A stretch of 64,000 bases of DNA, taken from NCBI RefSeq assembly GCF_900636965.1, contig NZ_LR134331.1, positions 1,364,001 to 1,428,000 on the forward strand, read 5' to 3'. This DNA comes from Lacticaseibacillus rhamnosus. GTDB taxonomy: Bacteria > Bacillota > Bacilli > Lactobacillales > Lactobacillaceae. Positions 1 to 64,000 of the stretch are shown one piece after another; position 1 is the first letter of the stretch, and every line of letters starts with the position of its first letter. The translations under genes and the position numbers were made by a program. Below the pieces are notes generated by a model. It was given only the letters and a program-made list of their open reading frames with translations. It was not told the DNA's origin and did not search any database.

Positions 1-828
1 CGGTTTCTTAATGCCGTCAATGACAGGGCGGTTCAATAATTTCTTGCCATTAAACCGGTCCATCGCAACTTTTTTGTCTGCGGCAACGATGACACCGGCC
101 GCACGGTTGATGTCAGCATCGGTTAGCTTGTGCTTGATGCCTTCAGAGCCGTTGGTTTCGACCTTAATATCAACGCCCATTTTCTCGGCAGTTTCTTTCA
201 AGGCTGCTTCGGCCATGTACGTATGGGCAATCCCGGTTGGGCAAGCAGTAACGGCAACGATAAATGGCCGTTCTTTGCGCTTTTCGTCTTTAAATTCAGC
301 TTGCTTAGCGGCTTTGTCCTTGGCTTCTTGGGCTTTTTCCGCTTCTTCTTCAGCTTTATCCTTGGCTGCTTTTTCCGCTTGTGCTTTTCCAAAAAGATCA
401 ATGACTTCATCAGGGGTTTTAGCCTGCTTTAAGTCAGCGACCAGTTTTGGATTGATCAAAAGTGAAGACAAGGCAGCTAGAGCAGCTAAGTGTTCGTTGT
501 TGGCGCCTTCGGGAGCAGCAATCATGAAGAACAAGTGCACGGGCTGGCCGTCTAATGCATTAAAGTCAACGCCTTTAGTGCTTTTGGCAAATAGAACCGT
601 AGCCCGGGTAACCGCGCTGTCTTTGGCATGTGGCATCGCAATACCTTCACCAATGCCGGTAGTTGATTCTGATTCACGCTTTAAAATGTCATTGCGATAT
701 TCGTCAGCGTCAGTCACAATGCCTTCCGCGTGGTATTTGGCAACCATTTCATCGATCACAGCCTCTTTAGTGGTGCCTTTGAGATCCATGATCATGACAT
801 TTTTTAATAGTAAGTCACGAATGTCCAT
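1..828 (-). CDS. fruA: PTS fructose transporter subunit, IIA-IIB part (C-terminal IIC beyond the window)
   Basis: Membrane phosphotransferase that imports fructose and phosphorylates it to fructose-1-phosphate. The visible 276 residues hold an N-terminal IIA domain (about 1-145; phospho-accepting His67 in GIAMPHAKD), a charged Ala/Lys/Glu-rich linker (about 148-187) and a IIB domain (from about 188; phospho-Cys196 in TACPTG). The membrane IIC domain should follow but is cut by the left window edge. The start is the ATG after AGGAGG; this ribosome site overlaps the fruK stop codon (TAGGAGG), so the two genes are translationally coupled. It is the last gene of fruR-fruK-fruA. The family assignment is firm; fructose specificity rests on the domain order and the operon. 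Confidence 0.93.
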   Translation of the reverse strand, partial: MDIRDLLLKNVMIMDLKGTTKEAVIDEMVAKYHAEGIVTDADEYRNDILKRESESTTGIGEGIAMPHAKDSAVTRATVLFAKSTKGVDFNALDGQPVHLFFMIAAPEGANNEHLAALAALSSLLINPKLVADLKQAKTPDEVIDLFGKAQAEKAAKDKAEEEAEKAQEAKDKAAKQAEFKDEKRKERPFIVAVTACPTGIAHTYMAEAALKETAEKMGVDIKVETNGSEGIKHKLTDADINRAAGVIVAADKKVAMDRFNGKKLLNRPVIDGIKKP

Positions 829-837
829 TTTGTCCTC

Positions 838-1752
838 CTAAACTTCATTAATCGTAATCGTCTGCTTAACGGCAGCAATTTTGTCGGCAGTGGCAAGATC
901 CTCAGAAAAAGCGGTTGCAGAACCGCATGCGATTCCAACCTTAAAGCTTTCCAGAACATCATGTGTTTGCGCAAAAGTTCCGGTGAAACCCGCTAACATA
1001 CTGTCGCCTGCACCGACTGAGTTCACAGCAGGTTGCTTTGGTACGTTACCGAACCAGGCATGATCTTGCTCAATCATGAGGGCACCACCGCCTGCCATCG
1101 AGATCAAAACATGTTGTGCGCCTAAATCAAGTATGCGGCGACCGGCTTTGATAATTGCCTCATGACTGGTATATGGTGCGTCATTGAACAGAGCAGCTAA
1201 TTCATGGTGATTTGGTTTCACAACTAGGGGATGATCGGAAAGGGTATCCAGTAGTGCCTGGCCGGTGGTGTCAATCACGAAGTCTGCGTCATGCGCATGA
1301 ATTAAGGGGATGAGGTCCCGATAAAATGTGCTTGGTAATCCTTTAGGCAAACTTCCGGACATAATAACGACATCGCCTGATTTTAGGTTGGTCAGCTTAG
1401 CTTTAAAGTCGGCAATTTCGGTCTCGCTAATAGCAGGGCCGCTGGCGTTGAGTTCGGTTTCCGATTCTGCTTTGAGCTTGACGTTTATCCGGGTATCACC
1501 TTTGATTTTTGTAAAATCGCAAGGCATGGCAAGCTCGTCTAACTTATCTTGAATAAACGTCCCGGTGAATCCGCCAAGAAATCCCCAGGCAGTTGTGGGC
1601 AAGCCGAGTGTTTGTAATATACGACTCACATTGATGCCTTTTCCACCTGGCAATTTAACGTCGTGGGCCAAACGATTGACAGCGCCAAGGTTAAGCCGAG
1701 GCAACTCAATGACATAATCAATCGAAGGGTTGAGCGTAACTGAGTAGATCAA
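838..1752 (-). CDS. fruK: 1-phosphofructokinase
   Basis: Cytoplasmic PfkB/ribokinase-family kinase that converts fructose-1-phosphate to fructose-1,6-bisphosphate with ATP. It has 304 residues, the normal length. The PfkB N-terminal signature is near residue 37 (GGKGINVSR) and the C-terminal signature with the catalytic Asp (GAGDSMLAGF) lies near residue 250. Its ATG overlaps the fruR stop (ATGA), and it sits between the regulator and the PTS gene, which fixes the substrate as fructose-1-phosphate rather than tagatose-6-phosphate. Together with fruA it feeds fructose into glycolysis. Confidence 0.95.
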   Translation of the reverse strand: MIYSVTLNPSIDYVIELPRLNLGAVNRLAHDVKLPGGKGINVSRILQTLGLPTTAWGFLGGFTGTFIQDKLDELAMPCDFTKIKGDTRINVKLKAESETELNASGPAISETEIADFKAKLTNLKSGDVVIMSGSLPKGLPSTFYRDLIPLIHAHDADFVIDTTGQALLDTLSDHPLVVKPNHHELAALFNDAPYTSHEAIIKAGRRILDLGAQHVLISMAGGGALMIEQDHAWFGNVPKQPAVNSVGAGDSMLAGFTGTFAQTHDVLESFKVGIACGSATAFSEDLATADKIAAVKQTITINEV

Positions 1753-2498
1753 GAATGAACCTCCTTAATATTTTGATACCTTTGATAGCTCGCTGGAAGC
1801 CCTTGTAGTGAACTGGTCAGGATGGTTGCATCGCCAATATCGGCGAATTTGACGAAACTGACCTGTTCGAACTTACTGGGATCTGCGAGAATGATCGGTT
1901 GACGCGCTTGGTGAATGGCCAAGCGCTTGATCACGGCTTCTTCCGGATCTGGTGTGGTGTTCCCAAATTCAGGGTGAATACCATTTGTACCGATAAAGGC
2001 GATATCGAAACGATAATGATGAAGTGCTTCCGCAGTCGTTGCGCCAATCAGCGCCTTGGTTGCTGACTTGACCATACCGCCAAGCATTAAGGTCGGAATT
2101 TGATAATCGGCTAACAATGAGGCATTATCAACCCCGGTCGTAATAACCGTGACCCCAAGATCGGCCAAAAAAGGAATCAACTGGGCCGTGGTGGTCCCGG
2201 CATCCAAAAAGACCAGATCGTCTTGTTCAACTTGGCGAGCAGCGGCATGAGCAATGGTTTGTTTTGCCCGTAAATTTTGCGTTGACTTACTTGCCACGTC
2301 CGGTTCATCGCCAAGACCGTTGACACGCTTGGCCCCGCCATGGATCCGTTTAAGTTCGCCGGCTGCTTCAAGTTCATCCAGATCGCGACGAATGGTTGAT
2401 TCCGATGCATCCAACGCGGCCATTAACGCTTTAGACTTAATGACGGTATGTTGTTGCAATTGAGCAAGGATGTATTGTCGCCGTTCTTCTGTAAGCAC
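1749..2498 (-). CDS. fruR: DeoR-family fructose operon repressor
   Basis: Transcriptional regulator of 249 residues. It has an N-terminal DeoR helix-turn-helix (about 1-57, beginning MLTEERRQYIL) and a C-terminal sugar-phosphate-sensing domain (DAGTTT near 98-103). The start is GTG at 2496-2498, placed 8-9 bases after GAGGTG; no in-frame ATG is better placed. It is first in fruR-fruK-fruA and probably represses its own operon until fructose-1-phosphate accumulates. That role is inferred from family and position. Confidence 0.93.
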   Translation of the reverse strand: MLTEERRQYILAQLQQHTVIKSKALMAALDASESTIRRDLDELEAAGELKRIHGGAKRVNGLGDEPDVASKSTQNLRAKQTIAHAAARQVEQDDLVFLDAGTTTAQLIPFLADLGVTVITTGVDNASLLADYQIPTLMLGGMVKSATKALIGATTAEALHHYRFDIAFIGTNGIHPEFGNTTPDPEEAVIKRLAIHQARQPIILADPSKFEQVSFVKFADIGDATILTSSLQGLPASYQRYQNIKEVHS

Positions 2499-2519
2499 TT
2501 TCGTTTCACCTCGTCCTTC

Positions 2520-2547
2520 ATTATACTGATGAAACGTTCAAAATCAA
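2520..2547 (-). promoter_or_regulatory. Promoter of fruRKA with possible FruR operator repeats
   Basis: On the minus strand, TTGATT (2547-2542), a 16-bp spacer and a perfect TATAAT (2525-2520) lie about 20 bp upstream of the fruR ribosome site. Two similar A-rich direct repeats with CGTT cores lie at about 2535-2546 and 2556-2567 on the plus strand, overlapping and flanking the -35. They are candidate DeoR-type operators, unverified. Confidence 0.6.
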
Positions 2548-2707
2548 CCTAAAACCGTTAAAAACATTCACTGCTGTCACAATTCGAACCTTTTCATTTT
2601 GCCTTACATTTTTACGATATTGTTGCGCTTGAAGTGTGAGTCCTTGTCTTGGACGTGTTAAAATGAAAAAGGCATCTGATTTACTATGCGAACAGCGCGA
2701 TAACGCG

Positions 2708-2713
2708 TATAAT
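2708..2713 (+). promoter_or_regulatory. Possible -10 element for obgE
   Basis: A perfect TATAAT lies 34 bp before the obgE ATG in the divergent fruR/obgE intergenic region. No convincing -35 is found at 16-18 bp, so this is a weak call. The rest of 2548-2707 is AT-rich and holds no gene. Confidence 0.35.
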
Positions 2714-2747
2714 TAAAAATTATGTTTTTTCAGAAAGGGGATCGCCA

Positions 2748-4034
2748 ATGTTTGTCGATCAGGTACAAGTAGAAGTTCAGGCGGGCAAAGGCGGTGACGG
2801 CATGGTCGCGTTTCGGCGCGAGAAGTTCGTGCCGTTTGGCGGACCAGCCGGTGGTGACGGCGGCCGCGGTGGCAGCATTATTTTATATGTTGATGAAGGC
2901 TTACGAACCTTAATGGATTTTCGCTATCAACGGCACTTTAAAGCGCCAGCCGGGGGTAACGGCCAAGGTAAGTCGATGTATGGTCGCGCTGCTGAAGATC
3001 GCCGAATTGCCGTACCAGCTGGGACAACGGTCACGGACGCTGATACTGGTGAAGTCCTCGGCGATCTTACTGCACCGGGACAAGAGTTGGTCGTGGCAAA
3101 AGGCGGTCGCGGTGGACGCGGCAACATTCACTTTGTCTCGCCTAAAAATACCGCTCCGGAAATTGCGGAAAACGGTGAGCCCGGCCAGCACCGGTTTATT
3201 AAGCTGGAATTGAAAGTGTTGGCTGACGTCGGTTTGGTTGGCTTTCCGTCTGTCGGTAAGTCCACCTTGTTGTCAGTGGTGACCCAGGCTAAGCCTAAAA
3301 TTGCTGCCTATCAGTTTACGACGCTCGTTCCCAATTTGGGGATGGTGCAGTTGGATGATGGCACCGATTTTGTAATGGCTGATTTGCCGGGTTTGATTGA
3401 GGGCGCTTCACAGGGTGTTGGCTTAGGCATCCAATTTTTGCGCCATGTTGAACGGACTAGGGTCTTATTGCACCTAGTTGAGATGGATCCGGAAAATGGC
3501 CGTGAGCCGCTGGAAGATTATGATCAAATCCGTAAAGAATTAGGCGCTTATGACGAAAATATCTTAAAGCGTCCAGAACTGATTGTTGCCACCAAGATGG
3601 ATTTGCCGGGTGCAGCGGAACGGTTTGCCAGCTTTAAGGCAGCTTTAGTTGACCGCGGTATTGATCCGGCTAATATTTTTGAAATTTCAAGCCTGACCCA
3701 CCGCGGCGTCATGCCTTTGATGCATAAAACCGCAACAGTCTTGAAGACGGCACCGCAATTCGAGCCAAAACAGGAACCGGTTCAATCGACCGAGTACAAG
3801 TACACGCCGGAACCAGCATTGAAAGTGACGCGTGATAGTGACGGTACCTTTGTTCTAACCGGCGAGAAGGTGGAGCGGGCATTTAAAATGGCCAATCTTG
3901 ATCATGAAGACGGAGTCATGCGGTTTGCACGCCAATTACGGAGCATGGGCGTTGACGATGCCTTGCGTGAGGCCGGTGCACAAAGCGGCGATTTAGTCGC
4001 TATTGATGATTTTACTTTTGAGTTTGTTGAATAA
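2748..4034 (+). CDS. obgE: Obg-family ribosome-associated GTPase
   Basis: Essential GTPase of 50S assembly and stress control, 428 residues. The glycine-rich Obg fold occupies about 1-158. The G domain follows with G1 GFPSVGKS, G3 DLPG and G4 TKMD. A C-terminal OCT domain covers about 340-428, as in Bacillus Obg. The ATG follows AAAGGGG with 7-8 bp spacing. It faces away from the fru operon and probably starts its own transcript; the next gene begins about 40 bp after its stop. Confidence 0.96.
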
Positions 4035-4074
4035 TCTTCGAGCAGCATGTTGTAAAGAATTAATTTTATAAAGA

Positions 4075-6069
4075 ATGGTGGGGCCTCAAGTGAAACAGAC
4101 GCGCAAACGAAAGCGTCGGTATATCCATGGATTCGACGGGTTACGGACAATTGGTGTTATTGGTGTTATTTTATATCATTTACGTCCTGAACTTTTTAGG
4201 GGCGGATATCTGGGCGTCCCAATTTTCATGGTAGTTTCCGGTTATTTAATTACGGATGGCCTCCTGATAGAATTTGACCGCTATCGGCACATTGACTTTA
4301 AAAGTTTTTTTATTCGCCGATTTAAGCGACTTTATCCGGCGCTTATCACCGTTTTGTTTGGTACGGCGGCCTATATTACGCTTTTCTCGCAGAATCTATT
4401 GCATAACCTGCATATGATGGTTTTGACAAACCTGTTATATGTTTATAACTGGTGGCAGATTTTAAATGGGCAATCCTATTTCGCCCGCTATGCGAATGGA
4501 GAATCGCCGTTTACGCACTTGTGGACGCTGTCAATTGAAGGTCAGTATTATCTTATTTGGCCGTTTTTGGTTCTGGGCTTACTATTGTTGGTTAAAAATC
4601 GGCATCAAATTGCCAATATTGTTCTGATCCTGGCAGCTGTTAGCGGCGCGTGGATGGCGATCTTATACATGATGACGGTTGCCCACACGTCGCCAGCGGC
4701 CTTTGACCCAAGTCGGCTTTACTACGGGACGGATACCCGTGCGTTTTCCATTCTGTTCGGTGCGGCACTGGCTTTTATTTGGCCGAGCAGTCGGTTATCG
4801 ACGCATTTACCGCGCAAATGGGTTTTCAGCCTCGATCTAATCGGAACGGTGAGCCTTGTTGGGTTACTGACGATGGTTTTCACGGTCGATGCCCAGAGTA
4901 GTTTTCTTTATGAAGGGGGCATGGTCCTTTTCTCCATTTTGACAACGATTTTGGTTGCAGTGGTTGCGCATCCGGCCGCGCATTTTGATCGCTTGTTGAC
5001 GAACCCGCTGTTTAGCTATATCGGCAGTCGCAGTTATGGCCTTTATCTCTATCAATTTCCGGTCATGATCTTCTGGGAGAATCGTTTCCGCAACATTGCC
5101 GATCATCCGGTTTTATATCCTGTGATTGAAGTGATTTTGATTGTTCTGATTACAGAGATTTCTTATCGGTTGATTGAGCAGCCGGCCGCGCATTTTGATT
5201 ATCATAAAACCTGGGACTTTCTTAAGGCACTGGTTGACCCCAAAAAACGAATGGGTATGGCCCGTTGGATCAGTTATGCCGCTGTTATTATTTTGGCAAT
5301 TGGGAGCGTTGGCCTCGCTAAGGCACCTTCAGCCAAGGCGGTGGGTGATAATTCACCTCTGGCAAAGCAGTTGAAGCGACACAGTGAGTCGGCTAAAGAA
5401 AAGGCTAAACGTCTGGAAGCAATGCGCTCCAGTCTGTCAGAGCAGAAAAAAGCGGATAAAAATAAGGCCGATGAGTCGTCAAGTTCGCGCGCGCAACAAT
5501 CCAGATACGCTTCGCAGGCCAAAACAAAGCCGGTGAATCAGGACTATGAACGTTATGGGCTAACCCAAATTCAACTTCAGCAAGCTCAGGATGTTACCTT
5601 CACGGCAGTCGGTGACTCAGTTATGCTTGACGGTGAGCCGGGACTTCAACAGCTTTTCCCAAAAGCGGTGATTGATGCCGCGGTTTCCCGACAAATGATT
5701 AATAGCATTGACTTGGTGCGCAGTTATGCTGAAAAAGGTGTGTTGGCGAATATTGTTGTGATCGGTCTTGGTACCAATGGACCGTTTTCGGACGATCAAT
5801 TAGCCCAAATGATGCAAGCCATCGGACCTGATCGTCAGGTTTTCTGGATTAATGTTCGCGTACCGACCCGCGCATGGCAAAATGATGTCAATAGCAAATT
5901 AGATGCTGCCCAAAAGCAGTACAAAAATCTGACGGTTATTGACTGGTTCCATAAATCCGATGGTCATCCTGACTGGTTCTACAATGATATGGTGCATATG
6001 AATCCAACCGGCAATCCTGAGTATGCGGCGTTTGTTGCCAAAACTATTTTGGAAAAGATTGATGAATAG
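4075..6069 (+). CDS. OatA-like membrane acyltransferase with extracellular SGNH domain
   Basis: Predicted peptidoglycan or cell-surface O-acetyltransferase of 664 residues. An acyltransferase-3 domain of about ten membrane segments covers about 15-415 (FDGLRTIGVIGVILYH; conserved His22-region). A Lys/Ser-rich linker (about 430-480) then leads to an extracellular SGNH hydrolase-like domain with nucleophile Ser515 in VGDSVM and the Asp638-x-x-His641 pair. This two-domain layout matches lysozyme-resistance O-acetylases, but the acceptor sugar is not shown by sequence. The start is uncertain: ATG 4075 has a poor ribosome site, and in-frame GTG 4090 follows GGTGGGG. A strong terminator follows. 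Confidence 0.85.
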   Translation: MVGPQVKQTRKRKRRYIHGFDGLRTIGVIGVILYHLRPELFRGGYLGVPIFMVVSGYLITDGLLIEFDRYRHIDFKSFFIRRFKRLYPALITVLFGTAAYITLFSQNLLHNLHMMVLTNLLYVYNWWQILNGQSYFARYANGESPFTHLWTLSIEGQYYLIWPFLVLGLLLLVKNRHQIANIVLILAAVSGAWMAILYMMTVAHTSPAAFDPSRLYYGTDTRAFSILFGAALAFIWPSSRLSTHLPRKWVFSLDLIGTVSLVGLLTMVFTVDAQSSFLYEGGMVLFSILTTILVAVVAHPAAHFDRLLTNPLFSYIGSRSYGLYLYQFPVMIFWENRFRNIADHPVLYPVIEVILIVLITEISYRLIEQPAAHFDYHKTWDFLKALVDPKKRMGMARWISYAAVIILAIGSVGLAKAPSAKAVGDNSPLAKQLKRHSESAKEKAKRLEAMRSSLSEQKKADKNKADESSSSRAQQSRYASQAKTKPVNQDYERYGLTQIQLQQAQDVTFTAVGDSVMLDGEPGLQQLFPKAVIDAAVSRQMINSIDLVRSYAEKGVLANIVVIGLGTNGPFSDDQLAQMMQAIGPDRQVFWINVRVPTRAWQNDVNSKLDAAQKQYKNLTVIDWFHKSDGHPDWFYNDMVHMNPTGNPEYAAFVAKTILEKIDE

Positions 6070-6112
6070 CCGTTTTTATGACGTTCTTTAGTGAACGGTC
6101 ATTGTTCAGTTA

Positions 6113-6155
6113 AATCGAGCCTAGAGGTCATGCCATTCTCTAAGCTCGATTTTTT
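6113..6155 (+). terminator. Rho-independent terminator after the acyltransferase gene
   Basis: A 14-bp stem (AATCGAGCCTAGAG pairing with CTCTAAGCTCGATT, one mismatch) and an 11-nt loop are followed by TTTTT. Confidence 0.85.
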
Positions 6156-6283
6156 ATAATATTGGCGACTCGGTTTAGAAAAAATAGACGGCGTGAAAGT
6201 CTATGACAGCAATGATTCCGGGATAATCGCAGAGAACTTGTGGTAGACTACAAAGTGAAGTTTGACAGAATAGGAAGTATGGT

Positions 6284-7243
6284 ATGGAAATTCAATTTTT
6301 GGGGACAGGCGCAGGTTCACCTTCCAAAGTCCGCAATGTTAGCAGTTTGGCGCTCAAGCTGCTTGATGAGCGCAATGAGGTTTGGTTGTTTGATGTGGGC
6401 GAAGGAACTCAGCATCAAATCTTACAGACCACGATCAAACCGAGGAAAATTGCCAAAGTATTTATTACCCATTTGCATGGTGATCATATTTTTGGCTTAC
6501 CGGGCTTTTTAGCTAGTCGGGCAAATCAAGGCGGCACTGAACCGTTAACGATTTATGGACCTCCGGGGATTGAGGACTTTGTTAAGACAAGTTTGAAGGT
6601 TTCTCAGAGTCATTTGAGTTATGCAATTAAATTTGTGTTGTTACGACATCCAGGCGTGATTTTTGACGATCAGACCTTCAAAGTCAGTTTTGATCGACTT
6701 GATCATCGGATTACCAGTTTTGGATTTCGGGTTGAAGAAAAACCACACCCGGGCGAGTTACTGATTGATAAGGTCCGTGCCGCCAAGATTCCGGCTGGAC
6801 CGGTTTATGCTTCGTTGAAAGCAGGCAAAACCGTCACATTGCCGGATGGTCGGACTTTTGATGGTCATGACTTCATCGGATCAGCACAACCGGGTCGGAC
6901 AGTGGCCATTTTTGGCGATACGCGTATGTGTCGTCGGGCCTTACCATTAGCAGCCGGGGCAGATGTCTTGGTTCATGAAAGTACGTTTGGTCCGGATGAA
7001 AGTCAACTGGCCAAGCAGTATTATCACAGTACGAATCTTCAGGCAGCCGAGTTGGCGAAACGAGCTGGCGTTGGTCGGCTGTTGTTAAATCATATTTCAG
7101 CACGCTATCTTGGCCCTAGTGTGGCAATGTTAGAAAAAAGTGCACGGCATATTTTCCCGCAAACGCATGTTGTCAGAGATTTGGAGGAAATTAACATTCC
7201 ATTTGCAAGTCCGCAACTGCAACCGACTGTTTCCGCTAAATGA
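6284..7243 (+). CDS. rnz: Ribonuclease Z
   Basis: Zinc metallo-beta-lactamase-fold endonuclease that trims the 3' ends of tRNA precursors lacking encoded CCA; it acts upstream of the CCA-adding enzyme at 37.6 kb. It has 319 residues, close to the Bacillus enzyme. The metal motif HLHGDH is at 63-68 and further metal ligands appear as FGDTR and the HESTF motif. ATG 6284 follows AGGAAG by 6 bp. An SDR gene follows 177 bp later, the same pairing as B. subtilis rnz-yqjQ. Confidence 0.95.
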
Positions 7244-7420
7244 CGATTCCGGTTTGATGAGACATCAGGCAAGCGTTGTTGAAGATTACGGGAAATTTAG
7301 GCAATACACCGAGTTGAAATGCGAAAACTGGCGCAGAAGTATAGGGACGCGTCACGACTCCTTACTTTTTGACGATTATCGGTACCAGTTCACACTCACA
7401 CGTGCTCAGGAGGGAACTTT

Positions 7421-8206
7421 ATGGTGAAAAAACATCTGACCGTTGTCATTTCTGGCGGATCGGCTGGCTTGGGAAAGGCGATCGGACTCGAGGCGGCGAA
7501 AAATGGTGCGACGGTTGTATTTTTGGCGCGGCGCCGGGATAAATTACGTCAGGCTCAGGCTGAAGCAACGGCGCTTTCCGGACATCCGGCTTATGCTTTT
7601 CCAGTAGATGTGGGTGATCCGGTGGCAATTGAAGCGGCGGTTGATCAAATTCACGAAACGGTTGGACCGGTTGATGTTTTGGTTAATGCAGCCGGTTTTG
7701 GTCACTTTGAAAATGCCTTTGACACGGATATGCGGTTAGTCGAACGGATGTTTCGGGTTAATGTTTTAGGTGTTATGTATCTGACCAAACTGTTGGGTCG
7801 TGATATGGCAATACGCGGTCAGGGACAGATTATTAATGTTGCCTCAATGGCTGGTAAAATGGCTACCCCAAAATCAGCCATTTATTCAGCAACAAAATTT
7901 GCAGTGATCGGCTATAGCAACGGATTGCGGCTCGAACTTAAACCATTTGGCGTTCATGTCACGACGGTTAATCCCGGTCCGATTGCGACGGATTTTTTCA
8001 AGGCAGCCGGTGCTTTGGATTATCTCGCAACCGTTTCCTGGCTGGCATTGGATCCGGATCAACTTGCGCGCCGAATCGTTGGGACATTTGACCATCCGGT
8101 GCGGGAAATCAATGCACCGCGCGTGATGAGTCTTGGGGCTAAACTATATACATTATTTCCAGGTATCGGTGATTGGCTAGCCGGTGGTATGCTTAATAAA
8201 AAGTAA
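7421..8206 (+). CDS. Short-chain dehydrogenase/reductase
   Basis: Classical SDR oxidoreductase of 261 residues with a Rossmann cofactor motif (GGSAGLGKA, 12-20) and the catalytic Ser142, Tyr155, Lys159 set (YSATK). ATG follows AGGAGGG. The arginines after the first strand (ARRRD) suggest NADP(H). The substrate is unknown; the relation to B. subtilis YqjQ is inferred from its place after rnz. The 177 bp before it hold no gene. Confidence 0.88.
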   Translation: MVKKHLTVVISGGSAGLGKAIGLEAAKNGATVVFLARRRDKLRQAQAEATALSGHPAYAFPVDVGDPVAIEAAVDQIHETVGPVDVLVNAAGFGHFENAFDTDMRLVERMFRVNVLGVMYLTKLLGRDMAIRGQGQIINVASMAGKMATPKSAIYSATKFAVIGYSNGLRLELKPFGVHVTTVNPGPIATDFFKAAGALDYLATVSWLALDPDQLARRIVGTFDHPVREINAPRVMSLGAKLYTLFPGIGDWLAGGMLNKK

Positions 8207-8219
8207 AGGGGTGGCTCAC

Positions 8220-8546
8220 ATGAAAAGTCAGCAACGTTTTATTATCGGACTGGTTCTTGCCTTAATCTTGATTATTTTTGCTTTACTGAACGGCCAAGGG
8301 GTGTCCGTTAACTTCTTCGGCATTCAGTTAGAGTGGCCGCTGATTGTGATTATCGCAGTATCCGTACTGATCGGCGCGGTGGTAACCTGGTTAATCTCCA
8401 CCAGTGCCGTTGCGAGCGCTAAGAAGCAGATCAAAGAACTTCAACAGCGCGTAACGGAATTGACCAAGACAAACAAAAACGAAAAACCGGCGCCGAAACC
8501 GGTTCAGGCACCAAAAGAAACGCCTTCTGATACATCCAAAAACTAA
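8220..8546 (+). CDS. LapA-domain small membrane protein
   Basis: A 108-residue protein with two membrane helices (about 7-27 and 37-62), then a coiled-coil-prone segment (about 65-85) and a Lys/Pro-rich cytoplasmic tail. It fits the LapA (DUF1049) family. The start is ATG 8220 after AAAGGGGTGG; an upstream in-frame ATG at 8184 lies inside the previous gene and has no ribosome site. Function in Firmicutes is unclear. It is probably co-transcribed with the SDR gene 13 bp upstream. Confidence 0.8.
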   Translation: MKSQQRFIIGLVLALILIIFALLNGQGVSVNFFGIQLEWPLIVIIAVSVLIGAVVTWLISTSAVASAKKQIKELQQRVTELTKTNKNEKPAPKPVQAPKETPSDTSKN

Positions 8547-8554
8547 ACGAAACG

Positions 8555-8582
8555 ACGCGGATATTTTGTTCGCGTTTTTTAT
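8555..8582 (+). terminator. Weak terminator after the LapA-like gene
   Basis: A short stem ACGCG/CGCGT with an 11-nt loop is followed by a T run. Confidence 0.5.
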
Positions 8583-8591
8583 TTAAAATAG

Positions 8592-8608
8592 TTTGACCTT
8601 AACTGACC
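8592..8608 (+). promoter_or_regulatory. CtsR-type heat-shock operator overlapping the clpB promoter
   Basis: TTTGACC, a 3-bp spacer and ACTGACC form the tandem heptamer of a CtsR box in reverse orientation; the second half has two mismatches. It overlaps the -35 (TTGACC 8593-8598; 17-bp spacer; TAAAGT 8616-8621), so bound CtsR would block transcription. This matches CtsR control of clp genes in Firmicutes. Confidence 0.75.
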
Positions 8609-8659
8609 AATATCGTAAAGTGAATTTGAAAACAATGAACAGTTATGGAGGCATGATGG

Positions 8660-11266
8660 ATGAATCCAGATAATTTTACGCAAGCGGTGGCTGAAGCCTT
8701 GGGTGCTGCCCAACAAATTGCCCAAGTCCGCCACCATCAAGAAATCGATATTCCCCACGTCATGAAAAGTCTGGTGCAGCCCAATCAATTAGCTGAGCAG
8801 ATTTATCGTGAAGCCGGCGTCAACATTCACGGGTTAAATGCCGCGATTGACGCTGCGATTGACGCAGAGCCGGTAATTGAAGGCGCAAGCGCATACGGCC
8901 AAAACATGTCGCAGAATCTGGCGCAGATGTTAAGTGATGCCGATACGATCAAAGATGAGTTTGGTGACACGTATGTTTCTACCGAGGCACTGTTACTGGC
9001 ACTCTATGAGCAGCGTTACAACACGATTACCCGCTATTTATTGGATGATGCCAAAGTTGACGCCAAAAAGCTGCGGGCAGTCATTACCAAGATTCGCGGC
9101 GGCGAGAAAGTTACCAGTAAAAACGCTGAGGCTAATTATAAGAGTCTTGAAAAATACGGGACTGATCTGGTTAAAGAAGCACGCAGCGGCAAGATGGATC
9201 CCATTATCGGTCGCGATGAAGAAATCCGCGATGTGATTCGGATTTTAAGTCGCAAAACCAAGAATAACCCAGTTCTGATCGGAGAACCGGGTGTTGGTAA
9301 AACAGCGATTGTGGAGGGCTTGGCGCAGCGTATCGTTAAAAATGACGTGCCAGACAATCTAAAGAATAAAACGATTATTTCCCTCGACATGGGCAGTTTG
9401 GTTGCCGGTGCCAAGTATCGCGGTGAATTTGAAGAGCGTCTGAAAGCCGTTTTGAAAGAAGTCAAAAAGAGTGAAGGTCAAATCATTCTGTTCATTGACG
9501 AAATTCATAACATTGTCGGTGCTGGCAAAGCTGAGGGATCAATGGATGCCGGCAATTTGCTTAAACCGATGCTGGCACGTGGCGAGTTACATTTAATCGG
9601 TGCGACGACGCTGGACGAATATCGCGAAAATATTGAAAAAGATAAAGCATTAGAGCGCCGATTCCAACGGGTGCTGGTACAAGAGCCAACTGTGGAAGAT
9701 ACGATCAGTATTTTACGGGGTTTGAAGGAACGGTTTGAAATTTTTCACAAAGTGCGCATTCATGATTCGGCTTTGGTAGCAGCCGCGACATTATCCAATC
9801 GTTATATTACGGATCGGTTTTTACCGGATAAGGCGATTGATTTAGTCGATGAAGCCTGTGCCACGATTAATGTTGAAATGAACTCGCGCCCAACTGAACT
9901 GGACGTGGCGGAGCGTAAGCAGATGCAGCTTGAAATCGAGCAGCAGGCGTTAAAGAATGAAAGTGATCCCGCAAGTAAAAAGCGCCTGGAAAATGCAAAC
10001 GCCGAATTAGCCAATTTAAAAGAAAAAACCAATAAACTCAAAGCACAGTGGGAAGCCGAGAAGAAGGATATTCGCCAACTTAACGAAAAGAAGTCGGCGA
10101 TTGACAAAGCTAAGCATGAACTGGAAGATGCCCAAAGTCGGTATGATTTGGAAACGGCTGCGCGCTTGCAACACGGAACGATTCCACAACTTGAAAAAGA
10201 ATTGCAGGCAATGGAGCACAGTGATCGGCCGCAGTCTTGGCTCGTTCAAGAAAGTGTCACGGCTAATGAGATTGCTGCTGTTATTTCACGAGAAACCGGT
10301 ATTCCCGTGGCAAAACTGGTTGAAGGCGATCGTCAAAAATTGCTGCATCTTGCCGATAATCTGCATCAGCGTGTCATTGGTCAGGATGAAGCCGTCACGG
10401 CAGTTTCAGATGCGGTATTGCGTTCGCGCGCCGGACTGCAAGACCCAAGCCGACCATTAGGGAGTTTTCTTTTCCTTGGTCCGACCGGGGTGGGGAAGAC
10501 CGAACTCGCAAAAGCGCTGGCCGAGGATCTGTTTGATTCTGAAAAACACATGGTTCGAATTGATATGTCCGAATATATGGAGAAGGCGAGTGTTTCACGG
10601 TTGGTCGGTGCGGCTCCGGGTTATGTCGGTTATGAACAAGGCGGTCAATTAACCGAAGCAGTTCGCCGCAATCCGTATACGATTGTCCTATTAGACGAAA
10701 TCGAAAAAGCCAATCCGGATGTCTTCAACATTCTTTTGCAAGTGTTAGACGATGGGCGGTTAACGGACGGGCAAGGACGCACCGTTGACTTTAAGAACAC
10801 GATCATCATTATGACCTCTAACCTCGGCTCTGAATATTTGCTGGATGGCGTGCAAAAAGACGGAACTGTCAGTCAGCAAGCTAAGGATCAGGTTCGTCAG
10901 TTGATCGGTAAAGCTTTTAAACCGGAATTTCTCAATCGCATTGACGATATCATCATGTTCCATCCACTTTCACTAGATGATGTTAAGAAGATTGCCGTTA
11001 AGGATCTGCATGAGCTGGGAACACGCTTGGCAGACCAGCAAATTAGTTTGGACATCACGCCAGAAGCTCAGACCTGGTTGGCGGATAAGGGCTATGACCC
11101 GGCATTTGGTGCGCGTCCGTTGCAGCGTCTAATTACCAGTGCCGTTGAAACGCCGTTAGCCAAAGAGCTCATTCGCGGAACGATTCAGCCCGGTCAGGAA
11201 GTGGTCATAACCGTTGCGGATGATCAGCTGCAATTCAAAGCAAAACAAGTAGCAGCGAAGTCATAA
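8660..11266 (+). CDS. clpB: ATP-dependent disaggregase ClpB
   Basis: Hexameric AAA+ chaperone that extracts proteins from aggregates with DnaK, 868 residues, full length. It has an N-terminal Clp-N domain (about 1-150), NBD1 with Walker A at 208-215 (GEPGVGKT) and a long coiled-coil middle domain (about 410-530) that separates ClpB from ClpC/ClpE. NBD2 follows with Walker A at 607-614 (GPTGVGKT). ATG 8660 lies 8 bp after GGAGG; two nearby ATGs (8653, 8656) are out of frame. It stands alone and is probably regulated by CtsR. Confidence 0.97.
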
Positions 11267-11299
11267 GCCTGTAATAGCTGAATTATTCTGTAAAGACCC

Positions 11300-11328
11300 T
11301 TGCCTTGACGCCGCTTTTCATGTATGAT
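11300..11328 (+). promoter_or_regulatory. Promoter of rpmF
   Basis: TTGCCT, a 17-bp spacer and TATGAT preceded by TG (extended -10), about 120 bp before rpmF. This implies a roughly 110-nt leader containing the hairpin at 11341-11359. Confidence 0.55.
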
Positions 11329-11340
11329 TAGCGTTGCTGT

Positions 11341-11359
11341 GACAGAACATGTTTCTGTC
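11341..11359 (+). repeat. Perfect inverted repeat in the rpmF leader
   Basis: GACAGAA, the 5-nt loop CATGT, then TTCTGTC: a perfect 7-bp stem just after the predicted transcription start. It may be an operator or an RNA hairpin; no T run follows, so it is not a terminator. Confidence 0.6.
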
Positions 11360-11446
11360 CACGCGTGACGATGATTGGACTTGCATTTTGATCATCGACC
11401 GTATAAAGTAGTTTAGAAATCTTACTAAAAAAGGGGTTTTCCGCTC

Positions 11447-11638
11447 ATGGCAGTTCCAGCACGCAGAACGTCAAAGACCAAGAAGCGTATGCGCCGCGGT
11501 CACATTAAGTTGAATGTGCCTAACTTGCAATTCGATGCAGCAACCGGCGAATACCGTGTTTCCCACCATGTTTCACCTAAGGGTTATTACAAGGGTGCAC
11601 AAGTGGTTAAGAAGTCTGACGACAACGCAAATGCATAA
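11447..11638 (+). CDS. rpmF: 50S ribosomal protein L32, zinc-free form
   Basis: Large-subunit protein of 63 residues with the characteristic basic N-terminus ([16 protein letters not shown]). The second half lacks all four cysteines of the usual L32 zinc ribbon, so this is a C-minus paralogue that needs no zinc. The start follows AAAAAGGGG. Such forms are often single in lactobacilli or paired with a zinc form elsewhere; the window cannot tell which. Confidence 0.96.
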
Positions 11639-11639
11639 C

Positions 11640-11672
11640 AAAAAGCCAACATCTCGGGTGTTGGCTTTTTTG
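11640..11672 (+). terminator. Terminator after rpmF
   Basis: Stem AAAAGCCAACA / TGTTGGCTTTT with loop TCTCGGG, then a T run. Confidence 0.9.
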
Positions 11673-11756
11673 TTGGCGCCAAATGATGGCGGCACTAGAC
11701 GTCAGCAGTACGTGGCGTTCAACATTTCTTTCATGACGAAACTGAGGGTTATCTAG

Positions 11757-11784
11757 TTTTCAAAACCACATCTCATGATATAAT
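11757..11784 (+). promoter_or_regulatory. Promoter of the DUF1836 gene
   Basis: TTTTCA, a 16-bp spacer and a perfect TATAAT with extended TG, 22 bp before the ATG. Confidence 0.6.
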
Positions 11785-11806
11785 ACGACTAAAAGAGGTG
11801 CGATCA

Positions 11807-12363
11807 ATGGCTGATAACAAACAATTTTCGGATTACTTAGCCCAGCTTCAAAAAGCCCAATTTCCGCGGTGGGCTGACTTACCGCAATTTGATCTTTACA
11901 TGGATCAGGTCATTCAGTATGTCAATGATATTGTGACGCCACTTGGTTTTGGCGAAATTACATCGACTATGGTCAATAATTACGTCAAAAAAGGCGTCAT
12001 CCAAGCACCCGTCAAGAAAAAGTATCGCCCCGAACAATTAGCCAACATACTGGTCATTGCCATGTTAAAACCGGTTTTTGCTTTGGATGCCATTGCCAAG
12101 GGGATTCAGTTTGCTAAAGAAGGCCGCCCCCGGTAGCTCAAGCTTACGATACATTCATTTTGACTTTTATCAGTGCCATTGAGCAGGCAAACTCCGACTT
12201 CAACGACACCGTTGCCATTAATCGAACCGTTCAGCCAAGCACCGCTGCCACGCAACATGCCGTGGTTTCGTTAGCCATCAATGCGGTTTTGCAAAAACTG
12301 ATGGTTGAAAAGCTGCTGACGCTCACCCAAGTCCCTGCTAATGAGAAAGGAAAAAAGGCATGA
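11807..12363 (+). pseudogene. DUF1836 family protein, frameshifted
   Basis: The first frame from ATG 11807 (after AGAGGTG) gives 109 residues with the N-terminal helix-turn-helix-like part of DUF1836 and ends at TAG 12134-12136, just after a run of five C (12127-12131). The reading then continues in another frame (AQAYDTFILTFISAIEQ onward) to TGA 12361-12363. That stop overlaps the ATG of the next gene, as coupled genes do. One extra base near the C run would give a single protein of about 185 residues, the usual family length. It is probably a one-base deletion in the homopolymer; sequencing error or programmed frameshift remain possible. Function unknown. Confidence 0.75.
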
Positions 12364-13913
12364 AGCTGACCATTTTATCGACGAGTGATACCCATGGCTT
12401 TGTTTTGCCAACGAATTATGTTAAACGCGACCAGAATCTGCCGTTTTCATTGGCCAAGGCCAAAACGGTTTTGGATGCCCAAAAAGCGATGGCAGAAGGG
12501 CCTGTGCTGACCATCGAAAACGGTGACTGGTTGCAAGGCTCGCCGTTAGCCTATTATGCCGCCAAGATGAATCGGAAGCCTGAACAGTTGACACAAATCT
12601 ACAATGCGGTTGGGTATGATGCGGGAATTATCGGTAATCATGAATTTAACTATGGTTCCGATTATTTACGTCAAGCGTTGGCGACACTCAATTACCCAAC
12701 GTTAAATGCCAATATCACGAAAGCCGGTCAACCGGCATTTGGCGAGCCATATAAGATTTTTGAACGGTCAGGGATCAAAATAGCTGTTCTCGGCTTAACC
12801 ACCGCGTATATTCCGCATTGGGAGGCACCCAAACATATTGCCGACCTCCAATTTGAGGATGTCATTGCCACTGCGAACGATTACGTGCCGCGGTTGCGCA
12901 AAGAAGCAGATGTGGTGATCGTTGCTTACCATGGCGGGTTTGAACGCAATTTAAAAACCGGCGAACCGACTGAACGCTTGACAGGAGAGAATGTTGGCTA
13001 CGCATTGACGCAAATACCGGGAATCGATGCACTGATCACCGGTCATCAGCATCGACAGTTGGCGGCGATCGTCAATGGTGTGCCGGTGACGCAACCGGGT
13101 TATCGTGGTGAAGCAGTTGGAAAGATAACGCTGACGCTTGCGCAGACAACGACCGGTTATCAAGTGACAGATCAGCAGGCAGTTTTGGTTAAAGCCGGCA
13201 CGGTTAATCCCAGCGCAGTTATTGAGCAAGTAGCAGAACCGTTAAATCAAGTCGTTGAAACGTGGCTCGATCAACCATTAGCACGGGTTGAAGGCGATAT
13301 GCGGATTCACGATCCATTTGCGGCGCGGGTTAAAGAAGTACCTTATATTGAATTCATTCAGCGGGTGCAAATGGCAAGTACCGGTGCGGATATTTCCGGG
13401 ACCGCCTTGTTCAACAATGAAGGGTGTGGCTTTGGCTCAACCATCACGATGCGCGATGTTGTCACTAATTATATTTATCCCAACACTTTGGCGGTGCTGC
13501 GGCTGACTGGTGCTGAACTGAAGGCCGCGTTAGAGCAGTGTGCTACTTATTTTTCCCTAAATGCTCAGGGTCAATTGATGGTCACGCCGCGATTTGAACG
13601 GCCTAAACCGCAACACTACAATTACGATATGTACCAAGGCATTGATTATACTTTGGATATTTCCAAACCGGTTAAACAGCGCGTCACGAAACTAACTTAT
13701 CATGGCAAGCCCGTGGTCAGCACGCAAACTTATGACGTGGTGATGAACCAATATCGAGCTGCAGGCGGAGGCAATTTTGCCATGTTCGGCCCGGAAAAGG
13801 TTATCCGCGAAAACCAAAAGGACATGACTGAACTGATTGCTGATTATTTGAAAGCTCATCCGGTTTTAAAAGCCGAGGCCGACCATAACTTTACCGTGGT
13901 ATCGTCAATGTGA
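12360..13913 (+). CDS. Bifunctional metallophosphatase / 5'-nucleotidase family protein
   Basis: A 517-residue two-domain enzyme. The N-terminal calcineurin-like metallophosphoesterase has metal ligands in SDTHG (Asp10, His12), ENGDW, GNHEF and GHQH. The C-terminal 5'-nucleotidase domain (about 300-500) has the substrate-binding part. No signal peptide is seen, unlike the secreted UshA type, so it acts in the cytoplasm and resembles B. subtilis YunD. The substrate is probably a nucleotide or cyclic nucleotide. ATG overlaps the stop of the preceding DUF1836 frame. Confidence 0.88.
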   Translation: MKLTILSTSDTHGFVLPTNYVKRDQNLPFSLAKAKTVLDAQKAMAEGPVLTIENGDWLQGSPLAYYAAKMNRKPEQLTQIYNAVGYDAGIIGNHEFNYGSDYLRQALATLNYPTLNANITKAGQPAFGEPYKIFERSGIKIAVLGLTTAYIPHWEAPKHIADLQFEDVIATANDYVPRLRKEADVVIVAYHGGFERNLKTGEPTERLTGENVGYALTQIPGIDALITGHQHRQLAAIVNGVPVTQPGYRGEAVGKITLTLAQTTTGYQVTDQQAVLVKAGTVNPSAVIEQVAEPLNQVVETWLDQPLARVEGDMRIHDPFAARVKEVPYIEFIQRVQMASTGADISGTALFNNEGCGFGSTITMRDVVTNYIYPNTLAVLRLTGAELKAALEQCATYFSLNAQGQLMVTPRFERPKPQHYNYDMYQGIDYTLDISKPVKQRVTKLTYHGKPVVSTQTYDVVMNQYRAAGGGNFAMFGPEKVIRENQKDMTELIADYLKAHPVLKAEADHNFTVVSSM

Positions 13914-14001
13914 CACTGAGTCATATTCTGCTTGTCAAGTGGCGGGTGAACGCTTATGCTGATGAGCGTCATCATTAGGTTAAGTGAAAGGAATGTTCCG
14001 C

Positions 14002-14862
14002 ATGAAGTTTTGGAAATATGGTTTGATTGGTTTATTAGCACTGCTGCTAGTAGGCTGCGGCCAACAATTAAGTACGACAAAGGCAACTTACGGACGCAAT
14101 GGTTTGGTTGCGACGATCAAAGGCAGTGCAAGCGGGGTTGATCGGGTTAAATATACAAGCCAAGCCGGTAATGGCAGCGTGCCGGTGAAAAGCGGAACGT
14201 TTGTGGTCAATGTACCGGTGACGGATACAACCCAACAGATCAAACTAACAGCGGGATCGCTTAAACGTGAAGTCAACGTTAAGGCCGGTACATCACTGGG
14301 GCAGTACACTGCTATTGCGACCAAATTTAATCAAATGTTGGCCGTTTCGAGTCTCTCCAAAGCAGATCAGGCAAAACTAAAACAAGGACAGGCAGCAGCG
14401 GCTGAGCTTCAGAAAAGTGCGGCAACGATGACGCCTGCAGAAAAATTGACGGCGGCACAACAGGCACAGACGCTAAAAACATTGATGGCACAAGCAACTG
14501 CCAATACCCGGGGCAAGCAGTTGCCAACCACCGCTAAAACCGGCATCCAGTCGATTTTAAAAACGGCTGGCGTCAATTATCGTGCCAGTATTGTCAATGG
14601 TAAGGCGATGGGCTTTGCTGTCATTGTGCCTTTGTCCGTGCTTAAAGACAGCAAAAAGATGCAACAATTCGCGACTGGTTTTGGCTTGTTGAGTACAGCA
14701 GTCGGAGCTAATGCTAAGACTGTCTTCTCGCACTTCAAGAAACTGACAAAAGATGCCAAATCGAAGAACAACTCGACAACGATCAAGACAATTAAGAGTA
14801 ACAATGTTAAGTTTGATGTGGGTTATTCAACCACCGACTTGTATCTTTATGTAACCAAGTAG
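14002..14862 (+). CDS. Predicted lipoprotein of unknown function
   Basis: A 286-residue protein with a lipoprotein signal: MKFWKYG, a hydrophobic stretch and lipobox LVGC, so the mature chain starts at Cys near residue 18. It is anchored outside the membrane. The mature part has a short beta-like domain (about 30-90), an Ala/Gln/Lys-rich helical stretch (about 100-170) and a C-terminal domain. I recognise no family. The start ATG 14002 lies 9 bp after AAAGGA; upstream GTG 13984 and ATG 13993 would overlap that site. A terminator follows. Confidence 0.8.
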   Translation: MKFWKYGLIGLLALLLVGCGQQLSTTKATYGRNGLVATIKGSASGVDRVKYTSQAGNGSVPVKSGTFVVNVPVTDTTQQIKLTAGSLKREVNVKAGTSLGQYTAIATKFNQMLAVSSLSKADQAKLKQGQAAAAELQKSAATMTPAEKLTAAQQAQTLKTLMAQATANTRGKQLPTTAKTGIQSILKTAGVNYRASIVNGKAMGFAVIVPLSVLKDSKKMQQFATGFGLLSTAVGANAKTVFSHFKKLTKDAKSKNNSTTIKTIKSNNVKFDVGYSTTDLYLYVTK

Positions 14863-14890
14863 CCAAGTTTAAGCGGTTGACGATACCATT

Positions 14891-14935
14891 AAAAAAGCAC
14901 TCGAGAAATGTCTGCCATCTCTTGAGTGCTTTTTT
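14891..14935. terminator. Bidirectional terminator between the lipoprotein gene and yjzD
   Basis: AAAAAAGCACTC pairs with GAGTGCTTTTTT; there are A and T runs on both sides, between two convergent genes. Confidence 0.85.
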
Positions 14936-14975
14936 GGCGCCGCTTCGCTTGATTCACATGTTCGGCGCACTTTGC

Positions 14976-15170
14976 TTAATGTTCTGGTTTTTCCGCTGAC
15001 TTAGCAAAATGTTGCATAATCGGTGGGAAGAAAAATAAAATGACAACAAAGATCACACTGACAATGGCACTTGTCTTTGGATCGTAACTGCTGCCGCTCA
15101 AGGCGCCAATCAGGAAGCCAACAACTTGGCCGAGGATCACGCCCCAGACGATGGTAGGTAAATACCGCAT
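14976..15170 (-). CDS. yjzD: YjzD-like (DUF2929) small membrane protein
   Basis: A 64-residue protein with two hydrophobic helices (about 4-25 and 36-56) and a charged tail, matching the YjzD/DUF2929 family of unknown function. ATG 15170 was chosen because AGAGGG sits 6 bp upstream; the longer form starting at 15194 would contain this ribosome site inside the gene. It is divergent from dnaE, sharing the 95-bp intergenic region. Confidence 0.75.
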   Translation of the reverse strand: MRYLPTIVWGVILGQVVGFLIGALSGSSYDPKTSAIVSVIFVVILFFFPPIMQHFAKSAEKPEH

Positions 15171-15220
15171 GAAATCCCTCTTTTCTGTCGTCATCTTACC
15201 ACGACTATCGAGGAATTCAA

Positions 15221-15248
15221 CTGAAATTAAATTATTTTCCAGTATAAT
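15221..15248 (+). promoter_or_regulatory. Promoter of dnaE
   Basis: CTGAAA, a 16-bp spacer and a perfect TATAAT, 17 bp before the dnaE ATG. Confidence 0.6.
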
Positions 15249-15265
15249 GGAAATGAGGTGGCAAG

Positions 15266-18200
15266 ATGACGTTTACCCAATTACAGGTTCACAGCAATTA
15301 TACCTTATTACACAGCCCTTTGGCACTGCCTGATTTGATTCAGGCCGCAAAAAATCGGGGTTATTCGGCCGTGGCATTAACTGACACCAATGTTGTTTAT
15401 GGCCTGGTAGAGTTTTATCGGCAGGCAAAAGCGGCGGGGTTAAAGCCGTTATTAGGGATGCAAATCGAAATTGCCGATGCCAAGTTGCTTGTGATTGCCG
15501 AAAATAATACCGGTTATCATCAATTGTTGAAACTCTCAACCCAAATTATGCTTGCCCAACAGCCGCTTGCATTTGCTGATTTGCTGCCGCTGAATGGGCT
15601 GGCAGCCGTAACATTGCCCGATTCACCTTTTGGCGTGGCAGTTTCTGAGCGTCACGAAGATCAGGCACAGACTTTTCTGACAACGTTAAAAGCTAAGCAA
15701 CCAAGCTCCTTGTACATTGGTGTGGATGAGGAACATCTTGAAGGAACATTGCCTGCGTTTGCGGACACCGTAAAGTTACCGTTACTTGCTTTGGGGAATG
15801 TTTTGTACCGCGACCCCACCGACGCCTTTACGCAAAAGGTGATGGTGGCGATTGAAACAGGAAGTCAGTTAAACTTTCGCGATCCGGTTCTAACGGATGC
15901 CGGGCCAGCGTGGTTAAAACCGCCAACCGATGCGGCCAAGCCGTTTGTGCAAGCCGGCTTGCAAGCGGCGGTGACACAGACTGAAGCAATTGCTGCGCGT
16001 GCCGATGTGACGATTGACTTTAAACAGCCCCAGTTACCGCACTATCAGACGCCTGATCAAACGCCTTCAAAAGATTATTTGACCAAGTTGGCTGAATCGG
16101 GTTTGGCCAAGCGCTTTCATGGGCAGTCGATTCCGCCGGCTTATCAAGATCGGTTGCAGTATGAGCTGCGGGTCATTATTGAAATGGGTTTCGCGGACTA
16201 TTTTTTGGTTGTCTGGGACGTGATGAATTATGCGCACAAGGTCAACATTATGCCAGGCGCCGGCCGTGGTTCTGCAGCAGGTTCTCTGGTGAGCTATGCA
16301 TTGGCCATTACTGAAGTCGATCCAATTGAATATAATCTGTTATTTGAACGATTTCTCAATCCTGCCCGAGCGCAAATGCCGGATATTGACTTGGATATTC
16401 CTGACAATCGGCGCGGTGAGTTGATTCAGTATGTTCACGACAAATATGGCAAGAATCATATGGCTCAGATCATTACATTCGGGACTTTTGGGGCCAAGCA
16501 GGCAATTCGCGATGTCGCCCGGGTTTTTGGCCTGAGTCAATTTGAAAGCAATACCTGGAGTAAAGCTATTCCTAACTTATTTCATATTGATTTGAAAACC
16601 GCGTACGAACAAAGTCAGCCATTGAAAAATCTGGTTGCCGATTCGCCAAAAAATCGGATGCTTTTTCAAACAGCTTTGGCTTTGGAAGGGTTGCCGCGGC
16701 ATTATTCAACCCATGCGGCTGGCATTGTTTTGTCAGAAGAACCATTGACTGATACCGTCGCGCTCCAGCCTAGTGGCGATGGACTCGAACAGACTCAGGT
16801 TCCCAAAGACGATGTAGAAGCACTCGGATTGTTGAAGATGGACTTTTTAGGTTTAAAAAACCTCAACATCTTGGCAGCAGCAAGTCATTTCGTCACCCGC
16901 GATACAGGCAAGCCGTTTGACCCCAAAGCAATCCCGCTTGATGATCAACCCACGCTGGCGTTATTTGCGCGTGGCGACACAAATGGGGTCTTCCAATTTG
17001 AGTCATCCGGCATCAAAAACGTTTTACGCAAACTACGACCAACTGCTTTTGAAGATGTTGTAGCGGTCAATGCCTTGTATCGTCCCGGGCCGATGGAGAA
17101 CATTGATACCTTCATTGCGCGCAAAAACGGTCAGGAGCCAATTGCCTATCCGGACCCAGCGCTGGCCAAAATCCTAAGGCCGACTTATGGCGTCTTGGTT
17201 TATCAGGAACAAGTCATGCAGGTTGCCAACGTCATGGGTGGTTTCAGTCTTGGTGAAGCGGATTTGCTTCGGCGGGCGATGAGTAAGAAGAAATCTTCCG
17301 TTCTAGCTGCGGAACAGGATAAATTTATTGAAGGTGCCCTTAAGCAAGGCTTCCCGGAAGCAACCGCGAAAACCGTGTATGCTTACATTGATCGGTTTGC
17401 TAATTACGGGTTCAATCGGTCACACGCGGTGGCTTACAGTAAAGTGGCGTTTTGGCTGGCTTATCTCAAAGTTCACTATCCTGCCGCCTTTTTCGCGGCA
17501 TTGATGAACGCCAGCATGAACAACCTGCCAAAGCTACGGACGTATGTACAGGAAGCTAAAGCGCGCAAAGTGGGGTTACTTGGTCCGGATATCAATCAAA
17601 GCAATGGCGGCTTTAAATTGAGCCAAGGAAAGATCCGCTTTGGGTTACTATCAATTAAAGGCATGCGGCGGGATTTTGTCGAAGCCATTTTTGCCGCCCG
17701 CAAAAATGGACCGTTCAAGGACCTTCGTGATTTATTACAACGGCTTGATCCTAAGTGGTTGAAAACCGACTACTACAAAGCACCAACGCTTGCCGGCGCT
17801 TTTGACCAATTCAGCAATAACCGTGCGCAGACGCTGGCTAATTTGGATGAGCTGATTAATTCCGTTAAGTTAGCCGGTAATGATGTCGGGTTATTTTCAA
17901 TGTTAGCGCCAAAGACCATTGAGGTTCCCGAGATGCCGGCGAGCGAGCGCTTAGAGGCAGAAGCAGAAGTGCTCGGGGTTTATCTCTCCGGGCATCCGGT
18001 TGATAAGTATGCCCCGCTAAAGACCCAGTATCGCCTTATTAATGTTAGCGATCTTGAAGAAGGACGAGCCGTTGACATCTTGCTATTAGTACGGCATATC
18101 AAGCGGATTCGAACCAAAACCGGTAAACCCATGGCATTTATCGATGGTCAGGATGCGACCGGTAACGTGTCATTAACAATCTTTCCCAATTTGTATCCAA

Positions 18201-18562
18201 CGATCGAGAATCTTTCGGAAGACATGGTTGTATTAGTCAATGGCCGGGTCGAGAAGCGCAATGATGATTTGCAATTGGTGGTCAATCGGATTCAGGATGC
18301 CCAGCCATTGTTAGCCAACTTGCCGACCGCGGAATTGTTCATTCGCATGGATGCCAAGGATACGGCGATGCGAACCGATTTACTGAAAAAACTGCAAGCT
18401 GCTCACGGGACAACCCCCGTCATTACGGTTGATACTGCCACCCGCGAAAGCATTTTGCTGGATAAACGTTACTGGGTCAAGGCGCAGACGGAACTGATCG
18501 ATGCGTTAAAGACACAGTTTGGCGCGAACAATGTTGTGTTAAGAAAACGGCAGGAAACCTAG
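15266..18562 (+). CDS. dnaE: DNA polymerase III alpha subunit, DnaE type
   Basis: Replicative polymerase of 1098 residues. In Firmicutes DnaE extends RNA primers before PolC takes over. An N-terminal PHP domain (about 1-200) precedes the polymerase core with the catalytic aspartates in PDIDLDIPD (about 371-379), then helix-hairpin-helix and a C-terminal OB fold (about 940-1030). It lacks the 3'-5' exonuclease insert of PolC. ATG follows GAGGTGG. A 111-bp gap separates it from pfkA. Confidence 0.96.
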   Translation: MTFTQLQVHSNYTLLHSPLALPDLIQAAKNRGYSAVALTDTNVVYGLVEFYRQAKAAGLKPLLGMQIEIADAKLLVIAENNTGYHQLLKLSTQIMLAQQPLAFADLLPLNGLAAVTLPDSPFGVAVSERHEDQAQTFLTTLKAKQPSSLYIGVDEEHLEGTLPAFADTVKLPLLALGNVLYRDPTDAFTQKVMVAIETGSQLNFRDPVLTDAGPAWLKPPTDAAKPFVQAGLQAAVTQTEAIAARADVTIDFKQPQLPHYQTPDQTPSKDYLTKLAESGLAKRFHGQSIPPAYQDRLQYELRVIIEMGFADYFLVVWDVMNYAHKVNIMPGAGRGSAAGSLVSYALAITEVDPIEYNLLFERFLNPARAQMPDIDLDIPDNRRGELIQYVHDKYGKNHMAQIITFGTFGAKQAIRDVARVFGLSQFESNTWSKAIPNLFHIDLKTAYEQSQPLKNLVADSPKNRMLFQTALALEGLPRHYSTHAAGIVLSEEPLTDTVALQPSGDGLEQTQVPKDDVEALGLLKMDFLGLKNLNILAAASHFVTRDTGKPFDPKAIPLDDQPTLALFARGDTNGVFQFESSGIKNVLRKLRPTAFEDVVAVNALYRPGPMENIDTFIARKNGQEPIAYPDPALAKILRPTYGVLVYQEQVMQVANVMGGFSLGEADLLRRAMSKKKSSVLAAEQDKFIEGALKQGFPEATAKTVYAYIDRFANYGFNRSHAVAYSKVAFWLAYLKVHYPAAFFAALMNASMNNLPKLRTYVQEAKARKVGLLGPDINQSNGGFKLSQGKIRFGLLSIKGMRRDFVEAIFAARKNGPFKDLRDLLQRLDPKWLKTDYYKAPTLAGAFDQFSNNRAQTLANLDELINSVKLAGNDVGLFSMLAPKTIEVPEMPASERLEAEAEVLGVYLSGHPVDKYAPLKTQYRLINVSDLEEGRAVDILLLVRHIKRIRTKTGKPMAFIDGQDATGNVSLTIFPNLYPTIENLSEDMVVLVNGRVEKRNDDLQLVVNRIQDAQPLLANLPTAELFIRMDAKDTAMRTDLLKKLQAAHGTTPVITVDTATRESILLDKRYWVKAQTELIDALKTQFGANNVVLRKRQET

Positions 18563-18664
18563 AGAAAATTGTAAAATGTTCTCATTTTCAGGGACTTTGT
18601 TTCAGAAAAGTGGTAAACTCAATGAGTATTTGTGGTAGGACATATCGCAAAAGAATATGCATGA

Positions 18665-19633
<969 letters not shown>

Positions 19634-19692
19634 TTTTTGTAAACAAACGACATTAACGTCTGTTTAAATAATTGCAAGGAGCGATTTCATTT

Positions 19693-21459
19693 ATGAAAAA
19701 AACCAAGATCGTCAGCACACTTGGACCTGCAAGTAACACCACTGATATCATCGTTAAGTTGATTGAAGCGGGTGCCAACGTTTTCCGTTTCAACTTCTCA
19801 CATGGTGATCATGAAGAGCATTTGGCACGGATGAACATGGTTCACGAAGCTGAAAAGATCACGGGCAAAACCGTTGGTATCATGCTTGATACAAAGGGTG
19901 CCGAAATTCGGACGACTGTTGAGGATACCCCTAATGGCAAGATTGAATTCCATACGGGCGATAAGGTTCGTATCTCCATGGATGCAAGCCTGAAGGGTAC
20001 TAAGGAAAAGGTTGCCGTTACTTATCCTGGTCTTTATGATGATACCCATGTTGGTGGCCACGTTTTGTTCGATGATGGCTTGATCGACATGAAGATCACC
20101 GAAAAAGATGAGAAGAACCGCGAACTTGTCACCGTTGTTCAAAATGACGGTGTTCTTGGTGGCAAGAAAGGGGTCAACGCACCTGGTGTTGCGATCAACT
20201 TGCCAGGTATCACAGAGAAGGATTCCAACGATATTCGTTTTGGTCTGGACAATGGCATTAACTTTATTGCTGCATCCTTCGTTCGTAAGCCTCAAGATGT
20301 TTTGGACATTCGTGAACTCCTTGAAGAAAAGAACGCACTTAATGTCCAAATCTTCCCTAAGATCGAATCTCAAGAAGGTATCGACAATATCGATGACATC
20401 TTGAAAGTGTCTGACGGTTTGATGGTTGCTCGTGGCGACATGGGTGTTGAAATTCCATTTGAACATGTTCCGATCGTTCAAAAGCGCTTGATCAAGAAGT
20501 GCAACGCTTTGGGCAAACCGGTTATTACCGCTACTCAGATGTTGGATTCCATGCAGGAAAACCCACGTCCTACCCGTGCCGAAGTTAATGACGTTGCTAA
20601 CGCTGTCTTTGATGGCACCGATGCAACCATGCTTTCCGGTGAATCTGCTAATGGTGAATATCCAGTTGAATCTGTTGCTGCAATGGCACGGATTGATGAA
20701 TACACCGAAGCAGCCATGCAGGATCAGGATGCTTTTGCATTGAAGGAATACAGTAACAAGAACATTACCGAAGCAGTGGGTCAGAGTGTTGCACACACGG
20801 CTCGTAACCTTGGTGTTAAGACCATTGTTGCTGCTACTGAATCTGGCTACACCGCACGGATGATCTCCAAGTATCGTCCTAAGGCTGATATTCTTGCGAT
20901 TACCTTCAGTGAAAAGACTCAGCGTGGTTTGATGGTCAACTGGGGTGTTTATCCTATTGTTGCCGACAAGCCGGCCAACACTGATGCAATGTTTGACTTG
21001 GCTACCAAGAAGGCTCAAGATCTTGGCTTTGCTAAGGAAGGCGACTTGATTCTGATTACAGCCGGTGTTCCAGTTGGTGAATCAGGTACGACTAATGTCA
21101 TGAAGGTTCAACTGATCGGTTCCAAGCTGGTTCAAGGCTCTGGTGTCGGTGATGAATCTACAATCGGTAAAGCTGTCATTGCAAGCAACGCTCAGGAAGC
21201 CGCTGCCAAGATGCAAAAAGGCGACATTCTGGTTGTTAAGACAACTGACAAAGATTACCTGCCAGCAATCGAAAAGGCCGCTGCCTTGGTTGTTGAAACA
21301 GGCGGCTTGACCAGTCACGCTGCTGTTGTCGGCATCGCGATGGGTATTCCGGTTGTCGTTGGTGCTGAAAATGCTACCAGCGTTATCTCTGATGGTCAGA
21401 TTATCACCGTTGATTCACGTCGCGGGATTGTCTACAAGGGTGCTACTAACGCACTTTAA
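19693..21459 (+). CDS. pyk: Pyruvate kinase with C-terminal PEP-utiliser domain
   Basis: Last step of glycolysis: phosphoenolpyruvate plus ADP to pyruvate plus ATP. It has 588 residues with the TIM-barrel core (TKIVSTLGPAS start; MVARGDMGVE active-site segment), B domain and allosteric C domain. An extra C-terminal phosphohistidine-like domain (about 505-588, GGLTSHAAVV) is usual in Bacillales and Lactobacillales. ATG 19693 follows AAGGAGCG; the longer start at 19672 lacks a ribosome site. Codon use is strongly biased, as expected for a highly expressed gene. Confidence 0.97.
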   Translation: MKKTKIVSTLGPASNTTDIIVKLIEAGANVFRFNFSHGDHEEHLARMNMVHEAEKITGKTVGIMLDTKGAEIRTTVEDTPNGKIEFHTGDKVRISMDASLKGTKEKVAVTYPGLYDDTHVGGHVLFDDGLIDMKITEKDEKNRELVTVVQNDGVLGGKKGVNAPGVAINLPGITEKDSNDIRFGLDNGINFIAASFVRKPQDVLDIRELLEEKNALNVQIFPKIESQEGIDNIDDILKVSDGLMVARGDMGVEIPFEHVPIVQKRLIKKCNALGKPVITATQMLDSMQENPRPTRAEVNDVANAVFDGTDATMLSGESANGEYPVESVAAMARIDEYTEAAMQDQDAFALKEYSNKNITEAVGQSVAHTARNLGVKTIVAATESGYTARMISKYRPKADILAITFSEKTQRGLMVNWGVYPIVADKPANTDAMFDLATKKAQDLGFAKEGDLILITAGVPVGESGTTNVMKVQLIGSKLVQGSGVGDESTIGKAVIASNAQEAAAKMQKGDILVVKTTDKDYLPAIEKAAALVVETGGLTSHAAVVGIAMGIPVVVGAENATSVISDGQIITVDSRRGIVYKGATNAL

Positions 21460-21488
21460 TCATCATCAGTTTAACAACGATTTTTCTG

Positions 21489-21517
21489 AAACTCCTGAGG
21501 AAACTCGGGAGTTTTTT
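21489..21517 (+). terminator. Terminator of the pfkA-pyk operon
   Basis: AACTCCTGAG, loop GAAA, CTCGGGAGTT, then T run. Confidence 0.92.
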
Positions 21518-21686
21518 ATTATATCGGCTAGATAACCCGCTAACCTGAGTGCGAGTGGTTAAAATCGCTTAACAGGCTCGTCAGTGTGGTTGGGATAGCA
21601 TATAATAAGACCCAGCGTGCTTGATCGGATAAAAATATAATTTCAGCCGATGAAGGAAGTCGGTAAACGATTGGAGGAAGATAGCC

Positions 21687-22148
21687 ATGGAAAGTTGGCT
21701 GTTTTTACTAGCGATTCTTGCTATTGCACTCATTGGTAAAAATAAAAGCCTCGTTATCGGTGTGGCCGTTGTCATGGTGTTAAAATTAATTCCGCAAACG
21801 CAACATTTACTCAAGTTATTGCAAAGTCAGGGGATCAATTGGGGCGTGACGGTTATTTCGGCCGCAATCATGGTACCCATCGCAACCGGTGAAATTGACT
21901 TTAAGGAACTACTGCATGTCATTAAAAGTCCTGCAGGGTGGATTGCAATTGGCTGTGGGGTATTGGTGGCGGTATTGTCTGCCAAAGGTGTCGGCTTGTT
22001 GGCGGTAAGTCCGGAGATGACGGTTGCTTTGGTTTTTGGTACGATTCTGGGAGTTGTTTTCTTAAAAGGGATTGCCGCCGGTCCGGTGATTGCAAGTGGT
22101 ATGACCTATGTAATTTTAACCGTTTTTAATCTCTTACCGGGTCGTTAA
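21687..22148 (+). CDS. DUF441 family membrane protein (YtwI-like)
   Basis: A 153-residue integral membrane protein with four to five hydrophobic helices and the conserved short N-terminus of DUF441 (YtwI). The role is unknown. ATG follows GGAGGAAG. It stands between the pyk terminator and cvfB, 33 bp upstream of the latter, and may be co-transcribed with it. Confidence 0.82.
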
Positions 22149-22181
22149 GACGGTGTTGTTGACATGTGAAGGAGCAATAAG

Positions 22182-23066
22182 ATGAAATTTAATGGTCAAG
22201 TCGTCACCGCACAAGTGATGGATCACAATGAAAAAGAAGTGTTTGCCCAATATGAGGGTGTAACTTTAGCAATCGACCGGCTTGAACTGCCGACGCTACC
22301 AGAAATCGGTAGTCAACTTAAAGGCCTTGCGTATGAAAATAAACATGGTCAGGCACGATTGACGACCAAGCTGCCTAAGGTGGGTCGCGATCACTACGCT
22401 TTTGCTCCGGTTGTTGAAGTTCGCCGAGATTTAGGCGTCTTTGTCGATATCGGGTTACCGGATAAGGATATCGTGGTTAGTGAAGATCAGCTGCCGGAAT
22501 TAAGTCGTTTATGGCCTCAGCGCGGCGATCGTCTCATGATCGCGCTGACAATTGATAAGAAGGATCGGTTGTGGGGGAACCTAGCTGATGAAACGATTAT
22601 TCGTGCCGTTGCCAATCGTGCGAAACCGGACCAAATGAATGCTGATGTCACGGCAACTGCCTATCGTTTGAAAATGGCAGGAACCCGGGTATTGACAGAT
22701 GACTTTTATCTTGGTTTTATTCATCCAAGTGAGCGCGATGTTGAACCACGGCTAGGACAGGTCCTGCATGCCCGCGTCATTGGCGTGAGTGACCAAGGCG
22801 AATTGAACCTGTCATTAAAGCCGCGTGCTTATCAAGCGATTGGTGACGATGCTGCTATGATTCTAGCCGTTTTGCAACATGATCCGGCAGGCAAGATTGC
22901 CTATACCGATAAAAGTGATCCAGCTGTCATCAAGCAGGTTTTCGGCATCAGCAAAGGCGCATTTAAGCGAGCACTAGGTCATTTACTGAAGGCGGGCTTG
23001 ATCAAAGAAGAAGCCGGTTACACGGTTTTATTAGATTCGAATAGTCAACCATCTCAGGAGGCATAG
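22182..23066 (+). CDS. cvfB: S1-like RNA-binding protein CvfB
   Basis: A 294-residue protein with tandem S1/OB-fold domains (about 1-65, 70-140, 150-215) and a C-terminal winged helix (about 220-285), the architecture of CvfB/YitL, which binds RNA and affects virulence-factor expression in staphylococci. ATG follows GAAGGAGC. xerD starts 2 bp after its stop, so the two are in one operon. Confidence 0.88.
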   Translation: MKFNGQVVTAQVMDHNEKEVFAQYEGVTLAIDRLELPTLPEIGSQLKGLAYENKHGQARLTTKLPKVGRDHYAFAPVVEVRRDLGVFVDIGLPDKDIVVSEDQLPELSRLWPQRGDRLMIALTIDKKDRLWGNLADETIIRAVANRAKPDQMNADVTATAYRLKMAGTRVLTDDFYLGFIHPSERDVEPRLGQVLHARVIGVSDQGELNLSLKPRAYQAIGDDAAMILAVLQHDPAGKIAYTDKSDPAVIKQVFGISKGAFKRALGHLLKAGLIKEEAGYTVLLDSNSQPSQEA

Positions 23067-23067
23067 T

Positions 23068-23949
23068 ATGCATGGGTTGATTGCTGATTTTATTCATTAT
23101 CTGGATGTTGAGCGCGGGCTGGCCCGAACAACGCAGGTCAGCTATCAGCAGGATTTAACCACCTTTATGGCTTGGTTAAGCGACCAAAAGCAAACAACTT
23201 TTCCCGAAGATTTTGGGGTTATTCAGGCGTTCTTAAAGCATCAAAATGATACCAAAGCGCCTGCATCAGTCAGTCGAATGATTTCGGCGTTACGCAAGTT
23301 TTACCGGTTCTTGTTACGCGAAGGCGCCATTAAGTCTGACCCGATGACCAAAATCGATACCCCTAAAAAAGCACAACATTTACCGGCCACATTATCAGGG
23401 ACGGAAATTGATGCTTTGATGGCAAAGCCGGATACCACTAAGCCGTTGGGATTGCGTGATCGCGCTATTTTTGAGCTGATGTATGCGACTGGCTTGCGGG
23501 TATCGGAAGTTGTCGGATTGCGATTGGATCAGTTACATTTAGCAATGAACTTGCTTCAGGTTACCGGAAAAGGCGATAAGGAGCGACTGGTTCCAATCAG
23601 TCCCCAAGCAGCCGATTGGGTTAACCGGTATTTGCAGGAATCCCGTCCGCGTTTGATCAAACACCAGCAACCCAAGGCAGTGTTCGTCAACTTTCATGGT
23701 CATGCGCTCACCCGTCAAGCAATTTGGAAGAATCTGAAAGCCTATATTGCAAGTGTTGGCATTGAAAAGGATGTAACACCGCATACGTTACGGCACAGTT
23801 TTGCCACGCGTCTGTTGGAAAATGGCGCCGATTTACGGGTGGTTCAGGAGTTACTGGGGCATAGTGATATTAGTACCACCCAAATCTATACACATCTGAG
23901 TAATCAGCATCTAGTGGCGGTTTATCATAAAACCCATCCTCGTGGCTAA
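23068..23949 (+). CDS. xerD: Site-specific tyrosine recombinase XerD
   Basis: Resolves chromosome dimers at dif with XerC. It has 293 residues: an N-terminal SAM-like core-binding domain (about 1-90) and a catalytic domain with the complete set Arg144, Lys168, His239, Arg242, His265 and nucleophile Tyr274. ATG follows AGGAGG at the end of cvfB. The gene order before scpAB matches core Firmicutes, so it is housekeeping rather than a phage integrase. Its partner xerC starts at 63361. Confidence 0.95.
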   Translation: MHGLIADFIHYLDVERGLARTTQVSYQQDLTTFMAWLSDQKQTTFPEDFGVIQAFLKHQNDTKAPASVSRMISALRKFYRFLLREGAIKSDPMTKIDTPKKAQHLPATLSGTEIDALMAKPDTTKPLGLRDRAIFELMYATGLRVSEVVGLRLDQLHLAMNLLQVTGKGDKERLVPISPQAADWVNRYLQESRPRLIKHQQPKAVFVNFHGHALTRQAIWKNLKAYIASVGIEKDVTPHTLRHSFATRLLENGADLRVVQELLGHSDISTTQIYTHLSNQHLVAVYHKTHPRG

Positions 23950-23979
23950 CCGTAACCGACAGCCGTTGAGACGTTACGG
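23950..23979 (+). repeat. Inverted repeat after xerD
   Basis: CCGTAAC and GTTACGG form a perfect 7-bp stem with a 16-nt loop overlapping the xerD stop. Only four T follow at 23988-23991, so it is at best a poor terminator. Confidence 0.4.
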
Positions 23980-24077
23980 GCCAGACCTTTTGTTGCTTTG
24001 CGGAAGGTGACTAAAGTTTAAATCTAAGCACAACGGCAGATAGCCAACCGCTATTCCCATGGCATAGTCCAATTTAG

Positions 24078-24107
24078 TTCACATTGCCCCGGTCTCGTTT
24101 CTATGAT
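24078..24107 (+). promoter_or_regulatory. Promoter of ribT-scpA-scpB
   Basis: TTCACA, an 18-bp spacer and TATGAT, 33 bp before the ribT ATG. Confidence 0.6.
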
Positions 24108-24140
24108 AGAGTGTCTGGAGAGTATCTTTTGGAGGCAAAT

Positions 24141-24527
24141 ATGCTGGTTAAATATAAAAACGACTATGAGAAAATCGCGATGGGACTTTTATCCTTTATC
24201 CCGGATCTCAAAGATGTCGGGCATCTGAAGACTGAACTTAAGATGTACACTGAAGATGATTCCCATGCGTTGTATTTGTATAAACATCATCATGATTTTG
24301 TCGGTGTGGTCGGTGTTGAATTAAGTGCCGATTTTGTTTTGGTGCGGCACTTGAGCTTCTCGCCAAACTTCCGTGATGAGGCCACCGCATTTGCCGCATT
24401 GGCAGAATTAACAAAGCTTTTTCCAGATAAGAAACTGATGGGTGCATTGGAACACGCATCGTTGATAGCTGCTTTTAACAAGTTTCGAAAAGAGGATGAC
24501 CATGGCACTGACACTCGTGCTGAATGA
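24141..24527 (+). CDS. ribT: RibT-like GNAT-fold protein
   Basis: A 128-residue protein resembling B. subtilis RibT, an N-acetyltransferase-fold protein whose substrate is not established. ATG 24141 follows GGAGG; the longer reading from 24084 would cover the promoter. Its end overlaps scpA by 26 bp. In B. subtilis ribT also precedes scpA; here the rib biosynthesis genes are absent from the neighbourhood. Confidence 0.75.
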   Translation: MLVKYKNDYEKIAMGLLSFIPDLKDVGHLKTELKMYTEDDSHALYLYKHHHDFVGVVGVELSADFVLVRHLSFSPNFRDEATAFAALAELTKLFPDKKLMGALEHASLIAAFNKFRKEDDHGTDTRAE

Positions 24528-25227
24528 TTTCTCCGGGCCGTTGGACTTGCTTTGGCATTTGATTCGGACTAACGAAGTCGATATTTATGATATTCCAATC
24601 GCCGAGATCACCACCCAGTACCTTGACTACCTGCACCAAATGCAGGATTTAGCACTGGACGTGGCCGGCGATTATTTTGTCATGGCCGCTAATTTGATGG
24701 TCTTAAAAAGCCGGCTATTGTTGCCACAACCGGAACCGGAAACAACCGCGCCGGATGAGCCGACTGATCCGCGAGCTGACTTAGTGGCGCAGTTGTTGAC
24801 TTATCAGGTGTATCAGGAAGCGGCAAAGGATTTAAAGCAACGTGAAGCCAAGCGTGCCCAGGCTTTTGCCAAGCCAACAACTTTGCCGGATGAAAAGATG
24901 GCGGTTCCGCTTGCTCCAGGAACGGTCAAACTAATTGATCTTCAAGCGGCGATGGCGCGGGTCATGAAGGCCCAACAGGCGGCGCGGCAAACGATTGCCC
25001 ACATCGAAACGGAACCGGTCTCGGTAGAAAAACGCATCGGCGAAGTTTTGCGTGCCTTGCAACAAGATGGTCAATGTTTATTTGCGGATTTATTAGCAGT
25101 CAACTCGGTGGAACAGGTCGTGACGACTTTTTTGGCCTTGTTGGAACTGATGAAGAATGATCAGGTGATTTGTGAACAAGATGCGCCATTTGATCCGATC
25201 ACGGTGACATTGAAGGAGGCTGCTTGA
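24502..25227 (+). CDS. scpA: Segregation and condensation protein A
   Basis: Kleisin subunit of the SMC-ScpAB condensin. 241 residues with the N-terminal SMC-binding helices (FSGPLDLLWHLI, about 10-21; LKSRLLLPQPE, about 72-82) and a C-terminal winged helix. ATG 24502 lies 6 bp after AAGAGG; the ATG at 24496 is too close to it. It overlaps ribT and scpB. Confidence 0.94.
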   Translation: MALTLVLNDFSGPLDLLWHLIRTNEVDIYDIPIAEITTQYLDYLHQMQDLALDVAGDYFVMAANLMVLKSRLLLPQPEPETTAPDEPTDPRADLVAQLLTYQVYQEAAKDLKQREAKRAQAFAKPTTLPDEKMAVPLAPGTVKLIDLQAAMARVMKAQQAARQTIAHIETEPVSVEKRIGEVLRALQQDGQCLFADLLAVNSVEQVVTTFLALLELMKNDQVICEQDAPFDPITVTLKEAA

Positions 25228-25844
25228 TGGAGCCGGTATTAGAGGCAATCTTATATACGGCTGGTGAAAGCGGTGTGACGCTTGGTGAACTTGCCAGTAT
25301 CTTGGAAATCAGTGAAAGTGCCATGCGCCAACAACTGGAGGCATATCAACAACGATTGGCCGCAGACGACCAGCGCGGATTACAAGTACAACAGTTTGCC
25401 GATCGGTATTACCTACTGACCAAACCGGCCTTTGTATCCGCGATTAAAAAATATTTTGCGGGGCCACCCGCTGCCGGTCTATCCCAGGCAGCATTGGAGG
25501 TGTTGGCCATTATTGCGTATCAGCAACCGATTACCCGGATAGAAATCGATGAAATTCGCGGCGTTCAGAGCTCCGGTGCGCTTACAACCTTAGCATCGCG
25601 ACAACTGATTAAAGAAGCAGGGCGCAAAGAAGCACCGGGGCGTCCGATTCTATATGCCACCACCCAGTTTTTCCTGGATTATTTTGGCCTCAATCAATTG
25701 GCCGACTTGCCGCCACTAGCCGATGCACCTGAGGATACAGGAGAAGTCGATCTCTTTACGGCATTTCGCGATGATGATCAGTCACAAACGGCTGAAGATG
25801 ATAAGAAAATGGAGCAAAACCAACAACATGACAACCAAAAATGA
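25227..25844 (+). CDS. scpB: Segregation and condensation protein B
   Basis: Winged-helix partner of ScpA in condensin, 205 residues, with two winged-helix domains and the conserved segment VLAIIAYQQPITR (about 93-105). ATG 25227 shares a base with the scpA stop (TGATG) and follows AAGGAGG. The acidic C-terminal tail (about 165-205) overlaps the start of rluB. Confidence 0.94.
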   Translation: MEPVLEAILYTAGESGVTLGELASILEISESAMRQQLEAYQQRLAADDQRGLQVQQFADRYYLLTKPAFVSAIKKYFAGPPAAGLSQAALEVLAIIAYQQPITRIEIDEIRGVQSSGALTTLASRQLIKEAGRKEAPGRPILYATTQFFLDYFGLNQLADLPPLADAPEDTGEVDLFTAFRDDDQSQTAEDDKKMEQNQQHDNQK

Positions 25845-26574
25845 ACGACTGCAAAAAGTCATTGCCAACGCCGGTATTGCATCACGGCGACATGCAGAAA
25901 CACTCATCGCATCTGGCCACGTTAAAGTTAACGGTCACGTTACGACAGAAATGGGCATCAAGATCGGACCGCATGATACCGTTGAAGTAGATGGGGTGCC
26001 AATCGGGAAGGAAGCCAAGCGCTATTTCCTGTTCTATAAACCACGTGGCGTTATTAGTGCTGTCGAAGATAATAAAGGGCGCAAAGTTGTGACTGATTAT
26101 TTCGAGGACGTTCAGGAACGTCTTTATCCAGTAGGCCGACTGGATTACGATACGAGCGGTTTGCTAGTCATGACCAATGATGGCGAATTGGCCAACCATC
26201 TCATGCATCCGCGCTATGCCCTGGAAAAGAAATATGTTGCCAAGGTTGAAGGAATCCCTAACCGACCGGCGCTAGCACCACTTAAGACCGGTGTTTCAAT
26301 TGATGGTAAAATGACGGCACCGGCAAAGGTCGAAATTTTATCAACTGATAAGGCTAAGAAAACCGCAATTGTGGCCTTAACCATTCACCAAGGTATGAAT
26401 CATCAGGTAAAAAAGATGTTTAAAGCAGTTGGTTTTCCAGTGATCAAACTTTCTCGTGAAGCGTATGGTAATCTGACCTTGGCCGGATTGCAGCCAGGGG
26501 AACACCGGCCAATCAAACCTCAGGAGCTTCATGATCTCCGCCAATTAACCGGTGAGCAAGAAGAAGCACATTAA
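25828..26574 (+). CDS. rluB: 23S rRNA pseudouridine synthase B
   Basis: Modifies uridine 2605 region of 23S rRNA. 248 residues with an N-terminal S4 RNA-binding domain (about 4-50) and an RsuA/RluB catalytic domain with the catalytic Asp in GRLDYDTSG (about 108-116). The ATG (25828) lies inside the scpB tail; its ribosome site ATGGAGC is a little far (13 bp). The scpA-scpB-rluB order is a Firmicutes hallmark. Confidence 0.93.
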   Translation: MTTKNERLQKVIANAGIASRRHAETLIASGHVKVNGHVTTEMGIKIGPHDTVEVDGVPIGKEAKRYFLFYKPRGVISAVEDNKGRKVVTDYFEDVQERLYPVGRLDYDTSGLLVMTNDGELANHLMHPRYALEKKYVAKVEGIPNRPALAPLKTGVSIDGKMTAPAKVEILSTDKAKKTAIVALTIHQGMNHQVKKMFKAVGFPVIKLSREAYGNLTLAGLQPGEHRPIKPQELHDLRQLTGEQEEAH

Positions 26575-26599
26575 TTGTTAACGCATTCAAGGTAAATGC

Positions 26600-26628
26600 T
26601 TGAATTTGTGAGGGTTGTTTGCTACAGT
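26600..26628 (+). promoter_or_regulatory. Promoter of the FMN riboswitch-ribU transcript
   Basis: TTGAAT, a 17-bp spacer and TACAGT, placing the transcription start 15-20 nt before the riboswitch. Confidence 0.5.
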
Positions 26629-26652
26629 GTGATTGTAATTAAATAATTTGGT

Positions 26653-26770
26653 TCGTCTTCAGGGCAGGGTGCAATTCCCGACCGGCGGTATAAAGTCCGC
26701 GACCCGCTTTTTGCGGTGGAACCGGTGTGATTCCGGTACCGATAGTGATAGTCTAGATGGAAGAAGATGG
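26653..26770 (+). ncRNA. FMN riboswitch (RFN element)
   Basis: The RFN consensus is nearly complete: CTTCAGGGCAGGGTG, AATTCCCGACCGGCGGT, AGTCCGCGACCCGC, GGAACCGGTGTGATTCCGGT, ACCGATAGTGATAGTC and the closing GGAAGAAGATGG. It precedes an intrinsic terminator and ribU. Binding of flavin mononucleotide should favour the terminator and shut off riboflavin uptake. Confidence 0.98.
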
Positions 26771-26796
26771 GGCTTTTTTGAATCTGTATTCAATCA

Positions 26797-26836
26797 AAGA
26801 CCTATTCCCCCCTGAAGGAGGAATAGGTCTTTTTAA
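26797..26836 (+). terminator. Riboswitch-controlled terminator before ribU
   Basis: AAAGACCTATTCC pairs with GGAATAGGTCTTT, then T run, 34 bp before the ribU start. It is the expression platform of the FMN riboswitch. Confidence 0.92.
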
Positions 26837-26870
26837 GTTCCGGAAGACGGCCTCACGGAGGTAATGTTTT

Positions 26871-27449
26871 ATGGCAAGTCGTTCTAAGGTTCATCGTTTG
26901 GTGGGCATTGCGCTTTTGGCGGCAATCGGGTATGTGCTGATGATGTTTTCATTCCCGATTATTCCGGCCTTTCCCTTTTTAAAGTTGGATTTGTCTGACT
27001 TGGTTGTTCTTTTAGGGGGATTGCTTTATGTTCCTGTTGGCGGGATTGCTGTTGCGTTTGTTCGGAGCTTGGTTCACTTCGCTTTAACTGGCGGTGGTGT
27101 TGTTAACCTGATTGGTGATTTGGCCGCCTTTATTGCCAGTGTCGGCTTCTTGTTACCGGTCGTTTATACGATTCGCGGTAAGCATCGGATTTGGCGGCAG
27201 ATTGAAGGGCTGGTTTTAGGGACCTTGAGTTTGACAGTTGTGATGAGCGTGCTGAACTGGCTGGTGATCACCCCGATGTATATGGCTGTCTTCAATTTCA
27301 ATTTAGGGATGTCTTTGACTAAATATGTTCTAATTGGGGTTGTGCCATTTAACTTAATCAAAGGCGTCGTCATTTCAGTTGCCTTCTTTGCAATTGCAAA
27401 GGCACTGGCTCCATGGTTAGCACGTCAGGAAATGCAAATGAGCCATTAA
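26871..27449 (+). CDS. ribU: ECF transporter S component for riboflavin
   Basis: Substrate-binding membrane subunit for vitamin B2 uptake; it works with the shared EcfA-EcfA'-EcfT module encoded elsewhere. 192 residues with five to six membrane helices and the RibU signature LDLSDLVVLLGG (about 44-55). The ATG follows CACGGAGG. The FMN riboswitch directly upstream fixes riboflavin as substrate. Confidence 0.96.
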   Translation: MASRSKVHRLVGIALLAAIGYVLMMFSFPIIPAFPFLKLDLSDLVVLLGGLLYVPVGGIAVAFVRSLVHFALTGGGVVNLIGDLAAFIASVGFLLPVVYTIRGKHRIWRQIEGLVLGTLSLTVVMSVLNWLVITPMYMAVFNFNLGMSLTKYVLIGVVPFNLIKGVVISVAFFAIAKALAPWLARQEMQMSH

Positions 27450-27495
27450 AAGCTGTTCCGGTTTTCATTTGACTGATCGGTTCACTTAGACAAGC

Positions 27496-27530
27496 AAAAA
27501 GCATCCAACTTGCGCGGATGCTTTTTGTTT
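27496..27530. terminator. Bidirectional terminator between ribU and fer
   Basis: AAAAAGCATCC / GGATGCTTTTT with a 9-nt loop between convergent genes. Confidence 0.88.
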
Positions 27531-27619
27531 GCCTGAAAATGTTAGCGACATAAACGTTAACAGGAATCAATGCGTAATTTATCGATAGCGGTCTAATTTG
27601 GCTGTCCGGTTACGCTTGA

Positions 27620-27877
27620 TTATTCCGCTTTTGTTGGCGTAAACGGAGCCGTGTTAAACGGGTGGTCACTGCGTTTGATGGCATGTGTCGGGCAACGCTG
27701 ATACGCAAGCCGAAAATCAATTTTTGCATGATCATCCAGGGGTTTTGTGCCTGTGTTGCGATCAGGCTTATAATAAGCAATACCGGCTTCGTCATAGTCA
27801 AACAAGGCTGGTGCCAACATTTGACACAATCCACAAGCAATGCATTCGGGACGTTCCACTCTGCCATATAATGCCAT
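27620..27877 (-). CDS. fer: Single-cluster ferredoxin
   Basis: Small electron carrier of 85 residues with one [4Fe-4S] site: CIACGLC (Cys11, 14, 17) and a distal CP pair near 59-60, as in Bacillus Fer. ATG 27877 follows AAAGGAG on the minus strand; the longer frame to 27976 has no ribosome site. It is divergent from ypbB-recQ, the same layout as B. subtilis fer/ypbB-recS. Confidence 0.93.
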   Translation of the reverse strand: MALYGRVERPECIACGLCQMLAPALFDYDEAGIAYYKPDRNTGTKPLDDHAKIDFRLAYQRCPTHAIKRSDHPFNTAPFTPTKAE

Positions 27878-27956
27878 GTTGATAGAGGACTCCTTTATAA
27901 TTTTCAGTTTAACCACACCCAAGTATACAATAATCAATGAAAAAGAGGTGATTGGC

Positions 27957-28946
27957 TTGTTGACAGACTTGGCCATTCAATTTTTTGATACCCAGCCACG
28001 GCGAGAGCGAGCTGTATTCGGCCTGTTAGCCGGTAAGAAAACCATTTCAAATCTCTATGCCGCTTTAACCCACCAGCAATTGCAATGGCTGCAGCTTTAT
28101 CCAAGCCTGTCTAAAGAGTTGTTTTTACAGACAGTGGCGCAGTTAAAAATGCATGGTCAGTTAACAACGACAGAAACCGGGTTGGTGTTAACCGCAAAGG
28201 GCCAACAGTTTCAGCGTCAAGCGGCAAAGCGGGTGCCATTACCGACCTACTATCAGCCGTGGATGCACCTGTCAAAATTTGCGCCGCGGTTCTTTTTGGC
28301 CATTCAGGTTTTGTCAGAAGCCAGTTACCACTCACAGGCATATCGTCCGATTAGTACCGATTGGGCGAATCAGCAAGCGGTTAAACGCTGGTATCGCCAA
28401 CTGAATATCGAGTCTGCGATTGCTGATCTGATTGCGCTTTTTGAACGGTTGCCGCCGCAGTTAGCCGACATACTTGCGGCTAATCTAATTGGTCACGAGT
28501 ACGCTGGTCAAGCGCAGCCGCCTACTTTAAGCGCGCGTTTCCGCCGCATTAATGCTTTGGCAGCCTTAGTTAACGAGATTGCGGGAATTAAGGATGAAGG
28601 CAATCCGTGGTACGAGTTATGGGGCGGCCCGCAAGATCTGGTGACGCGTCCGGCACGTTATAGTTTACAGCAAGTCCAAGCCGGTGTTGGCTTAAAGGCA
28701 ATTGCAAGTAAAAGTCACCGTAAACTGAGTACCGTGAAAGAGCATTTGCTGCTGGCGGCTATCATGGGAGAGTCGCTTCCGGTCGAACAATTGATTCCGC
28801 AACCGATCCATCAAGCATTGGATCAGATCGATCATTGGCAGGATCATCAAGTCTTATTGGATGCTGTTCCAGCTAGTGACTTCTTTCAGGTACGCTTGTT
28901 TCAAATCTTGAAATTGCAAGGGAGATGGTCGCGTGTCGCAACTTGA
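27957..28946 (+). CDS. YpbB-like helix-turn-helix protein
   Basis: A 329-residue protein related to B. subtilis YpbB, always found just before a RecQ helicase and ending in a helix-turn-helix (about 285-325). The likely start is TTG 27957, 7 bp after AAAGAGGTG; ATGs further upstream lie in the fer promoter and ribosome site. It overlaps recQ by 14 bp. It probably assists RecQ, but its activity is unknown. Confidence 0.8.
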   Translation: MLTDLAIQFFDTQPRRERAVFGLLAGKKTISNLYAALTHQQLQWLQLYPSLSKELFLQTVAQLKMHGQLTTTETGLVLTAKGQQFQRQAAKRVPLPTYYQPWMHLSKFAPRFFLAIQVLSEASYHSQAYRPISTDWANQQAVKRWYRQLNIESAIADLIALFERLPPQLADILAANLIGHEYAGQAQPPTLSARFRRINALAALVNEIAGIKDEGNPWYELWGGPQDLVTRPARYSLQQVQAGVGLKAIASKSHRKLSTVKEHLLLAAIMGESLPVEQLIPQPIHQALDQIDHWQDHQVLLDAVPASDFFQVRLFQILKLQGRWSRVAT

Positions 28947-30342
28947 AACGGCCTTGGCGCAGCATTTTGGCTTTAAACAGTTTCGTCCCGGGCAAAAAGC
29001 CATTATCGAATCCGTTCTTAGTGGACGTGACACCTTAGGCATTTTACCCACCGGCAGCGGCAAATCACTTTGCTATCAATTGCCGACCTTAATTAACCAT
29101 AAACCGACTTTAATTGTCGAACCACTGATTGCATTGATGCATGACCAAGTGGGACGGCTGCAGGCAGCGGGCGAAAAACGCGTTTTGGCATTATCCGGGC
29201 AAATTGCGCCGCCTCAGTTTGCTCAGATTTTAGCGTATTTGAACGTTTATCGCTATCTGTTTATTTCGCCTGAAATGCTACAGCGAACCGATGTTATGTC
29301 TGCGTTGAAGCAGCTGGACCTTGGGCTGCTGGTAATTGATGAGGCACATTGTATTTCACAGTGGGGACCGGATTTTCGTCCTGCCTATTTACAACTGGGG
29401 CGAGTTAGGGCGCAGTTGCACGTGGATGCCGTTTTAGCGTTAACAGCAACTGCACCGAATCAAGTCCGCAGCGATATTTTAAAGCAACTGGCAATGCAAA
29501 ATCCGAATACAATTGCGGATTCAGTTGATCGGCCTAATATTTTTCTGGGCGTTGAGATGTGTCAAAATGAACAGGAGAAGCATCAGCGCCTAGATCAACT
29601 CTTGCAAGCCAATGTCGGACCAACGATTATTTATTGTGCCACTAGGGCAGCAGCGGAAAACTTGGCAACGGTGTTAAAGAACGCGGGATTGAAAGCCGCT
29701 TTTTACCATGCCGGGTTGGATTCACATCAACGTGATTTGATTCAACGTCAATTTCAATTTGATCAACTGCAAGTCATCTGTGCTACGAGCGCATTTGGTA
29801 TGGGGATAGATAAGGCTAATGTGCGCTTAGTGGTTCATTTATATGTACCCGAGTCGCTTGAGGCCTATTATCAGGCAATCGGTCGGGCAGGGCGAGACGG
29901 CGCCGCGAGTCTGGCTGCAATGATTGTGACGCAAGACGACTTGAACCGAAGCCGGGGACTTGCGGGGATGCTGCCGGATCAAACGATGATCCAGACAGTT
30001 TTTGCCCATCCTGATATTTATCGCGATTTCGACGATCCTCAAATAAATCTGATCGAAGCCTATATTGCAGCCGGTTTTTCGCTGGCACAAACGCAACAAC
30101 AATTGCAGCATCGGCTAGCAGAAAAGCAAACAAGTTTTATGGCCATGGCCGCATTTGTCAATGAATCCGGTTGTCGCCGGGCATGGTTACTCAAGCACTT
30201 TGATTCACCGTCCATTTCACATCATGCCTTTTGTTGCGGGCCGGTGACGGCGGAAGTGCTAGAGAAGTTAGAGACAGCGAATGTATCGGCACAGCTTCCG
30301 CCTAAGCACTGGCAGGCAGTTTTTAGGCAAATCTTTAGATAA
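28933..30342 (+). CDS. recQ: RecQ-family ATP-dependent DNA helicase (RecS-like)
   Basis: A 3'-5' DNA helicase of 469 residues. SF2 motifs: Walker A PTGSGKS (about 35-41), DEAH in IDEAHCISQWG, motif VI QAIGRAGRDG. It ends with a short zinc-binding-like part and has no HRDC domain, as in the short RecS/YpbC form. GTG start 28933 after GGGAGATGG; it overlaps ypbB. Confidence 0.93.
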   Translation: MSQLETALAQHFGFKQFRPGQKAIIESVLSGRDTLGILPTGSGKSLCYQLPTLINHKPTLIVEPLIALMHDQVGRLQAAGEKRVLALSGQIAPPQFAQILAYLNVYRYLFISPEMLQRTDVMSALKQLDLGLLVIDEAHCISQWGPDFRPAYLQLGRVRAQLHVDAVLALTATAPNQVRSDILKQLAMQNPNTIADSVDRPNIFLGVEMCQNEQEKHQRLDQLLQANVGPTIIYCATRAAAENLATVLKNAGLKAAFYHAGLDSHQRDLIQRQFQFDQLQVICATSAFGMGIDKANVRLVVHLYVPESLEAYYQAIGRAGRDGAASLAAMIVTQDDLNRSRGLAGMLPDQTMIQTVFAHPDIYRDFDDPQINLIEAYIAAGFSLAQTQQQLQHRLAEKQTSFMAMAAFVNESGCRRAWLLKHFDSPSISHHAFCCGPVTAEVLEKLETANVSAQLPPKHWQAVFRQIFR

Positions 30343-30366
30343 GCGGCGTCTTGATCCGGTTCAATA

Positions 30367-30375
30367 TGATACAAT
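30367..30375 (+). promoter_or_regulatory. Extended -10 promoter of the LysM gene
   Basis: TGATACAAT (extended -10) lies 27 bp before the ATG; no good -35 is present. Confidence 0.45.
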
Positions 30376-30401
30376 AAATCCATGTAGTGAGGAGGATCGT
30401 G

Positions 30402-31043
30402 ATGGCGGAAAAAGATAAAAACCAACATGATAACGCGGATCAAGAACAACATCAGGGTGAGGATGCCAATAAGCCTTGGGAAACCCTTTTCGATGACGAC
30501 CGTGACGATCAGGGCAATTTAAGCCGAGTCGCCACCCGTAAGAAGCGGCAAGGTAGTTCGAAGCTGACTTGGATATTGGCTATTTTGCTGATACTGGCAG
30601 TTTTAGCACCGATTATTTATTATAAAGTCATGGATAATCAAGGAAGCAGCGGTGGCAACCTGTCAAATGACAAGGTTGTGATTCAAAGCGCCAAAAAGAC
30701 CAGTCATTCATCCAAGACCAAGAAATCCGCCAAGTCTTCCAAAACGTCTAAGACTTCTAAGACTTCTGCAAAGGAAGCCTCAAGTAGCCAACAGGCAACA
30801 TCTGCGCAAGCGAGCTCACAGGTTAGTCAAGCACCCAGCGCCTCCCAAAACCAGGAGCAGGCAAGCGCGTCAGCAGCACCAAGTCAGGCCAGTACGGCTG
30901 GCAACTCCTATACGGTCAAGTCAGGCGACAATCTTTATCGGATTGCGGTTAACCACAACATGACGTTGGACGAGTTGTTACAGTTAAACGGTCTTAGTGC
31001 CAACTCCGGAATCACACCGGGAACCGTTTTAAAAGTGAAATAA
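30402..31043 (+). CDS. Membrane-anchored LysM protein (YpbE-like)
   Basis: A 213-residue protein. A charged cytoplasmic part (1-50) precedes one membrane helix (about 54-74), an extracellular Ser/Lys/Ala-rich linker (about 85-165) and a C-terminal LysM domain (about 170-213, YTVKSGDNLYRIA) that binds peptidoglycan. This is a type II topology. ATG 30402 follows GGAGG. The position after recQ matches B. subtilis ypbE. The linker is low complexity. Confidence 0.88.
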   Translation: MAEKDKNQHDNADQEQHQGEDANKPWETLFDDDRDDQGNLSRVATRKKRQGSSKLTWILAILLILAVLAPIIYYKVMDNQGSSGGNLSNDKVVIQSAKKTSHSSKTKKSAKSSKTSKTSKTSAKEASSSQQATSAQASSQVSQAPSASQNQEQASASAAPSQASTAGNSYTVKSGDNLYRIAVNHNMTLDELLQLNGLSANSGITPGTVLKVK

Positions 31044-31048
31044 TAGTG

Positions 31049-31092
31049 ACACGGCCCTGTTCGGATGGTTAAATCGATGAACGGGGTTGTGT
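31049..31092 (+). repeat. Long hairpin between the LysM gene and cmk
   Basis: ACACGGCCCTGTTC pairs with GAACGGGGTTGTGT over 14 bp including G-U pairs, with a 16-nt loop. No T run follows, and it ends 4 nt before the cmk ribosome-site region, so it may affect cmk translation or mRNA processing. Confidence 0.5.
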
Positions 31093-31108
31093 GTTGTGGA
31101 GGAAGTTC

Positions 31109-31777
31109 ATGCAGATTGCGATTGACGGCCCTGCAAGTGCCGGCAAAAGTACGATCGCGAAACTTGTGGCAAAAAAATTAGGTTATATTTATTGCGATAC
31201 TGGTGCGATGTATCGGACTGTTACTTATATGGCGCTTAAAGATCAGTTGCCATTGGATGATGAAACGACCATTTTACAGCATTTGAGTCAGCTGCAGATC
31301 CGGTTTGCGCCTGGCGATCCAGAACAACGTGTTTTTATGAATGATGAAGATGTGACGTTGGCAATTCGTGAACCGGACGTGACAAATAATGTTTCTCAAG
31401 TTGCTGCTTTGCCAGGTGTCCGAACTGAATTGGTTGAGCGGCAGCGGGATATTGCTGCAAAACATGATATTGTGATGGATGGCCGCGATATTGGAACAAC
31501 CGTCTTACCGCATGCGGCACTGAAAATCTTTATGGTAGCTTCGGTGTCGGAACGCGCAAACCGCCGCTACAAGGAAAACGTTCAAAAGGGAATTAAAACG
31601 CCACTTGCCACGCTGGAAGCGGAAATTGCTGAGCGTGACCGCAAAGATTCCCAGCGGAAGGTTTCACCGTTACGTCAAGCTGCCGATGCCATTCGTATCG
31701 ACACAACGAGTATGACAATTGAAGAAGTTGTCGCGAAGATATTAGCATTGGTTGCAGAAAAGAAGCAGGCAGATTGA
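31109..31777 (+). CDS. cmk: Cytidylate kinase
   Basis: Phosphorylates CMP and dCMP. 222 residues with the P-loop GPASAGKST (about 8-16), CMP-binding segment DTGAMYR and the lid with GRDIGTTV. ATG 31109 follows GGAGGAAG. cmk followed by rpsA and der is a conserved Firmicutes cluster. Confidence 0.96.
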   Translation: MQIAIDGPASAGKSTIAKLVAKKLGYIYCDTGAMYRTVTYMALKDQLPLDDETTILQHLSQLQIRFAPGDPEQRVFMNDEDVTLAIREPDVTNNVSQVAALPGVRTELVERQRDIAAKHDIVMDGRDIGTTVLPHAALKIFMVASVSERANRRYKENVQKGIKTPLATLEAEIAERDRKDSQRKVSPLRQAADAIRIDTTSMTIEEVVAKILALVAEKKQAD

Positions 31778-31861
31778 CCAGAGCAAAATAAGCGCTGGTA
31801 ATTTGATTCGTTTTCAAGTACAATAGATCCAGTATACAGCTGCATAGGAGGATTTTTTGGC

Positions 31862-33172
31862 ATGAGTGATAATAACGTTAATGAGAACACCGAAACAATG
31901 GCGGACGCCCTTAAGAGTGTCACCACAGTAAAGATTGGTGACACTGTTAAAGCAGATGTCCTTGCTGTTGAAGATAAACAATTGATCGTTGGGATCGAAG
32001 GAACAGGCGTTGAAGGCGTGGTCCCGATCAAGGAGTTATCAACTCAGCCAATCGATGACATTCACGATGTTGCCAAAGTTGGCGACAAACTTGATTTAGT
32101 TGTGCTTTCAACGGTTGGCAAAGATAAAGAAAATGGTCAGTTCCTACTGTCCAAGCGCCGTCTGGAAGCACAGAAGGTTTGGAAAGAAATCCAAGCTAAA
32201 TACGAAGCCGGCGAAACCATTACCGCACCGGTTACCAGTGTGGTTAAAGGTGGTTTGGTTGTTAACGCAGGTGTCCGTGGATTCGTTCCGGCATCCATGG
32301 TTGAAGATCACTTCGTTGAAGATCTCAATCAATACAAGGGCAAAGAGCTCGAATTTAAGATTATTGAAATTGAACCTAGTGAGAACCGTTTGATTCTTTC
32401 TCATCGGGCAATTGTTGAAGCAAGCAAAGCCGAAGCACGCAAAGAAATCTTTGCAAAAATTCAGCCTGGTGATGTTGTTGAAGGCAAGGTTGCTCGTTTG
32501 ACCAACTTTGGTGCCTTTGTTGATCTTGGCGGTGTTGATGGTTTGGTTCATGTTTCTGAAATTTCATTTGACCATGTTGATAAGCCAAGTGATGTTTTGA
32601 AAGTGGGACAAGAGATTAAGGTTAAGGTTTTGAATGTTGATCCTGACCGTAACCGTATTTCCCTTTCGATCAAGGCAACCTTGCCACAACCATGGGATGA
32701 CATCGAAGAAAAAGCGCCTGCTGGCTCGGTTTTGACCGGTACCGTTAAGCGTTTGACAACTTTTGGTGCTTTTGTCGAAGTATTCCCTGGGGTTGAAGGA
32801 CTCGTTCATATTTCCCAGATTTCCCATGAACATGTTGCGACCCCGGCAGATGTTTTGAAAGAAGGCCAAGAAGTTAAGGTCAAGGTGCTTTCGGTTGATC
32901 CGGATGCTCATCGTCTGGCATTGTCCATCAAAGCCTTGCAGGATCGTCCAGCTGGTTCCAGCGATGCGTCCGAGGGTCACGAAGGCGGCAATAACGGCAA
33001 TCAGGAACGTCGGCGTTCATCACGTCCTCGTCGTGGTAACGATCGCCATCAGTCAAGCTCGATCCCTGCTGAATATCAGCAAGATGATTCTGGCTTCTCA
33101 CTCGGCGATATCCTTGGCGATGCGTTGAAAGATGCCGCTAAAGGTAACGATGATCAGGATGATAACAAGTAA
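31862..33172 (+). CDS. rpsA: S1-domain protein, 30S ribosomal protein S1 homologue
   Basis: RNA-binding translation factor of 436 residues with four S1 repeats (about 18-88, 105-172, 190-260, 275-345; VHVSEIS and VHISQIS loops) and a charged disordered tail. Firmicutes forms have four repeats instead of the six in E. coli. ATG follows ATAGGAGG. A terminator follows. Confidence 0.95.
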   Translation: MSDNNVNENTETMADALKSVTTVKIGDTVKADVLAVEDKQLIVGIEGTGVEGVVPIKELSTQPIDDIHDVAKVGDKLDLVVLSTVGKDKENGQFLLSKRRLEAQKVWKEIQAKYEAGETITAPVTSVVKGGLVVNAGVRGFVPASMVEDHFVEDLNQYKGKELEFKIIEIEPSENRLILSHRAIVEASKAEARKEIFAKIQPGDVVEGKVARLTNFGAFVDLGGVDGLVHVSEISFDHVDKPSDVLKVGQEIKVKVLNVDPDRNRISLSIKATLPQPWDDIEEKAPAGSVLTGTVKRLTTFGAFVEVFPGVEGLVHISQISHEHVATPADVLKEGQEVKVKVLSVDPDAHRLALSIKALQDRPAGSSDASEGHEGGNNGNQERRRSSRPRRGNDRHQSSSIPAEYQQDDSGFSLGDILGDALKDAAKGNDDQDDNK

Positions 33173-33186
33173 TTTTACCATCCGTT

Positions 33187-33217
33187 AAAAAGTTGAGCCT
33201 TGGCTCAACTTTTTTTA
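33187..33217 (+). terminator. Terminator after rpsA
   Basis: AAAAAGTTGAGCC / GGCTCAACTTTTTTT with a 2-nt TT centre and T run. Confidence 0.9.
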
Positions 33218-33318
33218 TGCTAACGCTGCTGTTTATAATTTATATACTGGCAGTGAGTGAACTAGATCATGTTAAGCTACTAAAAACAAACTTGGTTAAA
33301 GAAAGGAGGCCGTGATAT

Positions 33319-34626
33319 ATGGTCTTACCAACACTTGCCATTGTCGGACGTCCCAATGTCGGTAAATCGACAATTTTTAATCGAATTCTTGGTGAACGGG
33401 TCTCAATTGTTGAAGATACTCCCGGCGTCACGCGTGACCGAATTTATGGCAAAAGCGAATGGCTAGGAAAGGAATTTGCGGTGATTGATACTGGTGGTAT
33501 TGATCTCGGTGATGAACCTTTTTTAGCGCAAATCAAAGATCAAGCAGAAATTGCGATTGACGAAGCCGATGTCATTTTATTTTTGACCAGTATTGAAGCA
33601 GGCGTGACTGACGCAGATGAACGGGTTGCCCAGATTCTTTATCGGGCCAATAAGCCGGTCGTTTTAGCCGTGAACAAGGTTGATAACCCTGAACGCCGCC
33701 AAGACATTTATGATTTTTATTCCTTGGGTTTTGGCGAGCCGCTACCGCTTTCAGGTACGCATGGTATTGGCTTAGGTGATGTTTTGGATGCCGTGCTAGC
33801 TGCATTTCCTAATGAAGCCAGTGCGGACGAGGATGATTCAATCAAATTCAGTTTGATTGGCCGGCCCAACGTCGGAAAGTCCTCGTTGGTAAATGCGATT
33901 CTGGGAGAAAATCGGGTTATTGTCAGCCCGATCGAAGGAACGACACGAGATGCCATTGATACTAAATTCGAAGCTGACGGTGAAACTTTTACGATGATTG
34001 ATACTGCCGGCATTCGTAAGCGTGGCAAGGTGTACGAAAATACCGAAAAATACGCGGTGATGCGCGCGTTACGGGCCATTGATCGTTCGGATGTGGTGTT
34101 ATTCGTGATCAATGCAGAAGAAGGCATTCGGGAACAGGATAAAAAAGTGGCCGGTTATGCCCATGAAGCCGGGCGCGGCATTATTATTGTCGTCAATAAG
34201 TGGGACACACTTGAAAAAGATAATCGCACCATGAAAGACTTTGAGAACTTAATTCGTCAGGAGTTCCAATATCTAGACTACGCCCCGATTATTTTTGTTT
34301 CTGCGAAGACACATCAGCGTTTACAGAGTCTTCCGGCCATGATTGTCGAGGTTTCAGAAAATCAAACCCGGCGAATTCAAAGCAGTGTCTTAAATGATGT
34401 CTTAATGGATGCCATTACTGTTACCCCAACACCGACAGTCAATGGGAAGCGTTTGCGTATTTATTATATGACGCAAGTGGCTGTCAAACCGCCTACATTC
34501 GTGGTTTTTGTGAATGATCCCGATTTATTGCATTTTTCTTATGAGCGTTTCCTCATAAACCAGTTACGGCAGGCATTTGACTTTTCCGGCACGCCGATTC
34601 ATGTTATTGCGCGTAAACGTAAATAA
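33319..34626 (+). CDS. der: Ribosome-assembly GTPase Der (EngA)
   Basis: Double-GTPase factor for 50S assembly, 435 residues. G domain 1 has GRPNVGKST (9-17) and DTGG. G domain 2 has GRPNVGKSS (about 182-190) and DTAG, and is followed by a C-terminal KH-like domain (about 350-435). ATG follows AAAGGAGG. Confidence 0.97.
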
Positions 34627-34719
34627 ATTTGACAATTTCTGACAATGACTTTTCATTTAATAAATCGTGATTTTCGATAAAGGTTTCAAGGATCTCAGCC
34701 AAAAAGTTTGGCAAAAACC

Positions 34720-34748
34720 TTGTCACAACGGGCTTGCTATGCTATGTT
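34720..34748 (+). promoter_or_regulatory. Strong promoter of hup
   Basis: TTGTCA, a 17-bp spacer and TATGTT with extended TG, giving a leader of about 105 nt. Confidence 0.75.
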
Positions 34749-34760
34749 TAAACCTGAAAT

Positions 34761-34836
34761 GATGATACATAATTATCATTGTTTCTTCATTCCTGAGCGG
34801 TCAGGAATGAGCATGTTTAGATGTTCACGCATCTAA
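34761..34836 (+). repeat. Three consecutive hairpins in the hup leader
   Basis: Stem 1: ATGATA/TATCAT (34762-34779). Stem 2: TCATTCCTGA/TCAGGAATGA, 10 bp perfect, loop GCGG (34787-34810). Stem 3: TTAGATG/CATCTAA, 7 bp, loop TTCACG (34817-34836). All lie between the promoter and the ribosome site; none has a T run. Confidence 0.7.
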
Positions 34837-34859
34837 TCAATTATGGAGGTGAAATATTC

Positions 34860-35135
34860 ATGGCAAACAAAGCAGAATTGATCGAAAGTGTTGCAAGTGC
34901 AACCGGTTTGACCAAGAAGGATGCAACCGCAGCTGTTGATGCAGTTTTCGGCTCTATCCAGGATTCCCTTTCAAAGGGTGACAAGGTTCAATTAATCGGC
35001 TTTGGTAACTTCGAAGTTCGTGAGCGCGCTGCTCGTAAGGGTCGCAACCCACAAACTGGTGCAGAGATCAAGATCCCAGCATCCAAGGTACCAGCATTCA
35101 AGCCTGGTAAAGCACTTAAGGATGCCGTTAAATAA
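34860..35135 (+). CDS. hup: DNA-binding protein HU
   Basis: Nucleoid histone-like protein, 91 residues, with the HU signature [18 protein letters not shown] (about 46-63). ATG 34860 follows GGAGGTG; the longer frame from 34821 starts inside a leader hairpin. It sits after der, as hbs does in Bacillus. Codon use is highly biased, suggesting very high expression. Confidence 0.97.
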
Positions 35136-35167
35136 ACGGTTTTCTGAGGCAACAATGAAGTAACACC

Positions 35168-35198
35168 AAAAACCGAGTCTTAACGGACTCGGTTTTTG
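35168..35198 (+). terminator. Terminator after hup
   Basis: AAAAACCGAGTC, 6-nt loop, GACTCGGTTTTT. Confidence 0.93.
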
Positions 35199-35317
35199 CG
35201 CGTTTTGGCGAAAGCCGTGTCCGGTGATGGTCATCAGGAGCATTCAAAATCGTCAGACGCGTGTTAGACTTACACTAGATAGCGTTTATATTTAATTATT
35301 AAGTCACGGAGGCAGCT

Positions 35318-36583
35318 ATGAGTTACGCAAAAAAGATGCTGGATGCACTTGAGGCGGGACAAATGGAAACAGCGCGCCAACTGTTTACGCAGGTTCTGGC
35401 GCATGACGATGACGAAACCCAATACAATCTGGCCGAAGAACTTTACGCACTGGGATTCAACGGTCAGGCTAAGCGTTTGTACCAAGGCTTGCTGGGTCGT
35501 TATCCGGAGCAAGGGGATTTAGCGACCGCCTTGGCTGATATCGCGGTTTCTGACGGTGATGCCGATGCGGCTTTAAATTATCTCAGTCGGATTCAGCCGG
35601 ATGATCCTGCCTACGTTCAAAGCCTCATCAGTGCGGCTGATGTTTATCAGTCGTTGGGATTGTATGAGGTTAGTGAGCAAAAACTACTGAAAGCGAAACA
35701 ATTAGCCCCAAAAGAGCCAGTTGTGACGTTTGCACTTGGCGAATTTTATTTTGACTGGGGGCACTTTGGTCAGGCAATTGCGGCATATAATGAGCTGCTT
35801 GCTGCTGGCACGACGGAACTGGCCGGTGTGAATATTGAAGCTCGGCTCGCCGCTAGCTTGGCTCAAACCGGGCAATATGAAGATGCGGTTGCTGCGTATG
35901 AAGACGTTGGCGTTGACGCATTGGATCTGAATGGCCGGTTTGAACTAGGTGGTTTGTACCTGCAGCTGCACGATCCGGCTAAGGCTATTGCGAATTTGCA
36001 GGCAGTGATTGATACCGATCCGAGTTTTGCCAACGCCTATTTACCCTTAGCAACTGCCTATGAGGCACAGAACCAGCCTGAGAAGGCCCTGGATACGGTT
36101 CAAGCCGGGGTTATGGTTGATGATACGAATCCGGATTTGTACGCGTTAGGCGGCAAACTAGCGCTTAGTGAGGACAATCCTGATTTAGCGGAAACATATT
36201 TACAAAAAGCTTTGAAGATCGATCCTGAAGATCAAGGCAATATGTTGGCATGGAGTAATTTTCTGGTGCAAGAAGAACGTGATCAGGAGAACATTGATTT
36301 TCTTAGTCGCATTGATCAATCCGGTGATGTTGATCCGCAAATCTACTGGAATATGGCCAAAAGCTACGATCGGCTTGATAATGTACAAAAAGCCCGGGAA
36401 AATTACCTGTTAGCGTTTAACCGTTTCCAGGATTCGCCGGACTTTCTACATGATTTAATTGATTTCTTCCAGTCAACCGGTGCTCGCACCGAGCTAAAGG
36501 CAGCGCTGGTTCGTTATCTTAAACTGGTACCGACTGATGATGAGATGCAAATGCGGTTGGACGATCTTAATGATGAGACGTGA
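35318..36583 (+). CDS. Tetratricopeptide-repeat protein (YpiA-like)
   Basis: A 421-residue cytoplasmic protein made of about ten TPR helix pairs, e.g. near 205-240 and 265-300, with an acidic composition. No signal or membrane helix is visible. It resembles B. subtilis YpiA, also near hbs and cca. It is probably a protein-interaction scaffold; partners are unknown. ATG follows CACGGAGG. Confidence 0.82.
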   Translation: MSYAKKMLDALEAGQMETARQLFTQVLAHDDDETQYNLAEELYALGFNGQAKRLYQGLLGRYPEQGDLATALADIAVSDGDADAALNYLSRIQPDDPAYVQSLISAADVYQSLGLYEVSEQKLLKAKQLAPKEPVVTFALGEFYFDWGHFGQAIAAYNELLAAGTTELAGVNIEARLAASLAQTGQYEDAVAAYEDVGVDALDLNGRFELGGLYLQLHDPAKAIANLQAVIDTDPSFANAYLPLATAYEAQNQPEKALDTVQAGVMVDDTNPDLYALGGKLALSEDNPDLAETYLQKALKIDPEDQGNMLAWSNFLVQEERDQENIDFLSRIDQSGDVDPQIYWNMAKSYDRLDNVQKARENYLLAFNRFQDSPDFLHDLIDFFQSTGARTELKAALVRYLKLVPTDDEMQMRLDDLNDET

Positions 36584-36601
36584 TCCGGTCTCGGTCTTAG
36601 G

Positions 36602-37480
36602 CTAATGGCCGAATAAAAGGCGTCGGCGCTTCTTTTGATAAGTGAACCCTTCACCCAGTGCTTCATGGACATCCAGAATGCTAATAAAAGCACGCGGATC
36701 AATGGCTTCAATCAGCCGTTTTGTGTGGGCAATTTCGCTGGAAGCCACCACGGCGTAAACGACTTGCTTGCGGTCATGGGCAAAGCCGCCTTCTGCATGC
36801 AAAAAGGTTGTTCCGCGTTCAAGCTCGTCCATAATCGCCGTGGCAATTGCCTGGCTGTGGTCCGATACGACTAAGACACCCTTGGCAGCATAGGCACCAT
36901 CAAGCGTAAAGTTGACGATGCGCGAGAAAACGTAGGCGCCAAGCAGCGTGTACATCATGAGCTCAATGTTTAAGTATGTCAGGGAAACGGTCAAGACAAT
37001 GGCATCGAATATGAGCAGCGTTCGCCCCATTGGCACGCCGGTTTGCTGCTCAAGGATGCGGGCAACGACATCGGTACCTCCAGTGGTTCCGCCATGTCGA
37101 TAAATAATCCCACTACCAAAGCCGCCAAAAAGCCCGGCTAAAACGCCGGATATAAACAAGTCATGGTGAATATCAATGCTTAAGGGCACCCGTTGCCAAA
37201 TCCACAACCAAGCAGATAACATCAAAGTTCCATAGATGGTATAGGCTAAAGCACGCTTGCCCAAAAATTTGTAGCCCACAATCAGCAAAGGAATATTCAA
37301 CAAAACCGTGCTATAAGCCGGATCCAGACCCCACCAGTAACGAATCAGCAGAGTGATCCCGGTGACGCCACCTTCTGCTAGGTGATTGGCAATATTGATA
37401 TACACGAGTCCAAAGCCGTAAAGCGCACAGCCCAAAGTGATCACTAAAAGATCCAGTCCGATTCGCGTGTTACGTGACAT
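36602..37480 (-). CDS. YitT family membrane protein (DUF161 and DUF2179)
   Basis: A 292-residue protein with five or six membrane helices in the first about 200 residues and a C-terminal cytoplasmic DUF2179 ligand-binding-like domain (about 215-285). Function is unknown; homologues (YpjC) lie near cca in Bacillus. ATG follows GGGAGG on the minus strand. It is convergent with the TPR gene, with only 18 bp between and no clear terminator. Confidence 0.88.
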   Translation of the reverse strand: MSRNTRIGLDLLVITLGCALYGFGLVYINIANHLAEGGVTGITLLIRYWWGLDPAYSTVLLNIPLLIVGYKFLGKRALAYTIYGTLMLSAWLWIWQRVPLSIDIHHDLFISGVLAGLFGGFGSGIIYRHGGTTGGTDVVARILEQQTGVPMGRTLLIFDAIVLTVSLTYLNIELMMYTLLGAYVFSRIVNFTLDGAYAAKGVLVVSDHSQAIATAIMDELERGTTFLHAEGGFAHDRKQVVYAVVASSEIAHTKRLIEAIDPRAFISILDVHEALGEGFTYQKKRRRLLFGH

Positions 37481-37580
37481 GAGATGCCTCCCTGAAAAGA
37501 TTTTAAGCTCATTTTAACAGAGATTTTATTTTTCGGTATGATTAAGGGGAGGTGCCGGACGAAAGTAAGAGGAGAATTTG

Positions 37581-38777
37581 ATGCAATTAGATTTAAACCA
37601 GCCAGATTTTAAAGCAGCGATCCCGATCTTGAAAAAAATCGAAGCAGCCGGATATAAAGCCTATTTTGTGGGTGGCAGTGTCCGCGATGCCTTACTGGGA
37701 CTGCCCATTCATGATGTCGATATTGCCAGTTCCGCATATCCTGAAGAAATCAAGCGGATTTTTAAGCGTACCGTGGATACTGGCATTGAACATGGCACGG
37801 TGATGGTTCTGGATCATGGCACTGGCTACGAGGTGACAACGTTTCGAACCGAATCGGCTTACCAAGATTTTCGCCGGCCGGATCATGTGACATTTGTACG
37901 CTCGTTAGCTGAGGATTTGAAGCGCCGCGACTTTACCATTAATGCCTTAGCAGTGCGCCATGATGGGACGATTATTGACTTATTTGACGGGTTAACGGAT
38001 TTAAAAAATCGCCAATTGCGCGCTGTTGGCGACCCGCATGAACGGTTTCATGAGGATGCCTTGCGAATGATGCGTGCCGTCCGGTTTGAAAGTCAACTCG
38101 GGTTTCATATTGAAGCGACGACTAAAGCCGCGATTGCCGCTAATGCACCATTATTGAAGCATATTTCAGTCGAACGGATTGCTGCAGAATTCAACCGGCT
38201 TTTGGTTGGCATTGACCGGCGTGCCGGGATGCAAGACTTTCTTGATACGCACCTGTTTGCCTATGCACCCAAGCTAGCGCCTCATCAAGCAGCATTGCAG
38301 CAATTTAGTGAATTGCCAAATCAAGCGTTCACAAGTATTGCCAGTGGCTGGACGGCGTTGATCTTCATGCTTAAAGTCGCGCCGGAATCGTTTTTGCCTG
38401 CGTGGAAGCAATCCAATGACTTGATGGGTTTAGTTGACCAAGCCGTGACCTTGTTGCGGAAAATGCCGACACCGACTGCTTGGGATCTCTACAGCGCCGG
38501 ATCAGCAGCTGTGGCCGTGGTCAGTGAAGTCGCCGCATTGATGGATCACCAGTTTGTCCCGGCATCGCTGACGACTGCTTACGAAGCGTTGCCGATCCAT
38601 TCCAAAAAAACCTTAGCACTGACTGGGCGTGATTTAATTCAAGCTGGCGTGCGCCCGGGGCCGGCGATGGGCAAGATTTTGCATCAAATTGAGTACCGCG
38701 TGGTTGATGGCAGCTTGCCGAATGATTCAAAAAAGTTGTTAGCTGCAGCTATTGAAATGTCTCGAGAACCGTCGTAA
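37581..38777 (+). CDS. cca: CCA tRNA nucleotidyltransferase
   Basis: Adds or repairs the 3' CCA of tRNA, 398 residues. The class II nucleotidyltransferase head has [10 protein letters not shown] and the catalytic HDVDIA (about 31-50), followed by the RRDFTINAL and [13 protein letters not shown] motifs and an all-helical body. ATG 37581 follows AAGAGGAG; TTG 37578 directly before it is less likely. It works after RNase Z on tRNAs whose genes lack CCA. Confidence 0.95.
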
Positions 38778-38780
38778 GTG

Positions 38781-38789
38781 TGTTATGAT
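38781..38789 (+). promoter_or_regulatory. Extended -10 before the unknown gene at 38903
   Basis: TGTTATGAT just after the cca stop; no -35 is seen. It implies a leader of about 105 nt in which I recognise no known RNA. Confidence 0.4.
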
Positions 38790-38902
38790 AGGCATGTAAG
38801 CACATTCAACAACATCATGAGGGGCGGAACAGATTAGCTGTGATGCGCGCGAAAGTATCCGGTTAATTGTTGCTCTGACTTGATGGCGAAGGGGGATTTC
38901 CA

Positions 38903-39358
38903 ATGGCAGAACATGTTTTTGAACAGTTAGTTTTTCATTTTCGTAATGGTGACGAATGGACGGTGCAACATGATGAATTGGCAGATGTCTGGATCAGTCG
39001 GGTGACGACCAGTTACGGCCGGATTCACGGTGGCCAGATTCAAGAAATTCATCCATGCAAGAGCTTTAAGGTCGAGATCTTGCCTGAAGCCGACCACGTT
39101 AAGTCCAGTGATATTAACACCGGCTCACTGGAAATGGGGATGTTTGGGCGCGCAACAAAGTATCAGGACATTGAAAAGATGGATCTGGTTTTTGATGATC
39201 AGACCAAAAAGCAGGTTCAGATTTATTTTCCGTTCAAGCAAAAAGATCCAAGCGGGCTCGATAATGAATATCAAACGAGCAAGCTTGCCAAAAATGGCCA
39301 CCTTTACATTGTGATTGATGCTCAGCATACCGTGGATGATGAATATCCGCGAATTTAA
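38903..39358 (+). CDS. Conserved-looking hypothetical protein
   Basis: A 151-residue protein with no recognised family, no signal peptide and no membrane helix. It is acidic overall, rich in beta-like hydrophobic alternation (VFHFRNGDEW; VQIYFPFKQK), with one Cys at 51. ATG follows AAGGGGG. A good ribosome site, its own terminator and codon use like its neighbours support a real gene. Function cannot be assigned. Confidence 0.7.
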   Translation: MAEHVFEQLVFHFRNGDEWTVQHDELADVWISRVTTSYGRIHGGQIQEIHPCKSFKVEILPEADHVKSSDINTGSLEMGMFGRATKYQDIEKMDLVFDDQTKKQVQIYFPFKQKDPSGLDNEYQTSKLAKNGHLYIVIDAQHTVDDEYPRI

Positions 39359-39395
39359 AGCGGCCTGCTAAACTTTAATTATTTCATCAATATCA

Positions 39396-39456
39396 GGGGC
39401 GTCTGATTCCAGTACGAGCGGTTGACCGCTTACGACTGATCACGCGCCCCTTTTCT
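39396..39456 (+). terminator. Long-hairpin terminator
   Basis: Outer stem GGGGC/GCCCC with an imperfect inner stem capped by AGCGG-TTGA-CCGCT, followed by TTTT. Confidence 0.65.
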
Positions 39457-39506
39457 TGTGCCTTGCTTCTTGCTAAGATGGACAACGACAGGAAATGAGG
39501 GACGAC

Positions 39507-41420
39507 ATGCAGACGCTAACAGCACAGGGCCTGAGCAAGGCTTATGGTGATAAGCAATTATTCAATCAAATCGACTTTTTGATTAACGAAGGCGAGCGAA
39601 TCGGTTTGATTGGGGTGAATGGTACCGGGAAAACGACGCTCATCCGGTCTTTAGCCGGGATGGAATCGGTTGATGCCGGGACGATTAAGACCCCAAAGCA
39701 GTATCGCATCAGCTATCTCGCACAGATACCGGAGCTTGATCCCGACTTACCGATTATGGATGCAATCTATCATGGTGATTCACCGGTTTTTCAAGCAATT
39801 CGCCAATATGAACGCGCTTTGGCAGCCTATACAAAGGATCCGTTAAATCAGGCAAAAACCGATGCCTATACCAAAGCCGATGCTAAAATGACGCAAGAGG
39901 ATGCGTGGTCGGCGGAAACCGATATTAAAACGATCCTCACGCAATTGCACATCGGCGACTTAACGGCACGGGTCGGCAGTTTATCTGGCGGCCAACAAAA
40001 GCGGGTCGGTCTTGCCCAGGTATTAATCGAGTCGCCAGATTTGTTATTGTTAGACGAGCCCACGAACCACCTTGATTTTGACTCTATTGCCTGGCTGGAA
40101 AATTATTTGAGTCATTACCGCGGCGCCTTGGTCGTTGTGACTCACGACCGTTATTTTCTGGATCGTGTAACCAATCGTATTTTCGAATTAGACCGCGGTC
40201 GGCTTTTCCAGTATCAAGGCAATTACCAAGCGTATGTCGCCAAAAAAGCAGAACAACTGGAAGCCGAAAAGTCGGCTGGGCATAAGCAGGCACAACTTTA
40301 TCGCCAGGAACTGGCATGGATGCATGCTGGTGCCCAGGCACGATCAACGAAACAACAGGCCCGTATTAATCGGTTCAAGGCGCTACAAAAAGCAAAAGAC
40401 GAAGCACCGGCACCTGACCAGCAGCTGGATCCGATTCAAATCGCAAGTACCAGACTAGGCAAGAAGGTTATTGAAATACATGATGCCAGCTTGCGATTTG
40501 ATCAGCAGGTCATCTTAAATCATTTTGATTGGCTGGTGCAGCCGAATACCCGCATCGGCATTACCGGTCAAAATGGTGCTGGTAAGTCAACCTTGCTCAA
40601 TATTATTGCAGGTAAACAAGCGCTTGATAGCGGCACCATTGAATTGGGGGAGACAGTTCGGTTAGGTTACTATACGCAGCTTAATACGAATCTGGATCCA
40701 AAAAAGCGGATCATCACCTACTTGCAAGAAGTAGGCGAAGAAGTCGTGCAGGCAGATGGGCAGCGCGTTTCGGTGACTCAGATGCTGGAGCAATTTCTAT
40801 TTCCACGCAGTATGCACGGCACTTTGATTGGCCGCTTATCAGGAGGCGAAAAACGGCGCCTATATTTACTACAGGTATTGATGCGCCAACCCAACGTGTT
40901 ACTGTTGGATGAGCCGACCAACGACTTGGACATCGCCACCTTGACCGTTTTGGAAGATTATCTTGATCATTTTCCCGGCACCGTGATCACCGTGTCACAC
41001 GATCGTTACTTTCTTGATAAAGTTGCGGATCAGCTGCTTATTTTTGATGGTAATGGCCGAATTGAACGCGCCGTGGGTGAATTTTCCGATTATCTGGCAA
41101 AACAAAAACCGCAGTCCGCTGCATCAAAAACAAACTCAGCCGCGGCCAAGCCAAAAGCACCGGCAAAAAAAGCGGCGCCAAAACAGAAGTCAAAGCTGAC
41201 ATATGCTGAGCAGATAGAGTATGATAAGCTCCAACAAGAACTTGATGAATTAGACGAGCAGTTGGCCAAGGTTAAAGCAGAAATGGCGCAGGTCAATGGT
41301 GAGGATTACGTGAAGCTGGGCGATCTGCAGGCACAGCTTGATGCGATCAATAAGGATATTGACCAGAAGTTCGATCGATTCGCCGAGTTGGATCAATATG
41401 TGTCGAGTAGTGAACGGTAA
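39507..41420 (+). CDS. ABC-F family ATPase (Uup/YfmR-like)
   Basis: A soluble 637-residue protein with two ABC ATPase domains: Walker [10 protein letters not shown] (about 35-43) and GQNGAGKST (about 355-363), signatures LSGGQQKR and LSGGEKRR, Walker B DEPTNHLD and DEPTNDLD. It also has the inter-domain linker of ABC-F translation factors and a C-terminal Ala/Lys-rich linker plus coiled coil (about 540-637). No membrane part, so it is not a transporter. It probably acts at the ribosome. ATG 39507 follows TGAGGG; thyA follows 16 bp downstream. Confidence 0.9.
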
Positions 41421-41436
41421 AGGAGCAGAGCAGACA

Positions 41437-42387
41437 ATGTTAGAACAGCCATATCTTGATCTTGCAAAAAAAGTTCTGGATGAAGGCCATTTCAAGCCTG
41501 ATCGGACCCATACAGGAACTTACAGTATTTTCGGCCACCAAATGCGTTTCGACCTTAGCAAGGGCTTTCCATTACTGACGACCAAAAAAGTACCATTCGG
41601 CCTTATTAAGAGTGAGTTGTTGTGGTTTTTACACGGTGATACCAACATTCGGTTCTTACTCCAACACAGGAATCACATTTGGGATGAGTGGGCGTTTGAA
41701 AAATGGGTGAAGAGTGATGAATATCACGGCCCGGACATGACTGATTTTGGGCATCGCAGCCAAAAGGATCCGGAATTCGCGGCAGTTTATCATGAAGAAA
41801 TGGCTAAATTCGATGACCGGGTGCTTCATGATGATGCTTTTGCAGCCAAATATGGTGATCTTGGCTTGGTTTATGGATCCCAATGGCGGGCCTGGCATAC
41901 GAGCAAGGGTGACACGATCGACCAGTTGGGGGACGTTATTGAGCAAATCAAAACGCATCCCTATTCACGACGGCTCATCGTGTCGGCGTGGAATCCGGAA
42001 GATGTCCCGACAATGGCGCTACCGCCTTGTCACACGCTCTATCAGTTTTATGTCAATGATGGCAAGCTGTCTTTGCAGTTGTACCAACGTTCGGCTGACA
42101 TTTTTCTTGGCGTCCCGTTTAATATCGCGTCCTATGCGTTGTTAACGCATCTGGTCGCGCATGAATGTGGCCTTGAAGTTGGCGAATTCATTCATACATT
42201 CGGCGATGCGCATCTTTACGTCAATCATCTTGACCAAATTAAAGAGCAGCTCAGTCGCACGCCGCGGCCGGCACCGACTTTACAGTTGAATCCGGATAAA
42301 CATGATATTTTCGACTTTGACATGAAGGATATTAAGTTGCTTAATTACGATCCTTATCCGGCCATTAAGGCACCGGTTGCCGTTTAA
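41437..42387 (+). CDS. thyA: Thymidylate synthase
   Basis: Converts dUMP to dTMP using methylene-tetrahydrofolate. 316 residues with the catalytic Cys198 in [10 protein letters not shown], and the insert typical of the L. casei enzyme (about 90-140). From memory it appears the same as the classic L. casei crystal-structure protein. ATG 41437 follows AAAGGAG; the longer frame from 41338 overlaps the ABC-F gene. It pairs with folA, which regenerates tetrahydrofolate. Confidence 0.98.
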
Positions 42388-42503
42388 TCGCTAGAAGACG
42401 GCAAGTCATAACAAGTGTCTGATTGCTTTGTCAGGTTTACCAATGACACAAAAGGCGCCATTTTGTTCGGCTTTGGATTGCATACTCAAAGGAGGGGTCT
42501 CGA

Positions 42504-42995
42504 ATGACCGCATTTTTATGGGCACAGGATCGCGATGGCTTAATTGGCAAAGATGGTCATTTGCCATGGCATTTACCGGATGATTTACATTATTTCCGGG
42601 CGCAGACAGTTGGTAAGATCATGGTCGTTGGTCGGCGCACCTATGAAAGTTTTCCTAAACGTCCTTTACCTGAGCGAACCAATGTTGTTTTGACCCATCA
42701 GGAAGACTATCAAGCGCAAGGTGCCGTGGTCGTGCATGATGTTGCGGCGGTTTTTGCTTATGCTAAGCAGCATCCCGATCAGGAACTGGTCATTGCTGGC
42801 GGTGCACAGATCTTTACGGCGTTTAAAGATGATGTCGATACGTTACTGGTAACACGTTTGGCTGGCAGTTTTGAAGGCGATACGAAAATGATTCCATTAA
42901 ACTGGGATGATTTTACCAAAGTCTCCAGCCGCACCGTTGAAGATACCAATCCGGCGCTGACGCACACTTATGAGGTTTGGCAAAAGAAGGCTTAA
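42504..42995 (+). CDS. folA: Dihydrofolate reductase
   Basis: Reduces dihydrofolate made by ThyA, using NADPH. 163 residues including the first Met; the active-site acid is Asp27 here (Asp26 in mature numbering) in [10 protein letters not shown]. Cofactor motifs are GRRTYES and VIAGGAQI. It is recognisable as the L. casei enzyme long used in methotrexate studies. ATG follows AAAGGAGGGG, 116 bp after thyA with no terminator between. Confidence 0.98.
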
Positions 42996-43070
42996 GCAGA
43001 AGCCGATGACCGGAATTGGTGGTTGCCAGCTGGTGCGGGTGTGAGTTTAGACGCATATTTGCGTGCATTT

Positions 43071-43106
43071 AAAAAATCGTCTCTCGTACAGAAGAGGCGA
43101 TTTTTT
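43071..43106. terminator. Bidirectional terminator between folA and the hemolysin III gene
   Basis: AAAAAATCGTCTCT / AGAGGCGATTTTTT with an 8-nt loop between convergent genes. Confidence 0.9.
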
Positions 43107-43129
43107 GTCGTTTATTTTAATCAATTATT

Positions 43130-43771
43130 TTACAGATAGAAATAAATAGATAAGTACATGCACAGGCTGCCGAGAATCACAAAGAGGTGCCAGATAACGT
43201 GGATGTAGGGGATGCCTTTTTGCAGATAAAGCATCGCCCCGCCTGTATAAGCCACACCACCGGCGACTAGCAACCAAAAACCGACTGGGCCCAAATGATG
43301 CCACAATGGAACCATGCCGACTAAGCAAAGCCAGCCGAGGACAACGTAGATCATCGTTTCCAGATGCTTGAAGCGATTCAGAAAGAAAAGTTTGTAGGCA
43401 ATGCCGCCGAGACACAATGCCCAGATGGCGATTAGCAGACCAATGCCAAGTTTCCCGCCAATAGCGACCAAACAATATGGCAGGTAAGAACCGGCAATCA
43501 GAATGAAGACACCTGAATGATCAAGTACCTGCAAAACATGGCGCGCCTTGCTAAAATAAAAACCATGAAAAGCAGTCGAGGCGGTGTAAAGCAACATGAG
43601 CGAAACGCCAAAACCGAGAAGACTGAAAAGTTCAACTTGACTGCCGCTATTGACGCCTTTAATGCCTAACGCAATGGTGCCGGTTACGGCTAAGCCAAGT
43701 GCAAACGCATGGGTGATGGCGCTAAACATTTCATTGTTAAATTCATAATGACTTGATTTTGACACGCGCAT
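43130..43771 (-). CDS. Hemolysin III family membrane protein
   Basis: A 213-residue protein of the HlyIII/PAQR-like family with seven membrane helices and the metal-site residues HAFALG (about 15-20), FHGFY (about 69-73) and the C-terminal HVIWHLFV. The name is historical; hydrolase or receptor roles are suggested for the family. ATG follows AGGAGGT on the minus strand. Confidence 0.9.
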   Translation of the reverse strand: MRVSKSSHYEFNNEMFSAITHAFALGLAVTGTIALGIKGVNSGSQVELFSLLGFGVSLMLLYTASTAFHGFYFSKARHVLQVLDHSGVFILIAGSYLPYCLVAIGGKLGIGLLIAIWALCLGGIAYKLFFLNRFKHLETMIYVVLGWLCLVGMVPLWHHLGPVGFWLLVAGGVAYTGGAMLYLQKGIPYIHVIWHLFVILGSLCMYLSIYFYL

Positions 43772-43881
43772 TGTTTACCTCCTGATGAACATTTGTAATG
43801 GGTGGGGAAGATGGCAGGCTTGCAACCACAGCATGGCTTAAATCAGGAACTCGATCGTTTGGCTGCTACCTGTTTATTAAA

Positions 43882-43910
43882 AGTTTAGCATGTTACGTTT
43901 TACAATACAA
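43882..43910 (-). promoter_or_regulatory. Promoter of the hemolysin III gene
   Basis: On the minus strand TTGTAT (43910-43905), a 17-bp spacer and TAAACT with extended TG. Confidence 0.6.
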
Positions 43911-43943
43911 CTAAATCTAGTTATGACAACTAGGTGATGTGTA

Positions 43944-43972
43944 CTGACATTGTTTAAGTAGTTTGCTATAAT
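43944..43972 (+). promoter_or_regulatory. Promoter of the degV gene
   Basis: CTGACA, a 17-bp spacer and perfect TATAAT with extended TG; it is divergent from the hemolysin III promoter. Confidence 0.8.
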
Positions 43973-44012
43973 AATCACGATAGACGAACCTAACAGAAAG
44001 CGTGGCTCAGAC

Positions 44013-44855
44013 ATGGCAAATATCAAGATCGTCACGGATTCTTCCGTTCAGCTGACTCCAGAAGAAATCAGCCAACACAATATTACGGTTGTTCCGTTGA
44101 CCATTATGATTGACAATACGGTTTATATTGATGGTGAAACCATTACGCGGGAAGACTTTATGGACGAGATGGCAGCAGCGCAAAATCTGCCGAAGACCTC
44201 GCAACCGGCGATCGGTACGTTTACCGATGTTTTTGATAAACTAACGGCAGACGGCAGCCAAGTATTGTCCATTCACATGACAGAAACCATCAGTGGCACG
44301 GTAAATTCGGCGCGACAGGCGGCTCAGCTGGCAAAAGGCGATGTGACCGTCATTGATTCGCAATTTACCGATCGCTCAATGGCATTTCAGGTGTTGGCAG
44401 CCGCAGAAATAGCCGAGGCAGGTAAAGACATGCCAACGATTCTTGATAAGCTCAAGCAAATTCGTGACCATACTATCTTAGTGTTGGGCGTGACTAACTT
44501 AGATAATTTAGTCAAAGGCGGCCGGCTCAGTCGCGTTTCTGGCTTAATTTCGTCATTCTTGAATATTAAAGTTGTTTTGCAAATGGAACATGGCGAACTG
44601 AAGGCCTTGCGTAAAGGACGCGGCATGAAGACGATTAATAATTTCGTGACCGAAACTATCAGCAAAATGGCCAAGCTGACCGATATTCAAAGTATTGGCG
44701 TATCAACGGCAGGTGCTAAAGAAATCGGTGAAGATATCGGGCGGCGCTTAGCAGAAGTCTTGCCCAACGTCCCGATTCTGGTTCGCCCAACCGATCCGGT
44801 CATCGCAACACATACCGGACCCGGTGCCTTTGCCATCACTTATTACACTGATTAA
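44013..44855 (+). CDS. DegV family fatty-acid-binding protein
   Basis: A 280-residue protein of the DegV/FakB family, which binds fatty acids and presents them to fatty acid kinase FakA. The N-terminal motif IVTDSSVQL (6-14) and the fatty-acid pocket motif HMTETISGT (about 89-97) are visible. ATG 44013; the ribosome site is weak (GAAAG, far upstream). It is transcribed alone from a strong promoter and ended by a terminator. Confidence 0.92.
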   Translation: MANIKIVTDSSVQLTPEEISQHNITVVPLTIMIDNTVYIDGETITREDFMDEMAAAQNLPKTSQPAIGTFTDVFDKLTADGSQVLSIHMTETISGTVNSARQAAQLAKGDVTVIDSQFTDRSMAFQVLAAAEIAEAGKDMPTILDKLKQIRDHTILVLGVTNLDNLVKGGRLSRVSGLISSFLNIKVVLQMEHGELKALRKGRGMKTINNFVTETISKMAKLTDIQSIGVSTAGAKEIGEDIGRRLAEVLPNVPILVRPTDPVIATHTGPGAFAITYYTD

Positions 44856-44875
44856 TTTTAAAATAAATTTAACCG

Positions 44876-44900
44876 GCCGGCGTCAGCGTCGGCTTTTTTT
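44876..44900 (+). terminator. Terminator after the degV gene
   Basis: GCCGGCG, loop TCAG, CGTCGGC, then seven T. Confidence 0.9.
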
Positions 44901-45046
44901 AATGACAATGGTATTTGGGTGACGATTGCCTGAAGTCATGCCTCACCGATGAGTCGGGAACCGGTGATAGGGTTGCGATTGTTCGCTCGAAAAATACAGC
45001 TGCTGAACCTGATGCGAGTACCGGAGAAAGACTAAAGCAGCAACCT

Positions 45047-45075
45047 TTGTTTATTCACGAGACCTCAAGTAAAAT
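45047..45075 (+). promoter_or_regulatory. Promoter of the GDSL lipase operon
   Basis: TTGTTT, a 17-bp spacer and TAAAAT, 42 bp before the ATG. The 140 bp between the upstream terminator and this site show nothing else. Confidence 0.55.
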
Positions 45076-45117
45076 AATATATTATAACTTGTTATTCATG
45101 TATTTATGGGAGGCAAC

Positions 45118-45963
45118 ATGCGTACATTAAAAAATTTCTTTATTTCCTGCGGTGTCTTGCTGCTCGCTTGTCTGCTCGCGTTTGGTGGATGGCAATTATT
45201 CGGACCGGTCAGTTCACCAAGTGAAGTGAAAGTCGTTGCCAACACCCCCAAACATTTGCAGTTGACGGCACTCGGCGATTCATTGACTTATGGCGTTGGA
45301 GATGCGACTAATAATGGTGGTTTTGTCGGACTGACTAAAGGTGAGCTGGAGGCAACCGGGCAATATCAAGTCACCACGAAGAACTATGGCGTCAGTGGCA
45401 ATACCAGTGGGCAGATTCTCACTCGCGTCAATAAGCAGCCTAAAATCCGGGCAGACTTAAAACGGGCCAATATTATTACGGTGACAGCCGGGGGCAATGA
45501 TTTAATGCACGTCTTGCAAAAGCATTTTTTGACGTTGTCGGAAAAGCAGGTGACGGCTGGTAGTGTTGCATTTCAAAAACGGCTGGCAACATTACTGACA
45601 ACGATTCGCAAAGAAAATCCAACTGCACCCATTTATGTTTTTGGCATCTATAACCCATTTTATGTTTATTTCCCGAAGATGACGGCGATGACGAATAGTG
45701 TGAAGGCCTGGAACCAAGCAACGCAAAAGACCTTGCAGCAATTTGATCGCACGTATTATGTGGATATCGACAGTGTGTTATCTAATGGCGAAACAGCAGC
45801 AAATAAGGCTTCCGCTAAAGAAGCGCTTAAAGAAGCGACTTCCGGTGATGGCAATCCGCTGATTTTTTCACAGGATCATTTTCACCCTAATAATGCCGGT
45901 TATGGGCAGATGACAAAACAGCTCATGAAGCAAATGAAAGCAACCAAGAAAGCGTGGGAGTAA
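45118..45963 (+). CDS. SGNH/GDSL hydrolase with membrane anchor (YpmR-like)
   Basis: A 281-residue extracellular esterase-like protein with one N-terminal membrane helix (about 7-27). SGNH blocks: ALGDSLTYG (about 56-64, nucleophile Ser), the GNTSG block, GGND (about 128-131) and the C-terminal DHFHPN with Asp and His. It resembles B. subtilis YpmR, a lipase/acylhydrolase of unknown substrate. ATG 45118 follows GGGAGG. ypmS-like gene follows 4 bp later. Confidence 0.9.
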   Translation: MRTLKNFFISCGVLLLACLLAFGGWQLFGPVSSPSEVKVVANTPKHLQLTALGDSLTYGVGDATNNGGFVGLTKGELEATGQYQVTTKNYGVSGNTSGQILTRVNKQPKIRADLKRANIITVTAGGNDLMHVLQKHFLTLSEKQVTAGSVAFQKRLATLLTTIRKENPTAPIYVFGIYNPFYVYFPKMTAMTNSVKAWNQATQKTLQQFDRTYYVDIDSVLSNGETAANKASAKEALKEATSGDGNPLIFSQDHFHPNNAGYGQMTKQLMKQMKATKKAWE

Positions 45964-45967
45964 GAAG

Positions 45968-46609
45968 ATGCAGGCAAAGAAACGATCGCTTCAAAGAAAT
46001 GCGGCTAAACAAAAGGCGGTGAGAACCGGAATTAATTGGTGGAAATGGTTATTCCTTATTTTGGTCGGGCTATTGCTTGGAACCGGGATCTGGTTTACGA
46101 AGACCGCACTGATGCCAGTCAAGATCAACTCGGCTCCCCAAACGGCCATGACATCCAACGACCCGGTATTTACCGTCAAAGTCACCAAAAATAGCGCCAA
46201 TCGAATTATGGCGCATTATCTGAAATCATATCTGAAGGACAGCAAGATCAAATATGCCGTCACTTTGGGAACCAATGAAGCAGCGTTAAGCGGATCGTTC
46301 AAATTTCTAGGGAATGCCGTTAAGTTCCAGTTAACATTTGATCCGCTTGTGTTGAAAAATGGTGACGTTTTGCTTAAAGCCAAGAATCTGAATATCGGCG
46401 CATTGCCAGTACCAATCAGTTTTGTCATGAGCTATATTGGCAACAGTTATAAAATTCCAAAGTGGGTCAGTCTAGATAGTAAGGCTGGTACGGTTGTGCT
46501 AAAATTGAGCCAATTTAAACTCCAAAATGGCATGACCCTTAAGGCAAACAAGTTGGATCTGACCAATGATGATCTTGAATTTGCGGTTTACTTGCCTGAT
46601 GAAGAGTGA
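45968..46609 (+). CDS. YpmS family (DUF2140) membrane protein
   Basis: A 213-residue protein with a basic N-terminus, one membrane helix (about 27-47) and an extracellular beta-rich domain, as in YpmS. Function is unknown; the conserved pairing with the YpmR-like lipase suggests a shared envelope role. The start lies 4 bp after the lipase stop, with GGGAGTAAGAAG as ribosome site. Confidence 0.85.
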   Translation: MQAKKRSLQRNAAKQKAVRTGINWWKWLFLILVGLLLGTGIWFTKTALMPVKINSAPQTAMTSNDPVFTVKVTKNSANRIMAHYLKSYLKDSKIKYAVTLGTNEAALSGSFKFLGNAVKFQLTFDPLVLKNGDVLLKAKNLNIGALPVPISFVMSYIGNSYKIPKWVSLDSKAGTVVLKLSQFKLQNGMTLKANKLDLTNDDLEFAVYLPDEE

Positions 46610-46634
46610 CCATTAGAAAGAAGTTGAAACAACA

Positions 46635-47153
46635 ATGAAAAAAGAAACGGCTATTTTTGCAGGCGGCTGCTTTTGGTGCATGGTTGAGCCTTTCGAGGAG
46701 CAACCCGGGATTTTGAATGTGGTTTCCGGTTATACCGGTGGCCATGTTGCCAATCCTACCTATGAACAGGTTTCTTCGCATACCACGGGTCACACGGAAG
46801 CCGTGGAAATCACGTTTGATGCGGATGTGATTGATTATCCGTCACTTTTGAATATTTACTGGCAACAAACCGATCCAACCGATGCAATGGGGCAATTTCA
46901 GGATCGCGGCGATAACTATCGACCGGTTATTTTCGTCAAGGATGAGGCACAACGACAGGCTGCTGAAGCTTCAAAAGCGGCGTTGGAAGCTAGTGGTCGG
47001 TTTTCTGATCCGATTGTGACTAAAATCGAGTCAGCGAAGCCATTTTATCCTGCCGAACCGGAGCACCAGCAATTTTATGCCAAGAATCCGCGGCGTTATG
47101 CAATGGAGCATGCGCAGCGGCAGGCGTTTATCGACAAAAACTGGAAGGACTAA
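46635..47153 (+). CDS. msrA: Peptide methionine sulfoxide reductase A
   Basis: Repairs oxidised methionine (S form) in proteins. 172 residues with the catalytic GCFWC (Cys12; Cys15) and the substrate-binding segment [12 protein letters not shown] (about 37-48). ATG follows AGAAAGAAG. It is co-directional with the ypmRS pair, as msrA is in Bacillus. Confidence 0.95.
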
Positions 47154-47155
47154 TC

Positions 47156-47398
47156 ATGCATCGGACTTTTTACGAGTATCTTATGACGCTGCGTAACCCC
47201 AATGACCACAGCGAGGTAGCGGAATTTGCCAAAAATGCTTTCCTGGATCAAAGCTTTCCGAAACATGAAAAAGATTATCATCGGTTAAGTGATTATTTAG
47301 AACTCAACGGTAATTATTTACCGACGATGGCCATTTTTGACGAAACGTACCGTGATTACGAAGCCAGTGAAAGCACAGGAGGCGATTCATATCAATAA
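47156..47398 (+). CDS. YozE family protein
   Basis: An 80-residue protein matching the YozE/DUF1250 family: FYEYLMTLRNP, an acidic middle with FLDQSFPKHEKDY and YLELNGNYLPTMAIFDE. Structures of the family are small helical bundles, role unknown. It starts 2 bp after msrA, and its end overlaps the upstream part of the ctpA frame. Confidence 0.88.
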   Translation: MHRTFYEYLMTLRNPNDHSEVAEFAKNAFLDQSFPKHEKDYHRLSDYLELNGNYLPTMAIFDETYRDYEASESTGGDSYQ

Positions 47399-48809
47399 AC
47401 ACAAGGTGCCATTGTGGGCGGTCATTGTTTTATTCCTAGTTGCGCTTGGTGGCGGTGCGGCAGGTGGTTATGCCCTGTCATATCAGCAAGCACAACAGTC
47501 TGTCCTTAAAACCGGAGTTCCCAAAGCCTTAGCACCGGTGATTTCGGCTTATGAAACGGTTACGAATAATTATTATAAACAGGTCAGCACAACCAAACTG
47601 ACTGATGGCGCGATCAAGGGCATGTTAAGTTCCCTTGATGACCCATATTCGGTTTATTTGCAAAACAATGACAAAACCAATTTAGACGACACCATTTCTG
47701 CTTCATTTGGCGGGATTGGTGCAACCATTCAGCAGGATCACAACAACCTTTCTATTGCCAGCATTCTACCGGGAACACCGGCGAAAAAAGCAGGTATGAA
47801 GGTCGGCGATGTGCTGCTTAAAGTGAATGGTAAGGATGTGTCTAAAGAGACTGTTACCCAAGCAGTTGCCAAAATCCGTGGCAAAATCGGCACCACAGTA
47901 GCAGTGACCGTTAAACGCGGCAGCAAGCAGGCCACCTTCTCCATGAAACGGAAAAAGATTACCGTTGACACGGTGACTGGGAAACTTGCGCCTGCGAATA
48001 AACAGGTTGGGGTCATTACGATTTCGACCTTCAGCGAACCGACTGTTAAGCAATTCAAAGCGACTGTTAAGAAATTACGCAAAGAAGGCGCTAAATCCTT
48101 TATCCTGGACTTACGGCAAAATCCGGGTGGGATGATGACGGCTGCTTTGTCAATCAGCTCGATGTTCTCCAAAAACGGTCAGACCGTCATGCAGATTGAA
48201 GATCGCAATGGTGCAAAGGAAGTCTATAAAGCAGGCAAAAAGCTTGATGGCGGCTTCAAAGTGACTGAAAAAACCGCGGTGCTTATTGATGGTAATTCCG
48301 CCTCTGCCAGTGAAATCACCGCAGCAGCATTGCACCAGAACAGTCAAATTCCGCTAGTTGGCGAAAAGAGTTTTGGTAAAGGAACCGTTCAAAATGTCGG
48401 CGAGATGAGCAGCAACAAAGAACTCAAGCTGACCGTTGCCAAATGGTTAACGCCAGATGGCACCTGGATCAACCACAAAGGCCTAACGCCTGATGTGAAA
48501 GTTGCTTACCCCGCAGCAGCCAAAATAACGTTAATCAATGCAACCCAACTCAAACCCGGTGACAAGGGCAGTGATGTGAAATCGCTGCAACAGATGCTAA
48601 AAGCCTTAAAGATCGGCTCAGCTACGGTCAACGGTCAATACGATGATGCGACCCAGGCCGCTGTTAAATCCTTCCAGGAGGCCAACAAGCTGGACGCAAG
48701 CGGTACTGCCGATCAGGACACCTTAGCCGCACTGGCACAAAAGCTCAGTGATCAGTTAACGAAGGATGATCCGATGGTAGCGGCTGCTATCAAGGAAGTT
48801 ACGAAATAG
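47391..48809 (+). CDS. S41 C-terminal processing peptidase (CtpA-like) with peptidoglycan-binding domain
   Basis: Membrane-anchored serine protease of about 472 residues. One N-terminal helix (VPLWAVIVLFLVA) leads to a PDZ domain, the S41 catalytic domain with Ser in GNSASASEI and Lys in GEKSFGKGT, and a C-terminal PG-binding-1 domain (last about 75 residues). The start is unclear. The strong AGGAGG (47377-47382) is followed in frame by ATT 47385 and ATC 47391 but by no ATG/GTG/TTG at the right distance; TTG 47337 or GTG 47352/47367 would be weakly served. The coordinate given assumes the best-spaced rare codon. Confidence 0.85.
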   Translation: MNKHKVPLWAVIVLFLVALGGGAAGGYALSYQQAQQSVLKTGVPKALAPVISAYETVTNNYYKQVSTTKLTDGAIKGMLSSLDDPYSVYLQNNDKTNLDDTISASFGGIGATIQQDHNNLSIASILPGTPAKKAGMKVGDVLLKVNGKDVSKETVTQAVAKIRGKIGTTVAVTVKRGSKQATFSMKRKKITVDTVTGKLAPANKQVGVITISTFSEPTVKQFKATVKKLRKEGAKSFILDLRQNPGGMMTAALSISSMFSKNGQTVMQIEDRNGAKEVYKAGKKLDGGFKVTEKTAVLIDGNSASASEITAAALHQNSQIPLVGEKSFGKGTVQNVGEMSSNKELKLTVAKWLTPDGTWINHKGLTPDVKVAYPAAAKITLINATQLKPGDKGSDVKSLQQMLKALKIGSATVNGQYDDATQAAVKSFQEANKLDASGTADQDTLAALAQKLSDQLTKDDPMVAAAIKEVTK

Positions 48810-48828
48810 CTCGTTTGAATCAATATCA

Positions 48829-48867
48829 ATGCGCGCGCATGCCTTTGAGGGTGTGGGCGCGTTTTTT
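48829..48867 (+). terminator. Terminator after ctpA
   Basis: GC-rich imperfect stem (GCGCGC side / GGGCGCG side) followed by TTTTTT, just before the composition becomes AT-rich. Confidence 0.7.
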
Positions 48868-48923
48868 AATCTGAGATTTTGGACTTGTTAAGGAGCAACC
48901 CCGTACTTATCCCTGAAAATTTA

Positions 48924-48952
48924 TTGACATCATAAATTATAGAAACTATGAT
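48924..48952 (+). promoter_or_regulatory. Strong promoter of ddmD
   Basis: Perfect TTGACA, a 17-bp spacer and TATGAT. The -10 is one arm of an inverted repeat ATCATA/TATGAT (48929-48952), a possible operator. Transcription would start about 110 nt before ddmD. Confidence 0.8.
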
Positions 48953-49067
48953 TAAAGCACTTAATGAAACCGCTAACATTGCTTGAATCGACTTTTAATC
49001 GGTGCGGTAGGAAAAGTATTTAGGTGTTACTGGTTAATAGATTTTAAATAGAAAAGCAGGATTAAAT

Positions 49068-50012
49068 ATGCAAACTTTAGATTTTAAGGAAATGATTACT
49101 GAGCTACAATCCAAAATACCATTGTATAGGCTGATGTTGTTGAATGCCCCCACAGGTATTGGAAAGAGTTATTCCGTGATCCAAGCATTATGCCAATACG
49201 CGGTAGAACAAGAAAACTTTAGGGCCTTTTTTGTAACCGATCAGAAAAAGAATCTGAAATTACAGGACTTTGAAGCTGCTTGGAATCAAGTCGCGGATGA
49301 ACATAAAGGAACATTCAGTGAACGCATTGGGGTTGTGCGTTCTTTGGAAGATACGGTAGAACGCTTGATTCACGACTGGGATCACAAAAAGATTCCTGGA
49401 ATGTATCGAGAGACGCCTATATTTAAAAAGAATATTGAAAAACTAAGAAAGACCTTTCAGTGTTATAAGATGCTTCAGAACGATGCTATTGACTCAAAGA
49501 CATCTTGGAATTTATTGAATAATGCTGAGTACCAGGTTCGTTGTGCAGTTATAGCGGTTTTGGGAGAAAAATCCCATGCCAATATAAAACCAATATTAGA
49601 TACAAAATCGGACAACTTACAGATTAAACTTAATCCGACTCAGAAAAATACAATTCGAGATTATGTCCTGAAGCAAGCAAAAGCAGATTCTGAATGGCTA
49701 AATAACACATTTCCCACAATTGACTTAGATAAAAGAAAAATAATCATTTTAACAACATCAAAGTTCATAAAAGGTTATACGCCCTTCTTTGAAAAAAGTT
49801 CGAAATCTTTTCAGTTCTCACCAATTCTATCAAATTCTTTGGTTGTTCTTGACGAGTTTGATAGCACAAAGAAGCAGATTTTAGATAATTCAATTGAGGA
49901 CGCATTAAAAGTTCAAGTTGATTTATTGCCATTGTTTGATGCTCTATATGAAGGCCTTAGTAAAATTACCTCAATTTTCAAGTCAAGTGCAACGATGATA
50001 ACGAATTCTTGA
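49068..50012 (+). CDS. 5' fragment of ddmD (helicase N-terminal part)
   Basis: Open frame of 314 residues; the first 300 are DdmD (Walker A Lys33, DEFD 262-265). The last 14 are read from the left end of the IS element before a TGA at 50010-50012. The ATG has a modest ribosome site (GCAGGA). Alone it carries only the first ATP-binding motifs and should not work as a helicase. Confidence 0.8.
   Translation: MQTLDFKEMITELQSKIPLYRLMLLNAPTGIGKSYSVIQALCQYAVEQENFRAFFVTDQKKNLKLQDFEAAWNQVADEHKGTFSERIGVVRSLEDTVERLIHDWDHKKIPGMYRETPIFKKNIEKLRKTFQCYKMLQNDAIDSKTSWNLLNNAEYQVRCAVIAVLGEKSHANIKPILDTKSDNLQIKLNPTQKNTIRDYVLKQAKADSEWLNNTFPTIDLDKRKIIILTTSKFIKGYTPFFEKSSKSFQFSPILSNSLVVLDEFDSTKKQILDNSIEDALKVQVDLLPLFDALYEGLSKITSIFKSSATMITNS
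49956..49968 (+). repeat. Left copy of the 13-bp direct repeat flanking the IS
   Basis: CTTAGTAAAATTA, identical to 51147-51159; a target-site duplication inside ddmD codons for LSKI. Confidence 0.88.
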
Positions 50013-51146
50013 TAGTGGTCTAGGCTGTTACGCCATGCATCGGTAGTAATCGCATGGGCGAAGATAGTTCAGAATACGTCTGGGACGATGGTTCAGTGCG
50101 GATTGGACTGCTTGAATTTCAACCAGGGTAACTGCTCTGAGAGACTTCCCTTTCGGGAAGAATTCCCTAAGCAGTCCATTGGCGTTCTCGTTTGTGCCAC
50201 GCTCCCAAGGCGAGTACGGATGTGCGAAGTAAATCTGGGTTCCAACAATCTCTGATAACTTGGCAAACTCGGAACCATTGTCAAAAGTGATACTCTCAAA
50301 TTCCTTGGCCCCGTAGTCGTCGATCGTGTCCTGCAAGGCTTTAAGGCAGGTGCCCGCATGATAGTCAGGAATCTTGACGATGATCTCAGTCCGGCTGTAC
50401 CGTTCTGTGAGCGTCATTAATGCTGGCTCATCAGCTAAGCGAATACCTTTGACCAAGTCGCCTTCCCAATGTCCCACGCCTGTGCGGTCATTCACGGCCG
50501 CAGGACGCAACTCGATTGAGTCGCCGTATATCTTCTTATTCTTGCGCTTGTGGGCGTTCTTATAGCCTTTGATGCGGCGTCGGAGCTTCTTGGGAAGTGT
50601 CATGTTGTCTAGCTCAAGCAGCCCGGCGTCGATGTAGCGATACACAGTTGTCGTTGAAGGGCAAGCCTTGCCCTGGTCGCGATAGAAGTGTACGAAGCTA
50701 TCAACGCTGTGTACGCGCGGCTTACGAGTAAGCTCCCTGGCGAGAGCCTTGAAGAACGCACGGCCGGTCTTAAGAAAGGCGTAGTGACCGGTTCTATCGC
50801 GTTTACGGTCGTGCATGGCTTGGGCAGTTTCCGCAAGATAGACTTGATGCGAGTGACGCTTCGAGTCGAGCTGAGTTACAGATCCACGCGTGATTTCTCG
50901 TGAGATTGTCGCTTTACTGCGATGAAGCTTCTGTGCAATCACGGTCGCGGTGTCACCAGCAGCCTGAAGGGCCTGAATTGTAGCACGGTCGCTAAAACTG
51001 AGTTGTTGGTAATGCTTGTGGGTGTTAGTCTGAGAGTGGGTCATGAAGATTCCTGCTTTCTTGTTTAGCTAGCACTAACAAGAATAGGTCTTCATGGCCT
51101 TTATGGTCTAGTCGTCAGGGTGTTGCACTTGAATTGTAAACTGGGG
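49969..51146 (-). mobile_element. IS30-family insertion sequence, complete, 1178 bp
   Basis: One transposase gene bounded by terminal inverted repeats of about 25 bp. The left end begins CCTCAATTTTCAAG and the right end, reversed, begins CCCCAGTTTACAAT; about 21 of 25 match, including a perfect TCAAGTGCAAC. A 13-bp direct repeat flanks it. It inserted into ddmD in the opposite orientation. Intact ends and transposase suggest a recent, possibly still mobile copy. Confidence 0.92.
50028..51044 (-). CDS. IS30-family transposase
   Basis: DDE transposase of 338 residues. An N-terminal helix-turn-helix (about 13-60, LSFSDRATIQALQ then IAQKLHRSKATISREI) binds the ends. The catalytic domain has the acids in HWEGDLV, FDNGSEF and the Glu of the ERGTNENANG segment. 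ATG follows AGCAGGAA on the minus strand. The reading frame is uninterrupted. GC content is above the surrounding island. Confidence 0.95.
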   Translation of the reverse strand: MTHSQTNTHKHYQQLSFSDRATIQALQAAGDTATVIAQKLHRSKATISREITRGSVTQLDSKRHSHQVYLAETAQAMHDRKRDRTGHYAFLKTGRAFFKALARELTRKPRVHSVDSFVHFYRDQGKACPSTTTVYRYIDAGLLELDNMTLPKKLRRRIKGYKNAHKRKNKKIYGDSIELRPAAVNDRTGVGHWEGDLVKGIRLADEPALMTLTERYSRTEIIVKIPDYHAGTCLKALQDTIDDYGAKEFESITFDNGSEFAKLSEIVGTQIYFAHPYSPWERGTNENANGLLREFFPKGKSLRAVTLVEIQAVQSALNHRPRRILNYLRPCDYYRCMA

Positions 51147-53822
51147 CTTAGTAAAATTAACAATAAAAAATTGCCGGATCAACTAATTAAAAGTTTCACG
51201 GTCCGGGATACATTCCGAAAAATTATGAAAGACGCTAATGCACTACGCTCGGAGTTCAAATTGGATTTTTTATACAAAACACAAAAGAAACAAGGGAACT
51301 CTGGGTTTGTCATCCATTTTGCCCAGACAGATTTGATCAGCAAAGGCGAGAAATTGCATGCCTATTTTGACGAGAACTTGAGGCAAGTGGTTGTCGGTGA
51401 AAAAATCCGTGATGATCTGCATTTTCATCGGATGTTGCCGATAATTTCTGCATTTCTTCGGGGTGTAAGTGGCTTTATTTTACAGCGGGCTAGGGAATAC
51501 CAACAGTTGAGGAACAGAAAGCTATCGCCAATTGATGAAGCTATGACGATTGAAGACGCTTGTTATACTGTCTACAACGCTTTAGGTTTGTCACAAGTGC
51601 AAGCTAGAGTCTTACTTTCGCTCAGCTACACTTTTTCAAATCAAGGTGGGATTAAGCTTTCATACTATCCACATAGTAGTCGCCGGTTTCAGCAGCGGGG
51701 GCTTAGCTTATTTCAATTTACAAATGATGCTCAACATGAATTACGGACCGAGATCAACGCTTCCTTTTTTTCTGTGACTCCGGAACGTTTTTTGCTGAAT
51801 ATACTGAGTAAGGCTAATGTTTTAGGGCTCTCAGCGACGGCTACTTTACCCACTGTTCTTGATAATTATGACTTGGAATACCTTCGAGATATGCTTGGCC
51901 CGCGTTTATTGAATGGTGCCGATTACCTGAGCAAAACTACGCGTGAAGAATTCGATTTCAAAGCGAGATATATCAAAGGTAACGTTCACATCAAACCGGA
52001 AATAAGCGGCATCAACCGGTCTTTCTCAGAGATCTTAGAAACAGATCGTTCTAGCGTTGATAAAACCGATATTAGAACATTAGATGCTATTTTAGAACAG
52101 AAAATAAGTATGGTTTGCGCTGGTGGTCGGAAAGGCGGTAAGGATTATTATCGCCAACGATATTTAAATCTATTTAATAGCTTTAAAATCTTTCTGAATG
52201 ACCCACTGATGACTTCGTTTCTAGGCTTGCAGTCGTTACTCCCGAGTGGTGGAAGCGAAATGAATGAACAGTATATCATTGATACTTTTGAGAAACTTAA
52301 ACAGCGGATAGGGTCATCGACAGCAATAAATACAGAACTAAGGATTGTTTCATCACGCAAAAGTGGCAGCATTGAAGAACAGCTAGAAAATGCCTTAAGT
52401 CTTCCTAGCAATCAAAATAAGCGTGTCTATATTCTAAGTGCTTATCAGACAATTGGAATCGGACAAAATCTGCAACATCAAATGAACGAATTCGAACGAA
52501 AAAACGTTATAAATATCGCCCCCAAAAATGCCGCTAAAGATGATCCAAGGCAAAAAACCGTTGATTTAGCAGGTGTTTATCTAGCAGATGTCACGCATAT
52601 TCTTGGCAGCAATTTGCCTTTTAAAATGGATGCGTCTGGACTTCGCACTGTTATAGAGCGCCAGTACCTCCTTGATAATAATGAGATAAGCGTTGATGAC
52701 TTGATGACGTTTTTGAATTATCTGCAAAAGCAAATTCCCCAACCCCACCCTAAAAATGCCCGCAGTCTCTATGTCAGTTATTCACGAACGATCATTCAAG
52801 CATTGGGGAGAATGAACCGATCTTTTAATAAAATGCCAACCTTACGAATAATTGTAGATCCTCAGGTGATTTCAAACATCACCGGTAGCGGAATCGATCT
52901 GAGTGGGACAAGTCTTGAATATCGCACGTTGCTTGAATTCTCAGGAAGGCAAAATCCAAACTATGAAAGATCGCGCGTAGAACATGCGAAGGCAAATGCA
53001 ACATTTTACACCTATCGGGACCTTTTTTTGATGGCATTATATTTACAGAAGGATCCCGAAACAGCGCAATTTTATCGAAGGTTACGACTATTTTATGCAC
53101 AGCATCCAACTTGTTCAAATAAAGAATTAATCGAGAGTAAGATTATTAGAGAATATCAAGATGAACGTGGGTTGCAATACTTGTGTAATGAGAGGTCATG
53201 TAACTCTTACGAGGTTAAGGCGCCAAAACGTGATAGTGGTCACTTTGATTTTGGTGGCAGTGGCATGGAAATTTCTGCCGAAGCGTCGGGGTTGCTTGCA
53301 ATGTGTCATTTTCCCGGTCTAAAAGAAGCATTTGAAGCAGAAGGTATCGCAACGGAATGGAAGCCTAATGAGCGAATTCTGAATCCAATCCAGTTTTATA
53401 ACTATTGTGGTTTTATCGGCGAGTTTAGCGGTAAATTTATGATACAGAAGATTTTTAACATTGAATCAGATGTATTTCATGACTTAGAAAATAATGAGTT
53501 ATTTGATTTTCAATGGCAAGGAGAAGTGGCTATTGATTTCAAAAACTGGCATGCGATGCCACGTGTGAATGCTGATAAGGAACGAGAAAAGGTTGAAGAC
53601 AAGTTAAACCGACTGGAACTTAATACTAAGAAAAAATGGCGAGCGATTATTATTAATGTCGTAGCGATTAATCAGGGAAAACTGATTATGACAGTTGATG
53701 GCAAAATTCTTGAAGTCTCCGGGTTGATTACCCATGACGGCCAGATTGCTTTAACCACTGAGCAGCAATTCCAAATAGGGAGGTTTTTCAATAACAATGC
53801 AGACAATGGTACAGACAACTAA
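51120..53822 (+). CDS. 3' fragment of ddmD (helicase C-terminal and nuclease parts)
   Basis: Open frame of up to 900 residues, of which residues 14-900 are DdmD. The first 13 come from the IS end and the repeat. It holds the SAT motif (236-242), motif VI (560-567) and the complete PD-(D/E)xK-like nuclease core (Glu768, Asp796, Asp806-x-Lys808), but no Walker A. The GTG at 51120 has no clear ribosome site. If made, it could be a nuclease fragment without ATPase. Confidence 0.7.
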   Translation: MLHLNCKLGLSKINNKKLPDQLIKSFTVRDTFRKIMKDANALRSEFKLDFLYKTQKKQGNSGFVIHFAQTDLISKGEKLHAYFDENLRQVVVGEKIRDDLHFHRMLPIISAFLRGVSGFILQRAREYQQLRNRKLSPIDEAMTIEDACYTVYNALGLSQVQARVLLSLSYTFSNQGGIKLSYYPHSSRRFQQRGLSLFQFTNDAQHELRTEINASFFSVTPERFLLNILSKANVLGLSATATLPTVLDNYDLEYLRDMLGPRLLNGADYLSKTTREEFDFKARYIKGNVHIKPEISGINRSFSEILETDRSSVDKTDIRTLDAILEQKISMVCAGGRKGGKDYYRQRYLNLFNSFKIFLNDPLMTSFLGLQSLLPSGGSEMNEQYIIDTFEKLKQRIGSSTAINTELRIVSSRKSGSIEEQLENALSLPSNQNKRVYILSAYQTIGIGQNLQHQMNEFERKNVINIAPKNAAKDDPRQKTVDLAGVYLADVTHILGSNLPFKMDASGLRTVIERQYLLDNNEISVDDLMTFLNYLQKQIPQPHPKNARSLYVSYSRTIIQALGRMNRSFNKMPTLRIIVDPQVISNITGSGIDLSGTSLEYRTLLEFSGRQNPNYERSRVEHAKANATFYTYRDLFLMALYLQKDPETAQFYRRLRLFYAQHPTCSNKELIESKIIREYQDERGLQYLCNERSCNSYEVKAPKRDSGHFDFGGSGMEISAEASGLLAMCHFPGLKEAFEAEGIATEWKPNERILNPIQFYNYCGFIGEFSGKFMIQKIFNIESDVFHDLENNELFDFQWQGEVAIDFKNWHAMPRVNADKEREKVEDKLNRLELNTKKKWRAIIINVVAINQGKLIMTVDGKILEVSGLITHDGQIALTTEQQFQIGRFFNNNADNGTDN
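51129..51157 (+). promoter_or_regulatory. Possible hybrid promoter at the IS30/ddmD junction
   Basis: TTGAAT inside the IS right end, a 17-bp spacer and TAAAAT inside the duplicated target site. It would read into the 3' part of ddmD and ddmE. The pairing exists only because of the insertion. Confidence 0.4.
51147..51159 (+). repeat. Right copy of the 13-bp direct repeat
   Basis: CTTAGTAAAATTA, immediately after the IS right end. Confidence 0.88.
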
Positions 53823-55941
53823 ACTTGATTATGGGATTAACATGTTGCAGTTGCAGGCTGACTTTCATTTTCTGCTAGTCAAAGTTGCTAATAATGCTTA
53901 TGCTAGTTATAACCGTCTAATTGGCTCATGCATGCCCCAAGCGCTCACAGCTATAGGAAAAGGTAAATATCTGCTCATGTTCAAAGAATTACCTATGTTG
54001 TCACATGACGATAATCTGAATGTTCGCGAGATTTTGCTGGAAAATAAAAGTCAATTCAGGATTTTCCCCAACCACTTACTTCAGCTGCTAGTTAATGAAC
54101 AGACTGCCAACAGTCCTGGTTTGTCAGAAGCAAGCAAAACACCTGAGCTTCTCGTTGTAAAAGAGAATTGGTGTCAGCAATGTTCAGATATGCGGCTACA
54201 ATGTTTTGCAATAAACGTGAAGGTTAACTGGGAACAGGATCTGGAACTCAGAGTTCAAACATACACGGAGACAGCAGAATTTAAGTGGGATAAACCAATC
54301 TATAAAATTGATGCTGAACATGAGCGGTTAGTCCGTTGTTATCAACCAACAAATGGGCCTTACTTTGTTCGCGGGAACCGGAAACGGAATCGCAATTCTG
54401 TTGAGTTTTTGTCTCTACAAGATGAGTCATCGTTTTTGCAAAGTAAGGTAGGGATTGCCCAGACAGTTTTGAACAATCTTAATCGAAATGAGAAAGCGTA
54501 TTTGACTCGTCCAGTTACTTTTCATAAAAGTTTGGTAGAACAATATTCACGTACGAAACTTAACGAAACCCAAGCTATTTGGAAGCAGATTGCTGGCAGT
54601 CAACTTACCATATATGCGCAACCTGACGATAAATTAAGTACAGGTTTAGCTGATCGCATGGCAATCGAGCTGATGAAAAGTTACATTGTAAAAGAAAGCA
54701 AGATTCAAATTAAACGTATGTCGAAAGCCCAATCTGGACTCAATATACAAGTTATTCGTGATGAACGTGAAGGAACAGCAAAGGACTATTATGAAATCAG
54801 CGCAAAAGATCAAATTATTCAACATGTAACCGTTGAAAAGTTTGGCAATTATCGCAATGGTGACGAAGAGGTTAGGTGGAAACCAAGCGTTACCGGGAAA
54901 GATAAGGACCCGGGTCGTGATGTCTCGATCATTAAACTTATCCAAGAACTATGCATTAAGCGTGACTTGGCACGAAAGCGCTTGGAGTTCGTGGAAGAAG
55001 CATTAGCAATTAAGACGCTAGCATTTAGTTTTTATTATTTTTACTTTCTGCATGAGTCACCTGATCCCGAGGTAATGGTGATTAAGCTAAGTTTTACATC
55101 CAAGAAGGAGATGGTATTTTCTAAAAAAAAGGTATCTTTAAATTGGTTGGAACAGGATGATGAGTTTACCCGAGTTTGTCAACTAGTTTTCTTTAGTATT
55201 TTTTCTGCAAAAAAGCAATTCGCTTGGGATAGCGTTGAATGTGTTGTTGAGTTTGAAGGTAATCAAGTCCTGATTCAACAACTCAATCGTACTGTGATGC
55301 CTGATGGGGATCGAATTAGGAAACAACTAAGCCTGAATAACCCAAAAAGAATCCTCTCACGAGAAAAGATTCTGAACGAGCTGAATAAACTGCGATCTCT
55401 AATTTCCGACAATGAACAGTTGGCTGCGGCGTATAAAATATTACAACAAGTTATAGTCGGTATGCCTGTTTCCTTTACTCTAAAAGAATTGGACACTGCA
55501 GCACGTGCCCAAGACCTAACACCACGTAAAAATGGCATGAAACAAGTTAATCGGTTTTTAGAGGCCAATGCTTCATTTACACTGAAGACAACGCTGCAAC
55601 GAGAAATGCCTAATTCGCCACTTACCGGAATGAAGTGGATTGGACTTACACGAATTGAGGACAGTAATTTGGGATTTAATGCGTTTTATTTTGTTGGCAG
55701 CAGCCGATCGCTACAGACAAGAATTCCTCGGGCAGTAACATTACGCCGCCTGTTACCTTTAACTGGCGATGATGAAATGATTGATAATTTATTTCCTAAA
55801 CTTGCAGCAATGATGAGTGTTGAGTTTGTGCGCAGTGGTCAGTACACCGTTGTTCCTTATCCAGTGAAGTATCTTAGGGAGTTTTGGCTCAGTGAGCAAA
55901 GGAAGTATCCTGAATATCGCAGGTCCAAGAATAGGCAGTAA
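53797..55941 (+). CDS. ddmE: DdmE-like prokaryotic Argonaute homologue
   Basis: A 714-residue protein, close to the size of Vibrio DdmE, the DNA-guided Argonaute-like partner that marks plasmids for DdmD. Residues about 268-350 look like a MID domain: strand LTIYAQPDD, helix, NIQVIRDERE, then YYEISAKDQIIQHVTVEKF. About 375-714 would be a divergent PIWI part; I cannot see a clear DEDX catalytic set, consistent with a binding rather than cutting role. The ATG overlaps the end of ddmD by 26 bp with AGGGAGG 13 bp upstream, so translation is coupled. It appears intact. Assignment is from partner, size and pattern; pPIWI-RE is the main alternative. Confidence 0.65.
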   Translation: MQTMVQTTKLDYGINMLQLQADFHFLLVKVANNAYASYNRLIGSCMPQALTAIGKGKYLLMFKELPMLSHDDNLNVREILLENKSQFRIFPNHLLQLLVNEQTANSPGLSEASKTPELLVVKENWCQQCSDMRLQCFAINVKVNWEQDLELRVQTYTETAEFKWDKPIYKIDAEHERLVRCYQPTNGPYFVRGNRKRNRNSVEFLSLQDESSFLQSKVGIAQTVLNNLNRNEKAYLTRPVTFHKSLVEQYSRTKLNETQAIWKQIAGSQLTIYAQPDDKLSTGLADRMAIELMKSYIVKESKIQIKRMSKAQSGLNIQVIRDEREGTAKDYYEISAKDQIIQHVTVEKFGNYRNGDEEVRWKPSVTGKDKDPGRDVSIIKLIQELCIKRDLARKRLEFVEEALAIKTLAFSFYYFYFLHESPDPEVMVIKLSFTSKKEMVFSKKKVSLNWLEQDDEFTRVCQLVFFSIFSAKKQFAWDSVECVVEFEGNQVLIQQLNRTVMPDGDRIRKQLSLNNPKRILSREKILNELNKLRSLISDNEQLAAAYKILQQVIVGMPVSFTLKELDTAARAQDLTPRKNGMKQVNRFLEANASFTLKTTLQREMPNSPLTGMKWIGLTRIEDSNLGFNAFYFVGSSRSLQTRIPRAVTLRRLLPLTGDDEMIDNLFPKLAAMMSVEFVRSGQYTVVPYPVKYLREFWLSEQRKYPEYRRSKNRQ

Positions 55942-55956
55942 AGAAAATTATGAAGG

Positions 55957-56002
55957 AAAAATCTATGTTTGGCTAAATTCAATGACCAACCATAGATTTT
56001 TT
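55957..56002 (+). terminator. Terminator after ddmE
   Basis: AAAAATCTATG and TTGG pair with CCAA and CATAGATTTTTT around a 13-nt loop; T run at the end. It separates the island operon from the glycosylase gene. Confidence 0.85.
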
Positions 56003-56067
56003 ACATGGTTGTGCTTGTCGTAATATCTGACGGTGGTTATAGTGGTTTTAAAAGTTCACGCCGTTGT

Positions 56068-56095
56068 TTGACCGTGGCAATATTTAAAATATAGT
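56068..56095 (+). promoter_or_regulatory. Promoter of the SMUG2-like gene
   Basis: TTGACC, a 16-bp spacer and TATAGT, about 58 bp before the ATG. Confidence 0.6.
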
Positions 56096-56152
56096 CATCG
56101 TGCTAATGCAATAACGCACTAATTGAGACCTATTTGCAAACGAGGAGTCTAA

Positions 56153-56863
56153 ATGAATGAACAAGCGAATTTCGCCACCAAAGTTCTAACCCTTCATCAA
56201 CGACTGGCAAGCGTCAAAATGACGTTACCTGGTAGCTATCAGTTGGTGAATCCATATAGCGGAGAGCAGAAGCATGCAGTTGACCAGATCACGGCAGCTT
56301 TTTATCATAAATATTTTAATGATAATCACAAGCGCCGATTAATTTTGGGGAGCTCGCCAGCGCGAAAAGGCACTGCCATAACGGGGGTTCCCTTTGAAGA
56401 TGCAGCCGAGTTACAAGCAGAGACAGGTATCGCTGTGGCGAAGTTCCAGATTAAGCCATCGTCAACAAACTTCTTATATGATGTAATGCAGCAATATGGT
56501 GGCAAGAGAAAATTTTATAGTGACTTCTACATGAGCTTTGCTTGTCCTTTGGGGTTAAGTAAAATAAGTGCTAAAGGAAACGTGATAAATAGTAATTATT
56601 ATGAAACTAACGTGATTAAGGATAGACTAATGCCATTCATAGTTGCTTCATTGCAGGAGCAAATCAAATTAGGCGTAGACACCTCAGTTTGTTACTGTAT
56701 TGGTAGTGGCGAGAATTTTAAGGTGCTAACAAGTATCAATCAGACGTATCATTTCTTTGGTAGCATTGTCCCATTAGAGCACCCACGCTATGTCATGCAG
56801 TATCGCTTTAAGGACAGAGCCCGCTATATTCAAAAATACGTTGCTGCCTTAAATTGTAAATAA
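56153..56863 (+). CDS. SMUG2/DUF4918-like DNA glycosylase family protein
   Basis: A 236-residue protein of the uracil-DNA glycosylase superfamily. Motif 1 is LGSSPARKGTAITGVPF (65-81) and the C-terminal substrate motif is PLEHPRYVMQYR (207-218). Motif 1 has Ser where SMUG enzymes usually have the catalytic Asn (GxNPG), so activity may differ or be lost. ATG follows CGAGGAG. It has its own promoter and lies 17 bp before rbgA. Whether it belongs with the DdmDE island or with the core genome cannot be decided here. Confidence 0.75.
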   Translation: MNEQANFATKVLTLHQRLASVKMTLPGSYQLVNPYSGEQKHAVDQITAAFYHKYFNDNHKRRLILGSSPARKGTAITGVPFEDAAELQAETGIAVAKFQIKPSSTNFLYDVMQQYGGKRKFYSDFYMSFACPLGLSKISAKGNVINSNYYETNVIKDRLMPFIVASLQEQIKLGVDTSVCYCIGSGENFKVLTSINQTYHFFGSIVPLEHPRYVMQYRFKDRARYIQKYVAALNCK

Positions 56864-56880
56864 AAGGAGTTTGAAATATT

Positions 56881-57738
56881 TTGGCAATTCAATGGTTCCC
56901 CGGTCATATGGCCAAGGCCCGTAAGCAAGTACAGGAAAAAATTAAACAAGTTGATCTGATTCTTGAAGTCGTTGATGCTCGAACGCCTGAATCGTCACGT
57001 AATCCGATGTTAGATGAATTGGTGGGTGATAAACCGCGGATTATCATTTTAAACAAGCAGGACTTGGCTGATCCTGTACTGACGAATGAATGGGTTCGGT
57101 ATTATCAAACACAAGGCTTTGCTGCGATTGCGATTGATGCACAACATGCTAAGCGGCTACAGCAGATCCCCCAAGCGGCCGCGAAGTTAATGGCGGAAAA
57201 GATTGCGCGGAAAAAAGCCCGCGGAATTCGCAATCCCATGATTAAGGCAATGTGTATTGGTATTCCTAACGTTGGGAAATCAACGGTTTTGAATCGGTTG
57301 GTTCGAAAAAATATCGCGGTGACCGGCAACAAGCCCGGGGTAACCAAGAATCAACAATGGCTAAAAGCGAGCGACAACTTTCAATTACTTGATACGCCCG
57401 GAATTCTTTGGCCAAAGTTTGCCTCCCAGACAATCGGGATGCGCTTGGCATTCACGGGAGCAATTGCCGATGCTGTTTTCCAGGAGGATGTGGTTGGTTT
57501 GTATGGACTGACCTATTTTATGGCGCACTATCCGGAGGCGTTGAAAAAAGCATATCATCTGACTGACACGGATCTGCAGGCTGCACCGCATGAAGTACTG
57601 GTAAAACTAACGAAAACGCAAGGATTTGGTGAGGAATTTAATCGGATGGCGGAACGGCTGATTTTCGATGCGCGCCAAGGGAAGTTAGGTCGATTTACGT
57701 TAGAGAAACCGGGTGAATTAGATGCCGACGCTGAGTGA
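56881..57738 (+). CDS. rbgA: Ribosome biogenesis GTPase RbgA (YlqF)
   Basis: Circularly permuted GTPase needed late in 50S assembly, 285 residues. Motif order is G4 NKQD (about 59-62), G1 GIPNVGKST (about 126-134), G3 DTPG, with a C-terminal helical RNA-binding domain. The start is TTG 56881 ([13 protein letters not shown]) after AAAGGAG. rnhB overlaps its end, a conserved Firmicutes pair. Confidence 0.95.
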
Positions 57739-58480
57739 ATATAAAGCTCTTTTACAAGCTGATCATGTTGATCCCGCGGTTTTAATGGCACTGGAGCAGG
57801 ATAGTCGGATTGGGGCGGGGAAACTCTTGGCGGCTTATCAACGCCGACAGGACCATCAAGCAGCAGAAGCGGTTGCCTTACGATATCGTAGTAGATATGA
57901 GCGTAAGTTATGGACAATGTATTCCCATGTTGCTGGGTTAGACGAAGTAGGGCGCGGACCGCTTGCTGGCCCAGTTGTCACCGCCGCCGTTATCTTGCCG
58001 CATCAGTTTAAATGGCCGGTGAACGATTCTAAGCAGCTGACAGCGCATGAACGAGATGTCTTGTATCCGCATATTTTGACGGAAGCCATTGCGGTTGGCA
58101 TCGGGGTGGCAGATAATCACGAAATTGATCGGGAAAATATTTACCATGCGACGGAGCTAGCGATGGCACAAGCAGTTTCGCATTTGCGGGTTGCCCCAGA
58201 GTTTTTACTGGTTGACGCCATGCATGTCCCCGTTAATTTGCCGCAAGAACGGCTCATCAAAGGGGATGCCAATAGTATCAGCATTGCGGCGGCAAGTATT
58301 GTCGCCAAAGTCATTCGGGATCGCTTAATGGTGATGTACGATCAGGTTTACCCGGGCTATGATTTTAAAGACAACATGGGTTATGGTACGAAAGCACACT
58401 TAGCCGGATTAGCTGCACATGGGGTGACGCCGATTCACCGGCGCAGTTTTGGCCCCGTAAGACATTGTCTGAAATCCTAG
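57722..58480 (+). CDS. rnhB: Ribonuclease HII
   Basis: Removes ribonucleotides from DNA-RNA hybrids. 252 residues with a helical N-terminal extension (1-68) and catalytic Asp74-Glu75 in [12 protein letters not shown], plus Asp in LLVDAM. ATG lies inside the rbgA end (17-bp overlap). dprA and topA follow, as in other lactobacilli. Confidence 0.95.
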
Positions 58481-58527
58481 ATATTTCTTAAAATATTCGC
58501 GTAATGTTCAAGTAGGAGGAAGACAGC

Positions 58528-59343
58528 ATGACATTACGTGATTTTTTATTAGCATGGCACTTGGCTACCCATCAGAATCCGCGCTTGGCGGTCAGTTTGC
58601 AGCAAGCTATTTTGGAAAAAGCTGATTTGAGTACCTATCAAAATGACCTCAAGCAGAAATTAACGCCAGCAGTTGCACGAATTTTAAGTGCAGCACGCGA
58701 GACCCCGTATCTGACGTTTGTTGATACTGCCTATCCTCCGCGGCTGCGCGAAATCCCGCAGCCACCGTCTGTCCTCTTTTATCAAGGCAATCTCGGCTTA
58801 ATCAATCAATTAACTTTAGGTGTCGTCGGTTCGCGGAAGGCAACCAACTATTCAGCTGAAGCACTGACGCGACTGTTTCCGCAATTACCGCCCATGACAA
58901 TTGTTAGTGGGTTAGCCGCTGGTGCTGACAGTATGGCGCATGAAGCGGCACTTGCAGCCGGACTACCGACGATTGCCGTGATTGCTAACGGCATCGATCA
59001 AGTGTATCCGGCTAAGAATCGCAGCTTACAGCGACAAATTAGTCGGGTGGGATTGGTTGTAAGCGAATATCCTCCGGGAACAGCACCGCAACGCTTTCAA
59101 TTTGTGGCGCGTAATCGCATCATTGCCGGTTTAGCGCATGGCGTCATGGTGACCGAAGCCGAAATTAAAAGCGGCAGTCTGATTACGGCTAACTATGCCT
59201 TGCAACATAATCGCGAAGTTTTTGCGCTGCCCAATCGGTTTGGCGATGTGCTAGGTGCAGGCACCAACGCATTAATTCAAGCAGGGGCCGCCATTGTCAC
59301 CGGTCCGGAAACCTTAGTAGAAAATCTGCATTTTTACCCGTAA
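58528..59343 (+). CDS. dprA: DNA-processing protein DprA
   Basis: Loads RecA on incoming single-stranded DNA in natural transformation. 271 residues: N-terminal SAM-like part (about 1-65) and Rossmann-like core with GVVGSRKATNYS (about 92-103), SGLAAGAD and the GSLITANYAL motif. It stops soon after the core, so the C-terminal winged helix of longer DprA proteins is missing. ATG follows AGGAGGAAG. Confidence 0.93.
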   Translation: MTLRDFLLAWHLATHQNPRLAVSLQQAILEKADLSTYQNDLKQKLTPAVARILSAARETPYLTFVDTAYPPRLREIPQPPSVLFYQGNLGLINQLTLGVVGSRKATNYSAEALTRLFPQLPPMTIVSGLAAGADSMAHEAALAAGLPTIAVIANGIDQVYPAKNRSLQRQISRVGLVVSEYPPGTAPQRFQFVARNRIIAGLAHGVMVTEAEIKSGSLITANYALQHNREVFALPNRFGDVLGAGTNALIQAGAAIVTGPETLVENLHFYP

Positions 59344-59389
59344 AGTGTCAAAATCTGCTTACTTTATAGTAGAAAAATTTTCGTTTGAT

Positions 59390-59419
59390 TTGACAAGAGC
59401 AAAATGACTAGCTTATGAT
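59390..59419 (+). promoter_or_regulatory. Promoter of topA
   Basis: Perfect TTGACA, an 18-bp spacer and TATGAT. It implies a leader of about 160 nt, which holds a short hairpin (TGACG/CGTCA near 59513-59528) and two copies of GTTTTGAGC, but no RNA I recognise. Confidence 0.75.
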
Positions 59420-59587
59420 AGCAACTGTTTTGAGCCAGCAGGCAAGATGGCCCAGTTTTGAGCATCGGGACGCACCGTAAATTTTTTGCCTAGCTGAAAC
59501 TCATGAAGCGTTGACGGTGAATCGTCAGCCCGCACAAATTAAACAGGGCTTGCTTATTGTAGCAATGCCACCGGAAGGAGCGCGTTC

Positions 59588-61672
59588 ATGGCCGACAAGA
59601 AGTTAGTCATTGTTGAATCGCCAGCCAAAGCCAAGACCATTGAGAAGTATCTTGGCCGCACCTATAAAGTTGTTGCCAGTTTAGGCCATATCCGTGATTT
59701 ACCTAAGAGTCAGATGGGCGTCGATGTTGAAAATAACTACGAACCCAAGTACATCTCGATTCGGGGTAAAGGCGATGTGATTAAATCTTTAAAAAAGGAC
59801 GCAAAAAAAGCCAGCCGCGTTTATCTCGCCGCCGATCCGGATCGTGAAGGAGAAGCAATCGCCTGGCATGTCAGTCATATCTTAGGACTGGATCCGAATG
59901 CCAAGAATCGGGTTGTTTTTAACGAAATCACCAAAGATGCCGTTAAAAATGCATTTAAAACCCCTCGTGGTATCGATATGGATCTTGTCGATGCGCAACA
60001 AGCACGCCGAATTCTCGATCGGCTCGTGGGGTACTCGATCAGCCCGCTGTTGTGGAAGAAGGTCAAAAAGGGCCTGAGTGCCGGTCGGGTTCAAAGCGTT
60101 GCGTTAAAGCTCATCATTGACCGTGAAAATGAAATCAAGAACTTTATTCCTGAAGAATATTGGTCCTTGGATGCCGAATTCCAAAAAGGCCGCAGTAAGA
60201 AATTCTCCGCCAGTTTTTATGGCATCAAAAACAAGAAAATGGCGCTGAAGAACAATGAGGCGGTTCAAAAAGTCTTAAGTCAGATTGACAAGGCAAAGCC
60301 ATTTTCCGTCACCAATGTGGTTAAAAAAGAACGCAAACGTTTCCCTGCACCGCCATTTACCACCAGTACCTTGCAACAGGAAGCCAACCGTAAGCTAGGA
60401 TTCCGCACTCGTAAGACCATGATGTTAGCCCAGCAGCTCTATGAAGGGATTAACTTAGGCGGTAAGTTGGGTACGGTTGGGCTCATTACGTATATGCGTA
60501 CTGATTCAACCCGGGTTTCCAACGTTGCCAAAACCGAAACGAGTCATTATTTGCATGAAAAGTATGGCGAGGCTTATGCTGCTGTCAAAATTCGCCAAGG
60601 TAAGCTTCAAGAAGGGGCTCAGGATGCCCATGAAGCCATCCGGCCAACGAGTACGCTACGAACACCGGAAAGCTTGGCGTCGGTTTTAGATAAAGATCAG
60701 ATGAAACTGTACCGTTTGATCTGGAGTCGCTTTGTTGCTAGCGAAATGACGCCGGCGATTATTGACACAGTCGCCGTCACGCTCAATCAAAATGACGTGA
60801 CGTTCCGGGCAAATGGCAGCCAGATGAAGTTTGAAGGTTTTACCAAGCTATACGTTTCCTCGCGAGATAGCGGTGAAAAGGATAACGTTTTACCACCGCT
60901 TGCAGTCGGAGATGCTGTGAAGATGCTGAAAACCGATCCGGCGCAACATTTCACCCAACCACCGGCACGTTATTCTGAAGCCAACTTGGTTAAGGCTCTG
61001 GAAGAAAACGGGGTTGGCCGCCCATCGACGTATGCACCGACCATCGAAACCATTCAGAAGCGTTATTACGTCAAACTCAACGCCCGCCGCTTTGAGCCCA
61101 CGGAATTAGGCGAAATCGTCAATAGTCTGATCGTTGAATTTTTCCCGGACATCGTCAATATCAAGTTCACGGCGAATGTCGAATCCGAACTTGACAGTAT
61201 CGAAACCGGCGAGGCCAATTGGGTCAAAGTCATCGACCAGTTCTATAAGCCATTTGAAAAAGAGGTTGCGCACGCCGAGACCGGGATTGAAAAAATCCAA
61301 ATCAAGGATGAACCGGCCGGCTTTAACTGCGATATCTGTGGCGCGCCAATGGTGATCAAAATGGGGCGTTATGGCAAATTCTACGCCTGCTCTCGATTCC
61401 CTGACTGCCGCAACACCAAGGCGATCGTCAAAGAAATCGGCGTTATTTGTCCTAAGTGTCACAAAGGGCAGGTTGTGGAACGCAAGAGCAAGCGTAACCG
61501 TGTCTTTTATGGCTGCTCCCGTTACCCTGACTGTGACTTTGTTTCCTGGGATAAACCAGTCGGCCGCGACTGCCCGGTTTGCGGACATTTCTTAGTCGAA
61601 AAGAAATCCAAAGCCGGCACCCAAGTCGTCTGTCCTAACAACGATTACAAAGAAGCCTTACAAAAAGCATAA
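59588..61672 (+). CDS. topA: DNA topoisomerase I
   Basis: Type IA topoisomerase that relaxes negative supercoils, 694 residues. A Toprim domain ([29 protein letters not shown]) precedes the core with active Tyr in [12 protein letters not shown] (about 297-308). Three C-terminal zinc-ribbon repeats start near 578, 620 and 660; the last has lost its fourth Cys. ATG follows GGAAGGAGC. A terminator follows. Confidence 0.97.
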
Positions 61673-61680
61673 ATCACCTG

Positions 61681-61717
61681 ACAGCAAGTACGGATCCTTT
61701 GTACCTGCTGTTTTTTT
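61681..61717 (+). terminator. Terminator after topA
   Basis: ACAGCA-GTAC / GTAC-TGCTGT stem with one mismatch, then TTTTTTT. Confidence 0.88.
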
Positions 61718-61841
61718 CGGGTACACTAAGGCAAAGTACGAGCAGAATCGCTTAAAAATAACCAAACACAACCAAGATGAACGTCTTAAGATCAGTGATC
61801 CATTCAATCAAATTAATAACCTCACCAAGGAGGAATTCATG

Positions 61842-63161
61842 ATGCCTACTGTTAACGTTATTGGAGCCGGGCTTGCCGGTTCAGAAGCTGCCTGGCAAAT
61901 TGCCCAAGCCGGCGTCGATGTTAATCTCTACGAAATGCGCCCCGTGAAGATGACGCCGGCACATCACACCGGTAATTTTGCCGAACTCGTCTGTACGAAC
62001 TCACTGCGCGCTAATCAAATTACTAATGCGGTCGGACTTTTAAAAGAAGAAATGTGGCGGCTGCATTCCATTATCATGCAAAGTGCCGATGCAACCGCGG
62101 TTCCTGCCGGTGGTGCGCTAGCCGTGGATCGCGAGCCTTTTTCCGAGCTGGTGACCCGGCAGCTGACAAACCATCCCCGTATTCATGTCATTCATGACGT
62201 ATTAACCGATTTTCCGGCTGGCATAACCGTTGTGGCGACCGGACCATTGACAGCACCGGGGCTTGCCGATGCGATTGTTGCGTTGAATGGCGAAGCAGGC
62301 TTGTCCTTCTTTGATGCTGCGGCGCCGATTATCGACGCCAGCACGATTGATAACGACATCGTTTATAAAAAATCGCGTTATGACCGGGGTGAGGCTGCTT
62401 ATTTGAATTGCCCGATGAATAAGGAAGAATTTCAGGCATTTTACAAGGCGCTGGTGACAGCTGAGGTTGCTGAAGGTCACGATTTTGAAAAGATGACGGT
62501 GTTTGAAGGTTGCATGCCAATTGAGGTAATGGCCAAGCGCGGGATCAAAACCATGCTATTTGGTCCGCTGAAACCGGTTGGCCTGGAAGATCCCAAAACC
62601 GGCAAGACGCCATATGCAGTGGTGCAGTTGCGTCAGGATAATGCCGCAGCCAGTCTTTATAACATTGTTGGTTTTCAAACGCACCTTAAATGGGGTGAGC
62701 AAAAGCGGGTTTTCCGCATGATTCCGGGTCTGGAACATGCTCAGATCGTCCGTTATGGCGTGATGCATCGCAATACATTTATGAAATCGCCAGTGGTTCT
62801 TGAGCCGACTTATGCGTCCAAACGCCGGGCTGATCTCTTCTTTGCCGGGCAGATGACCGGGGTTGAAGGTTACGTTGAAAGCGCGGCTAGTGGCCTGATT
62901 GCCGGTACCAATGCGGCGCGTCTGGCTTTGGGGCAAACGCCCATCGCTTTTCCGCAAACAACTGCGATGGGGGCTATGGCACACTATATTACCCACACCT
63001 CGCCGAGCCACTTTCAGCCGATGAATGCTAATTTTGGTATTATGCCGCCGTTAGCAATCAAGGTTCGGAATAAAAAAGAACGGAATCAACAACTGGCAGA
63101 GCGCGCATTGAATGATCTGGCAACTTTTCAAACTGAATTACAAAGCGTACATCAGTCCTAA
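61842..63161 (+). CDS. trmFO: tRNA uracil-54 methyltransferase TrmFO
   Basis: Folate- and FAD-dependent enzyme that makes ribothymidine at position 54 of tRNA. 439 residues with the N-terminal FAD-binding [12 protein letters not shown] (about 8-19) and the conserved CTNSLRAN segment (about 51-58). Start ATG 61842 is 7 bp after AAGGAGG; ATG 61839 is also possible. The topA-trmFO-xerC order is conserved in Firmicutes. Confidence 0.96.
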
Positions 63162-63173
63162 AATTGGAAAATG

Positions 63174-63196
63174 ATCTCGGGTAACCGGGATTTTTT
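63174..63196 (+). terminator. Terminator after trmFO
   Basis: ATCTCGG, loop GTAA, CCGGGAT, then TTTTT. Confidence 0.82.
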
Positions 63197-63360
63197 CATG
63201 ATCACGGGTCGTCATGTTCACCAAGCAGTCAATGAGCGAATAATGGTGGCGGATTGCAATTTTTTTGCCTGTCTTCGCCTACATTTACGGCAGGTTTAGT
63301 GGCTGAAAACGTCAACAATCGTTCTTTTTATGTTAATCTATTAAGCGGAGGGATGTCGTG

Positions 63361-64000
63361 ATGAAGCCACTTGCAGCGTTTCAGGAATACTTAACCGTTG
63401 AGCGCCAGTATTCGCCGGAAACGGTTACGGCCTATTTAAACGACATTCAGGAATTTCAGGCTTTTCTTAAGGCGAATGGTGGGTTTACCGACTTTAGCAA
63501 AGTGGACGACTTGGACGTTCAAACCTATTTAACGGACTTGAACAAGCAGGCGTTGGCGCGAACTTCCATTGCCCGTAAAATCAGTAGTTTACGGAGTTTT
63601 TATCGGTATCTTGTTCGGATTGATGTTGTGAAACGCAACCCGTTTGAATTGGTTGAGTTAAAAAAGCAGCATCATCATTTGCCGCAGTTTTTCTATGAGG
63701 CGGAAATACAGGAACTCTTTAAAACGGTAGAAGGGGAAACCCCGTTGGATCAACGTAATCGGGCATTACTCGAGGTTTTGTACGGTACCGGCATTCGTGT
63801 CTCCGAGTGTGCTAACTTGACGTTGAATCAAGTGGATTTTAATACCGGCTTATTGCTGATTCACGGGAAAGGCAACAAGGATCGCTATGTGCCGTTTGGC
63901 CGCTATGCCCAGCGTGCGTTGCAGACCTATCTCAAAGACGGTCGCCAGACACTGATGAACAAGCACGATGCCCAGCACCGATTTGTGTTCGTCAACCAGT
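63361..64000 (+). CDS. xerC: Site-specific tyrosine recombinase XerC, 5' part
   Basis: Partner of XerD (23068-23949) in chromosome dimer resolution. The visible 213 residues contain the core-binding domain (about 1-95) and the first catalytic residues Arg146 (GTGIRVSE) and Lys170 (GKGNKDR). The His-x-x-Arg, His and Tyr motifs lie beyond the right edge. ATG 63361 is 8 bp after GGAGGG; GTG 63358 is a less likely start. In relatives the clpQ/clpY (hslVU) and codY genes follow. Confidence 0.94.
   Translation, partial: MKPLAAFQEYLTVERQYSPETVTAYLNDIQEFQAFLKANGGFTDFSKVDDLDVQTYLTDLNKQALARTSIARKISSLRSFYRYLVRIDVVKRNPFELVELKKQHHHLPQFFYEAEIQELFKTVEGETPLDQRNRALLEVLYGTGIRVSECANLTLNQVDFNTGLLLIHGKGNKDRYVPFGRYAQRALQTYLKDGRQTLMNKHDAQHRFVFVNQ

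Follow-up and report, generated by a model that had tools for sequence, protein, structure and literature searches.

Genetic organization of the locus

The window (the whole 64,000-nucleotide stretch analyzed here, G000:C1:1364001-1428000, from a genome, G000, assembled as a single contig of 2,988,387 bases) carries, flanked by the core genes ctpA and rbgA, a segment comprising, in this order, a 5' piece of ddmD, an IS30-family element, a 3' piece of ddmD, ddmE, and a gene for a protein of the uracil-DNA-glycosylase (UDG) superfamily (Table 1). Homologue searches recovered ctpA, and likewise rbgA, in 29 of 30 genomes of the genus. ddmD directly precedes ddmE on the same strand, the two overlapping by 26 bp, and their order is kept in all 20 other stretches in which both genes were found. 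The ddmD pieces (35.5% and 39.6% GC) and ddmE (40.0%) are set apart in composition from the first 49 kb of the window, where 5.8-kb stretches have 45.5-48.2% GC. The open reading frames, borders, and GC values thus agree with the initial annotation, which had described an AT-rich island between two core genes. The end that it had placed at 56002 needs correction: the variable segment reaches past it as far as rbgA, because the UDG-superfamily gene is AT-rich too (40.8% GC).

The island had also been credited with its own strong promoter and a terminator, of which a promoter match and a plausible hairpin remain. The site before ddmD comes close to the consensus, but promoter-like sites are no commoner in the whole region than in shuffled sequence (21 vs. 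19.4, sd 5.0). Since the inverted repeat after ddmE ends in a T run, it is a plausible AT-rich terminator, although the terminator scan lists none after this gene.

Table 1. Features of the ctpA-rbgA interval, in positions of the window
Feature	Coordinates	Strand	Details
ctpA-type S41 protease	47337..48809	+	Core left border; NCBIfam TIGR00225, E 2e-100
Promoter-like site TTGACA-17-TATGAT	48924..48952	+	Before ddmD; 11/12 consensus, match only
ddmD 5' piece	49068..50012	+	300 ddmD codons and 14 residues at or beyond the IS junction
Target duplication, left copy	49956..49968		13 bp
IS30-family element	49969..51146		1178 bp; one of 10 identical copies in the genome; 25-nt inverted ends, 84% complementary
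IS30 transposase	50028..51044	-	338 aa; NF033563, E 2e-74
ddmD 3' piece	51120..53822	+	ddmD sequence from 51147; second helicase half and C-terminal nuclease
Target duplication, right copy	51147..51159		13 bp
ddmE	53797..55941	+	714 aa, intact, Argonaute-like
AT-rich inverted repeat after ddmE, possible terminator	55957..56001		16-nt arms, 94% complementary; T run at end
Uracil-DNA-glycosylase superfamily protein	56153..56863	+	PF03167, E 1e-12
rbgA (ylqF) GTPase	56881..57738	+	Core right border; TIGR03596, E 8e-104

The two proteins belong to the DdmD and DdmE families

Sequence comparison identifies both ddmD pieces as parts of one DdmD: the 5' piece matches residues 1-299 of the solved Lactobacillus casei DdmD (PDB 9ix4; 57.1% identity over 301 residues, E 8e-111) and the 3' piece residues 289-1184 (57.3% over 895 residues), with the latter also matching the PADLOC DdmD model (E 3e-13). 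ddmE is 58.6% identical over 707 residues, nearly its full length, to L. casei DdmE (PDB 9iw3), and the same DdmD and DdmE sequences recur in PDB 9ixm, titled as Lactobacillus casei DdmDE bound with DNA. By arithmetic on the coordinates, the restored ddmD spans 4752 nucleotides (53819-49068+1), which on removal of 1191 (the IS and one target copy) leave 3561, that is, the 1187 codons originally predicted. The prediction of an overlapping 714-residue Argonaute-like protein is likewise upheld by the reading frame and by the agreement of the sequence, profile, and structure searches. Its AlphaFold model (mean pLDDT 87.7) has a long Argonaute-like fold and in the structure search matches L. casei DdmE (TM 0.93), then V. 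cholerae DdmE (TM 0.56-0.69 by query length), and then Argonautes (TM 0.28-0.41), so that the comparison with V. cholerae DdmE, proposed beforehand as a check, came out positive.

Family alignments were assembled from the Lactobacillaceae, comprising 18 DdmE (A1) and 16 DdmD (A2) sequences, and the profiles built from them detect the V. cholerae proteins, DdmD at E ~2e-71 and DdmE at E ~2e-15. The helicase motifs, conserved across the family, are distributed over both pieces: the 5' piece has APTGIGKS and LDEFD, the 3' piece QALGRMNR, which we take to be the Walker A, DExx, and motif VI elements of an SF2 helicase. In the C-terminal region, the sequence alignment points to a PD-(D/E)xK nuclease, with E793, D806, and K808 invariant in all 16 sequences and presumably filling the roles typical of that fold.

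A different pairing of a helicase-nuclease with an Argonaute, other than DdmDE, might be suspected from the lack of any match between the PADLOC DdmE model and the window DdmE, and from the distance of the V. cholerae proteins (the fold alignment of DdmE shows 14% identity). However, the 57-59% identity to solved proteins named DdmD and DdmE, the reach of the profiles to the V. cholerae pair, and the DdmE fold match all argue against such a system, and the PADLOC models themselves match 8 of the 18 DdmE and 14 of the 16 DdmD family members. We accordingly regard a different system as exceedingly improbable: on the evidence of identity, profiles, and fold the family names given initially are correct, and the locus is a real DdmDE, new as a member.

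In V. cholerae, plasmid DNA is located by DdmE, a long Argonaute devoid of catalytic activity and directed by a DNA guide; DdmE brings in DdmD, a helicase-nuclease, which moves along the plasmid DNA and cuts it (PMC12409362, in excerpt). The locus is very probably a chromosomal anti-plasmid DdmDE system whose ddmD has recently been cut by the IS30-family element.

An IS30-family element splits ddmD

The element is assigned to the IS30 family by its transposase, its 25-nt inverted ends, and a 13-bp target duplication. With ddmD codons on either side of this 1178-bp insertion (49969-51146), ddmD is not a complete, uninterrupted gene, as had been noticed initially. The break falls after codon 300, so that the 5' piece keeps Walker A and DEFD and the 3' piece has motif VI and the nuclease; both pieces otherwise stay open, with no second lesion. 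All 10 copies of the element found in the genome are identical over their full length, and the break is therefore recent.

Target duplications are 13 bp at the ddmD copy and 14 bp at the nine others. IS30 elements usually duplicate 2-3 bp of target, by which standard these duplications are long. The ten duplications average 25% GC, which would fit a possible tendency of the element toward AT-rich DNA such as the ddmDE island. ISLrh of L. rhamnosus M1 is ruled out as the element, being an 857-bp member of the IS5 family with a 3-bp duplication (PMC12016507, in excerpt).

Six of the 10 copies, including the one in ddmD, sit in a frame of at least 100 codons. The other five genes so cut, searched by pieces, appear to encode a TetR-type regulator, a rhomboid protein, a DeoR-type regulator, an acyltransferase, and an ABC ATPase; four of them have a Pfam match well above chance on at least one side, and the TetR-type one only at the Pfam cut-off. 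ddmD is hence one of several genes cut by the same element, and a chance event fits.

The insertion parts codons 1-300 of ddmD, which include Walker A and DEFD, from the second helicase half and the nuclease, such that full DdmD would no longer be made even though ddmE is whole. As no full DdmD would be made, we infer from the sequence that the system is most likely inactive. The cause was probably a chance insertion by an expanding element that cut other genes as well and tends to AT-rich targets. Counting against this account, a GTG at 51120, just before the 3' piece, could start that piece, and two half-proteins might then be made. That two such products of the open frames reassemble as a working split DdmD, to which a weak promoter-like match at 51129-51157 would also lend itself, is nonetheless very improbable, given that the cut lies inside the helicase core, after motif II, that the 5' piece ends in IS-derived residues, and that DdmD is one chain in the 13 loci with whole genes. 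An allele of ddmD free of the IS did not turn up in the window species, for which, as for every species, the genome collections searched contain one genome.

The ctpA-rbgA interval as a variable site

The window CtpA is 87-91% identical to that of four close relatives (G005, G006, G017, and G028), among which the ctpA-rbgA interval differs greatly in length: ~8.1 kb in the window, 3.2 kb in G005, 5.0 kb in G028 (L. zeae), ~2 kb in G006 (L. chiayiensis), and 0.6 kb in G017. Farther out in the genus, the two genes frequently lie apart. In G005 the interval is occupied by a UDG-like gene together with an IS30-family element distinct from that of the window, and in L. zeae (L061:14210-15949) by a reverse transcriptase and a trypsin-like protease, which match the two halves of the single-gene type XI retron of PADLOC. 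In this draft genome the two parts share a reading frame and are separated by a stop, i.e., the retron is interrupted. Because the contents differ among these five genomes and include a retron in L. zeae, the ctpA-rbgA site varies among casei-group species and can take defense genes.

The UDG-superfamily protein occurs in three of 30 genus genomes, window included (window 56153-56863; L126:4407-5177), with a homologue 60% identical at the same site in G005 and one 61% identical elsewhere in G017. A link of this gene to ddmDE was considered and rejected: it was not found in the 22 other ddmDE stretches searched, some of them cut by contig ends, and G005 has the gene and no DdmE match. It is probably independent cargo of the ctpA-rbgA site.

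Distribution and decay of ddmDE in Lactobacillaceae

A search of 397 Lactobacillaceae genomes recovered DdmE in 24, and the genus search in two of 30. Two genomes with matches of only ~40 residues (G073, G399) were dropped and one from the genus search (G004) was added, giving 23 loci, of which one (G353) is cut by a contig end. Among the remaining 22, both genes are whole in 13 and a lesion is present in six, namely the IS in ddmD of the window (G000), a stop in ddmE (G256), a frameshift in ddmD (G039 and G337), a stop in ddmD (G153), and a stop near the end of ddmE (G345). G080 has a whole ddmE with ddmD absent from the contig, and the loci of G004 and G322 are broken or cut at several places. 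The five loci other than the window that bear a single disabling stop or frameshift are L040, L041, L042, L054, and L055. Phase variation was considered for the two ddmD genes with a frameshift: seven consecutive A occur in the shift region of L054, and L041 lacks such a run. DdmE had no match in plasmid records, from which records near the window may be excluded, nor in assembled genome contigs and viral contigs, where the short exact peptide seeds used reach only close relatives and records near the window may again be excluded, so that the latter two results are no proof of absence.

As an assembly control we used dnaE, which is whole in 20 of the 22 genomes and broken only in G004 and G322; these two were for that reason set aside from the lesion count. 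A disabling lesion is thus present in 6/19 assessable ddmDE loci vs. 0/20 dnaE genes (Fisher p 0.008), dnaE being essential and shorter than ddmDE and hence a rough control for sequencing error only. The sample was picked after the window lesion was known (5/18 without the window), several of the intact loci (G357, G330, G348) are near copies, and most of the genomes are drafts. The count suggests that DdmDE is patchy and often inactivated in the family.

Such recurrent lesions would be expected if the loss of DdmD were selected, be it for keeping a useful plasmid or for removing the cost of the system. Against this, an essential gene controls for assembly error and not for the decay normally seen in genes that can be dispensed with, five other genes of the same genome are cut by the same IS, the genome has neither a plasmid contig nor a Rep_3 or Rep_1 match, and the broken loci are not associated with Rep_3. 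We consider selected loss rather unlikely.

The plasmid data bear also on the initial suggestion that the strain has been released from plasmid exclusion. In the window genome, the searches for Rep_3 and Rep_1 gave no match and there is no second contig, in an assembly that may lack plasmids. Rep_3 was matched in 1/6 genomes with a broken and 5/13 with an intact ddmDE (p = 0.60), one of the five intact-locus matches (G344) being partial; Rep_1 was matched in G080 only, of 20 genomes, and in none of 14 control genomes. A RepA_N search in five genomes was uninformative, as no control genome matched. With a small sample and assemblies that may lack plasmids, the suggestion is unsupported rather than refuted.

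The element itself does occur on plasmids: of 85 plasmid records that match it, 56 do so over 80% or more of its length, the best match has at least 99% identity in 71, and 44 come from Lacticaseibacillus. One may thus conceive of the IS as an accidental counter-defense, which would arrive on plasmids, tend to AT-rich DNA such as acquired defense islands, and there knock out an anti-plasmid system, this being one instance of a broader, repeated loss of DdmDE across the Lactobacillaceae. We offer this scenario as speculation and judge it improbable; our preferred account remains chance insertion into a chromosomal DdmDE locus.

Relationship to known DdmDE systems

The DdmDE type, its occurrence in the casei group, and its structures are already published: the presentation of a Gram-positive DdmDE as a novelty was overstated, in view of the L. 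casei structures 9ix4, 9iw3, and 9ixm and an earlier publication about that system (Huang et al., 2024, Cell Research, as cited in the excerpt of PMC12409362). What is new is the variability of the ctpA-rbgA site, with its interrupted L. zeae retron, and the excess of lesions in ddmDE over dnaE; in the open-license literature we found no earlier report of a broken ddmDE in Lactobacillaceae. The window locus provides a further natural DdmDE, a broken one, from a casei-group species, and it indicates ctpA-rbgA as a site of differing accessory or defense genes among these species. More interest attaches to the hint of frequent loss in the family than to the locus itself, as a loss rate that held in larger samples would offer a direct test of whether an anti-plasmid defense is costly and repeatedly discarded.

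With the V. cholerae DdmDE, which lies on the pathogenicity island VPI-2 near other defense systems (PMC12409362, in excerpt), the window system shares the domain order and a homology seen by profile and, for DdmE, also by fold, whereas sequence identity between the proteins is very low. The IS30-family elements of lactobacillus plasmids are alike in sequence to the window copy, which differs in being chromosomal and inside ddmD. The L. casei DdmDE (PDB 9ix4, 9iw3, 9ixm) has in common with the window locus the two proteins, the gene sizes, the DdmE fold, and 57-59% sequence identity; the window locus differs from it in that its ddmD is split by an IS30-family element.
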